In this document: positions 1 through 64,000 of the stretch, piece after piece
Layout: every line of letters starts with the position of its first letter
Numbering within the stretch: the first letter of the stretch is position 1
Assembly (NCBI GenBank): GCA_028101545.1
Contig: JAOHKZ010000004.1
Location: forward strand, 29,313 to 93,312
Length of the DNA stretch: 64,000 nucleotides
Direction: 5' to 3'
From: Opitutales bacterium
Lineage (GTDB): Bacteria; Verrucomicrobiota; Verrucomicrobiia; Opitutales; Seribacteraceae
Program-made: the position numbers and the translations under genes
The notes under the pieces: model-generated
Told to the model about the DNA's origin: nothing
What the model saw: the letters and a program-made list of their open reading frames with translations, nothing else
Databases searched by the model: none

Positions 1-1097
1 CGATATTTTGTTTCATCTTTGAGCCAGAAAGTTAGTGCAAACACAATTGCAATCACGGCTAATTGACCGAATTCAACGCCAACATTAAAGCCAAGTAGGC
101 CGATCACCAGCGATGTCGGATCCAAATCAAATGCGGATAGGGCACCCGCAAAGCCAAGTCCATGAATCAAGCCAAAGAAAAAGACAATGAACAGCCTGGA
201 ATGGCGATAGTTGGGAAAGAAAATATTTTCAAGTGCTACTACAGCTATGCTGGCAGCTATAATTGGTTCAACCACATGAGATGGTGCTGATATTAATTCT
301 AGAGTTGCCAGCCCAAGTGTTATTGTGTGAGCAATCGTAAATACCGAGACTTGATATAAAATCGGCTTCCATTTTCTTGAAAGAAAAAAGAGTCCGAGAA
401 CGAATAGGATGTGATCAAGACCAAGAGGGAGAACATGAACAAATCCTTGCCTAGTAAAGGAGTAAAAGGTGCTTCTAGCATCTTCCTTACGTTCTTCCGA
501 ACTTTTCTCTACAATTGAACCTGATTTTTGCTCAATTTCGTTTTGAGCGATCGGTTTTCCGTCAATAAAAGAAAGATCAAATTTAAAACTTTCTTCATTA
601 GGAAAAAGAACATTTACCCTTCTTTGAGGTTTTCCATTTATTTGATTCGTAAAAACTAGGTCATAGGGAGCTTCTTCCAGCGATCTTATTTGATAAAAAC
701 TAGAGTTGTTATCTAGAGCAATATCATACTGGCCCTGTAAAACCAAAATATTCTCCTCACTCAAATCTCCCCCGTCCTGTTCCACGAAATCAAATATAAA
801 TTCAGGCAAATACCAATCATTGTTGCCAAAGCGTACTTGAAGAGCATTTTTAATCATGCTTTTCGCCTGCAGAATAAGATCTGTTTTGTTTGAGTCAGAA
901 AGTTGTTTGAAAGCACTTTTAATAAGGAAGGGCACTTGCTCAGGATCTTCTGCAAAACTTCTTGTGTCTATTTCGATGTAAATGGAGCTATTGCCGTCAG
1001 AATAAAACTTACCAATCACTGGTATATCCGGTATGGGGTGCCCATGCAGAAAGGCACTTAAAAGAGGAAAAATTAGAAGAAATTTTAAAATTTTCAT
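1..1097 (-). CDS. HupE/UreJ-family membrane protein (partial, runs off the window start)
   Basis: Not in the ORF track because it has no stop in the window. Reverse-strand reading from ATG at 1097 gives MKILKFLLIFPLLSAFLHGHPIPDIP... then ...FVHVLPLGLDHILFVLGLFFLSRKW...SVFTIAHTITLGLA...EPIIAASIAVVALEN...LFIVFFFGLIHGLGFAGAL, the HupE/UreJ_2 pattern. Confidence 0.85.
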   Translation of the reverse strand, partial: MKILKFLLIFPLLSAFLHGHPIPDIPVIGKFYSDGNSSIYIEIDTRSFAEDPEQVPFLIKSAFKQLSDSNKTDLILQAKSMIKNALQVRFGNNDWYLPEFIFDFVEQDGGDLSEENILVLQGQYDIALDNNSSFYQIRSLEEAPYDLVFTNQINGKPQRRVNVLFPNEESFKFDLSFIDGKPIAQNEIEQKSGSIVEKSSEERKEDARSTFYSFTRQGFVHVLPLGLDHILFVLGLFFLSRKWKPILYQVSVFTIAHTITLGLATLELISAPSHVVEPIIAASIAVVALENIFFPNYRHSRLFIVFFFGLIHGLGFAGALSAFDLDPTSLVIGLLGFNVGVEFGQLAVIAIVFALTFWLKDETKY

Positions 1098-1243
1098 CAA
1101 GAATAGAAAAAACCTTGGGTTAGGTGACGTTTGTCAGGTTAATCGTTAAATTTATTAATATTCAGTACTTCTTACTTGTCTATCTTGTATTTGGATATTC
1201 AATTATATTTTATTATTCTTATTAACCCACAACATTACCCATT

Positions 1244-1558
1244 ATGAAAAAAATATTCTCAATAGTAGCTTTACTAGCATTTGCTGGTTCTGTTTATGCT
1301 GGTTGCCCATCTAAACCTATCCACGGTAAAGTCGTTAGCTTTGATGAAGAGTCAAAAACACTTACAGTAGCACAAGGTAAAAAGGAAAAGAAAGTGCAAG
1401 TAGGTAGCAAAACTGAAATGGTAGGCATTGATTGTCCAAGTAAGCTAGATAAAGGTGCCCGTGTTACTATCGACGGTTGCAACTGCAAAAACAAGACTGC
1501 TTCCAAGATTGCTTTGGCAAAAGGCAAGGGAAAAGGAAAGAAAGAAAAGAAGGGATAA
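1244..1558 (+). CDS. small secreted Cys/Lys-rich protein, function unknown
   Basis: Signal peptide MKKIFSIVALLAFAGSVYA; CPSK motif twice plus CNCKNK; Lys/Gly-rich tail; followed by a terminator. Confidence 0.75.
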   Translation: MKKIFSIVALLAFAGSVYAGCPSKPIHGKVVSFDEESKTLTVAQGKKEKKVQVGSKTEMVGIDCPSKLDKGARVTIDGCNCKNKTASKIALAKGKGKGKKEKKG

Positions 1559-1580
1559 TTTCCTTTTAATTTAATTTTAA

Positions 1581-1607
1581 GCCTCTGGGTAACCAGAGGC
1601 TTTTTTT
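1581..1607 (+). terminator. rho-independent terminator
   Basis: GCCTCTGG-GTAA-CCAGAGGC (8-bp perfect stem) followed by TTTTTTT. Confidence 0.93.
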
Positions 1608-1617
1608 GTGCCTCTTT

Positions 1618-2580
1618 TTAATTAGAATGATCCAAAATTGTTCTCTTTCGAAAAAACAAATTGGTTAAAATCCCATTTTCAGTTCCGAGGAGCCAGGCGA
1701 TTCCAAAGCAGACCATCGCGACTACGACCATGGATCCTGCGATCGAGCAATCGAGCCATCGAGCGAGAAAGAAACCTCCAAATGAATAGAAAATGGAGAG
1801 TGGAAAAGAGCAAAGTAAAATCGCTGGCATTCTTGTGAAGAAGAAGGACGCCGTAGTCGAAGGAAAAATAAGCATCGCTATGACTAGAATAACTCCAACT
1901 GATTCAAAGGATGCCACAATGGTTATGGCTAGCACTAACATAAGACCATAGTGAATGGTTCGTACTGAAAGTCCGAGGGAGACGGATAATGTTTGATCGA
2001 AACTGGTTACCATTAATTGTTTGTAAAAAACAGTAATGGTCAAAATGATTACTAGAGTAACCAGCCCAATACTAAGTAGGGGGCGGGAGCCTATTTCCAC
2101 GGAACCCCAATAAATACTTTCCGCTAGTGGAGTAAAACCGATTTCTCCATATAATAAACACTCTGGATCAATATGTGTATTATTTCCCATTTGAGTAATC
2201 AAGAGGACGCCTAAGGCAAAAAAGCTGGTAAATGTAAGCCCTAAAGCTGCATCCATTTTGAGAGGGGTTTTTTTATGCAACCATTCGATACAAAAACTGC
2301 ATAGCAGACCTGCCCCGCATGCTCCAATGAACATGGGAAATAATGCGTTTGATTGGGTAGTAATAAAAGCAATTGCCAGTCCGGGAAGAATTCCGTGACT
2401 TATAGCATCCCCCATTAAAGCAAGTTTTCTAGCAACGATAAAGGAACCTATTAAACCGCATGAAAGAGAGACCATAATTCCCATACCCACAATTTGGGCA
2501 TTCCAAGCAAAATCTTTCTGTGTGGCCCATGGTGCCCAAAAAGTATCACTAAAGTCGAGTGGCGGAAAAAATTCAGTCAT
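1618..2580 (-). CDS. metal ABC transporter permease (ABC-3 family, MntD/ZnuB/TroD type)
   Basis: ABC-3 signatures: GSFIVARKLALMGDAISHGILPGLAIAF, SFDQTLSVSLGLSV, SFESVGVILVIAMLIFPSTTA. Confidence 0.93.
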   Translation of the reverse strand: MTEFFPPLDFSDTFWAPWATQKDFAWNAQIVGMGIMVSLSCGLIGSFIVARKLALMGDAISHGILPGLAIAFITTQSNALFPMFIGACGAGLLCSFCIEWLHKKTPLKMDAALGLTFTSFFALGVLLITQMGNNTHIDPECLLYGEIGFTPLAESIYWGSVEIGSRPLLSIGLVTLVIILTITVFYKQLMVTSFDQTLSVSLGLSVRTIHYGLMLVLAITIVASFESVGVILVIAMLIFPSTTASFFFTRMPAILLCSFPLSIFYSFGGFFLARWLDCSIAGSMVVVAMVCFGIAWLLGTENGILTNLFFRKRTILDHSN

Positions 2581-4034
2581 GGAAGGTTTTTGGCAATCAT
2601 TTTATCAATATATCCCTGCTCGATGTCTTGTTGACTGGGAATCAACTTTCCATGTGGGTCTGTTCTTGGGTTTGAAAGAATCCGTTCAATTTTTCGAACG
2701 GTTTCATCCCCCAATACATGTTCGATTTTTTCTGCGTCTTCATGTACATGATCGGCAGCGTATTGAACTTCATTGGTTAGGTAAAGTTCCCAAAGACGAT
2801 GGTTCCGGACAATCCGGCATGCTTCACTCCACCCAGTTGGGGAGAGGGACAGGGTGTTTTCACTTGGCAGCGTTTTGTCTTTAACGGGAAGAAGAAAGGC
2901 AAAATCCTTATTAACTAAATGAATAGCCTCTTGGTACATTTCTGGCATACTTATCCTTCTTCTCTTGGCAAGATTGCCAAGTCGTACAGTGTCTCTGGAA
3001 AATTTATTCCATTCCAATTCCTGATAAACCGCCTTTAAAGTATTTTCCAATGCAATTTTACGCTCCTTTCCACGCAAACGTAGCCCCTTAAATAGAAGTC
3101 CATTTTCCGGGTGTAAGAAAAGTACGAGAATAAATAATAGAGTGGAAGTTAAAGCAATAAGCGGACCTGTTGGCAACTGACTGCCAAGGAATGAAAGGTA
3201 GGAACCAATTACCCCAGCTACCATTCCCAATAGGGCAGACCACAAAAGAAGGCTTCTCATTTTTTGAGTAATAATAGAGGCTGTAGCGGCAGGTATAATA
3301 AGTAATGCGGAAACCAGGAGAACTCCTACTACCTGCAGTGAGGTTATTACCGAGAATGCCAATAGCATCCAAAGAAAATACTGTATAAGATCCACCGGAA
3401 GTCCAATGGAGCGAGCAAATCCTTGATCAAAACCGGTAACTAAGAGTTCTTTGTAAAAAATCGTGGTAATAAGGACTATCAGGATACATGAAATGCCCAT
3501 AGCCCAGACATCTTGATTTGAGAGTCCAGTAATTTGCCCAAAGAGATACCTGTCAATGCCTGACTGGTTTCCAAATTCCATCTTTTGAATTCTAGTCAGG
3601 AGACAAATGCCAAGAGCGTAAAACCCAGAAAGCACGAGGCCGAGTGCACTATCTAAACTTACCTTCGTGGTTTTTTTAAGTAAGGAAATTAAAAAAACTC
3701 CAAGAAAACCGGCGATCATTGCACCCACAATTATACTGATAGAATTTTTGGACTGACTCCATAAAAAGCCAACCGCAACTCCGGGTAAAACAGCATGGGA
3801 GAGGGTGTCTCCGAAAAGGGATAATTTTCGTGTCACAACAAACCCACCCATTAAGCCGCATCCCATTCCCATAAAAATAACCCCAAGGACAACAACTTGT
3901 ACCGAGTAATCTGCAAAAGAGAAAAATCTGTAGGTTTTAGAAATCAGGTTTACTTCATCATTTACCTGTGCTGCTTCCATATGGATGAATGGAAAGAGTA
4001 AAATCAGATAGAGAGGTAAACCTAAGATTTTCAA
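2577..4034 (-). CDS. metal ABC transporter permease with C-terminal DtxR/MntR-like domain
   Basis: N-terminal ABC-3 permease (GGFVVTRKLSLFGDTLSHAVLPGVAVGF). C-terminus RNHRLWELYL...DAEKIEHVLGDETVRKIERILSNPRTDPHGKLIP matches the DtxR-family regulator in the same window. Confidence 0.93.
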   Translation of the reverse strand: MKILGLPLYLILLFPFIHMEAAQVNDEVNLISKTYRFFSFADYSVQVVVLGVIFMGMGCGLMGGFVVTRKLSLFGDTLSHAVLPGVAVGFLWSQSKNSISIIVGAMIAGFLGVFLISLLKKTTKVSLDSALGLVLSGFYALGICLLTRIQKMEFGNQSGIDRYLFGQITGLSNQDVWAMGISCILIVLITTIFYKELLVTGFDQGFARSIGLPVDLIQYFLWMLLAFSVITSLQVVGVLLVSALLIIPAATASIITQKMRSLLLWSALLGMVAGVIGSYLSFLGSQLPTGPLIALTSTLLFILVLFLHPENGLLFKGLRLRGKERKIALENTLKAVYQELEWNKFSRDTVRLGNLAKRRRISMPEMYQEAIHLVNKDFAFLLPVKDKTLPSENTLSLSPTGWSEACRIVRNHRLWELYLTNEVQYAADHVHEDAEKIEHVLGDETVRKIERILSNPRTDPHGKLIPSQQDIEQGYIDKMIAKNLP

Positions 4035-4082
4035 CTTCGTAGCGGAGCGGTAATGTAATAGTTAACAGAAAAGGAACCGTCT

Positions 4083-4868
4083 TTATTTACTTTCATGCTC
4101 AACATGTTCATTTTTTGCTGATTGGTCGGCAATTTCAGTAAAAACGGTTAGTCGCCCACCATATGTTTTTTGTAAGAGATCCTTGTTAAAAGTTTTATCT
4201 ACATCCCCATAGGCAATCAGGCGCATATTTAATAAAATAATTTGATCAAAATATTCCTTTGCATTCGATAGATCATGATGAACAATAATTAAAGTTTTTC
4301 CCTTTTGTTTTAATTCTCGAAGAAGTTCAATAATCGCATTTTCAGTTACCGCATCGACACCCGCAAAGGGTTCATCCATTAGATACAAATCACTTTCCTG
4401 TGCAAGGGCTCGGGCCAAAAAAACCCGTTGTTGCTGCCCTCCGGAAAGTTTTCCAATTTGCCTGTCTGCAAACAAAGACATGTTAACCTTTTCGAGACAT
4501 TCGTGAGCAATGATTCGATCTTTTTTGCTTATTCTTTTTAGCCATCCTGCATGGCCGTATCTACCCATTAGGACAACATCGAGAACAGAAACTGGAAAAT
4601 CCCAATCCACGGACTCCCTTTGGGGAACATAACCTACCCGACGATATGAATTCTTCCCTTTTTGGCCAAATATTTTTACCCATCCACCGTTGGCGGGAAC
4701 GATTCCCATAATTGTTTTAATTAAGGTAGATTTCCCTGCACCATTGGGTCCAATGATCCCGATAAGGCCTCCTTCCTCAATTTCAAGGTCAATCCCATAA
4801 AGGACAGGCTTCCGGTTGTATGATACGGTCAAGTCATGTACTTCAAGGGGTAAAAGTGTTTTACTCAT
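4083..4868 (-). CDS. metal ABC transporter ATP-binding protein
   Basis: Walker A GPNGAGKST, signature LSGGQQQRVFLARAL, Walker B LYLMDEPFAGVD; located in the metal operon. Confidence 0.95.
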   Translation of the reverse strand: MSKTLLPLEVHDLTVSYNRKPVLYGIDLEIEEGGLIGIIGPNGAGKSTLIKTIMGIVPANGGWVKIFGQKGKNSYRRVGYVPQRESVDWDFPVSVLDVVLMGRYGHAGWLKRISKKDRIIAHECLEKVNMSLFADRQIGKLSGGQQQRVFLARALAQESDLYLMDEPFAGVDAVTENAIIELLRELKQKGKTLIIVHHDLSNAKEYFDQIILLNMRLIAYGDVDKTFNKDLLQKTYGGRLTVFTEIADQSAKNEHVEHESK

Positions 4869-5878
4869 AGCGTCTTTTGTCTCAGTGCTTTCACAATAGT
4901 GGACACATTATGCACCATCATCCCCGACCAAGTGTTAGCAGTGAATAATCTGCCACCCGGACCAACGGAACTGTGATCTTTGGATCCGAGTGCGTCTGAA
5001 AATAATTCACCGCCTACTGTGACTTTGCATTCTTTAGCAATTTCCTCGATAGCACCCGGATTAACACTACTTTCAATAAAAATTGCTGGTATATTTTGCT
5101 GTTTTATTAAATCCACTAAGCTTGCCCGGTCACCCAACCCGGCTTCAGTTGTTGTGGATACTCCTTGGAGAGCGATGACTTCAAGCCCCATTGCTCTTCC
5201 AAAATATTGAAAAGCGTCATGGCTGGTAACCAGTTTCTTATTAGATTGAGGAATGTTTTTCATTTGCGCTGTAGCCCAGTTTTCAATCAGTAAAATTTCA
5301 TCTGTAAATAATTTGAGATTTTTTTTGTAAAAATTTTTACCAGCGGGATCAAAATCAGATATCATTTTGGTAAATTCCCGAGCCACGGTGGACCAAATCT
5401 TTGGATCAAACCAAACATGGGGGTCGGGGTACTGTATATTCCCATCACCTTGGTCTGGGAAAATAATTTGTTCATTTGGTAATCCAGCAGTTGCGTTAAA
5501 AGTAAAGATTCCTTTTTTTTCCCCACTGGAAAGTACCTCAGAAAGCTTGCCCTCCAACATCATTCCATGAAACACGACAATGTCAGCTTTTGTAATGGCC
5601 AGTATATCCCTTGAGGTTGGTTTGTAAATATGGGGATCCACCCCAGGACCCATTAATGAATGAATTCGAAATCGATTGCCTGTTATCTTTTGGACCAAGT
5701 CCCTGATATGTGTAGTAGTAACAACAATATTGGTTTTTTCGTTATCGATCGCAATTACATTCAGGTCCTCTTTAGGCCCCCGTTCGCATGATATTGTTAA
5801 AAATAGCAATGCCAGTGTTGTATTGTAGATGAACAACTTGATGAATACATTAGATTTATTAGGATTATTGAAAGTCAT
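4865..5878 (-). CDS. metal ABC transporter substrate-binding lipoprotein (TroA/PsaA/MntC-like, cluster 9)
   Basis: Lipobox LTISCER; GVDPHIYKPTSRD, DPHVWFDPK, HDAFQYFGRAMGLEVIALQGVSTTTEAGLGD, SDALG. No His-rich loop, which favours Mn/Fe over Zn. Confidence 0.93.
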   Translation of the reverse strand: MTFNNPNKSNVFIKLFIYNTTLALLFLTISCERGPKEDLNVIAIDNEKTNIVVTTTHIRDLVQKITGNRFRIHSLMGPGVDPHIYKPTSRDILAITKADIVVFHGMMLEGKLSEVLSSGEKKGIFTFNATAGLPNEQIIFPDQGDGNIQYPDPHVWFDPKIWSTVAREFTKMISDFDPAGKNFYKKNLKLFTDEILLIENWATAQMKNIPQSNKKLVTSHDAFQYFGRAMGLEVIALQGVSTTTEAGLGDRASLVDLIKQQNIPAIFIESSVNPGAIEEIAKECKVTVGGELFSDALGSKDHSSVGPGGRLFTANTWSGMMVHNVSTIVKALRQKTL

Positions 5879-5880
5879 TA

Positions 5881-5896
5881 CTTTGATTAGTCAAAG
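5881..5896. promoter_or_regulatory. candidate metalloregulator operator (palindrome in divergent promoter region)
   Basis: CTTTGA-TTAG-TCAAAG perfect inverted repeat between the importer operon and the DtxR-type regulator. Confidence 0.5.
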
Positions 5897-5950
5897 TCTA
5901 GGGATTAATTGTTGTTGAGTCAATTATACATTGGGTTCATGTTAGTTGGT

Positions 5951-6610
5951 ATGCCAAGTGCGACGGTTGAGAACTACCTTAAATGCATTCTGATGCTATC
6001 CATTGAAAACGATCAGGCTGTAGTGCCTATGGGATCGATTGCTAATTCTTTGGGGGTAACTCCCGGTACTGCGACCTCGATGATGAAAAACCTTCAGCGG
6101 GAAAAATGGCTAACTTACAAATCTCGTAAAGGGGTCACACTAACAGTGTCGGGCAAGAAATTAGGTATGCGAATGATTAGAAGGCATCGGTTACTGGAAA
6201 CTTTTTTGGTTGAGACCCTTGGTTTGGATTGGAGCGAGATACATGATGAGGCGGAAGAACTTGAGCATGCAATTTCTGAAAAAGTACTTGAGCGTCTCGA
6301 TGTTTTTCTCGGTAATCCTCAACACGACCCTCATGGACATCCCATCCCAACAACCGGAGGAGTGATTAGAAAACTTCCCCAAAAAACTCTTCTGGATTCG
6401 TCGTTAGGGAAAAAAGTCAAAATTGAATCGATCCTAGACCAGGGGTCAGATTTTTTGAAATTTGCTCAAAAAAAAGGGCTAATGCCTGGAAGAATGGTGA
6501 AAGTTATCCAACGAGATAAGATGGCTGATTCGATCGAATTGCATTTGGAAAAAAAGTCAAAATTCTCCTTGGGTTTTAAGTCAGCGGAAAAAATTTTAGT
6601 CTCCGGTTAA
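5951..6610 (+). CDS. DtxR/MntR-family metal-dependent transcriptional regulator
   Basis: ATVENYLKCILMLSIENDQAVVPMGSIANSLGVTPGTATSMMKNL (wHTH), EAEELEH, NPQHDPHGHPIP, C-terminal FeoA-like domain. Track start is TTG 5909; ATG 5951 fits the family N-terminus better. Confidence 0.93.
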   Translation: MPSATVENYLKCILMLSIENDQAVVPMGSIANSLGVTPGTATSMMKNLQREKWLTYKSRKGVTLTVSGKKLGMRMIRRHRLLETFLVETLGLDWSEIHDEAEELEHAISEKVLERLDVFLGNPQHDPHGHPIPTTGGVIRKLPQKTLLDSSLGKKVKIESILDQGSDFLKFAQKKGLMPGRMVKVIQRDKMADSIELHLEKKSKFSLGFKSAEKILVSG

Positions 6611-6787
6611 TGTTATCAATGAGGTTAGCTTTTTCGTATTTGGAATTTTTTTTGATTTAGAAGAAAAAGACATTGCCCATGCCGTAAAATAATCGCAGAT
6701 TATTGCTAGTAAAACATTCAAACTAATTGTTCGTTATACTTTAATTCAAACTTAATATGTTCATTAAACTATAATCCTTACTTAACA

Positions 6788-7831
6788 ATGCCAAGACCTG
6801 TAACTTTATTCACCGGCCAATGGGCTGATTTATCTTTACCAACTCTCGCCAAAAAAGCTTCGGAGATGGGCTACAATGGCTTGGAATTAGCCTGTTGGGG
6901 CGACCATTTCGATGTTGATAAAGCCGCTGTTTCTAAAAAATATTGTCAGGAAAGATGGGAAATCTTAGGAGATCATAATCTTACGGCATTTGCGATCTCA
7001 AGTCATTTGGTTGGCCAGGCGATTTGCGACCCTATTGATGAGCGTCATAAATCAATTTTACCTTCAGATGTCTGGGGTGATGGTGATCCAGAAAAAGTGC
7101 GAAAGCGAGCAGCCAAGAAAATGGTCAAAACTGCCAAGGCCTGTCGTAACTTTATTAATGCCAAACCAGGACGTGGAAAGAAGGATGATTTTCCAGCTGT
7201 TGTAAACGGTTTTACCGGGTCAAGTATTTGGCACTCAATTTATGCATTCCCTCCAACGGATCAGGCATACTGGGATAAGGGTTTTGAGGATTTTGCCAAA
7301 CGATTCGGACCTATTTTACAGGAGTTTGAAAAACATAATGTCAATTTCGCACTAGAGGTACATCCGACTGAAATCGCATTTGATATTGCAACTGCACAGC
7401 GAGCTCTTTCTGCAGTAAAAAATCACAAGCGTTTTGGTTTTAATTATGATCCATCCCATTTAGGGTATCAGGGAGTTGATTATGTGAAGTTTATCCGCAC
7501 ATTTTCAGATCGTATCTATCATGTGCACATGAAAGATGCATGGTGGGGGCACGGAGACGGAACGGTAGGAGTTTTTGGTGGGCATACAACATTTTGTGAT
7601 GCTCGGCGTCAGTGGGATTTCCGGTCAGTAGGGCGCGGGGATGTTAATTTTGAGGAAATCATTGTTGCTTTAAATGATGTTAGGTATGCTGGACCGCTTT
7701 CTATTGAGTGGGAGGATGGCCGAATGGACAGATTTCACGGAGCAACCGAATCCTGTGAATTTGTAAAGGCGCTTGATTTTAAGCCAAACGAAATGGCTTT
7801 CGATTCTGCGTTCGATAACGAAAATCAATAG
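6788..7831 (+). CDS. sugar phosphate isomerase/epimerase (xylose isomerase-like TIM barrel)
   Basis: [78 protein letters not shown]. Confidence 0.92.
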
Positions 7832-7879
7832 TAACTGTCACTTAATTCTGATTAATCTGATTATTAAAAATCGAAGGAT

Positions 7880-9046
7880 ATGAATAGAAAATTAAAAATG
7901 GGAATGGTTGGGGGTGGACGTGGTGCATTTATTGGTGGAGTCCACCGCCGTGCTGCAAATCTTGACGGACAAATTGAGTTGGTTGCTGGAGCCTTTTCTT
8001 CCGATCCCAAAAAATCTAAGCTTTCGGGGAAAGATTTCTTTATCGATCCTTCTAGAACATATGGTTCGTACCAGGAAATGGCTGAAAAAGAGGCCTTATT
8101 ACCTGCGGGCGAACGTATTGATTTTGTCAGTATAGTAGTTCAGAATTATTTACACTTTGATGTGGCCAAAACCTTTTTAAAAGCAGGTTTTAATGTGATA
8201 TGTGACAAACCGGTCACTCTCGATCTTTCCCAGGCAAGGGAACTTAAAAAGATAATTACCAAGTCCAAAAAAGTTTTTGCCCTGACCCATAATTACACTG
8301 GTTATCCCATGGTCAAGCAGGCACGAGATATGGTTAAGAAGGGTAAGCTTGGGAAAATTATAAAAGTAGTCTGTGAGTACCCTCAGGGTTATGCAATTAC
8401 TGCTCTAACTGGCGAAACTAAGGCAATTTCAAATTGGCGTGCGGATCCAAAAATTGCTGGTGTTTCCAATTGTATGGGAGATATCGGAACCCATGCGGAG
8501 AATTTGGTTCATTATATTTCTGGTTTGGAGATAGACTCCTTATGTGCGGATCTATCCGTCAATATTCCCGGTCGTACTTTAGATGATGACGGAAATGTAC
8601 TGGTTCGGTTCAAAGGTGGAGCCCGCGGTATCATATACGCTTCACAAATATCCAATGGCGATGAGAACAATTTAAACATTCGGGTATACGGGACTAAGAA
8701 ATCCCTTGAATGGCACCAGGAGCACCCCAATGAATTAATCGTAAAGGATGCCCGGGCACCCAGGGAAATTTATCGTCGAGGAAATGATTATATCACTGGA
8801 GCTGCTGCTGACTGTACTCGAATACCATTTGGGCACCCTGAAGGTTTTATTGAAGCTTTTGCCAATGTTTATAATTCTGCAATGGTCGCAGTGAAAGACG
8901 AGATTGCCGGAAAATTCCCTAGGAAATCCGGTTATGATTATCCAGATATCCGAGATGGAATAATTGGAATGGCATTTATTGAGACCGTTGTAAAAAGTTC
9001 TAAGGCTAAGGAAAAATGGGTGAAGTTTCCATCCATTCCTAAATAA
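7880..9046 (+). CDS. Gfo/Idh/MocA family oxidoreductase
   Basis: N-terminal MVGGGRGAFIGGVHRRAA; FNVICDKPVTLDLSQARELK; VSNCMGDIGTHAENLVHYISG. Confidence 0.93.
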   Translation: MNRKLKMGMVGGGRGAFIGGVHRRAANLDGQIELVAGAFSSDPKKSKLSGKDFFIDPSRTYGSYQEMAEKEALLPAGERIDFVSIVVQNYLHFDVAKTFLKAGFNVICDKPVTLDLSQARELKKIITKSKKVFALTHNYTGYPMVKQARDMVKKGKLGKIIKVVCEYPQGYAITALTGETKAISNWRADPKIAGVSNCMGDIGTHAENLVHYISGLEIDSLCADLSVNIPGRTLDDDGNVLVRFKGGARGIIYASQISNGDENNLNIRVYGTKKSLEWHQEHPNELIVKDARAPREIYRRGNDYITGAAADCTRIPFGHPEGFIEAFANVYNSAMVAVKDEIAGKFPRKSGYDYPDIRDGIIGMAFIETVVKSSKAKEKWVKFPSIPK

Positions 9047-9075
9047 ACCAAAACCAAATTTAAAAAGGAGGCTAA

Positions 9076-10158
9076 ATGACAATAAAAATTGGAGTAATTG
9101 GAGCAGGAGGAATGTTACAATATCATGCCGCTGGTTTCCGAGCCGCCGGAGCGGAAATTCTTGCAATATGCGATATGAATCAGACCGCTGCTAAAAAAGC
9201 AGCAGAGCTTTATGATGTACCGCATGTATTTTCAGATTCTGCGGAAATGCTTGATCAATTAAAAGAATTGGACGCAGTTAGTATAATCACGCCCAATCGA
9301 ACTCATCGTCCTTTAGCCATTCAGGTTTTACAGGCTGGTCGGCATGTGTTTTGTGAAAAGCCACCGGCATTAAATGCGGCTGAAGTTTCTGAAATGAAAG
9401 ATGCCTCGGAGAGTGCAGGTAAGACATTAATGTTTAACTTTAATAACCGGGCTCGTCCGGAATCTTATGCTCTGAGAAATTATATTGAAGCAGGTGAAGT
9501 CGGACAGATCAATTCAGCACAGGCAAAATGGATTAGACGCACAGGCATTCCTGGTTTTGGTGGCTGGTTTACGAATAAAGAATTGTCAGGTGGTGGTCCC
9601 TTAATTGATTTGCTCCATATGGTCGATCTTGCTCTGTATTATATGGACTATCCTGAACCGTCTTGTGTTTTGGCTCAGACATTTTCCGATTTTATAACCG
9701 ATAAAAATTTCAAAGGACCTTGGGGAATCCCTGATGTTGCAGATGGTGTTACTGATGTTGAGAGTGCTTCTCATGGTTTTATTAAATTTAAAACAGGCCA
9801 AGTTTTATCGTTTCAGGTATCATGGGCGGAGATGGTAAAGAGAGAAGAGGTGTCAGTTACATTTCAGGGGCAAAAAGCGGGAGGAATGATTCGCCGCTTT
9901 TTTGGGTCTGATGGTTTGGATGATACCGCCATTGATGATTGTGAATTTTATGTTCAGGAGCATGGACGTTCAGTAAACCGGTCCATTGTAACCGAAGCAA
10001 ATGAAGATATGGGCCGTATCCGTTCAGCTGAGAATTTCGTTAGGACAATTGCCGGGGAGGAAGCACCTCTTAATACTCCTGAGCAAGCCCTTTCATTAAT
10101 GAGAATAATTGATGCAACATACGAATCGGCTCAAACGGGAAACCCAGTTACAATTTAA
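9076..10158 (+). CDS. Gfo/Idh/MocA family oxidoreductase
   Basis: IGVIGAGGMLQYHAAGFRAAGAEILAICD; GRHVFCEKPPALNAAEVSEM; GGGPLIDLLHMVDLALYYM. Confidence 0.94.
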   Translation: MTIKIGVIGAGGMLQYHAAGFRAAGAEILAICDMNQTAAKKAAELYDVPHVFSDSAEMLDQLKELDAVSIITPNRTHRPLAIQVLQAGRHVFCEKPPALNAAEVSEMKDASESAGKTLMFNFNNRARPESYALRNYIEAGEVGQINSAQAKWIRRTGIPGFGGWFTNKELSGGGPLIDLLHMVDLALYYMDYPEPSCVLAQTFSDFITDKNFKGPWGIPDVADGVTDVESASHGFIKFKTGQVLSFQVSWAEMVKREEVSVTFQGQKAGGMIRRFFGSDGLDDTAIDDCEFYVQEHGRSVNRSIVTEANEDMGRIRSAENFVRTIAGEEAPLNTPEQALSLMRIIDATYESAQTGNPVTI

Positions 10159-10234
10159 AATGCAAAGGGTTTCTTTTGTTGCCGTTTGAACCTTGCCTCT
10201 CGACCTGATTTGGTTCATTATGATCTTTTAAATT

Positions 10235-10549
10235 ATGGGTAAACAATACAATAAGGTTATAAAGCGTCGTAGAAGAGCCGCTTATGTTGCAAAGAAAAAA
10301 GCAGCCATTAAAGAATTAGTGGGAAAATCTGGTAAGGCTACAAAATCGAAAGTTGCTAAGCCAAAGGCGGTGCGTAAGCCAGCCGCAAAAAAAGAAAAAG
10401 TTGTCGAAGCGAAACCCGATCCTGTTGCTGAAAAAGCGAAACCAGTTGATGTCTTGGGTCCCGATGATGCTGTTGAAGCGGAATCTGCGACCAAAGAAAA
10501 AGCAGCTGATAAGCCACAGCAAGAATCAGCTGGTACGGTCGAGAGTTAA
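10235..10549 (+). CDS. small Lys/Ala-rich protein, basic N-terminus and acidic C-terminus
   Basis: MGKQYNKVIKRRRRAAYVAKKKAAIKELVGKSGKATKSKVAKPKAVRKPAAKKEK... then a Glu/Asp-rich tail. Low complexity. Confidence 0.7.
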   Translation: MGKQYNKVIKRRRRAAYVAKKKAAIKELVGKSGKATKSKVAKPKAVRKPAAKKEKVVEAKPDPVAEKAKPVDVLGPDDAVEAESATKEKAADKPQQESAGTVES

Positions 10550-10562
10550 GCATTATTTTTAC

Positions 10563-11036
10563 ATGATTGTGAGCAAGCTTTTCGTCCTGCTCTTCGGTTT
10601 TTTATCTTTTTCAAATTTTGGAATTTCCAAAACCGAATTACCGAGACTTTCAATCAGGTATTTTCAGTCTTCAGAATTAACGAGAATACCTGAGTATTTC
10701 TCAGGTGAGGAATTCACAGGCAAAAAAATCTTTTGTAGAAGTACAGAAGCTCGTGAGGGAATTTATTTTTCATTTCCAATTCCTCAGACCATTCTTTCTG
10801 GTCCTGAAGACTACAATGTAGAACTTTCTATTATCAGAAATGGTAGTTCAAAGACTGAAATTTTTTCTTTCACTTTACCGGAGGAAATAGAAGGAAAAAC
10901 AGAAGTTTTTGTTGGAATTACTGGAAAAGATTGGCCTAAAACTGATCATAGGCTTAGTGCCTGGCACATGGCAGTAAAGGATTCGAAGGGATCAATTATC
11001 TTTTGGAAAAAAAGTTTTCTTTGGGATCACGAGTAA
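10563..11036 (+). CDS. hypothetical secreted/membrane-anchored protein
   Basis: ORF 10353..11036; ATG 10563 gives MIVSKLFVLLFGFLSFSNFGISKTEL (signal-like). The upstream part overlaps the 10235 CDS in another frame. Confidence 0.6.
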   Translation: MIVSKLFVLLFGFLSFSNFGISKTELPRLSIRYFQSSELTRIPEYFSGEEFTGKKIFCRSTEAREGIYFSFPIPQTILSGPEDYNVELSIIRNGSSKTEIFSFTLPEEIEGKTEVFVGITGKDWPKTDHRLSAWHMAVKDSKGSIIFWKKSFLWDHE

Positions 11037-11058
11037 TAATTGGTCAGTTTTATGCTCG

Positions 11059-11925
11059 ATGTCCCAATGGAAAGAATTAGCTCACCCAAATAATTTTAGC
11101 ATATTAGGTCTGAAGGAAACCCTTGAGGGTGGGCAAACTTTCTCGTGGTGTCCTACCTCAACTAGTACATGGATTGGGTGCTTTCGGTCAAAAGTAGTTG
11201 AATTAAAGTTTAAAGATGGAATTCTATTTTGGAAAACACCTAATGGTGGTACTATTACAGAAGAAGAGATAAAAGATTATCTTTGGCTTGATTCCGAGTA
11301 TGACGGGGCAATTGATCAACTGCCATGGCGAAGTGATCATGTACTCGCAAAATGTGTTAAAGCATTACCAGGTTTAACTATTTTAAATCAACCATTGGAT
11401 GAGGTGCTTTTCTATTTTATTTTAAGTTCTGCGAAAAGTATTCCCCAAATTAAGGAAATTGGATCTTTGGTCTGTCAAAAATGGGGGAAATCATTGGGCA
11501 ATAATTTATGGAGTTTTCCTGGATGGTCAAAATTGTCCAAAGTCAGTGAAGATGAATTTCGAAAATTAAAATTAGGATATCGTGCAAAGTATATTCACGA
11601 TGTCGCACAGGTAGTGGGAAATGACCCTTATTACTTCTCGACTATTTCCCAGTTGTCTTACATTGATGCTAAATCTGAGTTAATTCGCCTTCCAGGGGTA
11701 GGTCCTAAAATTGCTGATTGTGCACTCTTATTTGGTGCGAACAAAACAGAAGCTTTTCCGATTGATACCTGGATTGCCAAAGTTCTTGATTCTCATTACG
11801 GACTGGAGCCTTTTACCTATTCTCAAAAAGCTTTATTTGCCCGTAAGCATTTCGGATTATTTTGTGGCCTTGCCCAACAGTTTTTATTTTCGGGCGAAAG
11901 ATTGGGTCTTATTAAATCTAAGTAA
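11059..11925 (+). CDS. 8-oxoguanine DNA glycosylase-like HhH-GPD protein
   Basis: LKETLEGGQTFSWCP (OGG_N-like) and HhH-GPD LPGVGPKIADCALLFGANKTEAFPIDTWIAKVL. Confidence 0.92.
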   Translation: MSQWKELAHPNNFSILGLKETLEGGQTFSWCPTSTSTWIGCFRSKVVELKFKDGILFWKTPNGGTITEEEIKDYLWLDSEYDGAIDQLPWRSDHVLAKCVKALPGLTILNQPLDEVLFYFILSSAKSIPQIKEIGSLVCQKWGKSLGNNLWSFPGWSKLSKVSEDEFRKLKLGYRAKYIHDVAQVVGNDPYYFSTISQLSYIDAKSELIRLPGVGPKIADCALLFGANKTEAFPIDTWIAKVLDSHYGLEPFTYSQKALFARKHFGLFCGLAQQFLFSGERLGLIKSK

Positions 11926-11989
11926 ATATTATTTTTATTTGATTTTATATTAAAAAAGAATCCGTCCGTTTTGGCTGGAATAAAGGAGG

Positions 11990-12005
11990 TGGCACAAATA
12001 TTGCA
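11990..12005 (+). promoter_or_regulatory. sigma-54 (RpoN) -24/-12 promoter
   Basis: TGGCAC-AAATA-TTGCA: consensus TGGCAC-N5-TTGCW, intergenic, 74 bp upstream of the ATP-grasp ATG. Confidence 0.75.
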
Positions 12006-12008
12006 CGA

Positions 12009-12064
12009 AACATTGTAATCATGTGTTTACCAAATCTTACAGTGACCTCAACTGTTACAATGTT
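12009..12064. repeat. 10-bp inverted repeat in leader of the ATP-grasp gene
   Basis: AACATTGTAA (12009-12018) and TTACAATGTT (12055-12064), with a nested ACAGT-GACCTCA-ACTGT hairpin. Confidence 0.7.
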
Positions 12065-12078
12065 ATAGGAACTTCATA

Positions 12079-13527
12079 ATGAATTCCGGTCAATTTTCAA
12101 ATTATCAAACAAAAAGTTTCTTTGATGAAATGTTTTATTTTGATGAAAAAACTGTGGTTAAACCTCATTATGAAAAAGTGTACAAGCGCTTAAACGGATT
12201 AAGTGCAGATGAATTAGATGCGAAAAGATCTCAGGCGGTAAGTTCTTTTTTGGAACATGGCGTAACCTTTACCGTTTATGACGATAGTGATGGAATCGAA
12301 AGAGTATTTCCTTTTGACTTAATTCCTAGAGTTATTCCTAAGGCAGAATGGGTAATTGTTGAACAAGGCCTGAAACAGAGAATCCTCGCACTTAATCTTT
12401 TTCTTCATGATATTTACCATCAGGCAAGGATTCTCAAAGAAGGTATTATACCAAAAGAAATTGTTGAAACATGCCCTTATTATCGAAAAGAAATAATTGG
12501 ATTCGATGTTCCGCAAGATATTTATATACACATTTGTGGTAGCGACCTGATAAGAAATGAAGAGGGTACTTATATGGTGCTCGAAGATAATGGACGTTGC
12601 CCCTCTGGTGTATCTTACCTTTTGGAAAATCGTGCTATTATGAAAAGAGCATTTCCAAAGACTTACCAATCAATGGAGGTGTGCTCAGTCGAGGCTTATC
12701 CGGAATTACTTTTAAGAACATTGGAACATTTATCCCCTAGGCAGTCTCAAAAACCGGTTTGTGTCTTACTCTCGCCAGGAGTTTATAATAGTGCCTACTT
12801 CGAACATACTTTTTTAGCCCGTCAAATGGGAATAGAAATAGTGGAAGGTCGTGATTTAATCGCAATTGATAATTATGTGTTTATGAGAACCACTTTGGGG
12901 TTGGTTCAGGTAGATGTTATATACAGACGACTAGATGATGACTATATTGATCCGCTTTTCTTTAAAAATGATTCTATTTTGGGTGTGCCTGGATTAATGG
13001 AAGCTTATTTAAAAGGAAATGTATCTTTAGCAAATGCGGTTGGTACGGGTCTGGCAGATGACAAAGTAACCTATGCTTTTGTTCCTGAAATGATTAAATT
13101 TTATTTAGGGCAGGATCCTATTTTGGAAAGTGTACCAACTTATCTTTGTTGGAGGGAGAAGGATCGGAATTATGTCCTTGAGAATTTGGACAAACTTGTA
13201 GTTAAGCCTGCGAATGAGTCTGGAGGTTATGGAATGCTTATCGGGACTGCATCGACAAAGCAGGAGCGAAATGATTTTAAATTTAGAATAAAGGAAAACC
13301 CGCGGGAATATATTGCTCAGCCAATAATTTCTCTTTCTCGACACCCTACATTTTGCGATGAAGGCGTCATGGGACGCCATGTTGATTTACGGCCTTTTAT
13401 TCTCTACGGGAAAGACATAGAGATTGTCCCTGGTGGTCTTACACGTGTCGCGTTAAAAAAAGATTCTTTAGTCGTTAATTCATCGCAGGGCGGTGGAAGC
13501 AAAGACACTTGGGTTCTGAAAAATTAA
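12079..13527 (+). CDS. circularly permuted ATP-grasp type 2 protein
   Basis: PFDLIPRVIPKAEWVIVEQGLKQRILALNLFLHDIYH, VLEDNGRCPSGVSYLLENR, LLSPGVYNSAYFEHTFLARQMGIEIVEGRDL, VVKPANESGGYGMLIG. Confidence 0.95.
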   Translation: MNSGQFSNYQTKSFFDEMFYFDEKTVVKPHYEKVYKRLNGLSADELDAKRSQAVSSFLEHGVTFTVYDDSDGIERVFPFDLIPRVIPKAEWVIVEQGLKQRILALNLFLHDIYHQARILKEGIIPKEIVETCPYYRKEIIGFDVPQDIYIHICGSDLIRNEEGTYMVLEDNGRCPSGVSYLLENRAIMKRAFPKTYQSMEVCSVEAYPELLLRTLEHLSPRQSQKPVCVLLSPGVYNSAYFEHTFLARQMGIEIVEGRDLIAIDNYVFMRTTLGLVQVDVIYRRLDDDYIDPLFFKNDSILGVPGLMEAYLKGNVSLANAVGTGLADDKVTYAFVPEMIKFYLGQDPILESVPTYLCWREKDRNYVLENLDKLVVKPANESGGYGMLIGTASTKQERNDFKFRIKENPREYIAQPIISLSRHPTFCDEGVMGRHVDLRPFILYGKDIEIVPGGLTRVALKKDSLVVNSSQGGGSKDTWVLKN

Positions 13528-13530
13528 GTT

Positions 13531-14502
13531 ATGTTATCAAGAGTGGCAGATAATTTATATTGGATGAGCCGTTATATTGAGCGTGCGGAAAGCATTACTC
13601 GTATGGTTGAAGTAAATCAAAGTTCATCTCTAGAGTTTATTGAAGATGCTTTATCAGAGTTTTGGGAGCCTGTATTGAAAGCAATTTGTGCTTCTGAAAT
13701 ATTTAATGAACACACAAAAATAGATATTGGACAGTTTCTTTTTTTTGGCTCGGGTTTTCCCAACTCGGTGAAAAATTGTTTTCTTTATGCAAGAGAAAAT
13801 GCTCGTATGGTGAGAGATCAACTGTCTGTTGAAATGTGGGTTGAGTTGAACAATATTTATCTTTTCTTTCAATCTGGTCAGGCGGAAGCGACCTTTCTAC
13901 AAAACCCGCAGGAGTTTTTTCAAAAAGTAATAAAGTTCTCGCTCGTTTTTCAAGGCTTATCCGGTGCTACAATTCCACACGATGAAGGATGGCGCTTTAT
14001 GGCACTTGGTACATACCTGGAAAGAGCAGACCAAACTAGCCGTATGCTTGACACATTGACCTTTCAGAAGCATGAACCGACACGTTTAGATTTACTTGCC
14101 GTTTTACGTTCTTGTGTAGCTCAAACTGCATTTCGACGACAATATAAAGGTGAGCTTTCAATGACAAATGTTGCAGACTACTTACTTTTTTCTAGAGATT
14201 TTCCAAGATCTATAAGGTTTTCAATTCGATGTATCGATGAAAACCTCCATTCACTTTCTGGAGTCCCTTCTGGAAACTTTTCCAATGAGGCGGAAAGATT
14301 AATCGGAAGTTCTCTTGCGATGGTTAATTTTACTGATATCAAAATTGTGATGTCCAACGGATTGCACCAGACTATTGATGATTTACAAAGAAAGCTCATA
14401 AATGTTGGTCAGTGCATTTTTGAAACTTATGTTCTGTTACCCTTTGAATTACAAAGTGCGGAAAAATCCACTTTTATTCAGGCACAATCTCAGCAACAAT
14501 AA
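13531..14502 (+). CDS. alpha-E domain-containing protein (DUF403)
   Basis: MLSRVADNLYWMSRYIERAESITRMVEVN; GWRFMALGTYLERADQTSRML. Confidence 0.95.
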   Translation: MLSRVADNLYWMSRYIERAESITRMVEVNQSSSLEFIEDALSEFWEPVLKAICASEIFNEHTKIDIGQFLFFGSGFPNSVKNCFLYARENARMVRDQLSVEMWVELNNIYLFFQSGQAEATFLQNPQEFFQKVIKFSLVFQGLSGATIPHDEGWRFMALGTYLERADQTSRMLDTLTFQKHEPTRLDLLAVLRSCVAQTAFRRQYKGELSMTNVADYLLFSRDFPRSIRFSIRCIDENLHSLSGVPSGNFSNEAERLIGSSLAMVNFTDIKIVMSNGLHQTIDDLQRKLINVGQCIFETYVLLPFELQSAEKSTFIQAQSQQQ

Positions 14503-14523
14503 TCAACCCGATTGATTTAAGTA

Positions 14524-15378
14524 ATGCGCTTGTATGTTTTTCATAAGACGGTTTACAGATATCCGGACCAAGTTAGTAACAGTTTCAATGAAATGCGCTT
14601 GCACCCGTTGTCTAATGATTTGCAGAAATGTGAATCTTGCTTGATCAGCGTTCTGCCCACTACCTGCATGCGTGAGTACCTAGATTTAAATGGTAATCTG
14701 GTTCAGTACTTTGAGATACCAGAACCACATTTAAAACTCTTGATAGAGGCACGTTCCACTGTCAACACTGTAAAGCGCGTGGATTTTGACGAGTTTCCTT
14801 ACGGAACAACGATGGATAAATTGAGAGATATAGAAAAGAATTTTAATTGCAGGAATTATCTACAAAGCTCCAGTTATGTTGAGATTACTCCAACTGTCTG
14901 GAAAGAGGCTGTTGATGTGAGGGGTAATTCAAATGATGTTTTTCAAACAGCTTATCAAATTATGGAATTTATTTATTTAAATTACGAATATTCAAATTCT
15001 ACAACAACGGTTGATACCCTATCCAGTTCAATAATAAAAAAAAGAAAAGGCGTTTGCCAGGATTTTGCCCATGTCGCAATAGCGATGTGCCGAAGCTTGG
15101 GGATTCCCGCAAGATATGTGAGTGGATATTTTTTTGATCATACCAGGAACCGTTCAATGCGTGGGTCAGAAGCTTCCCACGCATGGATCGAAGTCTTAAT
15201 AAATGGACATGGATGGTATGGATTAGATCCAACGAATAATCGTGTGGTCGATGAAACATACATTATTCTTGGTTCGGGTAGGGATTATCGGGATGTCGCT
15301 CCAATTACTGGAACATACTTCGGCCGACTGCCTACGAGTATGGATGTGGATGTGTCGGTTAAGAAACTGGGAAACTAA
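14524..15378 (+). CDS. transglutaminase-like protein
   Basis: KRKGVCQDFAHVAIAMCRSLGIPARYVSGY; ASHAWIEVLINGHGWYGLDPTN (Cys-His-Asp). Confidence 0.95.
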   Translation: MRLYVFHKTVYRYPDQVSNSFNEMRLHPLSNDLQKCESCLISVLPTTCMREYLDLNGNLVQYFEIPEPHLKLLIEARSTVNTVKRVDFDEFPYGTTMDKLRDIEKNFNCRNYLQSSSYVEITPTVWKEAVDVRGNSNDVFQTAYQIMEFIYLNYEYSNSTTTVDTLSSSIIKKRKGVCQDFAHVAIAMCRSLGIPARYVSGYFFDHTRNRSMRGSEASHAWIEVLINGHGWYGLDPTNNRVVDETYIILGSGRDYRDVAPITGTYFGRLPTSMDVDVSVKKLGN

Positions 15379-15386
15379 ATTTTTTT

Positions 15387-17126
15387 CTAACCTAACAGCG
15401 AACTACTGGGTATTGCATCGAGTAGTTCAAGGGTGTATTCAGATTGTGGATTTTTGTATATTGTGTCGGCATTTCCATGCTCCATGACTTTTCCATTTTT
15501 CATGACAATCATGTCATCAGACATAAATTTTACTACACTTAGATCGTGGGAAATAAAGAGGTAGGTTAGATTCCTTCTTTGCTGGAGTTGACGCAGTAAA
15601 TTAAGTACCTGTGCCTGTACCGAGACATCCATTGCACTTACACATTCATCGCAGACTATGAATTCCGGTTCAACCGCAAGGGCCCTGGCCACACTGATTC
15701 TCTGTCTTTGTCCGCCAGAAAATTCGTGCGGGTAACGAAGTAGAAACTCAGCTCCCAGACCAACTTCTTCAAGTAAAGACACAATACGGTCACGTCGCTC
15801 GGATTGATTGATGCCAATCTTATGAACGAGCATAGGTTCAGTGAGAGCCTGTTCAATTGTTTGGCGAGGATTGAGTGATGCGTAGGGATCCTGGAAGATA
15901 ATCTGCATACGTTTTCGAAAGGGTAGCATTTCTGGCTGGCTTAGTTTAGTCAGTTCATTTTTATCATAGAGAATGGAACCAGATTTAGTTTCCTGTAGTC
16001 TGAGGATGGCCCGTCCGAGTGTTGTCTTGCCGCAACCGGATTCTCCAACAAGTCCAAGTGTACGCCCTCTCGTAATTTGAAGATCAATACCGTCGACTGC
16101 CTTAACTGTTTTGTGTGGACTACTTAGAAAACCACCCCCTGAATGAAAATGAACTTGAAGTGCACTTACTTGTAGAAGGGAAGTGAGAGTAGCTTTTTCC
16201 TCCTTGTCGCTGTTTACTTCACTGGTTAGCTTGGCCAGTCTGTCTTCTGCGTTCGGATGATCACTAAGAGTATAAGAACCGTCTTCTTCAATCTTGGTTT
16301 GAAGAAAATCCTCCACTGTGGGCAGGATTCTATATTGGGTCTCAAGAGTGGGCCTACACGCGAGCAATCCTTTTACATAGGGATGAGATGGATTTTTAAA
16401 GAGGTCTTGGGTATTTCCCTGTTCAACAATTTTCCCCCGGTACATCACTACAACACGGTCAGCAAGTTCAGCTACGACTCCAAGGTCATGGGTTACGAAA
16501 AGAACCGCGACTCCGAGGTCATCTTTGAGGTCCCGAAGAATTTTTAGGATTCGGGCCTGTACTGTTACATCGAGTGCGGTAGTGGGTTCGTCAGCCAGCA
16601 AAAGATCAGGCTTGGTCACCAAAGCCATCGCGATCATCACCCGCTGTCGCATTCCACCTGAAAATTCATGAGGATAAGAACGGGCTCTTGCTTCAGCGTC
16701 CCGTATCCCGACTTTTGTCATCATCTCAATTGCCCGAGCTTCTGCGGTTGCCCGAGAGACATTTTCGTGAATAAGAATGGGTTCGGTGATTTGATCAAGA
16801 ATTCTAAGGTATGGGTTGAGGCAACTCATTGGATCCTGAAAGATCATCGATATCCGCTTTCCTCTGATTGCCCGGAGGAGTGGTTGTGATAAGTCGAGGA
16901 GTTCCTCACCATCAAAGGTAACCGTTCCTCCCTCCACCTTTGCAGGTGGCTGAGGTAGGAGTCCCAGCATGGTATGGCAAGTTACGGATTTCCCGGAACC
17001 CGACTCCCCGACCACTCCGACGATTTCCCCTTTATCAATTGAAAAGCTGATATCATCGACTGCCCGATTTGTACCCCCACGAGTATGGAAGTATGTTTTG
17101 AGATTCTTTATTTTTAGTAAACTCAT
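15387..17126 (-). CDS. peptide ABC transporter ATPase, two fused NBDs (DppD-DppF type)
   Basis: Two Walker A ([16 protein letters not shown]), two signatures ([30 protein letters not shown]). Confidence 0.96.
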
Positions 17127-18070
17127 CAGTCTTTAGCAGCTTTTACATCAAGTGCATCCCGAAGTCCGTCACCGAGGAAATTGAGAGAGAAGAGGGTGAG
17201 GGAAAAGAAAAGGCCAGGTAATAGGAGCAGTTGGACTTCTGTTTCCAAAAAATTAGCTCCTTCTTTAATAAGAACACCCCAGGAGCTATTTGGGGATTCC
17301 ACCCCAAGGCCGAGGAAAGAAAGAATGGCCTCATACATGATAAACCCGGGGACAGTGAGGGTGGAATATACAACCGTGGGGCCAAGAACATTTGGAATAA
17401 TATGCCGAAAAAGGATTCGCCATTTACTGTAGCCTAGGGCAACTGCTGCCTCCACAAATTCGCGTTCTTTTATACTCATTACTTGTGCTCGTACAATTCG
17501 CGAAAGGGTGAGCCACCCTAAAAGACCAAGAGCAAAGAAAAGCGGGACAATATTAGTTAGTCGCCCAGTGAATTCTTTATCCCAGTTTAAGTTTACCACA
17601 ATCCAACGAGTGGCATCCCCTGACCAGTCGCTCAGGGTTGCCTGTAGAACGATCACCAAAACCAAGAAGGGAATGGCGAGCAATGTGTCAACAATACGCA
17701 TCATAATTGCATCCGTTCGACCACCGGCAAAACCGGAAACCGCTCCGTATACAATTCCAATTACTACTGAAACCGAGGTGGCTATTAAGCCAACAAGAAT
17801 AGACACTTGTCCGCCGTATAGTATTCGTGCAAATAGGTCACGCCCAAGGGCATCAGTGCCAAACCAATGTTCTTTCGATGGAGGTGCAAATTTATTGGTT
17901 AAGTTTACTAGGTTTGGATTGGTACAAAACCAAGCGAAAATAAAACAAAGCGAGAACATGACAACGATCACTCCGAATCCACCCATAGCGAATTTATTTT
18001 TTGCCATACGGGACCTCGCGTCTTTCCAAAGAGAGGAGCCTTGCGGAATAGTTGCTGTTTTTTCAATCAT
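17126..18070 (-). CDS. peptide ABC transporter permease (OppC/DppC type)
   Basis: HWFGTDALGRDLFARILYGGQVSILVG; EAAVALGYSKWRILFRHIIPN. Confidence 0.95.
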   Translation of the reverse strand: MIEKTATIPQGSSLWKDARSRMAKNKFAMGGFGVIVVMFSLCFIFAWFCTNPNLVNLTNKFAPPSKEHWFGTDALGRDLFARILYGGQVSILVGLIATSVSVVIGIVYGAVSGFAGGRTDAIMMRIVDTLLAIPFLVLVIVLQATLSDWSGDATRWIVVNLNWDKEFTGRLTNIVPLFFALGLLGWLTLSRIVRAQVMSIKEREFVEAAVALGYSKWRILFRHIIPNVLGPTVVYSTLTVPGFIMYEAILSFLGLGVESPNSSWGVLIKEGANFLETEVQLLLLPGLFFSLTLFSLNFLGDGLRDALDVKAAKD

Positions 18071-18074
18071 GCCC

Positions 18075-19004
18075 CTAATTCGTCCCCCCTGTATGCCTCA
18101 CGCGTGGGTCCAATAATCCGGTTAGCAGGTCGGCAAGTAGGTTCATAACAACAATCAGAAACCCGAAAAAAAGTGATAGTCCGAGAAGAAGAAATTCATC
18201 TCTTGTAGTGGCTGCATTGACGAAGTGTTGACCCATGCCCGGAACCTGAAAGATTGTTTCCACAATAAATGATCCGCTTATTAAAGCAGCAAAAGCGGGA
18301 CCAAGGTAAGCGACTGCAGGGAGGAGCCCACCACGTAGAGTGTGTTTAAGAATAACTTGAATAGGTGATACTCCTTTGGCACGAGCCGTTCGAACAAAAT
18401 CCTGGGATAGGACTTCAAGGATTCCCCCTCGGGTCAGTCGGGCCAAATAAGCGGCAGAAACCAAACCCAGTGTAAAGGAAGGAAGAAGGATATCCTCTAG
18501 GTTTCCCCAGCCCGCAACTTTGAGTCCCGGTATATGAGCGGCCACATAGATCTGCAGTAGCGGGCCTATCGTGAAAGAAGGAATACATATACCCACCATG
18601 GCCACGGTCATACAGACCCAATCTATCCAACTATTTTTCCGAACGGCAGAAAGAATTCCAATGGGTACTCCTATTCCGATAGCGAATCCTAATGCACAAA
18701 GTCCCAGGATAAGGGAATTCGGAAAAGATTGGGTTATAATATCGATCACTGGTCTTCCTTTACTGGTCGAAATTCCAAAAGAACCCTCGGTTATAATATT
18801 TTTTGGATAAGCCAGGTATTGTTCCCAGATAGGTTTATCTAAGCCATATAGTTTACGTATATTCGCTTTGGTCTCTGCTGAGATATTTTTTTCAGAAGTG
18901 AAGGGTTCCCCGGGCATAGCCTTTGCGAGAAAAAAAGTAATGGTATAAAGGGCAAATAAAACAAGCACCCCTTGTAGTAAACGATCAATGAGAAAGCGTG
19001 GCAC
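18075..19004 (-). CDS. peptide ABC transporter permease (OppB/DppB type)
   Basis: FLIDRLLQGVLVLFALYTITFFLAKAMPGEPF; FVRTARAKGVSPIQVILKHTLRGGLLP. Track ORF begins at 19280 inside the upstream gene; GTG 19004 fits the family N-terminus. Confidence 0.9.
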   Translation of the reverse strand: MPRFLIDRLLQGVLVLFALYTITFFLAKAMPGEPFTSEKNISAETKANIRKLYGLDKPIWEQYLAYPKNIITEGSFGISTSKGRPVIDIITQSFPNSLILGLCALGFAIGIGVPIGILSAVRKNSWIDWVCMTVAMVGICIPSFTIGPLLQIYVAAHIPGLKVAGWGNLEDILLPSFTLGLVSAAYLARLTRGGILEVLSQDFVRTARAKGVSPIQVILKHTLRGGLLPAVAYLGPAFAALISGSFIVETIFQVPGMGQHFVNAATTRDEFLLLGLSLFFGFLIVVMNLLADLLTGLLDPRVRHTGGTN

Positions 19005-19008
19005 TCTA

Positions 19009-20982
19009 TCAGTCCTTCCTGTTTTTTGAACCCGGTTCCAAGCGGAGAAACTTATACGGGTGGTTATCGAGGAGAAGTGGATTCCAACCCTTAACATCGG
19101 GGTGGAGGAGATAATTACGGGTATACCAGTAAACCGGGAGAATAGGGCGTTCCTTAAGAAAAAGGGATTCTGCTTCAGCGAGCAATTCATAGCGCTTGGT
19201 AGCTTCTCCGGTTTGAGCGGCCATACCAAGAATTTTCTCAAATTCTTCGTTGTGCCAACCGGTGCGGTTGTTGCCGACACCTTTCATCCACATATCAAGA
19301 AAGGTAAGGGGGTCCATATAATCTCCAATCCAACCGCCTGCTGCCATGTCATAATCCTTATCAAACATTGCAGTGATGTAGGATGTCCATTCCATTTGTT
19401 TGATCTTAATCGTAGCTCCGAGGTGTTCTTTCCACATCGCCTGTAGTGCTTCTGCGGTTACTTTGGAGGATTCTTTATCAGTCGTTAAAAATTCAATATC
19501 TGGGAGTCCCTTACCTCCTGGATACCCGGCATCGGCAAGCAATTTACGGGCAAGTTCAGGGTCAAAGGTTACGACATCTGATGCGGGATAATTGCCAAAT
19601 GGAGGGACCAGTCCACTTGCAGGCTTCTGCCCACCTTTTAATACATTATCGATTAAGGATTTCTGATTCAGTGCGTAGGAGAAAGCAAGGCGTACACGAG
19701 GATCGGTAAAGGGTTCATTGGACACATTAGTACGAATAAAATAAGTGCCAAGGTAGAGCTCGCTCCTCACATGTTCCGGATATTTTTGCCGGGAATATTC
19801 AATAAGTTCAGACGCAATGGTGTAAGTAACATGCATTTGTCCGTCAAAATACATTCGGTCCTCGGTGTAAAGATTACCAATAGGTAAAAAGCGAATACCA
19901 TTTATGCCCACATTTTCTTTGTCCCAATAATTTGGGTTACGGCTCACTTCAATGTGATCGTTGAAGCGCCATGATTGTAACACAAAGGCACCATTACCAA
20001 CAAGGTTTTCAGGCTTGGTCCATTTTGTAAAACGTTCGCCTACATTGCCATGCTGTAAAACGACATGTTTGGGAACAGGGTACCAGGTATAATGTTTGGT
20101 AATCTCAGGTAAAAAAGGGATTGGTGAATTGAGCTTCACTTTTAGGGTATGTTTGTCAGGAGCTGTGGCACCAAAGTCAATAAGTTCCCATAGGTCTTTC
20201 AATTCATTTACTTTTAGGTTTCCCCGGTTTGTTTTTTCAAAAGTTAGGTTTTTTAAAATAAGGGAGCGTCGAATCTTAGTTGAGAGATCAGAGGGCCATT
20301 TGAAAAGCGATGGTTTATCCAGAAGTTTTTCGAGTTCAGTCAGGTTTAACTTGTCCAGACCGATGAAATTAAAAGAACCCTCCTCCGCTTTTTCATTGGG
20401 ACCAAAGTCTACCTTCTTAAGGGAATCCCACCATTCTTCTGTAAAATTGGAGTCTGAGCGAAAAAGCAGGTAGGAACGCTGAGACTTATGGTAAAATTCA
20501 GCATCCTTTATGTAGTACAGCATAAAAGAATAATCTGAAGCTAAAGCAGGTGTGAGAAGCCTACGGAACGAGAAAAGAAAGTCATCCGCGGTCAGGGCTT
20601 CTCCATCAGACCATTTAGCATTTTTACGAAGTTCAAAGACCCATTCATCTGGTCGTTTCGGATTCACGGGGTACCATTTCTCTGCGACCCCGGGAACCGC
20701 AATTCCGTCTTTGGATGGATGGGCTTCGACCAACCCTTCGAAAAGGGAACGAATGACATTGCTTTCAAGAACACCGCTCACGATATGTGGGTCAAGTCCC
20801 TTTGGTTCTCCACTGTTGCCCATAATGAGTATCCCGTCACGGGATGCGTCATCCACACTGCTCGTTTCTCCGCATGAAATTATCAGCAGAGAAAAGAAAA
20901 CCATCAGGAAACAATTTCCAATGCTAGGTAAAAGTGCTAAGCTGTAATTTGTTTTTTTGATCCCTAAAAAAGGGACGAGCAC
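19009..20982 (-). CDS. peptide ABC transporter substrate-binding lipoprotein (OppA type)
   Basis: Lipobox LLIISCGE; GNSGEPKGLDPHIVSG; EKWYPVNPKRPDEWVFELRKNAKWSDGEALTADDFLFSFRR. GTG start; the exact start is uncertain. Confidence 0.93.
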   Translation of the reverse strand: MLVPFLGIKKTNYSLALLPSIGNCFLMVFFSLLIISCGETSSVDDASRDGILIMGNSGEPKGLDPHIVSGVLESNVIRSLFEGLVEAHPSKDGIAVPGVAEKWYPVNPKRPDEWVFELRKNAKWSDGEALTADDFLFSFRRLLTPALASDYSFMLYYIKDAEFYHKSQRSYLLFRSDSNFTEEWWDSLKKVDFGPNEKAEEGSFNFIGLDKLNLTELEKLLDKPSLFKWPSDLSTKIRRSLILKNLTFEKTNRGNLKVNELKDLWELIDFGATAPDKHTLKVKLNSPIPFLPEITKHYTWYPVPKHVVLQHGNVGERFTKWTKPENLVGNGAFVLQSWRFNDHIEVSRNPNYWDKENVGINGIRFLPIGNLYTEDRMYFDGQMHVTYTIASELIEYSRQKYPEHVRSELYLGTYFIRTNVSNEPFTDPRVRLAFSYALNQKSLIDNVLKGGQKPASGLVPPFGNYPASDVVTFDPELARKLLADAGYPGGKGLPDIEFLTTDKESSKVTAEALQAMWKEHLGATIKIKQMEWTSYITAMFDKDYDMAAGGWIGDYMDPLTFLDMWMKGVGNNRTGWHNEEFEKILGMAAQTGEATKRYELLAEAESLFLKERPILPVYWYTRNYLLHPDVKGWNPLLLDNHPYKFLRLEPGSKNRKD

Positions 20983-21079
20983 TTGCTACTTGGCAAGCAA
21001 AAGAATTCGCTAAATTGAAAAGAGCCAAGATTTGACTTTGCACCGTCTGTAAGAAATCGCTAGGTAAGAAATCCGTTAC

Positions 21080-22504
21080 ATGCGAGATTACTTTATTAGA
21101 AGACTTATATTGATTCCTCCAACTCTTCTTGGAATTAGCATCATGGTCTTTGCAATTACCCGACTGGCCCCTGGTGGCCCGCTTGAGCAGGCAATGATGC
21201 AAATGCAGCAGGTTTCTGAAGAGGGGGGCGGTGGTTTAAGTTCTGGTTCAGATCAGGCTTTATCTGAGGATCAACTTGAACAGATGAAGCGATTGTACGG
21301 TTTTGATAAACCCCATTGGGAAGCTTATTTAATCTGGCTTGGCGTTTTGCCCCGCGAAACTGAATTTCGGCAAATACGGTTTCTTGATAATGAACTTCGA
21401 TTAGCGGAGAGGGTAAGCCTGCCTAGTTTCAACTTGGTCGAGTTGGATTGGAACGGAGATGGATACCTTCAACGCCAGGAAGTGCCAGAGCATCTAAATA
21501 AATACATTGATTTCTCTCGTTTTGATCATAATCAGGATGGAGAGATTGATGCAGTAGAAGCGGACACTCCGGCAGCACGGATAGAAGGAGTCCGAGAGAA
21601 AATTGTTCTACAACGCGACGGACAGGGTGGAGTAAGGTTGGAAAACGAGTTGGACTTATTGGGAAATTGGAAGGTTCGTATGAAAGAAAGGGATCCCGAT
21701 AGCCCAAATAGAATTCCTGTAGCTGAACTCTTCATGACTCGATATGAGGGGGTTTTGCAGGGAAATTTTGGACAGTCTACCCGATATGGAGAACCGGTTC
21801 TCTCAGTAATTACCGAACGTTTGCCTGTATCCACTTACTTTGGTCTGCTTACCTTTTTAATCACCTATATTGTATGTATCCCTTTGGGTATCTTTAAAGC
21901 CGTTCGACATAACACATTATCTGATGATATTTCTTCCATACTTATCTTTGTCGGATATGCTGTACCAGGGTATGCACTGGGTTCGCTGTTGCTTTTGTTT
22001 TTCTCAGTTAAGCTCGACTGGTTGCCCATGGGAGGATTAACCAGCAGTGGATTTGATGAACTTTCCGCTTGGGAACAGGTTAAGGACTTGGCCATTCATA
22101 CTTTTCAGCCTCTATGTTGTTATTTGATTGGTGGATTTGCATTTGTAACCATGTTGATGAAAAACCACCTGATGGATAATCTGGCTTCGGATTATGTACG
22201 CACCGCAATGGCAAAAGGAGTTTCTTTTGGTGTAGCAGTGCGCAAACACGCACTGCGTAATTCGTTGGTTCCGTTAGCAACCAATGTGGGTCATCAGGTG
22301 ACTCTCTTTGTTACCGGATCATTTCTGATTGAGACGATTTTTGATATCGATGGCTTTGGACTGCTTGGTTTTAATTCAGTCATTGACCGGGATTATCCCG
22401 TTGTGATGGGCGTTCTTACGCTTTCCGCGACATTAATGCTGATCGGCAATGTGCTTTCCGATGCTCTCGTTGCCCTGGTGGACCCAAGGGTACGGTTCGA
22501 ATAA
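21080..22504 (+). CDS. yejB: YejB-like peptide ABC transporter permease with inserted EF-hand pair
   Basis: YejB-like ends (MRDYFIRRLILIPPTLLGISIMVFAITRLAPGGPLEQA; RLYGFDKPHWEAY; FVTGSFLIETIFDIDGFGLLGFNSVIDRDYPVVMG). EF-hands DWNGDGYLQRQE and DHNQDGEIDAVE lie between. Confidence 0.94.
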   Translation: MRDYFIRRLILIPPTLLGISIMVFAITRLAPGGPLEQAMMQMQQVSEEGGGGLSSGSDQALSEDQLEQMKRLYGFDKPHWEAYLIWLGVLPRETEFRQIRFLDNELRLAERVSLPSFNLVELDWNGDGYLQRQEVPEHLNKYIDFSRFDHNQDGEIDAVEADTPAARIEGVREKIVLQRDGQGGVRLENELDLLGNWKVRMKERDPDSPNRIPVAELFMTRYEGVLQGNFGQSTRYGEPVLSVITERLPVSTYFGLLTFLITYIVCIPLGIFKAVRHNTLSDDISSILIFVGYAVPGYALGSLLLLFFSVKLDWLPMGGLTSSGFDELSAWEQVKDLAIHTFQPLCCYLIGGFAFVTMLMKNHLMDNLASDYVRTAMAKGVSFGVAVRKHALRNSLVPLATNVGHQVTLFVTGSFLIETIFDIDGFGLLGFNSVIDRDYPVVMGVLTLSATLMLIGNVLSDALVALVDPRVRFE

Positions 22505-22506
22505 AA

Positions 22507-23577
22507 ATGATTAAGCTTAATCCACTAACCCTCAAAAAACTGCATCGATTTCGTTCGATTAAAAGAGGGTATTGGTCTTTCGTTATTCTGCTTTTCCTAT
22601 ATGTTTTCAGTTTAGCAGGTGAGCTTTTTGTCAATAAACGGGCCTTACTTGTTTCCTACCAAGGTGCCCTTTATTTTCCCACTTATGGCGAACAGATAAG
22701 CGGAAAGGAATTTGGATTGGATTATGATTACGAGGTTGATTATCGATCCTTACAAAAAAAATTCCAACGTGAGGAACTCGGTGATTGGGTAATTATGCCA
22801 GTCGTACCTTTTGGTCCCTACGAAATGGACTATGCAAATGAAGGCTCAACCGGTTTTTCTCCGCCCAATTGGAAAACTGGACATTTTTGCGGAACTGATA
22901 AAACCGAACGTGATGTTTTTGCCCGCCTGCTTTACGGATTCCGTATCGCAATGACTTTTTCCCTGGGTTACCTTTTTCTGACCTACCTAATTGCAATTGG
23001 AGCCGGCAGTGTAATGGGGTATTTTGGTGGTAAGACTGATATGATTGGATTACGCCTGGTTGAAATTTGGGCAAATGTTCCTTTTTTATATATGGTGATT
23101 ATCTTGGTTTCAGTAATGCCGGGTTGGTGGGGAGTTGGTTGGCAGGTATCCTCACTATTGTTCATCATGGTCCTTTTTTCATGGACGGGAATGACATACT
23201 ATATTCGGGCAGCAGTGTATAAAGAAAAAGCCCGTGATTATGTTTCCGCCGCCAAAGTAATTGGAGCCGGTCCTGCACGAATTATTTTTCGCCATTTACT
23301 GCCAAATGTAATTTCTACTCTCGTCACTTTTGCTCCTTTTACTATTGCCGCAGCTATTTCTTCGATTACAGCACTTGATTTTTTAGGTTATGGCTTACCC
23401 CCACCCACACCGAGTTGGGGTGAACTGCTCAAGCAGGCAGTAGGCAATCTCAAGACAGCTCCATGGATCGTCATTTCCACAGTCTCAGCACTTGTTTTAA
23501 CCCTCACACTAGTTACTTTTGTGGGGGAAGCAGTCAGGGAAGCTTTTGATCCAAAAAAATTCTCCACTTATGAATGA
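22507..23577 (+). CDS. yejE: YejE-like peptide ABC transporter permease
   Basis: ELFVNKRALLVSYQGALYFPTY...HFCGTDKTERDVFARLLYGFRIAMTFSLGYLFLTYLIAIGAGSVMGYFGGKTD; SAAKVIGAGPARIIFRHLLPN. Confidence 0.94.
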   Translation: MIKLNPLTLKKLHRFRSIKRGYWSFVILLFLYVFSLAGELFVNKRALLVSYQGALYFPTYGEQISGKEFGLDYDYEVDYRSLQKKFQREELGDWVIMPVVPFGPYEMDYANEGSTGFSPPNWKTGHFCGTDKTERDVFARLLYGFRIAMTFSLGYLFLTYLIAIGAGSVMGYFGGKTDMIGLRLVEIWANVPFLYMVIILVSVMPGWWGVGWQVSSLLFIMVLFSWTGMTYYIRAAVYKEKARDYVSAAKVIGAGPARIIFRHLLPNVISTLVTFAPFTIAAAISSITALDFLGYGLPPPTPSWGELLKQAVGNLKTAPWIVISTVSALVLTLTLVTFVGEAVREAFDPKKFSTYE

Positions 23578-25777
23578 TATGAAAAAAATAAAATTCTTTG
23601 TTTCTCCATTGGTTGCCTGCATCACGCTTTTTTTTCTGGGGTGTGAAGAACCAAAATTAAAACAACCCCGTGAAACCAAACCCGATCAATCACAAGAGAC
23701 TTCCAATAGTTCTGGTAAAGTGGACCGTGAGTTTACCCGTGAGCTTGCCCGCGAATTTGCAGCGGAATTTGTGAAGGAATTTGCCAAACAAATTAATCAC
23801 AAGGGGATCAGTTTAGATGCCAATCAATCTACGGGTGCATTCAAAAATTCAGTTTCGAAAACAGGCCTAGTTGATCCGGGCGGTAAGCCCCATCCTCTAT
23901 TAAGCCATTGTTCTGAGGATGTTCTTGAATTTTACCAAAAGAATGCGGATTGCTTTTCTATTTTATCACCCGAGGAGATTCCAAATGATTTAGAGTGGCA
24001 GGACGGCTCGAGCGAAAAAGAATTTTCTTCCACCAATGCCAAGAGGGGAGGGACTTTTCATGCGTATATGCGTGATTTTCCACGAACTCTCAGGACGATA
24101 GGCCCAGATGCAAATGGTGGATTCCGCAGCTATCTTTTGGATAATAATGTGATCGGGTTAACGCATGCCCATCCCAATTCTGATGGATATTACCCCGGCA
24201 CTGCAAATGAATGGGCGGTTGGGAATGATGGACGAACCGTTTATTTTCGTCTCGATTCCAATGCCCGTTTTAGTGATGGCAAACGGGTAAGGGCTTCGGA
24301 TTATTTTTTCTTTTTTTACTTCATGAGAAGCAAGCATATACAGGCACCCTGGTATAATGATTTTTACGGCAAGGATAAGTTTCAAAAAGTTACTTTATAT
24401 GATGAACAGACCCTTTCGATTACATTCTACAAAGCAAAACCAGATGTGGTGGAACGGGTTTCCATTCGTCCCAAACCAGAACATTTTTATTCAGAGTTGG
24501 GGGGAGAGTATTTAACCAAATACCAGTGGAAACCAGAGCCAACAACAGGTGCATATGTGGCATTGCCCGAAAATGTGGACAAGGGGAAATCGGTTACCTT
24601 GGTAAGGCAGAACAACTGGTGGGCTAATGATAAGCGGTTTTTTCGTAATCGTTTCAATCCCGACCAGGTCAAGGTCAGCGTGATTCGGGATAATGATAAA
24701 GCATTTGAAATCTTTCTTAAGGGACAGATAGATGCTTTTGGATTAGCCAAGACCGAATTTTGGTACGAAAAATTAGCAAATGATCATTCTTTGGTGAAAA
24801 ATGGATACCTGACCAAAGTTACTTTTTTTAACCAGGCCCCTCCTCCCAGTTATGCCCTCAGAATAAATTCCCAAAAGGCCCCTCTTGATAATCTTGATAT
24901 TCGCGTAGGCTTTCATCACGCAATGAATTTTGAACTCGTGCTTGAAAGAATATTTCGTGGAGATTTTGTACGCATGAATACGGTGGCGGATGGTTTTGGC
25001 GAAAGATCACACCCGTCCTTAAAGGCACGTGAATTTTCGGTGGATAAAGCCGTGGAAAGTTTTGCCAGAGCCGGGTATTCGAAAAGAGGAAAAGATGGAA
25101 TCCTGATAAATGGAAGGGGAGAAAAACTTTCCATTGAAATAATGACTGGATATAAACATTTTGAAGATGTTCTGGTCGTACTGAAGGAAGAAGCCAAAAA
25201 AGCTGGATTAGAAATTAAGCTAAAAGTACTTGAGCAAACCGCAGCCTGGAAAATGGCAAATGAAAAAAATCATCAGGTCATCTTTTCCGCGTTCGGTACT
25301 TTTGTGGAGCTTTTTCCCAGGTTTTGGGAACCTTTTCATTCTGATAATGCGTACCAGGAAAAAGGTGATTTAAAGTACCTAGAAAATGGAGATTTAAAAG
25401 CCGGTCTTACCACCAAGACGAGTACCAATAATTTCACTCAAACTGCGGTTCGTGAATTAGACCATTTGATTAATCAATACCGAGAAGAGGAGGACCTCAT
25501 CCAGATAACCAAAATGGCTCACCGCTTAAGTAAAATAATTCATGATCATGCTGTCTGGGTGCCAGCCTGGAAAAAACCCTGGCTTCGTGTGGGGCATTGG
25601 AGCTGGCTTCAGTTTCCTGATGACTGGGGGCCCAAAGAATCAACAGATTACGAGGAATTTCAGGTTTTTTGGATTGATACTCAAGAGAAGAAAAAAATCC
25701 TCAATGCAATGGAAAAAGGGGAACCCGTTTCTTCACAGCCCACCGTTCGTGAATACAAAAAGTATGAGTCAAAATAA
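23570..25777 (+). CDS. peptide ABC transporter substrate-binding lipoprotein (YejA-like)
   Basis: Lipobox FFLGCEE; AKRGGTFHAYMRDFPRTLRTIGPDANGGFRSYLLDNN; WAVGNDGRTVYFRLDSNARFSDGKRVRASDYFFFFYFMRS. Start at ATG 23570 overlaps the yejE stop. Confidence 0.92.
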   Translation: MNDMKKIKFFVSPLVACITLFFLGCEEPKLKQPRETKPDQSQETSNSSGKVDREFTRELAREFAAEFVKEFAKQINHKGISLDANQSTGAFKNSVSKTGLVDPGGKPHPLLSHCSEDVLEFYQKNADCFSILSPEEIPNDLEWQDGSSEKEFSSTNAKRGGTFHAYMRDFPRTLRTIGPDANGGFRSYLLDNNVIGLTHAHPNSDGYYPGTANEWAVGNDGRTVYFRLDSNARFSDGKRVRASDYFFFFYFMRSKHIQAPWYNDFYGKDKFQKVTLYDEQTLSITFYKAKPDVVERVSIRPKPEHFYSELGGEYLTKYQWKPEPTTGAYVALPENVDKGKSVTLVRQNNWWANDKRFFRNRFNPDQVKVSVIRDNDKAFEIFLKGQIDAFGLAKTEFWYEKLANDHSLVKNGYLTKVTFFNQAPPPSYALRINSQKAPLDNLDIRVGFHHAMNFELVLERIFRGDFVRMNTVADGFGERSHPSLKAREFSVDKAVESFARAGYSKRGKDGILINGRGEKLSIEIMTGYKHFEDVLVVLKEEAKKAGLEIKLKVLEQTAAWKMANEKNHQVIFSAFGTFVELFPRFWEPFHSDNAYQEKGDLKYLENGDLKAGLTTKTSTNNFTQTAVRELDHLINQYREEEDLIQITKMAHRLSKIIHDHAVWVPAWKKPWLRVGHWSWLQFPDDWGPKESTDYEEFQVFWIDTQEKKKILNAMEKGEPVSSQPTVREYKKYESK
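23726..23785 (+). repeat. degenerate 12-bp tandem repeat, 5 copies, coding
   Basis: cgtgagtttacc/cgtgagcttgcc/cgcgaatttgca/gcggaatttgtg/aaggaatttgcc encodes REFT-RELA-REFA-AEFV-KEFA. Confidence 0.85.
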
Positions 25778-25795
25778 AAAGGGGCTCAAATCCTT

Positions 25796-26794
25796 ATGAA
25801 CGACGAAGCCAAGACCGATGCATTATTGGAAGTTAAAGAGCTTTCTGTCTCTTTTGCCACCGATGAGGGGGAAGTGCAGGCATTGGACGCGGTCAATTTT
25901 GAAGTTAAGGATGGACAAACCCTTGGGCTCGTTGGGGAATCGGGATGCGGGAAAAGTGTTACCGCTCTTTCGGTTATGCGGCTCTTGCCACGACCGATTG
26001 GTAAAATAACTGGTGGGAGTATTGATTTTGGCGGGATGGATTTATTAAAACTAACCCCCGACGAAATGAGACAGATTCGGGGTAATGAAATTGGGATGAT
26101 TTTTCAGGAACCAATGAATGCACTAAATCCAGTCAGAACGATTGGGGATCAGATAAGTGAATCCTTTCTTCTCCATCAGAATATTACTCCCAAAGAAGCA
26201 TGGGAGAAATCAATTGATATGCTGGAGGACGTTGGGATTCCTGCACCGGAAAACCGGGTCTTTGAATATCCTCATCAGTTATCGGGTGGAATGAGGCAGC
26301 GTATCGTGATCGCTATTGCATTGGCTTGTAAGCCAAAACTTGTAATCGCTGATGAACCAACTACCGCATTGGATGTGACTGTGCAGTCACAAATTCTCGA
26401 TCTTCTACAAAGCATGAAAGAAAGACTCGGATCCTCTGTTCTTTTGATTACTCATGACTTAGGTGTTATAGCCGAAACCTGTGATGAAGTTTGCGTTATG
26501 TACGCGGGTAGGGTGGTTGAGCGAGCTTCCACTATAGATCTTTTTGCCAACCCGATACACGCCTATACACGCGGGTTACTTTCATCTATTCCCCGGCTTG
26601 ACGGGATTCCCAAAACTGTGCTTTCAACAATTGACGGAATGGTGCCCAGTCTTTCTGAACTTAATAAGGGCTGTCGTTTCGCTCCGAGAAGCGGGCTAGA
26701 GCATTCGGAGGAACAGCTTGCCCTGAGACCTCCCTTTACTGAAGTAAATCCAGGCCATTGGGTGGAGGCTTGTCCAGTATGCACAACACTATGA
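25796..26794 (+). CDS. peptide ABC transporter ATP-binding protein (DppD/OppD type)
   Basis: [54 protein letters not shown]-terminal oligopeptide-transporter Cys motif GCRFAPRSG...ACPVC. Confidence 0.95.
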
Positions 26795-27765
26795 CCGACC
26801 GGGAAAAATTGTTAGAAATAGAAGACCTTCGAGTTCATTTCCCGGTTCGGGGAGGGGTTTTTCGCAGGGCAGTGGGTGCCTGTAAGGCCGTGGACGGAGT
26901 AAGCCTGAGCTTGAAGAAAGGCCAGACCCTTGGCTTGGTTGGGGAATCAGGTTGCGGGAAATCTACCTTGGCGAAAGCGGTGGTTAAACTGGTCGAGCCA
27001 ACCAGTGGATCGATCAGATTTAAGAATCAGCAGGTTACCCAAAGCGAAGATGAGATTAATTTTCGAAAATCCGTTCAGATGGTTTTTCAGGATCCTGCGG
27101 AATCCTTAAATTCCCGAATGACTGTTGGGTCGATTATAGGTGAAGCCTTGGAAGTTCATAAAATCGGAGATAAAAGCGAGAGATTTGCGCGGGTCGAACA
27201 ATTACTCGAACAGGTGGGTTTGTCCAAGAGCGCGTCCCGGCGTTATCCTTTCGAATTTTCCGGCGGACAGCGACAAAGGATTGGTATCGCACGTGCCTTG
27301 GCATTAAAGCCTGAACTTTTGGTGCTGGATGAACCGGTCTCCGCTCTTGATGTTTCTGTGCAAAGCCAGGTGTTAAACCTGCTTATGGATTTACAGACTG
27401 AACTTCAGTTGACTTATCTTTTAATCGCTCACGACTTGGCAGTGGTTAAGCATGTCTCGGATATGATAGCGGTTATGTATCTTGGTAAAATTGTCGAACT
27501 GGGCCCTGCTGAGGAATTATATTCGAACCCGATTCATGCTTACACCAAGGCTTTGATCTCTGCGATTCCTATCCCTGACCCATCCAGGAAAAGAAAAAAA
27601 GTCATTATTCCTGGTGAAGTTCCCTCTCCCATCAATCCACCAGCGGGATGTGCGTTTGGTCATCGAATTAAACATCCCCTTTATCAGGAAAGCATCGATG
27701 GAAAAATTCAGTTTACGGAAGTCAGCAAAGAGCATTGGGTTCTTAAATGTCCATGTTGTGTGTAA
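26791..27765 (+). CDS. peptide ABC transporter ATP-binding protein (DppF/OppF type)
   Basis: [57 protein letters not shown] 26791 overlaps the upstream stop (ATGA). Confidence 0.94.
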
Positions 27766-27853
27766 ATTCTTTGGTATAAAATTGCATTATTATAAAAAGC
27801 TTGCGAGACATTCTTTCAGTCTCTTTTATAACTTTCTTCCTAAATTCTTTCAC

Positions 27854-29626
27854 ATGCCCCAAAGAAGAAATTATATCGAAAAATTTTTTGCGTCACTAAT
27901 CACGCTAATTTTGTTGTGCTGTGTTTTTGTCTTACCAAGTGCACACAGTCAAAGTCCAGCAGACATGCCATTGCGTCAAGTTATAACAGAAGCTCAATCT
28001 TTGATCGGACAGGGAGACTTTGCGGGTGCATCTCCTTTGCTTGACGAATTGGAAACAAGGTTTGAGGATGAGGAAGATCCAGAAGTCGAAAAAATTCTTC
28101 AACAATTCGGTTTTGTTCGTGGTGTTGGTTATTTGCAAAGTTTTGCAAAAACAGGAAATAAAGATTTTCTAGGCAAGGCATCTGCCGCATTCGGTTTCTT
28201 TGCTGAAAAATTTCCTAATGATTCAAAGGCGGTTATGGCTTTGCAGAAAAGGACAGATTGTTTACGAGCTCTTCATGACTGGAAAGAAGCAGCTCGCGTA
28301 ATCGAACTTTTGCTGGATAACACCAAACCTTATCGTAAACAAATTCTTAAGCGTTCTGAATTAATGACCCTCTATTTTGGCCGGGCACAATGCTACCATA
28401 TCGAGCAGGACTGGGCAAAAGGAGAGCCATCTTTCAAAGAGCTCTTGAAATATGCTGATTTAGCTAAAGACGAGGATCGTTCTGCTTATGCTGTATCCTG
28501 CCTCACTGAAATGTTTGTGCAAACCAAACGAATTGATGAAGTTTTTCCACTTTTACCTAGACTTTCTGGGGATACACCAGCCCGTTATGATCTCAGGTTA
28601 AATGTTAACCTCATGCAGGGCGCCGCTCAACTGAAAGACAAGGAACGGCATGTCGAAGCATCCCTCTTTTATGCTTTAACAATGACTACAGAAGAGATTG
28701 TTGCGTTTTACACTGAAAGACAGAAACAATTACAGGCCGAGCTATCCCAGTACGAACAAATTATTGCATTACAGGGTAATACAATGCCCAAACGAAGGTT
28801 AGAAATATTAAAGGAGCGATCCAATACGATCGCTATGAAACTAACCAGTGCCAAAGGTCAGTTGAAATTGGCACAGGATACCCCTCCTTTTACTACCGTT
28901 TTACGTTGGAGGAAGGCCGATAACTTTCAAATTACGAAACGGGATTGGGAATCATTTTGGGGTTTTTATTGGCTATACAAAGACTTTCCGAAACACGAAA
29001 GCGTAGAGAATTTTATTTACGCTGCTTTTGCTTCAGCAAATACAGTTAAACATAGAGAGAAGTCTATTGAACTGGGGGAAGAATATTTAAAAAACAAGGA
29101 ATGGAAAAAATTTCGTGCTGATGTCACATTTATAATGGCAAATGCATATAGACAAGAAGCTGAAAGCCTTCAAAATGTCGCTATAAGTTTACAGTCTGCA
29201 ATGGGAACCGCAGAGAGAGATCGTGCAGAAAAGGCAAAAATTAAATCTGCCGAATATTACAACCGTTTCTTTGCATTGTGTGATGACTTTATAGAAGTTA
29301 TGCCAGAACATAAATATGCTAAAGATTTTGTCGGCATGATGGGTTCTGTATTTTTTAAACGACGTAAATTTGATGGTTTATTGGAAAAGTTTGCAGGTTT
29401 TGAAAACGGGGTAATGAATCGGGCTAAAGGTTATGTCAATCGATCGGAGTTTAACAAAAGCCCTGCAATGCCTACAGCACACTACATGAGCGGATTGGCA
29501 CTTCTTGCTTCCGGCAAATTTGAAGAGGCCAAACCTTTACTTGGGGCTGTAGTCGGGGTTAATATCGAAGGATTACCCTTAGGCGGAGATGTTTATGGTG
29601 AAGAGGATGAAAACGAGGCTGAATAA
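27854..29626 (+). CDS. secreted TPR-like repeat protein
   Basis: ATG 27854 gives MPQRRNYIEKFFASLITLILLCCVFVLPSAHSQS (signal peptide); helical repeats such as GKASAAFGFFAEKFPNDSKAVMALQKRTDCLRAL. Confidence 0.85.
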   Translation: MPQRRNYIEKFFASLITLILLCCVFVLPSAHSQSPADMPLRQVITEAQSLIGQGDFAGASPLLDELETRFEDEEDPEVEKILQQFGFVRGVGYLQSFAKTGNKDFLGKASAAFGFFAEKFPNDSKAVMALQKRTDCLRALHDWKEAARVIELLLDNTKPYRKQILKRSELMTLYFGRAQCYHIEQDWAKGEPSFKELLKYADLAKDEDRSAYAVSCLTEMFVQTKRIDEVFPLLPRLSGDTPARYDLRLNVNLMQGAAQLKDKERHVEASLFYALTMTTEEIVAFYTERQKQLQAELSQYEQIIALQGNTMPKRRLEILKERSNTIAMKLTSAKGQLKLAQDTPPFTTVLRWRKADNFQITKRDWESFWGFYWLYKDFPKHESVENFIYAAFASANTVKHREKSIELGEEYLKNKEWKKFRADVTFIMANAYRQEAESLQNVAISLQSAMGTAERDRAEKAKIKSAEYYNRFFALCDDFIEVMPEHKYAKDFVGMMGSVFFKRRKFDGLLEKFAGFENGVMNRAKGYVNRSEFNKSPAMPTAHYMSGLALLASGKFEEAKPLLGAVVGVNIEGLPLGGDVYGEEDENEAE

Positions 29627-30520
29627 ATGATGAAACCTGCGAGGATATTCCTTCTTTTACTGCTTCCCATATTCTTGTTTTCTTGTGGTGGAGAAGAAGA
29701 TGTAGTTGCTGACGATGCTACTGTTACAAATCCCGATGAGGTTAAGACTCCGATAGATACTCCTAAAGAGGAGCCAGTCGTAGAGGAAGAACCTGAACCC
29801 GTGGTTTTACCCAACCCAAATGGCGTTTACCTACCTACTGGCGAAGAGAAAAATGGAAAACCTCTTTATGCTAACGGTGAAGGTTTTTTTATGTGGTTTA
29901 ATGGTTCATTATGGAAAATTTCTGATAAACCGGGTGGCGGGAAAACAATTTCATCGGGGCAGGAATCGATAAATGATAAATGGAGTTCCGGAGGAAAAGC
30001 ACGTCACTTCCCTGACGAAGAATTTGCTAAAGATGCCCTTTTTCGATTGGCCGTTGCATACCAAGGTTCAACTGATAACCCTAACGCTATTCGTCTCTTT
30101 GAACAATTTGTTAAGGATTTTCCTGAAGATAAAATGGTAGCTGAGGCATATTTGAGTTTAGGCGATCTTGCCATCAGTGATGTAAAACCAGATGAACAAC
30201 CCTCCTTCAGTCAAATTCAGAATGCTCAAACAAGTTACAATTTGGTAAGAGAGAAATCTCAGGAAATTAAATTGATTACCGATTCCACATTTAACGAAGG
30301 TGGCTTAATCGAAAGAGTGGCAGAAAACCCGGAGGGTGTTGTTGAACACTATTTAACTTTTGATAAAAATAAGGACGAGGTTTTGCAATCGACGGAGTAT
30401 TCTTCAATAGGTATTAACTCCGAAAAAGCTTTTGGAGATTTTGATTTGAATGATGATAAAGCAATAGATTTTGGTGAGCTTTATGATGTAGCTTCCTATG
30501 TTTACTACTCTAACATGTAA
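29627..30520 (+). CDS. lipoprotein with TPR-like region and C-terminal EF-hand-like pair; possibly the N-terminal part of a split gene
   Basis: Lipobox LFSCGGEED; ALFRLAVAYQGSTDNPNAIRLFEQFVKDFPEDKMVAEAYLSLGD; DKNKDEVLQSTE and DLNDDKAIDFGE. TAA at 30518 is in frame with the downstream ORF. Confidence 0.8.
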   Translation: MMKPARIFLLLLLPIFLFSCGGEEDVVADDATVTNPDEVKTPIDTPKEEPVVEEEPEPVVLPNPNGVYLPTGEEKNGKPLYANGEGFFMWFNGSLWKISDKPGGGKTISSGQESINDKWSSGGKARHFPDEEFAKDALFRLAVAYQGSTDNPNAIRLFEQFVKDFPEDKMVAEAYLSLGDLAISDVKPDEQPSFSQIQNAQTSYNLVREKSQEIKLITDSTFNEGGLIERVAENPEGVVEHYLTFDKNKDEVLQSTEYSSIGINSEKAFGDFDLNDDKAIDFGELYDVASYVYYSNM

Positions 30521-31786
30521 AAATTATATACAGAATATTCCGCAAAATACAGCGATGTTGATGGGGCGAGAATTTCTGAAGCAACCGAAAAGATTGGTTT
30601 TGCAAATGAGATGCTTGGACGTCCATCAACTATGCTTAATCTATATTTTAGCGACATCGAAAAATATGGTAACGATCCAAGTAATGTCGGGGTTGATGGT
30701 ATTCTTAAAAAGTACATCGAAAAATTTGATGAATACGATAAACTTTATGGCAGAACATTGGACTTACTGGAAAAATTACAGGAACCTGGTCAAACTATTT
30801 CTTTCACATATCGAGACCGAAAAGGTATTGAGGAAACCATAACGGGTACCGTTGAGGATATTATTGGGGATCGGAAAAAGCTTCTTCCATTTCTTTCTTC
30901 TTCTTACAAAGGGATGGATCAGGATATTTACAGTGAAGTGGTCAAATCGAGGGGTGCTATTTTTTCCAATTCGAAGCATATGTCCAAATTCAAAGGTTAT
31001 CTGAAAAAATATAAAGAATTGCGAAAAGGCTTCCCATCTGATTTGTCTCCGAAAGTAGCCTTTTCAAAATTACTGGACGATGCCAAAAGCTCAGGAAATA
31101 AACCACTGGAACTTAGGATGCGTGCAATGCTTGATCGGGTTGGCTCAAAAGCAGGAGGGAGTTACAATCCTCAAAAAAGTGATTTTCCTGCTGCAAGTCC
31201 TGGCGTTCTAGTTTGGATGGCTGAAAAATTACTTGAACAAAATTCTGTACAGGATGCAGTCTCCGCGATGGAGCGTTTGGTAAATGTTTATGGAGATACG
31301 GGTGGTGAATTTCTTTTTGATGCTAATTATTTGCTTGGTCAGGCTAAACAAAAAGAACGTGAATACCAAATTGCAGCATCCCATTATGAAGCGGCCTTGG
31401 CAAATTCTTCTTGGCATGATGATGCTCATGATGCGAGGATTCGTCTTGGTGAATCTCTTTTTGAAATTGGCCAGTCAACTAAGGATTCAAGTTTGTTTGA
31501 TCGCGCAGTTACTTCTTTTGAGGAAGTGCGAAGTGATTCTGATACCAGTCTCGATCAAAGAGCGCAATCCTCTTACATGATGGGAGAGTGCAAACGAGCA
31601 ATCCGTGATTATGCAGGTGCCGCTTACTATTATTTGGATACAACCCTTAATTTTCCAAGTGCAACTAAATGGGCTTCTAAATCTTTTGAGCAGGCAATTC
31701 GTTGTTACGAACAGAGTGGTCAATCAGACCAAATTACCAAGGTTGAAAAACAATATGTTGATTGGCAGAGAAAGTTTTTAAAATGA
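30521..31786 (+). CDS. TPR-like protein, possible C-terminal continuation of the 29627 lipoprotein (track start ATG 30611)
   Basis: Open in the frame of 29627 directly after the TAA: KLYTEYSAKYSDVDGARISEATEKIGFANEMLGRPSTMLN... No signal peptide; C-terminal repeats AANYLLGQ-like (FLFDANYLLGQAKQKEREYQIAASHYEAAL). Confidence 0.7.
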   Translation, partial: KLYTEYSAKYSDVDGARISEATEKIGFANEMLGRPSTMLNLYFSDIEKYGNDPSNVGVDGILKKYIEKFDEYDKLYGRTLDLLEKLQEPGQTISFTYRDRKGIEETITGTVEDIIGDRKKLLPFLSSSYKGMDQDIYSEVVKSRGAIFSNSKHMSKFKGYLKKYKELRKGFPSDLSPKVAFSKLLDDAKSSGNKPLELRMRAMLDRVGSKAGGSYNPQKSDFPAASPGVLVWMAEKLLEQNSVQDAVSAMERLVNVYGDTGGEFLFDANYLLGQAKQKEREYQIAASHYEAALANSSWHDDAHDARIRLGESLFEIGQSTKDSSLFDRAVTSFEEVRSDSDTSLDQRAQSSYMMGECKRAIRDYAGAAYYYLDTTLNFPSATKWASKSFEQAIRCYEQSGQSDQITKVEKQYVDWQRKFLK

Positions 31787-33021
31787 GTAAATACTTTTCT
31801 ATCTTTATCGTTTCAATCTTTTCCCTTGCTCCCCAATGGTCTCTGTACTCTCAAGCTAATCAGGATTATTTTAAGGTTCACGCGGGTGCTTTACCCGTTA
31901 AAATCTTTGTTGGTAGTGCCAGTAAGCTAGGAAGTTTATTAGGTGTGGATGGACAGAAAGGTATAATTTACGCTCAAATGGAAGGGGCGGGAAGGATGCA
32001 ATTAGAGCTTCGTGGTCTTAAAAAACAAAACATTCAGGGGTTCTCTTTTGTATGGCCTCAGGATGCAATGAGAACTCTTCAAATGTACTCTAATGAACAG
32101 TACAGCAAAGAACTTCTCCCTGCTCTTCGTCCTTTAATGTATAAAGTATTACTCTTCTTGGATATCCCACAACAGTACCTGGCAATTCACGACAACTGTT
32201 TAGTTTATGTTAAGGCATTAATTGCCATGGAGCAATACAACGAAGCCTTCTATCTTCTTTCCCGTTTAAATTTAAACAAATTGGACAGTTATGGGTACCG
32301 AGATTTTTCAGAGGCTTCACTTGAATTAGCCAGTAAAATGATCCGGGCAAATTCCAAATCTGCTAAAATTGCTCGGGCTCTTTTACAAAAAGTGACCATT
32401 CGCAATAACAGCGCGGACCATGCATCATATTTAAAATTAGCCGATTCTTTACGTAAGCAGGGATTATACAATGAGGCTATCTCAGAATACGCGAGATTAG
32501 GGCCAATTGTGCAAAAGTCTCCTGGTAGTCCATATTCCAAGATTGTGGAGATATGGCCGATATATTGTTATATTAAATTATACGAAACTTATGCAAAGGC
32601 CGCATTAAAAGATGCCCGCTATAAAGTTCCTGCCGGAAAGATTTTCAATACGGCTATGCAGTCTGTTAAGAAACTTGACGAAAAGCCTCCAGAGCGACAA
32701 ACCAATGAGTACTCCCTTTACAAATTAATTCGAGCTCTTTTACGAGTTCAATATGCCCGCCAGTTCGAACAGGGTGGGAATGAACTTAAAGCAGCTGAAT
32801 TCTACCGTCAGTCTGTGCTGGAGGTTACCGAAGGAATTGTTAGTGCACGAGTTGGCTTAGACTGGTTGCCCGAGTCCCTTTTGATGGCTGGAGATGCTTA
32901 TGAAAAATTAAGTCTAAATGAAGCAGCTATGAATGTTTATAAACAAGTCTCCATCTTTTACGAAGGTTCAAAATGGGCTGTTGAAAGTAAAAAACGTATG
33001 GATGCATTACCAGCCTCATAG
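31783..33021 (+). CDS. secreted TPR-like repeat protein
   Basis: ATG 31783 overlaps the upstream TGA; signal MSKYFSIFIVSIFSLAPQWSLYSQ; helical repeats with GLYNEAISEYARLGP, LKAAEFYRQSVLEV. Confidence 0.85.
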   Translation: MSKYFSIFIVSIFSLAPQWSLYSQANQDYFKVHAGALPVKIFVGSASKLGSLLGVDGQKGIIYAQMEGAGRMQLELRGLKKQNIQGFSFVWPQDAMRTLQMYSNEQYSKELLPALRPLMYKVLLFLDIPQQYLAIHDNCLVYVKALIAMEQYNEAFYLLSRLNLNKLDSYGYRDFSEASLELASKMIRANSKSAKIARALLQKVTIRNNSADHASYLKLADSLRKQGLYNEAISEYARLGPIVQKSPGSPYSKIVEIWPIYCYIKLYETYAKAALKDARYKVPAGKIFNTAMQSVKKLDEKPPERQTNEYSLYKLIRALLRVQYARQFEQGGNELKAAEFYRQSVLEVTEGIVSARVGLDWLPESLLMAGDAYEKLSLNEAAMNVYKQVSIFYEGSKWAVESKKRMDALPAS

Positions 33022-33087
33022 AAAAATCCTATACTTGACCCTTCCTTGCTTAAAAGTAATTATTAGTAAAATTAATCTATAAAAAAT

Positions 33088-33921
33088 ATGAAACTAGGCC
33101 TCACTCGTAAATTTAGCTTAATTGGAATATTCTTCGCAAGTTTATCTCCAAGTTTTTTCGTAAATGTTGTTCATGCTCAGCAAAAAGGTTTTGGTTCCGC
33201 ACTTGTGGATAATCTTGGTCCTTTTCTTGTACCATTTATTATTCTTATTCTGGCTGGTTTCACACTAATCATCTACAACGGAATTGCTATTCGTAAGAAA
33301 GCTTTTGTTAAGGATGATGTAGTACAGCCAATCATGCAGGAATTACAAAACCTGAATGTTGAAGGTGCTATGGCACTCTGTGAGCAGTATAAACTACCAG
33401 TTACCTCTGTTTTGAAAGGGGGTCTTGCTCGTATTCAGGACGACGAATTAGACATTGAATCTATTGAAAAAGGGTTGGAGGAAACATCCGGCCTTGAATT
33501 AGCAAAGCCTTTTACATGGATAAACTTGCTAAATACAGTAGGTTCAATTGCTCCCATGGTTGGACTGCTTGGAACGGTTACTGGTATGATTGGAGCATTT
33601 CAGGTTTTGCAAAGTTCAGGAATGGGCGGAGAATCAAGTCAAAAGATGGCTGGTAACATCGGTAGTGCTCTGTGGACAACTGCAGCGGGTCTGGTTGTTG
33701 CCATACCCACCCTTATTTCATATTTTATTTATAAGACAAAATTCGGTACAATTGTTGCCGAAGTTAATCGCGTGGCCGGCGAAATGGTTTTTACTCTTGT
33801 TCGTGCAGCTCGAGGCGGATTTTCCGAAGGCGGTGAAGAGGCTGCTGAAGAATATTACGAAGAGGCTCCAGTAGAAGGTATACCTGCACCTGACGCTCCT
33901 CCAATGCCACCTCCTGCTTAA
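33088..33921 (+). CDS. exbB: MotA/TolQ/ExbB proton channel family protein
   Basis: NLLNTVGSIAPMVGLLGTVTGMIGAFQVLQ...GNIGSALWTTAAGLVVAIPTLISYFIYK; acidic/Pro-rich C-terminal tail. Confidence 0.95.
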   Translation: MKLGLTRKFSLIGIFFASLSPSFFVNVVHAQQKGFGSALVDNLGPFLVPFIILILAGFTLIIYNGIAIRKKAFVKDDVVQPIMQELQNLNVEGAMALCEQYKLPVTSVLKGGLARIQDDELDIESIEKGLEETSGLELAKPFTWINLLNTVGSIAPMVGLLGTVTGMIGAFQVLQSSGMGGESSQKMAGNIGSALWTTAAGLVVAIPTLISYFIYKTKFGTIVAEVNRVAGEMVFTLVRAARGGFSEGGEEAAEEYYEEAPVEGIPAPDAPPMPPPA

Positions 33922-33954
33922 GTACGTTCTTTTTCTCTGTTCGGTAAATTCTAG

Positions 33955-34365
33955 ATGAGTGGATATAAACCACCCGAGTCAAACGACTCACCCGATTTAA
34001 CTCCCATGATTGATGTGGTGTTTCTTTTGATTGTTTTCTTTATGGTGGTTGCACAGCGAATGTCCGAGCAATATATCGAACTTTCTGCTTTGCCTGTTGC
34101 TGGAAATTCAAGTGTGAAAGAACAGCCACCACCGCGGACTATCATCAGTATTGACGATACACCTGTAGGCCAAAAATTTTATTGGGGTGAACAGGAAATT
34201 GATATGGAGGCAATTGGTACCGCGGTAAAAAGAAATCCTGAATGGAAAGTTTTTTTAAGAGTTCATCCTAAAGTTACTCATGCCGTTGTTCAGGATGTTA
34301 TGAAAATTATAGGAAATGCGGGTCAGGCAGATATTATTTTTGGTACTTGGCAAGTGGGCACATAA
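33955..34365 (+). CDS. exbD: ExbD/TolR family protein
   Basis: SPDLTPMIDVVFLLIVFFMVVAQRMSEQYIELSALP; HAVVQDVMKIIGNAGQADIIFGT. Confidence 0.94.
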   Translation: MSGYKPPESNDSPDLTPMIDVVFLLIVFFMVVAQRMSEQYIELSALPVAGNSSVKEQPPPRTIISIDDTPVGQKFYWGEQEIDMEAIGTAVKRNPEWKVFLRVHPKVTHAVVQDVMKIIGNAGQADIIFGTWQVGT

Positions 34366-34369
34366 TTTT

Positions 34370-34825
34370 ATGGAAGCATTAAAGAAAATTTTGGGCGATG
34401 AAGATGAAGTTGATCTTACTCCTATGATCGATGTTACTTTCCTGCTCCTAATATATTTTATGGTAACCACGATGCTTAAGCAACCAGAAGCAGAATTGTC
34501 TATTCAGTTGCCTGGTAAGCCTCAAAGCAGTGATGTTACCCCTATGGACATGCTTAAAGTGCGTGTTGGTGATCAAGGAGAGGTTTATTTAAATGGTTCT
34601 GAAATCGAAGATGGCTTTGATTTTGATATGCCTGATTTGGTGGCTAATTTAAAAGTTCAGAAAGGAATGCGCGATCAACTTATAAGTTCAGGGGCAAAGA
34701 CAAAGGCTGAGGCAGAACTCAAAGTACAGATTGAATCTTCTGGAATTGCAGAACATCAATCTGCGGTAAGTGTCCTGAATGCTTGCTCGGAGGCGGGAGT
34801 TAATAAAGTTACTTTTTCATTTTAA
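34370..34825 (+). CDS. exbD: ExbD/TolR family protein
   Basis: DEDEVDLTPMIDVTFLLLIYFMVTTMLKQPEAELSIQLP. Start moved from 34316 to ATG 34370, just after the first exbD. Confidence 0.93.
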   Translation: MEALKKILGDEDEVDLTPMIDVTFLLLIYFMVTTMLKQPEAELSIQLPGKPQSSDVTPMDMLKVRVGDQGEVYLNGSEIEDGFDFDMPDLVANLKVQKGMRDQLISSGAKTKAEAELKVQIESSGIAEHQSAVSVLNACSEAGVNKVTFSF

Positions 34826-34840
34826 CTAATAACTTACCGT

Positions 34841-35233
34841 ATGAGTTCTGTGGTGTGTAAATTTCTTCATACTCGAATGAGAGTAAGTGACCTTGATGAA
34901 TCAGCTGAATTCTACCAAAAAGTCTTTGGACTTCAAATTACAAGGAAGCATGAATCCCCCCGTGGTTCTAAACTGGTATTTCTTTCCGTACCCAATAGCG
35001 ACGAAGAGATCGAACTTACCTATTTTCCCGGTTCTGGTTCTGTTGTTGTTCAGGAAGATTTAATGCATCTTGCTTTTGAGGTGGAAAGTATGAGCGTCTT
35101 TCAAACACATGTTGAATCTCTTGGATTATCTTTAAGTGATGGTCCAACGAAAAGTTCATCAGGGTCAACCTTTGCATTTGTTGATGCACCAGACGGGTAT
35201 GAGATTGAAGTTATTGAAAAGCCAAAAAACTAA
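34841..35233 (+). CDS. VOC/glyoxalase family protein
   Basis: FLHTRMRVSDLDESAEFYQKVFGLQITRKHE...LVFLSVP...MHLAFEVE...FVDAPDGYEIEVIEK. Confidence 0.92.
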   Translation: MSSVVCKFLHTRMRVSDLDESAEFYQKVFGLQITRKHESPRGSKLVFLSVPNSDEEIELTYFPGSGSVVVQEDLMHLAFEVESMSVFQTHVESLGLSLSDGPTKSSSGSTFAFVDAPDGYEIEVIEKPKN

Positions 35234-35366
35234 TTTTTAATTTTCAATTCAGTTTTTACAGGGGGTTGTCTATATTTTGGTAATTCCATTAATTCATGGT
35301 TGTCGAATCTACCCTCACATCTAAAGATTGTATCTAGCTAAAATATTAAAAAATAATTTTTAAATT

Positions 35367-36005
35367 ATGAAAAACTTACTTTGTATATTGTTCCTTTTCA
35401 GTTTGGTATCCTGCACGCCTAAGAAGAGTTTTTTGCCAGTTTTAAATAAAAATGATTTGTGGTTATTTAATGGTTCCAGTCTAGACAATTGGGAGCGAAC
35501 TGATTTTGCTGGGAAAGGAGAGGTCATAATTGATGAAAATGGCAGTCTCGTTTTGGAAATGGGAGCGGAGCTTTCCGGAGTTCATTGGAAGGGTGAAACT
35601 TTGCCTGTGGAAAATTATGAAATTCATTTAAAAGCAAAAAGAACCATGGGAAGCGATTTCTTTTGCGGTTTAACATTTCCGTTTAAAAAGTCCCATGCAA
35701 CTTTGATTCTAGGAGGTTGGGGGGGATCGTTAATTGGTATTTCAAGTATTGATGATTTTGACGCTTCGGAAAATGAAACCGGAGACGCCTATATTTTTGC
35801 GGATAATCAATGGTATGATATCCGTTTGCGAGTAACAGATAGTGAAATCTCTGTTTGGATTAATGAAGAACAGGTAATTGATTGTGAGGTCGAGGGGCGT
35901 AAGGTCGCGATGCGTTTCGGAGAGATTGAAATGTCTGTGCCTTTGGGTATATGTACTTATGCCACAACAGGGGTTATTCGAGAAGTATTTTTGAAAAAAA
36001 TATAG
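35367..36005 (+). CDS. DUF1080-like (LamG-type) lipoprotein
   Basis: Lipobox SLVSCTP; LFNGSSLDNWERTDFAGKGEVIIDENGSLVLEMGAELSGVHW. Confidence 0.85.
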   Translation: MKNLLCILFLFSLVSCTPKKSFLPVLNKNDLWLFNGSSLDNWERTDFAGKGEVIIDENGSLVLEMGAELSGVHWKGETLPVENYEIHLKAKRTMGSDFFCGLTFPFKKSHATLILGGWGGSLIGISSIDDFDASENETGDAYIFADNQWYDIRLRVTDSEISVWINEEQVIDCEVEGRKVAMRFGEIEMSVPLGICTYATTGVIREVFLKKI

Positions 36006-36039
36006 TTTTAATAAATCATCATGATTTACTTTTAAACTA
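36003..36039. repeat. AT-rich inverted repeat, possible terminator hairpin
   Basis: TAAATCAT-C-ATGATTTA (36012-36028) flanked by TAGTTT (36003-36008) and AAACTA (36034-36039). Confidence 0.55.
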
Positions 36040-36233
36040 AACAATCATAGTTCTCTCCAAACTTTTCTAAGTTTCTACTGCCAGGATGTTTTTATAGATT
36101 AATCTTAAAATAAGTTTCATAATATACAGAGCACTGTTTGTATCTTTTATCGAAACAAAATTAAAGTTCCATAGGGAAGAAATAATCAATAAGAATTATA
36201 CCTTTAAAGATTGCACAAATTGTTAAAATTATC

Positions 36234-36713
36234 ATGATTATTAGAATGATATCTTCAAAGTTTCTCTTTTTATCTGTATTAACGTTTTCTTTGCCATTTA
36301 TTCTTCTCGGTCAGGGCAAAGCTGCAAAGCAAGATTTAGAATTGGTAAAAATTGCTTCACTGAATACGATAGATGCTAATAAAGAATTTCAAAAAAATGT
36401 TCAGCTTGTTCAACAACAGCGAGCACTTGCAGTACAAATTTTGAGCAAAATTGAGAAAACACAAGACAAAGATGAGCATGACAAATTGCAAAAACAACTA
36501 GATTCCTTGCAGAAAAAGTTGAATGACAATAATCAACTTATGTTCAAAACTTATGGCTTTACCCTTAACAGAAACTATGTACTGACTGTGGAGAAAGCAC
36601 ATGTGCATATGTGGGTAACAAAAGAGGAAGCTGCTTCAATAAATGCTAAGAATGATTCTTCGAAAAAGAAGAACTCAGAGGGTTTACGATCTCTTTTTCA
36701 AAAAAAGAAATAG
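36234..36713 (+). CDS. small secreted coiled-coil protein
   Basis: Signal-like FLFLSVLTFSLPFILLGQG; Gln/Lys-rich heptad-like region DEHDKLQKQLDSLQKKLNDNNQ. Confidence 0.65.
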   Translation: MIIRMISSKFLFLSVLTFSLPFILLGQGKAAKQDLELVKIASLNTIDANKEFQKNVQLVQQQRALAVQILSKIEKTQDKDEHDKLQKQLDSLQKKLNDNNQLMFKTYGFTLNRNYVLTVEKAHVHMWVTKEEAASINAKNDSSKKKNSEGLRSLFQKKK

Positions 36714-36823
36714 TATAAGAATTTAGTTTTTCACATGAATTATATTTGTTTATAATTCAACATTCTTGTTTTAATTTTATGGAAATGGGAGTGTGTTTAT
36801 ATGGTAAAAACCACTTAAATGGA

Positions 36824-37888
36824 CTATTTATTTTTTATAATTGTGTGTTCTTGTAGCCTTAATTGACCGCATGCGGCATCTATGTCGTGTCCTTTCTCCA
36901 TCCTAAGGGTAACACGTGGAGCCTTTTCTTTTTCCACCAAATCTCGAAATGAATTAATTTGTGCAATTTCTGGTCTTTTCCAATTAAGTCCTTCGACTTG
37001 ATTGTATGGAATTAAGTTCACTTTAGCATTCAGACGTCGTGCATGTTTTGCAAGAAGGGATGCTTGACTCAGATCGTCATTAATTCCTTTTATGAGAATG
37101 TATTCAAGTGTGATCATTTTCTTTCTCGCATCGATAAATTTTTCGCACGCTTCTAATAATTCATTTAATGGATAGCGCTCGTTGATAGGCATGATTTTAT
37201 TGCGAGTCTGGTCATCCCCACCATGCAGGGAGATTGCCAACCGGATTTGAGCTGGGTATTTTGCTAAATCAAGGATTTTGGGAACTAGTCCGCTCGTTGA
37301 GAGGGTAATATGTCGTGCTCCAATTCCGATTCCTTTGGGGGATAAAATGATGTCTAATGCGGGAATTAGAGCTGGTAAATTCGCTAAGGGTTCACCCATT
37401 CCCATAAAAACTAAATTATCTATCCTTTTTCCCGCTTTCTCGCGTGCGAGTATAATTTGTCCTAAAATTTCTCCTGTGCTTAGATTTCTCTTCAACCCCT
37501 CCAGTCCACTTGCACAAAACTTACAACCTAGAGCACAACCGACCTGGGTTGAGACGCAAAGCGTCAGTCGGGTTGCCCTTACTCCTTTTGTACCCTGAGT
37601 CGCTGGAATAAGCACGCTTTCAATAAATTGATGATCTCTCAATTTCAATAAAAACTTTTGCGTAGTGTCGCGTGCACCCTGTTCTCTCGCAACTTCCATG
37701 GGCATCAGGTCCCATTCTTTCTCCAATCCATTTCTTAAATCTTTAGGTAAGTTACTCATTTTTGTAAAATCAAGTATACCTTTTTCATAAATCCATTCTC
37801 TTACCTGTTCTATTCTGTATGAGGGAAGGCCCTCGAATTGCCATTTTTCAAATGGTTGGTCAATTAGAAGTGGTTTATTTTTAATCAT
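36824..37888 (-). CDS. rlmN: 23S rRNA (adenine(2503)-C(2))-methyltransferase RlmN
   Basis: Radical SAM CALGCKFCASG; NLVFMGMGEPLANL; SLHGGDDQTRNKIMPINERYP; DIDAACGQLR. Confidence 0.96.
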   Translation of the reverse strand: MIKNKPLLIDQPFEKWQFEGLPSYRIEQVREWIYEKGILDFTKMSNLPKDLRNGLEKEWDLMPMEVAREQGARDTTQKFLLKLRDHQFIESVLIPATQGTKGVRATRLTLCVSTQVGCALGCKFCASGLEGLKRNLSTGEILGQIILAREKAGKRIDNLVFMGMGEPLANLPALIPALDIILSPKGIGIGARHITLSTSGLVPKILDLAKYPAQIRLAISLHGGDDQTRNKIMPINERYPLNELLEACEKFIDARKKMITLEYILIKGINDDLSQASLLAKHARRLNAKVNLIPYNQVEGLNWKRPEIAQINSFRDLVEKEKAPRVTLRMEKGHDIDAACGQLRLQEHTIIKNK

Positions 37889-38095
37889 GTTTTAGCTTAA
37901 TAAGATATTACCTCAACTAAAAGTTGGCAATGGGCAACACACAGCATTTAGTTTTCAGAAAAATATTTTTAAACAGAAAAAATTAATATCGTGGAGATAG
38001 TATAATTATTTATCCATTTGATAAACCTTGGATAAGATTACGGCCTTTTAAGGTTAGAACATAAGGACCGGGGTAGGCATAGAATATTTAATCTA

Positions 38096-40060
38096 TTAGT
38101 TTCCGGTGAATTGTATGACTCGTAGCGACTCGCCACCTTCTCTAATTCTTTCTTTTTGGTTTTCTAGGATTTCGAGTTCTAAAACATGTGGACGGTCACT
38201 TAGTTCGTTAAAGAACATGACAGTCATGGGGTAGTTGAATCCGCTGTGCCGGTGCAATGTGTCGATCTCTTTGCTTTGTTTCCCGTCTATGGTGCATCGG
38301 ATAATTGCGGAGTCGGGACCGGTAAGTATGTAAGCTCCAATAGCAGTGCCCTCAAATTTAATCTTGAGCTTTGCACCCGCCTGGTTTGCATAAATAAAGG
38401 GTATGCCTAGGAAGCGTGATCGTACTTTTCCACTGTTTTCATTTTTCCAAATAGGAACTCCTTTTTTCCAATTTTCATCAATGTCAACTTGATCAAAATT
38501 AAGAAACCTTCCATTTACATAACTAAATGGATCGAGTGGACTGACTTTTGGGTGTGGTTTTGGGTGGGCATTTCCAGGTAGTGGTTTTGACCATAAATCA
38601 AGCAGGGAATTCGCAATCATTGAGGCACACATGGTATTTCCATACTCGTTCGGGTGAACACCTCCGTATTTTTTCCAGTCCATCTTGCCCGCGTTGATCA
38701 GATCGGATAATTCTTGTGCCAGGTGATTGACCGAGACTCCGTAATGTTCGGCTACCTTCGAATGTGCAGCAATAGATGGGGGGTTCTTATTTTCCCCAAG
38801 ATGATCAAGGATATTTTCATTGGCAAAAAATGTCATGACAATATCAACCATGGGGTTGTGCTTACGAGCCTGAGCAATGACACCCTCCATTCCCCGGAGC
38901 GCATTTTGAAGGCTTTTCTGACCGTCCTGGTCATCATTTACCGCAAATTCCACAAAGAGCATATCCAATGGGCCTTGGCTGAGGACATCTCGGGCGAAGC
39001 GAAAGGCACCGGTGTCCGAACAGGTTGAACTGATTCCCGCCTGGGTAAAAGTAAATTCAGTTTTTGGAAAGCGTTTTTCAAGCATCGTAGAGACCATGGG
39101 ACGATACCCGTTCATCTCAGTAATAGAACCACCAATAAAAGCGACATGACCAACATTTTCCCTCTCAAAACGAATCCGGCTGTTCATAAAATCTCCCCGA
39201 AGAATAAAGTTTTTTCGACCGACAATTTTTTCTGCAGGCAGGTTGGCAGATCCCTGGCCTTTACTGGTTACAAACTCTACTATTGGGCTCGGATCTTTCA
39301 GGGAGTGTGGGTGGTGTCCAATTCCTTTTTTCCGAATTACTTTAAAGGTGCCTCCCATTTTCTTGTACCTCCGCTCCGCAACCTGGGTATTTTCGCTCGC
39401 AGGAACAACTTTGTCATCCATACCCACCACATGAATAATGGGAATACCTGCCTTGGCCAGTGGAGCGAGGTTGTCCACCGGGTTACTTTTATATGCCTTG
39501 GCTTCCCGTTCATTTTTAAAGCGGTACACTTTTAGAATAGTCGGGTTGATTTTTGGCCAACTTTTAAAATCCATTACCGGTGCATCTGCATAGATGGCGG
39601 CCACTTTCCCCGGGTTTTTCGCAGCCCAGTTGTATATGATTAATCCACCTCTTGACATACCTTCAAGAATTACCCGATCGGAAAAAAGGTGTTCAAATCG
39701 GAGATAATTATAAAATTTATTCCAGCGACTTACTGCTTCTGTATTACCGAAAAGCCCAGCCACATCACAGTACACCAGATGGTATCCCCGGTTGAGCATG
39801 GCGATATCAAACTGTGGTTCATGTCCAAAGAACCGCGCCCGCCAGACCCATGGTTTGCCGTCGGCAATTTTCTTTGGAATGACTACCCGGCAGGCAATAC
39901 CTTCCAATGGGAAGTTATACTGATCAAAGCCATGAAAAGAGGTTTTCTTTCCGTCCCAGACCGGTTTGCTGGGAGTCGATTGCTCGCCCTGGGCATGGAA
40001 TATAGCACCGGCAATAAATATCGATAGAATGAAGGTAACAATGGTAATGAAATTTTTCAT
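38096..40060 (-). CDS. alpha/beta hydrolase-like domain fused to SGNH/GDSL hydrolase
   Basis: N-terminus: VILEGMSRGGLIIYNWAAKNPGKVAAIYADAPV...VVGMDDKVVPA...GIGHHPHSL. C-terminus: HVAFIGGSITEMNGYRPM...FVEFAVNDDQDG...YGGVHPNEYGNTMCA, then a beta-rich end. Confidence 0.9.
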   Translation of the reverse strand: MKNFITIVTFILSIFIAGAIFHAQGEQSTPSKPVWDGKKTSFHGFDQYNFPLEGIACRVVIPKKIADGKPWVWRARFFGHEPQFDIAMLNRGYHLVYCDVAGLFGNTEAVSRWNKFYNYLRFEHLFSDRVILEGMSRGGLIIYNWAAKNPGKVAAIYADAPVMDFKSWPKINPTILKVYRFKNEREAKAYKSNPVDNLAPLAKAGIPIIHVVGMDDKVVPASENTQVAERRYKKMGGTFKVIRKKGIGHHPHSLKDPSPIVEFVTSKGQGSANLPAEKIVGRKNFILRGDFMNSRIRFERENVGHVAFIGGSITEMNGYRPMVSTMLEKRFPKTEFTFTQAGISSTCSDTGAFRFARDVLSQGPLDMLFVEFAVNDDQDGQKSLQNALRGMEGVIAQARKHNPMVDIVMTFFANENILDHLGENKNPPSIAAHSKVAEHYGVSVNHLAQELSDLINAGKMDWKKYGGVHPNEYGNTMCASMIANSLLDLWSKPLPGNAHPKPHPKVSPLDPFSYVNGRFLNFDQVDIDENWKKGVPIWKNENSGKVRSRFLGIPFIYANQAGAKLKIKFEGTAIGAYILTGPDSAIIRCTIDGKQSKEIDTLHRHSGFNYPMTVMFFNELSDRPHVLELEILENQKERIREGGESLRVIQFTGN

Positions 40061-40078
40061 GTTGAATGGATAAACTGT

Positions 40079-40873
40079 TTACCCCTTTGGCCAACGGTTG
40101 GCTACTCTATCCAACCAGTGCCTGGCAATTAATTCGTGACCCTGGGGAAGGGGGTGGATGCCATCCCAGATCCAGTTCTCCGCCCCGGCCTCGCTGGCAG
40201 CCTGATCAAACAGTTCCTGGGTATGAAGATGTGCGGTTTGGTAATCCTTGGCCAGTTTGGTTACCACGACCCGCATTTTATCGGTCTCTTTTCGGCGGAA
40301 TGTGTAAGTCTGTTGGTTTTTTAATCTGCCAGTCTGTAGGATAAAGGGGTCGAGCAAAACGATACGAAGTTTTGGATTGGCTTTGAGACTGGCTTCAAGG
40401 ATATGACGGTAGTCTCTTTCGAAATCAACCGGGCTAACTGCCTTGTTCGGATGACGAATTCCCATTCCCACATCATTGGTCCCAACCAGAATACTAAGAA
40501 GGTCAGGCTTCATATCGATAGCATCTTTTTGCCAGCGTGCTTTTAGATCGGATACTTTATGTCCACTGATTCCCCGGTTGAAAAACTCAAGCTTTGCTTC
40601 AGGCATATCCATTCCGAGGCGGGCAGCGATAAGAAAGACATAACTGTGGCCTAGGTAATGATTGCGGTCACTTTCATTCCGTCCCCATTTCATGTCGGTT
40701 ATTGAGTCGCCCTGAAATAGTAGCCGGGTACCTACATGAAAGTCAGGTTTTGGGTAATCCTTTACTTTCGGGTTGTAGCTATCCGACGATGCTTGCTTTG
40801 CTTTGGCGAAAGGTGGGAGTGTGGTGCTCGCCAAACCAATTCCACCACGAGTGAGGAAGTTTCTTCGATTCAT
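40079..40873 (-). CDS. Tat-exported SGNH/GDSL hydrolase
   Basis: MNRRNFLTRGGIGLAST; RLLFQGDSITDMKWGR; LSILVGTNDVG; WDGIHPLPQGHELIA. Confidence 0.93.
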   Translation of the reverse strand: MNRRNFLTRGGIGLASTTLPPFAKAKQASSDSYNPKVKDYPKPDFHVGTRLLFQGDSITDMKWGRNESDRNHYLGHSYVFLIAARLGMDMPEAKLEFFNRGISGHKVSDLKARWQKDAIDMKPDLLSILVGTNDVGMGIRHPNKAVSPVDFERDYRHILEASLKANPKLRIVLLDPFILQTGRLKNQQTYTFRRKETDKMRVVVTKLAKDYQTAHLHTQELFDQAASEAGAENWIWDGIHPLPQGHELIARHWLDRVANRWPKG

Positions 40874-40982
40874 AATAATTTATTTGCAAAAGGAGAATGA
40901 TTACAGAAGCGAAATCGTTCTACTGTTGCAATAAAAGTGTTGGCGTGGACAACACTTCTTAAATTTCAGAGGACGGAACTGC

Positions 40983-41996
40983 TTAGTTTTTGATCAATTT
41001 ACGTGCCGCCAAATTATTGAGGCGATGGGCAACATCGATAACTCCATCGGTAACTGTTTTGTTGTAAGTCCGACCATCCGTGGTGTCGACTCCGTGTCCT
41101 TTAACAGCTTTACGGAGAGGTGCAAGTGCAGGGTCCTGATGGTGAAAAAGTTCAACAAAGACATGTTTTAATTTTCCGGTCGGTGCATAGGCGGCGAGTA
41201 GGGCACCAATCCATCCGTCGTCTGTGGTCAGGCAACCCCGCGTTGTCTTGGCAGAAGCGTGGAAGATTCCAAGGGCATCGGCTTTGGCCAATTCCTTTAT
41301 GACTTTTTCGTTTTCGGAAACTGAAAGGTCAGAATCTCCGCAATGTGCGGCATCAATCATAACCTTGAAAAATTTCTTCTTTATTTTCTTATTTATTCCA
41401 ATTACCACTTTTGCCGCCTTTGCTGCATTGGTGAAGTTTTGAAATTCCACACCCCGTAAAAATTCCAAATGCCAAGCAACAACTGAGCTTTTTTCCAACC
41501 CCGATTCCTTGTAGCAACGGGCGTGTACATTGATTACCTGTTTAACCGCGTTATCGAATGCTTTGCCCTTGAGTTTCTTACCGGAGAGCCATTCTTCAAA
41601 TGAAGTTGATGACACATGTTTAACCTTGTACTTTTTGGCAACTGCAAGACCAGAGTTGAGCATGTCCACAACGGCATCCTCATCTTTGGCATTTAAAGGA
41701 TTAGCACCACCGACCATCATGATCAAGTGTACCTGTAGTTTAAGGGCACGTAATCCTTTGAACATATCGTCCAAGTCTTTTGCATCCGTTCCTGGAAAAA
41801 GTGTGACTTGGACATTGTTTAGTTTTACCGGTGAAGTACGGCAGAGCAGGCGCATACCTGATACAATTTTCAAATCGCCAGAGTTGGTGCGTGGGAGTTT
41901 TCCGGATTCATCCGGTGCGAGTGCACCTACAAACATTAGGTGGGTGGGAACGACACCGATTTCAACTTTAGATTTATTTTTGATTTGTATGGCCAT
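40983..41996 (-). CDS. xylose isomerase-like TIM barrel protein
   Basis: ALKLQVHLIMMVGGANP; AKKYKVKHVSSTSFEEW; FKVMIDAAHCGDSDL; LGIFHASAKTTRGCLTTDDGWIG; LKHVFVELFHHQDPA. Confidence 0.7.
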   Translation of the reverse strand: MAIQIKNKSKVEIGVVPTHLMFVGALAPDESGKLPRTNSGDLKIVSGMRLLCRTSPVKLNNVQVTLFPGTDAKDLDDMFKGLRALKLQVHLIMMVGGANPLNAKDEDAVVDMLNSGLAVAKKYKVKHVSSTSFEEWLSGKKLKGKAFDNAVKQVINVHARCYKESGLEKSSVVAWHLEFLRGVEFQNFTNAAKAAKVVIGINKKIKKKFFKVMIDAAHCGDSDLSVSENEKVIKELAKADALGIFHASAKTTRGCLTTDDGWIGALLAAYAPTGKLKHVFVELFHHQDPALAPLRKAVKGHGVDTTDGRTYNKTVTDGVIDVAHRLNNLAARKLIKN

Positions 41997-42166
41997 GGTA
42001 AAACAGGAGTGAAGGGTTTAGGTGAAAGGTGTTGATTCATTGATAATTTCGCCGGATAATCAAGGAAAATTAATGATCGTTTATTTATGAGGTATTCATG
42101 GGGAGCTAATTTTCTGCTAAATTAAATGGTATTAGTTCGGATGAATGAAAGACGGGAATTCTTACA

Positions 42167-42378
42167 GACACACTGTATGAAACTGGAGTGGGCTTACCCG
42201 ATAATGATCGATCCGAATTGTATAAGTTGACTTCTGCGATGGCAATGAGGACTGCTGAAAATCGCCGGGGCTTACTGTTATCGAACAACTTAACTCATTG
42301 GCACTGGAAGAGAAGGTTTTAGCAGGACTCAAAGACGACGCGATTTCTCCTTATGATGGATGGAGCGTTGGAAAATGA
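42167..42378 (+). pseudogene. possible frameshifted coding remnant
   Basis: Two frames join at a GGGG run: DTLYETGVGLPDNDRSELYKLTSAMAMRTAENRRG then LTVIEQLNSLALEEKVLAGLKDDAISPYDGWSVGK*. Confidence 0.35.
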
Positions 42379-42416
42379 TTGCTTTTGAGATCCTAAATTC
42401 AAATTAATTTAGCCTT

Positions 42417-43955
42417 ATGAAATATAAGGGAATTAGAAATTGTTTATTATTGGTTTTGTCTTTGCCCCTGCTTGGAAAAGTTGTCGAGAAACCTAACATT
42501 CTTCTAATTCTTGCGGATGATTTGGGATATGGTGATGTCCAGTGCTACAATCCAGAATCGAAGGTTCCCACACCTCACTGTAACCGTTTGGCTAGGCAAG
42601 GGATGCTTTTTACCGATGCTCACAGCCCATCCACCGTATGCACTCCCACACGTTACAGTATTCTGACGGGTAGAATGGCTTTTCGGCTTAATTATAAAGG
42701 TGTATTTACGGGAGTTGGTGGACCCTGTTTAATTACCCCAGAGCGGTTGACTTTGCCTGGCATGCTTCGTGAAAAGGGATATGAGACCGCCATGTTTGGA
42801 AAATGGCATATCGGCATAAGCGCATACGACAAGGACGGAAATCCGATTCATCAGAATGGACTGGATGCGGTTAAACGGATTGATTATGCACGTAGTTTGA
42901 AAGGTGGACCATTGAACCGCGGATTTGATCACTTTTTTGGAACCGTATCCTGTCCAACCACCGATTGGCTTTATGCTTATGTTGATGGTGATCGAATTCC
43001 AGTTCCTCCTACACAGATTATTGACCGGCAACCCTTACCAAAACACCCTTATTCCCGGGATAATCGTCCAGGAATGATTGCTCCGGACTTCGATGTTGAG
43101 GAAGTAGACATGGTATTTCTCGAAAAAAGCCTGAAATTTCTTGATCAGCATAAAATTCAAAAACCAAATAAGCCCTTCTTTCTTTTTCATTCTCTGCAGG
43201 CGGTACATTTACCTTCTTTTCCGGGTAAAGATTTTAAAGGCAAGACAGAGGCTGGTCCACATGGGGACTTTATTTTTCAGTTTGATCATGTGGTGGGTGC
43301 TTTGCTGAACAAATTGGATGAATTGAAGATTGCTGAAGATACTCTTGTAATTGTAACGAGTGACAACGGCCCGGAAGTACCCACCGTAATTAATATGAGG
43401 AAGACTCATAAGCATGATGCTGCCCATCCTTGGAGAGGTGTGAAGCGTGATAATTGGGAAGGCGGACACCGGGTCCCATTTTTGGTGCGTTGGCCTAAAC
43501 GGGTAAAGCGAGGTGTCGTCTCGGATCAAATCATTTGCCAAACTGATTTAATGGCGACCTGTGCAAATCTTGTAGGCTATGATCTTGGCAATAATCAAGC
43601 TGAAGATAGCTTTGATATTTCTCCCATTCTCCTGAAGCACATGGAGAAACCGATCCGACCCTATGTTTTACACCAAACCATCAGCCTGTCTCTTGCAATC
43701 CGTAGGGGAGATTGGAAATATCTTGATCACAAAGGATCCGGGGGGAATAATTATAGTCGTGAGGGCGAGTGGGGTTTAAAACAATATGCCCTTCCCGAGA
43801 AAGCCCTGGGTGCCCCGGGCCAACTGTACAATTTAAAAAATGATCCGGGTGAAACCACGAATCTTTTCTTCAAGCATGCAAATATCCGTAAAGAATTAAA
43901 AGATAAACTTGATCAGTTAGTAAGGTCTGGGAGGAGTGCCCCGAGACGAGACTAA
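42417..43955 (+). CDS. sulfatase (Cys-type formylglycine-dependent)
   Basis: NILLILADDLGYGDVQCY; VCTPTRYSILTGR (C-x-P-x-R); ETAMFGKWHIG; TLVIVTSDNGPE. Confidence 0.95.
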   Translation: MKYKGIRNCLLLVLSLPLLGKVVEKPNILLILADDLGYGDVQCYNPESKVPTPHCNRLARQGMLFTDAHSPSTVCTPTRYSILTGRMAFRLNYKGVFTGVGGPCLITPERLTLPGMLREKGYETAMFGKWHIGISAYDKDGNPIHQNGLDAVKRIDYARSLKGGPLNRGFDHFFGTVSCPTTDWLYAYVDGDRIPVPPTQIIDRQPLPKHPYSRDNRPGMIAPDFDVEEVDMVFLEKSLKFLDQHKIQKPNKPFFLFHSLQAVHLPSFPGKDFKGKTEAGPHGDFIFQFDHVVGALLNKLDELKIAEDTLVIVTSDNGPEVPTVINMRKTHKHDAAHPWRGVKRDNWEGGHRVPFLVRWPKRVKRGVVSDQIICQTDLMATCANLVGYDLGNNQAEDSFDISPILLKHMEKPIRPYVLHQTISLSLAIRRGDWKYLDHKGSGGNNYSREGEWGLKQYALPEKALGAPGQLYNLKNDPGETTNLFFKHANIRKELKDKLDQLVRSGRSAPRRD

Positions 43956-43961
43956 AGAAAA

Positions 43962-45566
43962 TCAGCGGGAAGAAGGTATTCGGTCTGATTTAATAAGGTT
44001 TGCAACATGATAGCTGGGATCATCCGGCAGAACAATAATATCCACCATGCTACCCGCTTTCTTCAGCAAATTTTGGCAGTTACTGCTTATATGTTGTAAT
44101 TTTACTGTTTTTCCAACCGCCTGATAACGGGCACCCAGTTTATGAATTGCTTCCAGGCCGGAATGATCCCAAACCCGGGAGTCCATCATGTCGACAACTA
44201 CCTCGTCGGGGTCTTCAGCCGGATTAAAACCCTGATTGAAATCTGTGATTGAACCGAAAAATAAAGGGCCATGTAAGAAATATACCTTTGTTCCATCCTT
44301 ACGAATTTCATCTGCTCTGTGGATATGTTGAGCCGATTTCCAGGCAAACCCAAGTGCGGAAACGATTACTCCGCTAACCACCGCAAGGGCAAGGTTATGT
44401 GTGATAACTGTAATGCCTGAAACCAGAATAATTACAAATGCATCCGTTTTTGGAATTTTTCTGAGTATACGAAGACTCGACCATTCAAAGGTGCCAATCA
44501 CGACCATAAACATGACTCCGGTAAGAGCCGCTAGTGGAATTTTTTCGATAAGAGAACTGGCAAAAAGAATGAAGCATAACAAAAAAGTCCCAGCTGCTAT
44601 TCCGGATAAGCGTCCGCGACCACCGGATCGAATGTTGATAATACTTTGTCCAATCATCGCGCATCCACCCATTCCGCCAAAGAAACCAGTGATTACATTG
44701 GCTGCACCTTGTCCAAGACACTCTCGGGTACTGTTACCCCGGGTTTCAGTTAATTCGTCAATTAGAGTCAGGGTCATGAGGGATTCAATCAGTCCGACAG
44801 CGGCAAGAATGAAAGCAAATGGAGCAATAAATTGCAGGGTGTCCCAATTGAAGGGTATAGTGAAAGAGACCAAGCTAGGGAGTTCCCCACCAATAGATGC
44901 CATATCCTGAACTACTAGGGTATCTAGGTTTAAGCCAATTACGAGACAGCTTATGGAAACAATCGCTACTAAAGATGATGGAATTTGTGTAGTGAGTTTG
45001 GGTAGGAAATGAATAATCCCCATGGTTAAGGCAACTAGGCCGAGCATGAGATACATGTCATTTCCAACCAGCCAACTCGATCCTGGGGTGGTAGGACTTT
45101 CGGTAAACATCGGAAACTGGGCTTCAAAAATAACAATGGCTAATCCGTTAACAAATCCGAACATAACGGGTTGCGGAATTAAACGTACGAAACGTCCCAG
45201 TTTTAATACTCCACATCCAACTTGGATAATTCCCATTAAAATGACCGTGGCGAAAAGATACTGGGTTCCCATATCCGGCCCCAGTCCCAGAGCTTCCCCT
45301 CTCTCATTCCCGAGGATGACCAGGGAAACCATGATCACTGCAAGTGCTCCGGTAGCCCCTGAAATCATCCCTGGCCTTCCACCCAGAACTGCGGTGGCCA
45401 GGCAAATGATAAATGCAGCGTACAAACCAATGATGGGTGTTACTCCAGCAATAATCGCAAATGCAACCGCTTCAGGTACCAGTGCCAGTGCAACGGTTAA
45501 GCCGGATAGGACATCGTCCTTTGTTTGTATTCGGTTGCCGAATTTTCGATAAATTAATTTGAACAC
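43962..45566 (-). CDS. SulP-family anion transporter with STAS domain
   Basis: DVLSGLTVALALVPEAVAFAIIAGVTPIIGLYAAF; C-terminal STAS VVDMMDSRVWDHSGLEAIHKLGARY. Confidence 0.95.
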   Translation of the reverse strand: MFKLIYRKFGNRIQTKDDVLSGLTVALALVPEAVAFAIIAGVTPIIGLYAAFIICLATAVLGGRPGMISGATGALAVIMVSLVILGNERGEALGLGPDMGTQYLFATVILMGIIQVGCGVLKLGRFVRLIPQPVMFGFVNGLAIVIFEAQFPMFTESPTTPGSSWLVGNDMYLMLGLVALTMGIIHFLPKLTTQIPSSLVAIVSISCLVIGLNLDTLVVQDMASIGGELPSLVSFTIPFNWDTLQFIAPFAFILAAVGLIESLMTLTLIDELTETRGNSTRECLGQGAANVITGFFGGMGGCAMIGQSIINIRSGGRGRLSGIAAGTFLLCFILFASSLIEKIPLAALTGVMFMVVIGTFEWSSLRILRKIPKTDAFVIILVSGITVITHNLALAVVSGVIVSALGFAWKSAQHIHRADEIRKDGTKVYFLHGPLFFGSITDFNQGFNPAEDPDEVVVDMMDSRVWDHSGLEAIHKLGARYQAVGKTVKLQHISSNCQNLLKKAGSMVDIIVLPDDPSYHVANLIKSDRIPSSR

Positions 45567-45851
45567 GATGAAGGTGGGTTAAATGAAAAGAGAATTAAAA
45601 ATGAATAAGCATTGGCTCTTGATAAAACCTTTTGAGGGAATTCAAATCGTAAAGATTTCCCGTTTTTTGATTACCACCACGCCAAAGATGCAAAAAATGC
45701 ACACAAAGGAAAGTTTTATAAATGAATTCACAAAAAGGGACAAGGAGATCTTTGACGAAGTTTTTTAATTTATTCCTTTAAGGCTGCTTAGGTTCGTGGA
45801 TTACAGATTTTCCGTTCGACATTCACAGTATCATCTTCACCTTGATATTTT

Positions 45852-46715
45852 ATGATTTCTTCCATCATCACTCATCCAGGAGGTGCTCATAAAGACGACT
45901 TCCTTGCCTGTGCAGTCCTGTTGTCCCAACACGAGGTTTCGATCTTTCGCCGCGAGCCATCGGAGTCGGATCTTTCAGATTCGAATATTGCCGTGCTTGA
46001 TGTCGGTGGAGAGCATAATCCTGAAAAGCTGGTTTTCGACCACCATCAATTTCCGCGTGACCATGTGCCCACTTGTGCATTGTCCCTCGTTCTTCAATAC
46101 CTTGGGATTTATGAGGATGCGCGTGAATTTTGCCCATGGCTTGAAGTTGCGGAATGGTTTGATTGCCGGGGCCCGAAGGACACTTCTGAGTGGCTAGATG
46201 TAGATCGTGAAACCTTGGCAAAATTAAATTCCCCCCTTGATATTACATTGCTCAGGAGTTTTGCCGCTAAGTCTGAACATCATCCCAAGGAACCGGTTTG
46301 GGAGGTCATGAGAATGATTGGTATAGACCTTGTTGAGTTCCTCACTAACCTTCGTTCCAAGTTAAACAAAGTTTCACAATTTACTGAAGTCTGGGATTTG
46401 AAGAAAGAAAAGGACGAGTTTAAAATTCTATTCCTGCCCCGAGTGGATTCACTTCCGGAAGATGCATCCGATGTGTTGGGTTATCAGGTAAGGTCTCTTG
46501 GGTTAGAGGAGGAGATTATTGCGATTATTTCCCCAGATAGCCGCGGAAAGGGATATGGAATGAGGCGTTATAATGATGATGAACGGATTGATTTTAGCAG
46601 GGTGGAAAGGGAAGAGGATGTTCATTTTGCTCATGCCCGTGGGTTTATCGCCAAGACTTCGGCGATTGATAAGCAACGTTTGCAAGAGATGCTGATTCAA
46701 TCTTATCAAGCCTAG
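45852..46715 (+). CDS. MYG1-family (UPF0160) protein, DHH-like
   Basis: SIITHPGGAHKDDFLACAVLL; AVLDVGGEHNPEKLVFDHHQF; HARGFIAKTS. Confidence 0.9.
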   Translation: MISSIITHPGGAHKDDFLACAVLLSQHEVSIFRREPSESDLSDSNIAVLDVGGEHNPEKLVFDHHQFPRDHVPTCALSLVLQYLGIYEDAREFCPWLEVAEWFDCRGPKDTSEWLDVDRETLAKLNSPLDITLLRSFAAKSEHHPKEPVWEVMRMIGIDLVEFLTNLRSKLNKVSQFTEVWDLKKEKDEFKILFLPRVDSLPEDASDVLGYQVRSLGLEEEIIAIISPDSRGKGYGMRRYNDDERIDFSRVEREEDVHFAHARGFIAKTSAIDKQRLQEMLIQSYQA

Positions 46716-46736
46716 GCTGGTAACATTATTTTTAGT

Positions 46737-47966
46737 ATGAGTTCCTCGGTATTCTTCTTAATTCTGCTTTTTTCTTTGGAAGCATATTCTTTGTTTTCAC
46801 AGCAGAAAATTTCCACGTTTAAGAAAAGGGAATTTATTCGTGCACCACAGGTATCATGGCATAAATCATACAATGGAAGCGGAGAAGAAAGTCACCCTCA
46901 CTATGTTATTCAAACCAGTGATCTAGGTTTTTTAATGGTTGGTGAAACTGGTTCTGTGGAAGATCGAAATGCAAAAATTTTTTTGGTCAAAACGGATCAA
47001 CGGGGAAAACTTATTTGGAAAAAAGAATTTGGGAAAAGGGGGCACAACCTCGGTAACTGTGTTTTGGAAACAAGAGATGGACATTATCTGGTCGCCGGAA
47101 GTTTGAACATGGATGCAGCATTAATTAAGGTGGATCCAAGATCAGGAAATACAATTTGGACCCGGACATGGAATCTCGGCAGGGAAGATGCATTCGAGGG
47201 GGTATCACAGGCTGCAAATGGAGATATTTGGGCAACGGGATACCGGGATGGATTAGCCGAGGGGACATTTCTGAATTGGGGAAAGGGAATAGTAATTAAA
47301 ACAAATTCAGGCGGGAAAGAAGAATGGAAAAAGGATTTATCGGCATACACATCATCGGGTTACCGGATTAAACAATCGGGTGGTCATTTTCTTTTGGCCT
47401 GTCATCCCAAAGATGAAGAGTCAGCTGATTATAATCTATTACAAATTGACCAGGCTGGAAAGATTAACTGGGCTAAAACTTACCATACAATTTACTGGGG
47501 CTTTGATACAGGACTTGATCAGGAAATTCTACTTGCCGGCCATACCCGCAAAAGCAACCTGAGTAAGAATTGGGATGTTGAGCTCACCTCCCTTAATCGA
47601 AATGGCGAAGTACTATGGACCCGATTTTTTGGTCAACCTCGGGGTTATGATGGTAAGTGGATTCATGATGAAGTATGGGGAGTCCGTTCAACTCCGGATG
47701 GTGGATGGTTAGCCGTTGCGGGTACCGGAGATGAAACTAATCGGTATGAAAAAAAAGGACATATTTCCGGCCCATCCGGTCAATGGAAGGTTTATTTAAT
47801 CAAGGTGGATCGTAGTGGCACTTTAGAATGCGAGGGTGTTTATGGATCGAACGAATCAGACTGGGCAGGAGAGGATCTCTGTATAACTGCAGATGGAGGA
47901 GCTTTGGTTGCAAATGATTGCGGTGCTTTCGGCTTCACTAAGATTGCCCCCCTGGTTAAAAAATAA
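46737..47966 (+). CDS. secreted beta-propeller-like repeat protein
   Basis: Signal-like FFLILLFSLEAYSLFSQQ; repeats of the type LVKTDQRGKLIWKKEFG, LIKVDPRSGNTIWTRTW, VIKTNSGGKEEWKKDL, LLQIDQAGKINWAKTY, LIKVDRSGTLECEGVYG. Confidence 0.85.
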   Translation: MSSSVFFLILLFSLEAYSLFSQQKISTFKKREFIRAPQVSWHKSYNGSGEESHPHYVIQTSDLGFLMVGETGSVEDRNAKIFLVKTDQRGKLIWKKEFGKRGHNLGNCVLETRDGHYLVAGSLNMDAALIKVDPRSGNTIWTRTWNLGREDAFEGVSQAANGDIWATGYRDGLAEGTFLNWGKGIVIKTNSGGKEEWKKDLSAYTSSGYRIKQSGGHFLLACHPKDEESADYNLLQIDQAGKINWAKTYHTIYWGFDTGLDQEILLAGHTRKSNLSKNWDVELTSLNRNGEVLWTRFFGQPRGYDGKWIHDEVWGVRSTPDGGWLAVAGTGDETNRYEKKGHISGPSGQWKVYLIKVDRSGTLECEGVYGSNESDWAGEDLCITADGGALVANDCGAFGFTKIAPLVKK

Positions 47967-48057
47967 AAATAAAAACGGCTCCCTCTTTGAATATCAACTT
48001 GCGTAAGAAAATATTTTCGCTGACATTCACATTATTAATTTATCAAAATTTCGACTT

Positions 48058-49233
48058 ATGAAAAATCTTCTCCTCCTTTCCCTTCTTTTTCCAGTGGTAT
48101 TATTCGGAGCCCTGCGTTTCGATGTTCAATTACTTCATAAAGATAATATTGAATCCTGTGCCGTGGGTGACTTGGACCAGGATGGTGACTTGGATATTGT
48201 TGCAGGCGAACGTTATTATCTGAACCCCGATTGGGACCCTATTAAATTCCGAAGCATAGAACCGTTTGGAAAGGATTATATGCAGGATAATGGAGATTAT
48301 CTATACGATGTTGATGGGGATGGGGATCTAGATGTGATTGCCGGTCAGTTTACACTCTCCTCGGTTCTTTGGTTTGAAAACCCCGGGGAAGAGGAACTGA
48401 TAACAGAAGACGCTTGGCTCAAGCATGAATTGGTGGAAACAGGGTATAAACATAATGAGATGATTTTCTTTAGGGATATGGATGGAGATAAGATCCCGGA
48501 ATATGTGGCCAATAGTTGGAATGCCAAAAACCCTATGCTTATTTGGAAATTCAAGGGTAAAAAAGGATCTCAAGGTATGAGTAAGCATGTGGTTTCTGAA
48601 TCTGGAAACGGACACGGCCAGGGCTTCGGGGATATCAATGGAGATGGGCATGAGGATATTGTCTTTATGCAGGGTTGGTATGAAAGGCCTGCCAAAAATG
48701 CACTTGGGCAACCTTGGAAATGGCACAAAGATTTTACTCTCCCCCATGCAAGCTGTCCCATCCTCGTTAAGGATTTAAACGGGGATGGAAGGAATGATCT
48801 GATCTGGGGGGATGGTCATAATTATGGGCTTTACTGGCACGAACAATTGGAGCCTAGGCAGGATGGCACCACAGTTTGGAAACACCACTTGATTGACAAG
48901 AAAATCAGTCAGTTACACGCGATGGCTTGGAGTGATTTAAATAATGACGGACAGCCCGAAATCATAACCGGTAAGCGTTATTATGCACATAGCGGACGAG
49001 ATCGTGGAGCGGAGGATGAGATTGAGATCGCAAGTTTTCAGCCCAAACGGGAGATTGATGGAACGGTGTCTTTTAAGAAAGAAATTATTCATACCGGTCA
49101 GGCGGGTACTGGTCTTTATATACAAGTAGCTGACTTAAACGGTGATGACCTTAAGGACATTGTGGTTCCGGGAAAATCCGGTACGCATATTTTGTGGAAT
49201 AAGGGAGCGGCGAGACAGAAACCTAAGAAGTAG
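48058..49233 (+). CDS. secreted VCBS/FG-GAP repeat protein
   Basis: Signal MKNLLLLSLLFPVVLFG; seven repeats: DLDQDGDLDIVAG, DVDGDGDLDVIAG, DMDGDKIPEYVAN, DINGDGHEDIVFM, DLNGDGRNDLIWG, DLNNDGQPEIITG, DLNGDDLKDIVVP. Confidence 0.93.
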   Translation: MKNLLLLSLLFPVVLFGALRFDVQLLHKDNIESCAVGDLDQDGDLDIVAGERYYLNPDWDPIKFRSIEPFGKDYMQDNGDYLYDVDGDGDLDVIAGQFTLSSVLWFENPGEEELITEDAWLKHELVETGYKHNEMIFFRDMDGDKIPEYVANSWNAKNPMLIWKFKGKKGSQGMSKHVVSESGNGHGQGFGDINGDGHEDIVFMQGWYERPAKNALGQPWKWHKDFTLPHASCPILVKDLNGDGRNDLIWGDGHNYGLYWHEQLEPRQDGTTVWKHHLIDKKISQLHAMAWSDLNNDGQPEIITGKRYYAHSGRDRGAEDEIEIASFQPKREIDGTVSFKKEIIHTGQAGTGLYIQVADLNGDDLKDIVVPGKSGTHILWNKGAARQKPKK

Positions 49234-51172
49234 CCTTGGTCTGCAGGTTGCTTAATTTATCCGCTTCAATTTCCCACTCGTAATTTCTTTCCTTTAATCT
49301 CCGGGCAATCCGGGATGCCTGTTCGTTAAGTGATTTTCCTTTTTCCGGATCGTTGTACGATTCCGGACTGGCCAGTTGTTCATTAAGTTCAGACTGTTCT
49401 TCTTCAAGGGAGAGAATTTCTTTCTCCAGTCTGCTTATCGTCTGCTCGATTTTTTTTCTTTCCTGAGAGGCTTTCTTATGAGCCTCCGCTTTGTGCCTCC
49501 TTTTTTCTTTGGCACTCATAACCTTAGCTTTTCCAGAATCAATTGTAAGATCGCTTGGCCGTGCATCCCGTAAACCTTCCACCAATCCACCTTTGGCGGA
49601 AGCTGAGCCAGATTTCCATAAATAATAATCGTAATCGCCGGCAAAATTAGTGGTTTTCCCCGCCTCAATCCGAATGGTTCTTTTCGCGAGTGCACGAATA
49701 AAGTGGAGATCGTGGCTGACAAAAATCAAGGTTCCCGAATAATCCTTTAGTGCCTGAATGACCGCATCTATGCTCGGCATATCAAGGTGGGTGGTAGGTT
49801 CGTCCAAAAGCATGAGGTTGGGCGGGGAGAGCAATAGTTTAACCAGAGCAAGACGGCTTTTTTCTCCTCCGCTTAAAACCTTAACCTTTTTAAAAACATC
49901 ATCTCCGCGAAAAAGAAAAGTTCCAAGCATCCCGCGGACATCCTGGGTATGAACTTGGGTTTTAACTTTTTGCATGGCTTCATCCAGTACAGTGTTTTCC
50001 AGGTTGAGCAGATCAACCCGTTGTTGTGAAAAATATCCCACGCTTACCTGATGCCCAAGTTCCCTTTTTCCACTTTCGATCGGAACAAGTTCAGCCAGAA
50101 TTTTGAGCAGGGTGGATTTTCCCGCACCGTTCGGACCGACCAAGACAATCCGTTCTGTTTTTTCGACCTCCAGGCTTAGGCTTTCATAGACTAGATGATC
50201 TCCGTAGGCCTGTTTGACTCCGGCTAGGGTGGCCACCCGTTGACCGCTCCTTTCTGGCTGGGGGAATCGAAAGGACAGGGTTTCCGCCTCAGTTTCGGGA
50301 GCAGGAATCCGTTCCATTTTTTCAAGCAATTTAATGCGTGCCTGAGCTTGGGACGCTTTGGATGCTTTGGCCCGAAATCGTCTTATGAAATCTTCGTGGT
50401 GGGCGATCTCCCGTTGTTGGTTTCGGTAAGCGGCAAGATGCTGGGCTTCCCGTTCAGCTTTTTGGGAAAGATATCGATCGTAGTTCCCCTGGTATCTGTG
50501 TAGTCGACCATGCCCAATTTCTAAAATACCGTCGCAAATACCGTTAAGAAATGCCCGGTCATGGGATATAGTCAGGATGGCACCGGGATACCTTTTGAGC
50601 TCATTTTGAAACCAGCCTAAGGTTTCAAGATCGAGGTGGTTCGTCGGTTCGTCGAGCATTAAAAGATCGGGTTCCATTACAAGGAGGCGGGCGAGGTGAG
50701 CTCGCATAATCCAACCACCACTCAGGGTTCGTGCAGTTTTATTGTGATCACTTTGTTGGAAGGCGAGTCCAGACAGGATTTTTTTTGCCCGGGCCTCGAG
50801 AGTGAAACCTTCATGCTCTGCAAATTCTTCCAAGGCTTCAATTCGGACGGGGTCATCCGCATCGGGGTGGAGGCGTAAAGTTTTCTGGATTTCGGAAAGT
50901 TCAGGTGACACTGCAGTCGCTAATTCCAGCACGGTCTCATCTGCAGTGGGTGCACTTTCCTGTGGAAGAAACCCAATAGATTTACCTCTTTCCAGTTCGA
51001 CTTTTCCATTGTCCGCTTCCAGTTCGCCCAGAATAATCGAAAACAAGGTAGTTTTACCTGCTCCGTTTGGGCCGACTAATCCGAGTTTTTCTCCCCGAAG
51101 TAGGCGAAGGGAGACTTCCGAAAAAAGGGTTTTCGGTCCATAGGCTTTGCTCAGGTTGGAAAGGATAATCAT
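49223..51172 (-). CDS. ABC-F family ATPase
   Basis: Two NBDs (GPNGAGKTTLF, GPNGAGKSTLL), LSGGWIMRAHLARLL, LSGGEKSRLALVKLLL, LLLDEPTTHLDM; coiled-coil C-terminus. ATG 51172 (MIILSNLSKAYG) preferred. Confidence 0.96.
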   Translation of the reverse strand: MIILSNLSKAYGPKTLFSEVSLRLLRGEKLGLVGPNGAGKTTLFSIILGELEADNGKVELERGKSIGFLPQESAPTADETVLELATAVSPELSEIQKTLRLHPDADDPVRIEALEEFAEHEGFTLEARAKKILSGLAFQQSDHNKTARTLSGGWIMRAHLARLLVMEPDLLMLDEPTNHLDLETLGWFQNELKRYPGAILTISHDRAFLNGICDGILEIGHGRLHRYQGNYDRYLSQKAEREAQHLAAYRNQQREIAHHEDFIRRFRAKASKASQAQARIKLLEKMERIPAPETEAETLSFRFPQPERSGQRVATLAGVKQAYGDHLVYESLSLEVEKTERIVLVGPNGAGKSTLLKILAELVPIESGKRELGHQVSVGYFSQQRVDLLNLENTVLDEAMQKVKTQVHTQDVRGMLGTFLFRGDDVFKKVKVLSGGEKSRLALVKLLLSPPNLMLLDEPTTHLDMPSIDAVIQALKDYSGTLIFVSHDLHFIRALAKRTIRIEAGKTTNFAGDYDYYLWKSGSASAKGGLVEGLRDARPSDLTIDSGKAKVMSAKEKRRHKAEAHKKASQERKKIEQTISRLEKEILSLEEEQSELNEQLASPESYNDPEKGKSLNEQASRIARRLKERNYEWEIEADKLSNLQTKATS

Positions 51173-51290
51173 GTTGGAGAGAGACAGATTCCTTAATCCA
51201 CGACTTTTGGCAAAGGAATAAATTATAATTTTATAAAACAACCAATAATTATTATTGATTTGAATTTAAAAAAATAGATATTCAGACTTC

Positions 51291-52178
51291 ATGTCCAAAC
51301 TTTTAAATCGTCGTAAATTTATTCAAAATGCCGGAAAAATAGGACTTGCAAGTTCTTCACTTCCATTTTTAGCAAAAGCGAAACATCACAAGAAAAAGCG
51401 CTTTACTCTAGGTCTTTCCCAGTATTCTCTTCGTGCTCTTCTCAGGGATGGATCTTTAGATGCGTTGGACTTTCCACAGTTCACCGTCGACCAGTTCGGA
51501 ATTCATGCCATTGATCTCTGGGAGGGAGGATTGCCAAAGGATAAACTAAATGATTCCAAATACCTGGCCACAATGCGAAAGAAAGCCGATCAGGCAGGAA
51601 CCGATTTATTCCTTTTGATGTCGGGTGCATTGGATGCATCAGAAAATAAACGGGAAGCCAGCACTGCCCGGATTATCTCTTCTTTCGACCGTGCGGTTCA
51701 GTTAGGGGCTCCAATGGTCCGTGTTTTCCTCAAGGCTCCCGGAACCAACCCAACAGTCGGGTTACAAGCAAGTGTGGAAGCTCTTAAGCCTCTCGCCGAT
51801 GAAGCGGCTAAACGGAAATTAACTATCGCAATCGAACCAGGTGCTTCCCCACTCAGTCAGTCGGGTGCATTTCTTGCCGAGGTGGCCACCAAGCTCAAAC
51901 ACCCCGCCCTTGGGTTGATGCCTGACTTCGGGAAGCTTAAGGACAATGTCTACAAAGGAACGGAAGCGATGCTTCCCCATACCATCACGGTTTCCTGCAA
52001 AATGCACAGTTTTGATAAGGATGGAAATCAGCCTGATTTTGATTACTCTCGCCTCATGAACATGATTAAAGGTTCGAAGTACAAAGGCATTTTGGCGATT
52101 GAATGGGAGGGTATTTCTCTTGAACCGGTTCCCGGAGTTCTTGCATCTAAGAAACTGATTGAACGATCTTTGGGGTAG
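51291..52178 (+). CDS. Tat-exported sugar phosphate isomerase/epimerase-like TIM barrel
   Basis: NRRKFIQNAGKIGLASSSLPFLAKAK; FTLGLSQYSLRALLRDG; KLTIAIEPGASPLSQSGAFLAEV; GILAIEWEG. Confidence 0.9.
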   Translation: MSKLLNRRKFIQNAGKIGLASSSLPFLAKAKHHKKKRFTLGLSQYSLRALLRDGSLDALDFPQFTVDQFGIHAIDLWEGGLPKDKLNDSKYLATMRKKADQAGTDLFLLMSGALDASENKREASTARIISSFDRAVQLGAPMVRVFLKAPGTNPTVGLQASVEALKPLADEAAKRKLTIAIEPGASPLSQSGAFLAEVATKLKHPALGLMPDFGKLKDNVYKGTEAMLPHTITVSCKMHSFDKDGNQPDFDYSRLMNMIKGSKYKGILAIEWEGISLEPVPGVLASKKLIERSLG

Positions 52179-52237
52179 TCTGATTTCTCTTGCCTTCAAT
52201 GGGGTGGAGATTTGTATAACCCGTTTAAATCAAACTC

Positions 52238-54487
52238 ATGACCTTATTTAGACTCCCGATCCTTCTAGTTTTATGCCTGCTTAGTTCCCTTACAGGTGAA
52301 GTGAAATTCACTGCTAAAGGGGATTATTTTACAATTGGACTCAAGAATATTGGTGAAGTAACTGCGAGTGCGACTGCGGTTTTTTCTTCTGCTGGTAAAA
52401 ATTATCGGATGGGCACAAGAGACCTTTCGCTTCGTGGAGAAGTCAAGACTACTGAGGTGGTGACTCCATTTGGTCGAGCGTCTCAGACGGACAGGCTCTA
52501 TGGGAAAGATGGTTCTCCTTTCCAGTTAACCTTACGAATAAAAGAATTGAATGACTTAGATGCGATTACAATTCAGGGTTTTTTACATAACCGAATCGAT
52601 CAAGATCTGAATCTTAATTCTTTGGAAATATTGGATGCTATGTCGGGCTCCGGTAAAGTACAGTTGGGAGATTCTTCTGATTGGTTGATCACTCCACTGA
52701 TGCAACATAATCATGCTGAGACTTTGGCTGTGATGAATGGCGGCTGTAATGAAGTCGGACTCTTTGTGAACACGGTGAATAAAAAGAGTTTCTTGATTGG
52801 ACCTGCCGGACCCGCGGATGCCCATTGCCGTGTGGAAGTACGTGACCAAAAATTAAAGGCCTATGCTCAAATGGATCGGGTTTTGGTAAGCCCCGGGGAA
52901 ACCCGTAGGAGTGAGGAGATTCTATTGATTGCAGAAGATAGGGAAACAAACATCGATATTTGGACCCGTTGGGTGGCGATTACACACAAGGCACGAAATA
53001 ATAAAGGACCGATTTATGGCTGGTGTAGCTGGTACGACCGCACTACTAAAATTGATGAGGCACATGTATTAGATGTGGTTGATACCATAGAAAAAAATCC
53101 CAACACTTTTGGAAAAGGAATTGTTCAGATTGATGATGGCTATCAAATCATGGATGGTATTTGGAATGGAAATGCCAAGTTTCCATCGGGGATGGCCAGG
53201 GTTGCCCGTCGGGTTCGTCAGGCCGGTATGATCCCCGGTGTATGGTTTGCCCCTTTAATGATCAACCCGGAACACCCATGGAAAAAAGCAAACCCGGAAG
53301 CGATTCAGTCCAATGCCAAGGGAATATCCAGTTTTATGAACCCCAATCCATTTCACCCGGCTGGAGCGAATTGGATCAACCCGTCTCATCCGGAATCCAA
53401 GAAGTTTTTGCGCCAGGTAATCGAAACCGCCCGTGATAATGGATACGGGTACATCAAGATCGATTTTAATGGGATTGGAAACCGCTATGTGAATCCCAAA
53501 CTTACCCGTTTGCAGGCATTCCGTGAACTGTACACTCTTTATCGGGATGCGGCCGGGGAGGATATGTATATTTTATCCTGCCTTGGGCAGCCCACCCGTG
53601 GAGTGATTGGATTTGTGGATGCTGCCCGTGTCGGGCCGGATTCTCACCCAGCTCACTTTGCTCACTGTCTTGAATCAGTTTTACGTTTTCAAATTTACAA
53701 TCGGGTATGGTGGAATAATGATGCCGATGTTTCCTATCTCGATGTTAAACTACCTTCCCGCCGGGTTGGCCATACACCCGAAGGAATCGACATGTGGAAG
53801 ACCTGGCACAACACAGTTGCTCTTACCGGGGGCACTGCGATGATTTCCGAACCGGTCAACAAACCGGATGTTCAAGCGGTTTGGCGGAACTACGAAATTA
53901 TGAGACCCAGCAGTCGGGAAAATTCCCGCCTGCTCACCCTTGGAAAGTCAGATAAAAATTCAATCTTTGGATTTTCAGCGGATCGGGTATGGGGAGATTT
54001 TGCGGTTTATAATCTATACAATTCCGATAAAAATAAATCCGCTGACATAACCCTCGATTTCGGGGATGCGGGTCTTCCTTCTGGAACCCGTTGTGCAGTA
54101 TATGACTTTTGGGAAAATAAAGTGGTTGGGTATGCAACCAATTCTTTTATCGGGAAGAACATACCCAAGAATGGATCCTTGCTCCTTCGCTTCACTCCCC
54201 TGATTGGAGACTCTCCTAAACTGGTCGGGTCCAACCTTCACTTATCAATCGGTGCCACCGAGATCGAAGAAATTCACACGACCTCAAAATCCATAAAAAT
54301 CATACTCTCCAGTGCGGGGGCTCAGGTGGGGGATTTGATTTTTCATTCAACGAAAACATTGAAGGCTGGTACAAGTGATAATTGTTCGATCAGTTCCGTT
54401 CAAGGACTCGGGGAAAATATTTGGAAAGTTTCATTGAATGGAAGAGTTTGGGATCAGCCCCAAGTGGTTAACCTACTTGTTGATTAG
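52238..54487 (+). CDS. secreted GH36/GH27-clan glycoside hydrolase (alpha-galactosidase-like)
   Basis: GWCSWYDRTTKIDEAHVLDVVDTI; GIVQIDDGYQ; PGVWFAPLMI; GYIKIDFNGIG (nucleophile); ARVGPDSHPAHF (acid/base). Confidence 0.9.
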   Translation: MTLFRLPILLVLCLLSSLTGEVKFTAKGDYFTIGLKNIGEVTASATAVFSSAGKNYRMGTRDLSLRGEVKTTEVVTPFGRASQTDRLYGKDGSPFQLTLRIKELNDLDAITIQGFLHNRIDQDLNLNSLEILDAMSGSGKVQLGDSSDWLITPLMQHNHAETLAVMNGGCNEVGLFVNTVNKKSFLIGPAGPADAHCRVEVRDQKLKAYAQMDRVLVSPGETRRSEEILLIAEDRETNIDIWTRWVAITHKARNNKGPIYGWCSWYDRTTKIDEAHVLDVVDTIEKNPNTFGKGIVQIDDGYQIMDGIWNGNAKFPSGMARVARRVRQAGMIPGVWFAPLMINPEHPWKKANPEAIQSNAKGISSFMNPNPFHPAGANWINPSHPESKKFLRQVIETARDNGYGYIKIDFNGIGNRYVNPKLTRLQAFRELYTLYRDAAGEDMYILSCLGQPTRGVIGFVDAARVGPDSHPAHFAHCLESVLRFQIYNRVWWNNDADVSYLDVKLPSRRVGHTPEGIDMWKTWHNTVALTGGTAMISEPVNKPDVQAVWRNYEIMRPSSRENSRLLTLGKSDKNSIFGFSADRVWGDFAVYNLYNSDKNKSADITLDFGDAGLPSGTRCAVYDFWENKVVGYATNSFIGKNIPKNGSLLLRFTPLIGDSPKLVGSNLHLSIGATEIEEIHTTSKSIKIILSSAGAQVGDLIFHSTKTLKAGTSDNCSISSVQGLGENIWKVSLNGRVWDQPQVVNLLVD

Positions 54488-54600
54488 TCAAAGCCAAGTG
54501 GGTCTGATCCGGATTTTACCCGGTTTACTTTCCTGAGAATTCTTCACGTTCTCAGTAAGTTTTCTTGATTGAGAAACTTTTCACCGTTTTAGTGGATATT

Positions 54601-56049
54601 ATGAAATCCCTATTTCTTTTCTTTGTCGCTTTGACGGGTGTATGCCTGAGTAATTTTGCCGACCCAAAACTGAATGTCATGTTCATTACCCTGGACGATA
54701 TGAACCGCGACTCGGTAGGGATTTATGGTTCCAAGGTTAAAGGTACAACCCCGAATATTGATAAGCTCGCCAAGCAGGGCCTGCGTTTTGAGCACGGTCA
54801 TGTGTCGATTGCGATTTGCATGCCCACCCGTGCGGTCTGGATGACCGGCCGGTATCCACACAACAGCGGAGCCCTCGGATTTACCAAGATCAATCCCAAT
54901 GTTCCGACCTTGCCCGAGACTTTGCTCAAGAATGGATTCATGACTGGTATTCTGGGCAAGACTGAGCATGTGGTGCCTTCGCGTACAAAGGCATTTGGAT
55001 ACAGCAGGGACCGTTCTGAGATGGACAATGGACGTAGCCAGGAATTGTACGGCAAATTCACCGCCGAATTTCTTGGTCAGGTAAAGCGGAAGGCTAAACC
55101 TTTCTTTCTTATGATCAATGCTCATGATCCGCATCGTCCATTCGATAACCGCAAACCAGCTGATCAAAGAATTGTGGCTGAGGAAACTGGCGAGAAGAAA
55201 AAGAAGGGCAGGGGGGCAGACTATCCGGCCCCCTCCAGAATCTATCAACCCGAGGAGATCGTAATCCCTGGATTTCTACCCGACTTGCCCCCTATCCGGG
55301 AGGAGATCGCTCAGTACTACAGTTCTGTAAGCCGGGCCGACGATGTGGTCGGCCGGGTTCTGGCTGAGCTTGAGAAAGCAGGGTTTGCTAAAAATACACT
55401 GGTGATGCTCAAGTCAGACCACGGAATACCGGTTCCCTTTGCCAAGACTAATGTCTGGAGGCATTCCACTCTTACTCCATGGATCGTTCGCTGGCCGGGT
55501 ATGATCAAACCGGGCATTCACGAGAATGAACATGTGGTGGCAGGGGTCGATTTTGCGCCGACTATTCTTGATGCCCTCGGGCTAGACCCAATGAAGGGCA
55601 TGGATGGTCGATCCTTCCTTCCCCTATTGAAAGGAAAGAAGCAAAAGGGTAGGGAATTCGCTTACACTCATATCAATACGATTGCATCCGGCCGTTCGTA
55701 CACAATGCGTTCTTTACAGGGCAAACGATACGGTTTGATCTGGAACGGTTGGCATGATGGTGAAAACACCTTCAAGAATGAATCGATGAGTGGATTGACC
55801 TGGAAAGCTATGGCAAAAGCGTCGGAGAACGATCCAGTATTGGCTAAGCGTGTTAAACACTACCTGTACCGTACACATTTTGAATTTTATGATTACGGAA
55901 AGGACCCTGATGCGTTGAGTAACTTGTTTGATAACGATGAACAAGCCAAGTTGGTAGCCCGTTACGGAAAAGAACTGAACCGAATTATGAAAAAGACTGG
56001 GGATCCCGAATCCGCCCGTTTCCAAAAAGCTTTCAAGGAGCTTCCATGA
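54601..56049 (+). CDS. sulfatase
   Basis: LNVMFITLDDMNRDSVGIYG; ICMPTRAVWMTGRYP (C-x-P-x-R); TLVMLKSDHGIP. ATG 54601 (MKSLFLFFVALTGVCLS) preferred. Confidence 0.94.
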   Translation: MKSLFLFFVALTGVCLSNFADPKLNVMFITLDDMNRDSVGIYGSKVKGTTPNIDKLAKQGLRFEHGHVSIAICMPTRAVWMTGRYPHNSGALGFTKINPNVPTLPETLLKNGFMTGILGKTEHVVPSRTKAFGYSRDRSEMDNGRSQELYGKFTAEFLGQVKRKAKPFFLMINAHDPHRPFDNRKPADQRIVAEETGEKKKKGRGADYPAPSRIYQPEEIVIPGFLPDLPPIREEIAQYYSSVSRADDVVGRVLAELEKAGFAKNTLVMLKSDHGIPVPFAKTNVWRHSTLTPWIVRWPGMIKPGIHENEHVVAGVDFAPTILDALGLDPMKGMDGRSFLPLLKGKKQKGREFAYTHINTIASGRSYTMRSLQGKRYGLIWNGWHDGENTFKNESMSGLTWKAMAKASENDPVLAKRVKHYLYRTHFEFYDYGKDPDALSNLFDNDEQAKLVARYGKELNRIMKKTGDPESARFQKAFKELP

Positions 56050-57425
56050 GATTGCAGGCACTTGGCTCACTTGGTGTCCTACTTTTGGTATGCATCACAT
56101 GGACGCTTCTTCAATCCAAGCCTAACGTGGTCATTTTCTTCACCGATGATCAGGGAACATTGGATGCAGGTTGTTACGGAGCTCCTTATCTTAAAACTCC
56201 CCATATTGATCAGTTAGCCGAGACCGGAGTGCGGTTTACTCAGGCCTATGCTCATACAGTATGCTGTCCATCCCGGGCGATGTTGATGACCGGACGCCAC
56301 CCTCAACGGGGTGGAGTGAATCATTGGACTCAGGGAAATATGAATACTCCAAAAGGCCGAAACATGGCCCTCGAAGAACTGACTATGGCGGAGGTATTGA
56401 AGAGTGCAGGATACCGGACAGCCCTTTTTGGCAAATGGCACCTTGGGGCACATCGGGAGCACGGCCCGAAGAAGCAGGGATTTGATGAATTCTTTGGGAT
56501 TCGGGACGGTTTCATTGACAACTTTAACCACTACTTTCTTCACGGTACGGGCTTTCATGATCTGTATGAGGGGACTTTACCGGTCAAGGCCCCGGGTAAG
56601 TACTTTCCTGAACTCATGACCGAACGATCCCTTGCCTTTATTGAAGAGTGCAAGGACGAACCTTTCTTCCTCTATTTTCCATTGAATATTCCACACTACC
56701 CCGAACAGGCTCCGCAGAAATTCGCCGGGCCGTTCAAGGATATGACGGACCCAGAAAGAAAATCATATGCAACTATCATGTACGCAACCGATTATTATAT
56801 CGGCAGAATCGTTGACAGAATCGAAGAACTCGGGCTTCGGGAGGATACTATTATTATCTTTATGAGCGACAACGGGCATTCCGAGGAAATTAATAATCGA
56901 ATATCTGTGGATAATCATTTGAGCGGTCATCCGAAAGGACATTTTTATGGAGCCAGTGGTGGAGGATATACCGGAAAATGGACCGGGCAAAAAGGAACCT
57001 TTTTTGAAGGAGGTATACGTGTGCCAGCAATCCTTCGGTATCCTTCAAAGATTCCACAGGGGGAAACCCGCAATCAAATAATCACTGCGATGGACTGGTT
57101 GCCCACAGTGATGGATTTATGCGGGATAAAGAAGCAGGCTGGCGATCCCCGTCTGGATGGCCATAGCCTGTTACCCGTGATTAAAAATCCTTATCAAATG
57201 TCCGGTTATCAAAAGATATTAAATTTTCAATGGCATAAATCATGGGCCGTTCGGATGGATGAATGGAAACTAATCGGACGGGAAGGGAGTGAGAAATTTC
57301 AATTGTACCGCCTCACCGGCCCGGAACCTGAACGAAAGAACTATTCAAGTGAAAGAAAGGATATTGTGGAGGGCATGCTTGCCTTGCGAAAAGCATGGCT
57401 AGATGATTTAAACAAAACAAAATGA
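56046..57425 (+). CDS. sulfatase
   Basis: PNVVIFFTDDQGTLDAGCYG; VCCPSRAMLMTGRHP (C-x-P-x-R); TALFGKWHLGAHREHGPKKQGFDEF; IIFMSDNGHSEE. Confidence 0.96.
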   Translation: MRLQALGSLGVLLLVCITWTLLQSKPNVVIFFTDDQGTLDAGCYGAPYLKTPHIDQLAETGVRFTQAYAHTVCCPSRAMLMTGRHPQRGGVNHWTQGNMNTPKGRNMALEELTMAEVLKSAGYRTALFGKWHLGAHREHGPKKQGFDEFFGIRDGFIDNFNHYFLHGTGFHDLYEGTLPVKAPGKYFPELMTERSLAFIEECKDEPFFLYFPLNIPHYPEQAPQKFAGPFKDMTDPERKSYATIMYATDYYIGRIVDRIEELGLREDTIIIFMSDNGHSEEINNRISVDNHLSGHPKGHFYGASGGGYTGKWTGQKGTFFEGGIRVPAILRYPSKIPQGETRNQIITAMDWLPTVMDLCGIKKQAGDPRLDGHSLLPVIKNPYQMSGYQKILNFQWHKSWAVRMDEWKLIGREGSEKFQLYRLTGPEPERKNYSSERKDIVEGMLALRKAWLDDLNKTK

Positions 57426-58099
57426 AATTGCTTCAGCTATACATCCTGGCACTTTTTTTTAGTGCCTGTTCTTTTCTTCTGGGTGTAAACGATCCATTTT
57501 CCAGACCTTTTGATAATCCGGTGGATGATTCAGGTTTACCCAGGGTTCTGATTATTGGAGATTCAATTTCGATTGGATACACCGCCCGGGTTCGAAAATT
57601 ACTGGAAGGAAAAGCAAATGTACACCGTCCCAAAACAAATTGCCGGTGGTCGGCATTTGGTAATGAAAATGTTTTACAATGGATAGGCGAAGAAAAATGG
57701 GATCTGATTCATTTTAACTTCGGGCTCTGGGACTGGTACGGTTGGAAACAGGAAAATAAAGCGACACCTCAATCTTATGCAAAGAGTTTGGAAGGAATTG
57801 TACAAAAGTTGAAGTCATCTGATGCCAAACTGGTATTCGCCGTGACCACTCCCCCCTGTATTGGTCCGGAAAAAAAGGTTAAATTCAAGGTTACAATCGA
57901 ACAGGCAGAGGAATTTAATCGACTTGCTAAGGCGGTCATGAAAAAGCACGGGGTGGCAATTAATGATCTTTATTCATTAATCGGCAAAGATCGGGGAAAA
58001 TATCAGCTTGGAGAAAATGATGTTCATTACAATGATGCTGGTCGCGATCTTCTCGCCACTCAAGTTTCCAGAGTAATCATAAGTGAATTATCAAAATGA
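57422..58099 (+). CDS. SGNH/GDSL hydrolase
   Basis: RVLIIGDSISIGYTARV; IHFNFGLWDWY; ENDVHYNDAGRDLLATQV. Confidence 0.94.
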   Translation: MKLLQLYILALFFSACSFLLGVNDPFSRPFDNPVDDSGLPRVLIIGDSISIGYTARVRKLLEGKANVHRPKTNCRWSAFGNENVLQWIGEEKWDLIHFNFGLWDWYGWKQENKATPQSYAKSLEGIVQKLKSSDAKLVFAVTTPPCIGPEKKVKFKVTIEQAEEFNRLAKAVMKKHGVAINDLYSLIGKDRGKYQLGENDVHYNDAGRDLLATQVSRVIISELSK

Positions 58100-58959
58100 G
58101 TGCACGAATCGTGGCTATGGGGGATGGACTTTGGGACTTGTTCCCTGATGGTCCCCGTTTTGGCGGAGCCACTGCCAACTATGCCTGCCATGCTTCCCGT
58201 TTGGGTGCTGATGTACATATGGTCAGTGGAGTGGGGGAGGATGAGCGGGGAGAAGCCCTCTTGCAGGTTTACCGGAAACACGGGGTGAACACAGATTTAA
58301 TCCAGGTTTTGAAGGATTATCCAACCGGAGTCGTTCATGTGGAACTTACTGAAAACGGACTACCCACATTCACCATCGGAGAAAATGCCGCCTGGGATCA
58401 TTGGGAATGGAACATAGAAATCGAAAGAATGGTAAGAACTGCAGATGCGCTTTATTTTGGTACGCTCGGGCAGCGTGGACTGTCTGCACGGGAGGGTATT
58501 CGTCGAGCCCTTGAGATCGCAAAAGCGATCAAAATTCCCCGCATTCTGGATATTAATCTACGCACTCCGTTTTATGATGACATTCTGATCCGTGATTCGA
58601 TTGCTCTCTGCTCAGTTCTAAAGCTAAGCGATGAAGAAATAAGTCGTGTTTGCCAAGCATGTGGACTGTCTAACAATGCTTCACAGGTTGAAACTCTGGC
58701 TGCTATACATGAAAAATACGGGCTCGATCTTGTAGTAATAACGCAAGGATCGAAGGGTGCCACACTTCTGTCTTCTGAAAGAGTAACTGAACAGGCAGGA
58801 GTCCCGGCTAATGTAGTGGATACCGTTGGAGCGGGTGATTCCTTTACCGCGTCCATGACACTCGGATTACTTCAAGGCAAAGTGTACGAGGAAATTCTTG
58901 CGGACGCCTGCGAGGTTGCTGCCAAGGTCTGTTCACACGCCGGTGCGGTACCTGATTAA
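58096..58959 (+). CDS. PfkB-family carbohydrate kinase
   Basis: GDGLWDLFPDGPRFGGATANYACHASRLGADVHMVSGVGEDERG; ANVVDTVGAGDSFTASMTLGLL. Confidence 0.95.
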   Translation: MSARIVAMGDGLWDLFPDGPRFGGATANYACHASRLGADVHMVSGVGEDERGEALLQVYRKHGVNTDLIQVLKDYPTGVVHVELTENGLPTFTIGENAAWDHWEWNIEIERMVRTADALYFGTLGQRGLSAREGIRRALEIAKAIKIPRILDINLRTPFYDDILIRDSIALCSVLKLSDEEISRVCQACGLSNNASQVETLAAIHEKYGLDLVVITQGSKGATLLSSERVTEQAGVPANVVDTVGAGDSFTASMTLGLLQGKVYEEILADACEVAAKVCSHAGAVPD

Positions 58960-59018
58960 ATTATACTCTTCTGGCTCACCTATGTGCAAGCACGAGGCTG
59001 GCAACCCCCAAGATTATT

Positions 59019-60488
59019 TTAGGCAATTACCTGATGAATGGGGTCGGCACCCTCTACGCCCACCAGGCTTTTATCTAAGCCGCCATGGAAATAAGAAAGA
59101 TTATTAGGATCAAGTCCGAGCTGGTTCAGAATGGTTGCGTGCAAACGGCGGACATGAAATCGATCTTTCACCGCCTGGCTCCCAAGTTCATCGGTTTCTC
59201 CGACACTCACGCCACCTTTAATACCACCACCTGCCATCCACATGGTGAATCCCCAGGAGTTGTGGTCCCGTCCGGTTCCTTCCTTGTATTCGGCTGTTGG
59301 TTGGCGGCCAAATTCACCGCCCCAGACCACGAGCGTTTCGTCCAGCAGTCCACGTTGTTTTAAATCTTTCAGTAAACCGGCAATCGGTTTATCAGTATTC
59401 CCGGCATGGTAGGAATGGTTTTTGACCAAATCGCCATGGGCATCCCAATTGTTATCATTATGATGACCACCGGAATAAATCTGAATAAAGCGAACACCAC
59501 GTTCAACCAGTCTGCGGGCAAGTAAGCACTTGCGCCCAAAGTCCTCAGTGTTGGAACCGTCCATACCGTATAGGTCTTTAATGTGACCGGGCTCTTTGTC
59601 CACATCCACTGCTTCCGGAGCGGAAGCCTGCATTTTATAAGCAAGTTCGTACGATGCCACCCGTGCGGCTAAATTTGTATTATCATACCGTTCGGAAAGA
59701 TGGCCCTCATTCATTGTTCGCAGATGATCAAGCATGGTACGCTGTTGCGAACGGGGTATTCCGTGAGAGTTCTCCAGGTCAAGGATGGGTGATCCATGGG
59801 AACGCAATACGGTTCCCTGATAACTTGCCGGCATGTATCCACTGGACCAATTCTTAGCTCCGCTAATTGGTCCACCTGTCTTGTCGAGCATCACCACGTA
59901 GCCGGGCAGGTTTTCGTTTACGCTACCCAATCCGTAATTTACCCAGGATCCCAGTGAGGGATGTCCGGAAAGAAGGTTGCCTGCATTCATCATCAGCATG
60001 GCGGAACCATGGATCGGAGATTCCGCTTTCATGGAATGTAAAAAAGCAATATCGTCCACACAGGATCCGACATGAGGAAAAAGATCGGATACATATTTTC
60101 CACAATCTCCATAGGGTTTGAATTTCCATTTTGGCCCCACCACACGGCTTTCATTTCTTTTTCCTCCGCGTCCAAAAGTTTTAACCTGAATGGTTTTGCC
60201 ATCTAATGGGTAAAGGTTAGGTTTGTAGTCAAAGGTGTCCACCTGACTGGGCCCACCGTACATGAAGAGGAAAATTACCGACTTCGCTTTTCCTGGAAAA
60301 GCAGAGTTTTTCGGAGCAAGGGGATTCACATAGGATGATGCAGTTCCCGCCATTGCCTTGTTTGCAAAGAATCCGTCCTGGGCGAGCATCCCGGTCAGCC
60401 CGAGTGAGGCAAATCCTCCGCCGATATCCTTAAGGAATTCTCTCCGGTGTGTACGGTTGCAAAATGTATTTTCTGGTTTTTCGTTCAT
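59019..60488 (-). CDS. DUF1501 family protein (Tat signal)
   Basis: HRREFLKDIGGGFASLGLTGML; SVIFLFMYGGPSQVDTFDYKP; LDETLVVWGGEFGRQPTAEYKEGTGRDHNSWGFTMWMAGGGIKGG. Confidence 0.97.
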   Translation of the reverse strand: MNEKPENTFCNRTHRREFLKDIGGGFASLGLTGMLAQDGFFANKAMAGTASSYVNPLAPKNSAFPGKAKSVIFLFMYGGPSQVDTFDYKPNLYPLDGKTIQVKTFGRGGKRNESRVVGPKWKFKPYGDCGKYVSDLFPHVGSCVDDIAFLHSMKAESPIHGSAMLMMNAGNLLSGHPSLGSWVNYGLGSVNENLPGYVVMLDKTGGPISGAKNWSSGYMPASYQGTVLRSHGSPILDLENSHGIPRSQQRTMLDHLRTMNEGHLSERYDNTNLAARVASYELAYKMQASAPEAVDVDKEPGHIKDLYGMDGSNTEDFGRKCLLARRLVERGVRFIQIYSGGHHNDNNWDAHGDLVKNHSYHAGNTDKPIAGLLKDLKQRGLLDETLVVWGGEFGRQPTAEYKEGTGRDHNSWGFTMWMAGGGIKGGVSVGETDELGSQAVKDRFHVRRLHATILNQLGLDPNNLSYFHGGLDKSLVGVEGADPIHQVIA

Positions 60489-60490
60489 AA

Positions 60491-63433
60491 TTAATCGAGG
60501 TAAACAAATTCGTTGAGGTTTAAAGCCAGCAGGGCAAAGCGGTCCAGTGCTTCGTCATGCGAAAGACTGAATTTACTTTTCATATTTTTCATCATTTCAA
60601 CACCGGCATTAATTTCCTCCGTTTGGGGAGTCCGTGAAAAAATAAGTTTAAGTGCGTGTTCAACTTGCTTGCCTGGTTCTTTTCCCGCCTCTGTTCTCAG
60701 TCGATTCGCAAACGATTTGGCTGCATCATTCATAAATTTTCCGTTGAGCATATTGAGAGCCTGTGTGGGAACCGTGGTATTAAACCTAACCGGGCAGGTG
60801 GAGTCGGTATCGGCCATGTCGTGGTTGAGTAGAAGGGGGACTTGCATGGAACGCATCACCTTAACATATACGCTTCTACGGTTTGCTTGTTCCGGGGTGG
60901 AGGCTCCCCAGCCTTTTCCTTTAATCGAGGAACCGGCTAGAATGATATCGGGCACGGGAGGAGTGACGCTTGGCCCGCCGAGTTGAAGGTTAATCGTACC
61001 ACAGGCAGCCAGTACTGCGTCCCTTACTTCTTCCGAGGTCAATCTCCTCATATCATAGCGCCACAAGGATTGATTTAACGGATCTTTCTGTAAGGCCAAA
61101 TCATTGGGTTTGGAAGATCTTTTGTAAGCTTCACTGGACATAATTAGACGGTGCATATCCTTTATGTTCCAACCTGATTCCATAAATTGAATGGCAAGCC
61201 AATCAAGCAGTTTGGGATGAGTTGGCGGAGTGCCCTGAAATCCAAAATCACTCGAGCTTTCCACAATTCCACGTCCGAAATGATATTGCCAGATCCGGTT
61301 TACCATCACCCTCGCTGAAATCGGGTTATCTTTGGAGCCAATCCATTCAGCCAGGGAGGTTCTTCTCCCGGACGATTTGGCAAGCTTTGAAATAACTGGT
61401 TCTGGTGGGCTTAGCACTGCGGGGAATGCTGGGAAAACTTCCTCACCTTCCAAGGCTGGGTTTCCCCGGCGAAGTATTTTTGTTACCCGCTCCCCATGCT
61501 CTCCAACCGCAAGCACTTTATAGTAATCAGATTTGGGTTTTGTGGGTAAGTGTCTTTCAAGATCTCGAATTCTCGCTTTGTATTGCTTGTATGGACCGTC
61601 TCCCATCAACTTGGTGGCGTGCTTGCGTATGAGCCCAACAAGATCAACGGCTTCTTCAAAACATTCGAGTCCCAAATCAATAAATTGTCCGCCCACGGTT
61701 TGTTTGCAGTGCACCGCCACAACATTTTTACCGGTTTGAAGCACATCTGCACTAGCACGGCTAATGTCATGTGTCTGGTATCTGGACACATGGCCTGTAT
61801 TTTGAAAAACGAGTTTACCGTTTAAATAAACTTCCACATCCTCATCGTGATGAAGGGTCATCTGTAAAGTTTTAGGAATGGCAGCAAGCCGGAAGGTGGT
61901 CCTCATCCATATATCCTTGCTATTCCAAACGGTGCGAACCTGGGAGCCCGGTGTTCCCCTAGTCCCAAAACCGCCCATCCCACTTTTCCAATCTTTATCA
62001 TCAAACCCAACCTCAATCCAATCAGAAGGAGGGCGTCTTTCCAGATAACTCCATTGGGTTCCTTTACCGGTTGCATTTTGTAGTAATATAACTGGCTTGG
62101 CCCGGACTTTCTCTGACTTGAGAATCGAAATATCGCTATCGTATTTGGTCAGAAATTTCTCTTCAAAATCAACAATTTGCTTCTGCAAATGATTTCTTTG
62201 TCTGTTCCATACTTCAATTTCCTTTTGGTAAGTGACATTCCCGATAGAATCTTTTACCTCCACTATATTTGCTTCCCGTTTTCCATGCGGTGTAATATTC
62301 GCAAAAAAGGAAAGCATGGAATAATAGTCTTTAGTTGGAATTGGATCGATTTTATGGTCGTGGCATCTGGCACAGCCAACGGTCATCCCGAGGAAGACTT
62401 CCGTGGTGGTCCGTACAATATCATCCAGATAATCAAACCGTGCCAGTACCCGGTCAGCGGGTTCATCATCCCATATCCCCAGTCGGTGAAATCCAGTTGC
62501 GGTAACTGCGGCAGCACTTGGGTTTTCGATTTCATCCCCGGCTAGTTGCTCAAGAATGAACTGGTCGTAAGGTATGTTTTGGTTAAACGAATTAATCACA
62601 TAATCCCGGTAGCGCCATGCCTGCGGTTTATCTCCGTCCCTTTCATATCCATTCGTTTCTGCGTAGCGAACCAGATCGAGCCAATGCCTTCCCCATTTTT
62701 CTCCGTAGTGGGGGGAGGAGAGGAGTTGGTCGACCAGTTGGTTAAATTTTTTGGGCTCTTTGTTGGATACATAAGCATTCACCTCATCGGGAGTGGGGGG
62801 AAGTCCGATCAAATCATAATACATCCTCCTAATTAAGGTATGATCTTCCGCAGGTGGATTACCCGGCAAATTTTGTTCGGCAAGCTTGGCATGGATAAAC
62901 CGGTCGATCGGGCTATCATATTCGGGAACATTTGGAACCTCAGGTAGAGTGGGCTTCTTAAATGCCCAGTGAGATTTGGTAATCTCATTTACCTGGGTTG
63001 TATTGGCATGACTGTGGTCAATTTTTGGTTCAATCTCATCCTCTTTGGGAAAGGGAAGCCCGATCTCAATCCACTTGGCTAGGGCATCAATTTTATTTTT
63101 GGGCAGTTTTCCAATTGGGGGCATCTGATGATCTTCATCCTTGTAGGAAACCATCTTCATCATCAAGCTGGCTGATGGATTTTCCAAATCAACTGCCGGT
63201 CCGACTTCTCCTCCCTTGAGTACACCTTCTCTTGTGGTGAGAACCAATTCTGCCCGTATTTTATCTGCCCCGTGACATTTCCAGCAGTTTTCTTCGAGCA
63301 GGGGTTTGATTTCTTTTTTCCACAAGGCAATTCCGTTCTCAGCAATTAGGTTTTGAGTAAGCAGACAAATCGGCAAAAGGATATAGATGCTTATTCGCAA
63401 ACTAGAATAGAAACTTCTGAGGAACTTATTCAT
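60491..63433 (-). CDS. PSCyt1/DUF1549/DUF1553 family protein with internal jelly-roll-like domain
   Basis: ENCWKCHGADKIRAELVL (CxxCH); PIDRFIHAKLAEQNL; GCARCHDHKIDPIPTKDYY; C-terminal VMVNRIWQYHFGRGIVESSSDFGFQGTPPTHPKLLDWLA; central WMRTTFRLAAIPKTLQMTLHHDEDVEVYLNGKLV. Confidence 0.96.
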   Translation of the reverse strand: MNKFLRSFYSSLRISIYILLPICLLTQNLIAENGIALWKKEIKPLLEENCWKCHGADKIRAELVLTTREGVLKGGEVGPAVDLENPSASLMMKMVSYKDEDHQMPPIGKLPKNKIDALAKWIEIGLPFPKEDEIEPKIDHSHANTTQVNEITKSHWAFKKPTLPEVPNVPEYDSPIDRFIHAKLAEQNLPGNPPAEDHTLIRRMYYDLIGLPPTPDEVNAYVSNKEPKKFNQLVDQLLSSPHYGEKWGRHWLDLVRYAETNGYERDGDKPQAWRYRDYVINSFNQNIPYDQFILEQLAGDEIENPSAAAVTATGFHRLGIWDDEPADRVLARFDYLDDIVRTTTEVFLGMTVGCARCHDHKIDPIPTKDYYSMLSFFANITPHGKREANIVEVKDSIGNVTYQKEIEVWNRQRNHLQKQIVDFEEKFLTKYDSDISILKSEKVRAKPVILLQNATGKGTQWSYLERRPPSDWIEVGFDDKDWKSGMGGFGTRGTPGSQVRTVWNSKDIWMRTTFRLAAIPKTLQMTLHHDEDVEVYLNGKLVFQNTGHVSRYQTHDISRASADVLQTGKNVVAVHCKQTVGGQFIDLGLECFEEAVDLVGLIRKHATKLMGDGPYKQYKARIRDLERHLPTKPKSDYYKVLAVGEHGERVTKILRRGNPALEGEEVFPAFPAVLSPPEPVISKLAKSSGRRTSLAEWIGSKDNPISARVMVNRIWQYHFGRGIVESSSDFGFQGTPPTHPKLLDWLAIQFMESGWNIKDMHRLIMSSEAYKRSSKPNDLALQKDPLNQSLWRYDMRRLTSEEVRDAVLAACGTINLQLGGPSVTPPVPDIILAGSSIKGKGWGASTPEQANRRSVYVKVMRSMQVPLLLNHDMADTDSTCPVRFNTTVPTQALNMLNGKFMNDAAKSFANRLRTEAGKEPGKQVEHALKLIFSRTPQTEEINAGVEMMKNMKSKFSLSHDEALDRFALLALNLNEFVYLD

Positions 63434-63475
63434 TAGAATTAATTTATGCTTATATTTCAGCTGGGCAACATGGTC

Positions 63476-64000
63476 CTACGCCACGGCTAAAGAAAGATAA
63501 CCGAGGTTGGTGGAAATTTCATCGGCTGCCTGTTTGATTAACCGGCCAGTATGTTCGATGTTTTCCTCACCCATTCGGCCTGAAGGAGCGACTAACCAGA
63601 TTGCCCCTGCAATATTATTTTTTTTGTTCCTTACCACAGCACCAATACAAATTTGACCTTCCATTTCCTCTTCTCTATCCACTGCATAGCCAAGCTGGCG
63701 TACATGGATAAGTTCTTTTCTCAACTTCGCTTGGGTGGTTATGGTTTTGGTTGTGAAGCGGGTCAGTTTGAGTCTTGAAACGATTCGCCCGGATTCTTCA
63801 TCAGAAAGAGAAGCTAAGTATGCCTTACCCGGGGCCGAAGTGTGTAATGGAAAGCGCAAGCCAGGTTTTACCTTAAAGCTGAAATTGTGCAGGCCATCAA
63901 TTTGTTCCAACACAATTCCCTCATCCTCCACAATGGTACCGGCCAACATACTTTCTCGGGTTTCATCTCTCAGGTTATATAAGTATGGAGTAACGGATTC
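63476..64000 (-). CDS. IclR-family transcriptional regulator, effector-binding domain (partial, runs off the window)
   Basis: Reverse reading ...YLYNLRDETRESMLAGTIVEDEGIVLEQIDG...PLHTSAPGKAYLASLSDEESGRIV...RQLGYAVDREEEMEGQICIGAVVRNKKNNIAGAIWLVAPSGRM. Open upstream of the track start to the window end. Confidence 0.94.
   Translation of the reverse strand, partial: ESVTPYLYNLRDETRESMLAGTIVEDEGIVLEQIDGLHNFSFKVKPGLRFPLHTSAPGKAYLASLSDEESGRIVSRLKLTRFTTKTITTQAKLRKELIHVRQLGYAVDREEEMEGQICIGAVVRNKKNNIAGAIWLVAPSGRMGEENIEHTGRLIKQAADEISTNLGYLSLAVA

Follow-up and report, generated by a model that had tools for sequence, protein, structure and literature searches.

A predicted calcium-binding EF-hand pair in the periplasmic insert of a YejB-type permease co-occurs with an N-terminal helix of the cognate binding protein

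The window analyzed here is a 64,000-nucleotide stretch of the genome of an Opitutales bacterium (GenBank assembly GCA_028101545.1, contig JAOHKZ010000004.1, positions 29,313 to 93,312 of the forward strand) that carries a plus-strand operon for a peptide-type ABC importer. The operon encodes a YejB-type permease, its YejE/OppC-type partner, a YejA-like substrate-binding protein (SBP) and two ATPases (Table 1). The permease frame is open over the entire extent given by the initial annotation and specifies 474 residues. Its C-terminal half matched BPD_transp_1 (1.4e-31; 110.1 bits against a Pfam cut-off of 26.4). The best-scoring NCBIfam model was that of YejB (NF011712), yet its score of 234.8 bits falls well below the curated cut-off of 445, and for this reason we refer to the protein as YejB-type rather than as YejB. 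A structure search with a model of the whole permease returned DppB/OppB entries first (1.5e-08), with a mean pLDDT for that model of 64 and low confidence in the membrane part. The importer resembles the DppABCDF and YejABEF systems of Escherichia coli in its permease fold, in the scoop region between TM1 and TM2 and in its SBP-dependent operon layout. It differs from YejABEF in its ATPases: YejABEF has a single fusion protein (the YejF model has 529 positions), whereas the window has two separate genes, each nearer to the OppD or OppF models.

Table 1. Features of the yej-type operon in the window, with coordinates in the window and the basis of each assignment.
Feature	Coordinates	Strand	Basis
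YejB-type ABC permease, 474 aa, with TM1-TM2 insert	21080..22504	+	Open ORF; BPD_transp_1; DppB/OppB top in fold search
Scoop-motif region: helix 34-48, Gly-rich loop, helix 63-73	21179..21298	+	Predicted helices; homology to DppB scoop motif
Predicted periplasmic insert, residues 89-222, missing from no-insert YejBs	21344..21745	+	Alignments with homologs
EF-hand module nested in the insert, residues 115-168	21422..21583	+	L026 and L028-L031 have the flanking strands but not the module
EF-hand loop 1, DWNGDGYLQRQE, residues 123-134	21446..21481	+	Sequence motif
EF-hand loop 2, DHNQDGEIDAVE, residues 149-160	21524..21559	+	Sequence motif
YejE/OppC-type partner permease, 356 aa	22507..23577	+	ORF and family models
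YejA-like SBP with predicted lipoprotein signal, LGC at 23642	23570..25777	+	SBP_bac_5, 4.7e-43; lipobox by sequence
Conserved amphipathic N-terminal SBP segment, VDREFTRELAREFAAEFVKEFAKQ	23720..23791	+	Only in operons with an EF-hand YejB
OppD- and OppF-like ATPases, two overlapping genes	25796..27765	+	ORFs; nearest models OppD and OppF

A divergent opp operon adjoins the yej operon (15387-20982, minus strand); in it OppD and OppF are fused into a protein of 579 aa and OppB is without an insert. Two further members of the window's family (L186 and L187) carry another type of yej operon at the corresponding site next to the divergent opp operon, with a YejB of about 450 aa and no EF hands. 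The occurrence of two yej operon types at one site (15387-22504 in the window) suggests that the operon was replaced in place. Both of these operons, along with those of L188 and L191, have YejE frames of 546-564 residues, which are extended at the N-terminus and hold about 80 inserted residues after a PYAPTGD stretch.

Alignment of the permease with no-insert YejB homologs, which are about 340 aa in length, delimited an insert of about 134 residues between TM1 and TM2, close to the roughly 130 residues that had been proposed from the sequence. The short linker expected at this place in E. coli YejB was likewise borne out, in that positions 98-362 of the 364-position E. coli-type YejB model align with residues 213-474 of the window permease; neither the E. 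coli Dpp nor the Yej system has an insert or EF hands here. The insert is nested, being a lineage-wide beta domain that contains an EF-hand pair of about 50 residues. When the insert was modeled alone, confidence was higher (pLDDT of about 86 for most residues) and the EF module was placed between beta strands. A fold search of the PDB with this model returned no related fold (best E 0.56).

The location of the insert can be deduced from the DppB fold. The TM1-TM2 region of E. coli DppB lies in the periplasm and holds the scoop motif, two short helices and their joining loop, which is located between TM1 and alpha3 and, once the complex is assembled, fills the DppA cleft (PMC12136057). The predicted helices 34-48 and 63-73 of the window permease fall where the DppB scoop motif lies, and the insert starts downstream of them, after the next short predicted helix (79-87). 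By homology, therefore, the insert is expected to be periplasmic, as had been supposed for the loop at the outset, and to adjoin the scoop-motif region, which by the same homology would enter the SBP cleft. Among importer permeases, a precedent for an inserted, folded domain in the periplasm is the P2 loop of MalF in the maltose importer, which is involved in contact with the binding protein, although it belongs to a different permease family and a different loop and has no EF hands.

Both EF-hand loops lie exactly where the initial annotation placed them and are canonical twelve-residue loops with ligands at positions 1, 3, 5, and 12. The pattern D-x-[DN]-x-D-G-x-[ILV]-x-x-x-E matches twice in the permease, while none of 200,000 shuffles of the protein and none of 200,000 shuffles of the insert gave two matches, and at most 61 gave one. 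The Asp/Glu ligands were conserved in every module-bearing homolog examined. No variation was seen across 28 proteins at loop 1 positions 1, 5, and 12 or at loop 2 positions 1, 9, and 12, and only D or N occurs at position 3 of loop 1 and at positions 3 and 5 of loop 2, with positions 4 and 11 of the loops free to vary. The mean entropy of the eight ligand positions was 0.18 bits, compared with 1.42 bits for the rest of the insert, a value as low as which was not reached in any of 100,000 random draws (the figure for the window's clade alone was 0.00024). Position 2 of loop 1 is Trp in all 28 proteins, whereas position 2 of loop 2 is Q, R, T, H or another residue; the invariant Trp behind the first Asp of loop 1 may mark a contact surface.

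The Pfam EF-hand models matched all 14 inserts tested at E < 0.01, with a best value of 2.3e-07. The window permease itself scored slightly under the gathering cut-offs of these models (24.5 versus 25.0, 23.4 versus 25.4, and 22.9 versus 25.9 bits), which, along with the short predicted flanking helices, would be compatible with degenerate loops that bind no metal. We regard such degeneracy as highly improbable, based on the fact that the ligands have been kept across two divergent clades in which other loop positions vary. The closest sequence relative of the insert profile in the PDB was lanmodulin (4.8e-06), another periplasmic protein with a closely spaced EF-hand pair, and this match led us to consider whether the site binds another metal, such as a lanthanide. 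Lanmodulin, however, is soluble and free-standing and has Pro at position 2 of the loop, whereas the window pair sits in a membrane permease and has the invariant Trp (loop 1) or variable residues (loop 2) at that position. Furthermore, in the incomplete genome from which the window derives no PQQ alcohol dehydrogenase scored above its family cut-off, and a lanthanide or other non-calcium site thus appears most unlikely. The best explanation of these data, judged from sequence, is that the EF-hand pair is genuine and is predicted to bind Ca2+.

EF-less inserts of about 80-124 residues occur at the same place in many Verrucomicrobiota YejBs. The EF module itself was found in 26 of the 42 genomes of the window's family of marine Opitutales. 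It was also present in G452, from a different family of the same order, and in three genomes of a single family in another order (G767, G843, and G927), and so occurs in two orders; samples of 388 genomes from the phylum and 384 from the class yielded no further cases. Contigs bearing the module are assigned to Opitutia, Opitutales, and Verrucomicrobiales, and many are from marine isolates or bins. In a tree of the YejB core the EF-bearing proteins form two groups separated by EF-less relatives (L026 and L028-L031), and the module must therefore have undergone at least two changes. Under strict parsimony, a history with two gains is preferred to one with a single gain and two losses. However, the insert regions of the second EF clade are 37-51% identical to that of the window, with a likeness that reaches beyond the ligands, and the insertion point is identical. 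Based on this common sequence and shared position, we lean toward transfer of the module, or a single origin with two subsequent losses, rather than two gains. Members of the second EF clade (L033, L034, L035, L042, and L182) have an additional YejB insert of about 90 residues, situated in the TM3-TM4 loop after PTGGFT.

The initial annotation envisaged a Ca2+-gated importer, in which binding and release of Ca2+ would turn transport on and off. EF hands are capable of switching and the module adjoins the SBP-docking scoop motif, both of which would suit a gate. The EF-less sisters, however, retain the beta part of the insert without the module, which indicates that Ca2+ binding here is dispensable for the persistence of this kind of transporter. 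In addition, the genomes are marine according to their records, and Ca2+ levels in the sea are high and constant; at the approximately 10 mM Ca2+ of seawater ordinary EF hands would stay loaded, and a structural or docking role fits this better than a switch does. We therefore do not retain the gating proposal, which we consider quite unlikely.

A second feature distinguishes the operons with an EF-hand YejB. Their SBPs have a conserved amphipathic helix (REFARELAREF-like) that lies about 20-30 residues past the predicted lipidated Cys, the lipid anchoring of the window SBP being predicted from its lipobox. In the dereplicated set the helix was present in all 27 EF-YejB operons with a readable SBP and in none of the 104 others, using a threshold of >5 bits which, like the class boundaries below, was picked after the data had been seen, and with L246 (5.9 bits, a different coil) set by hand to absent. 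The helix is more conserved than its surroundings, with a mean entropy of 0.84 bits compared to 2.1 before it and 2.8 after it. A profile built from the 474-aa clade alone also found the helix in the second EF clade, with scores of 9.1 and 30.4 bits, and of 5.7 bits for G452; the EF-less sister operons lack the helix. This presence of an extra SBP helix in all EF-YejB operons and in none of the others is a new observation.

Phylum-wide, the class of the YejB insert and that of the SBP N-terminus also agree. Short SBP N-termini accompany 55 of 59 no-insert YejBs and 16 of 17 YejBs with inserts of 79-87 residues, while a distinct coiled N-terminal SBP segment accompanies 25 of 27 of those with inserts of 93-124 residues. 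In a few lineages (L226, L229, and L234) a long insert goes together with a short SBP N-terminus; of these, L226 and L234 were scored by visual inspection and stand outside the counted set, and the tether length of L229 was set by hand to 55. After correction for relatedness, the correlation between insert length and SBP tether length fell from r = 0.65 (n = 74) to r = 0.30 (n = 131) when about 60 more loci were added, and since it shrank with the larger sample we do not base the argument for docking on it. Within the insert-bearing non-EF operons this correlation was not significant (p = 0.056), nor was there a significant relationship between insert length and either of two control lengths, the SBP core (r = -0.01) and the YejE loop (r = 0.22, p = 0.07). 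The SBP of L206 (gene near 3320) has an EF-hand-like loop, DGDENGSLDKNE, in its N-terminal coil, with a cognate YejB without EF hands. In another family of the order (L217-L220 and L223-L225), with YejB inserts of about 80 residues, the SBPs appear to be secreted rather than lipid-anchored.

From the co-occurrence of the two features we propose that the EF-hand pair is a docking clasp for the SBP helix. The importer would be a Yej/Dpp-type peptide importer whose YejB has a periplasmic beta domain directly after the SBP-contacting scoop motif. The Ca2+-binding EF-hand pair nested in this domain would be constitutively loaded under marine conditions and would act as a folded docking element and not as a gate. 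Its most likely partner would be the amphipathic helix close to the N-terminus of the cognate SBP, itself lipid-anchored; by holding this helix the pair would keep the SBP near the pump. Contact of the loop with the binding protein had been suggested initially, and it is plausible given the adjacency of the scoop motif and the co-variation of the SBP; the physical contact itself we infer. Taken as a whole, a Ca2+-loaded pair that holds the SBP tether helix is the best explanation we can offer, and we put it forward tentatively, as a reading that could well be right but that we would stop short of calling probable.

The main rival to this proposal is a purely structural Ca2+ site that stabilizes the insert, which would touch the body of the SBP or nothing, with the helix serving, for example, as a membrane spacer co-inherited in the operon block. 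The conservation of the ligands requires no more than such a structural role, and EF-less sister operons exist. The EF module and the SBP helix each underwent two changes on the tree, few in number and coincident with operon lineages, and because two pairs cannot reach significance the pairing is weak as independent evidence; the link between module and helix could reflect shared operon history. A purely structural site would leave unexplained, however, why exactly the EF-less sisters lack the helix and why the helix itself is so strongly conserved, and we consider it possible but doubtful.

Ca2+-loaded EF-hand pairs serve protein docking in calmodulin-helix and dockerin-cohesin complexes, which provide an analogy for the proposed clasp. 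By sequence score the window module lies outside the dockerin family (Dockerin_1 at 12.3 bits, below the Pfam cut-off of 22.9). A more specific form of the docking proposal is a Ca2+-dependent clasp in which the EF pair would grip the SBP tether helix in the manner of calmodulin or dockerin and keep the SBP pre-docked, with other Verrucomicrobiota using other matched pairs of insert and N-terminal coil. This extended form strikes us as rather unlikely in its entirety. A role for SBP anchoring is established in another importer, as the lipid anchor of Neisseria meningitidis MetQ is required for maximal stimulation of MetNI (PMC8416018). MetQ is likewise lipid-anchored, but the parts of that report considered here describe attachment via lipid or signal sequence only and no EF-hand permease partner (PMC8416018).

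In literature judged from titles and abstracts we found no description of an EF-hand pair in the permease of an ABC importer, and our analyses suggest a calcium-structured docking clasp on the outer face of the importer, previously undescribed for such systems. If the pair does grip the SBP tether, it would provide a concrete mechanism for retaining a lipid-anchored SBP in the vicinity of its importer. It would also offer a small module that can be expressed, depends on calcium and has a likely partner that can already be named. More broadly, the phylum-wide correspondence between permease inserts and SBP N-termini would show in what way peptide importers have been rebuilt in the Verrucomicrobiota.
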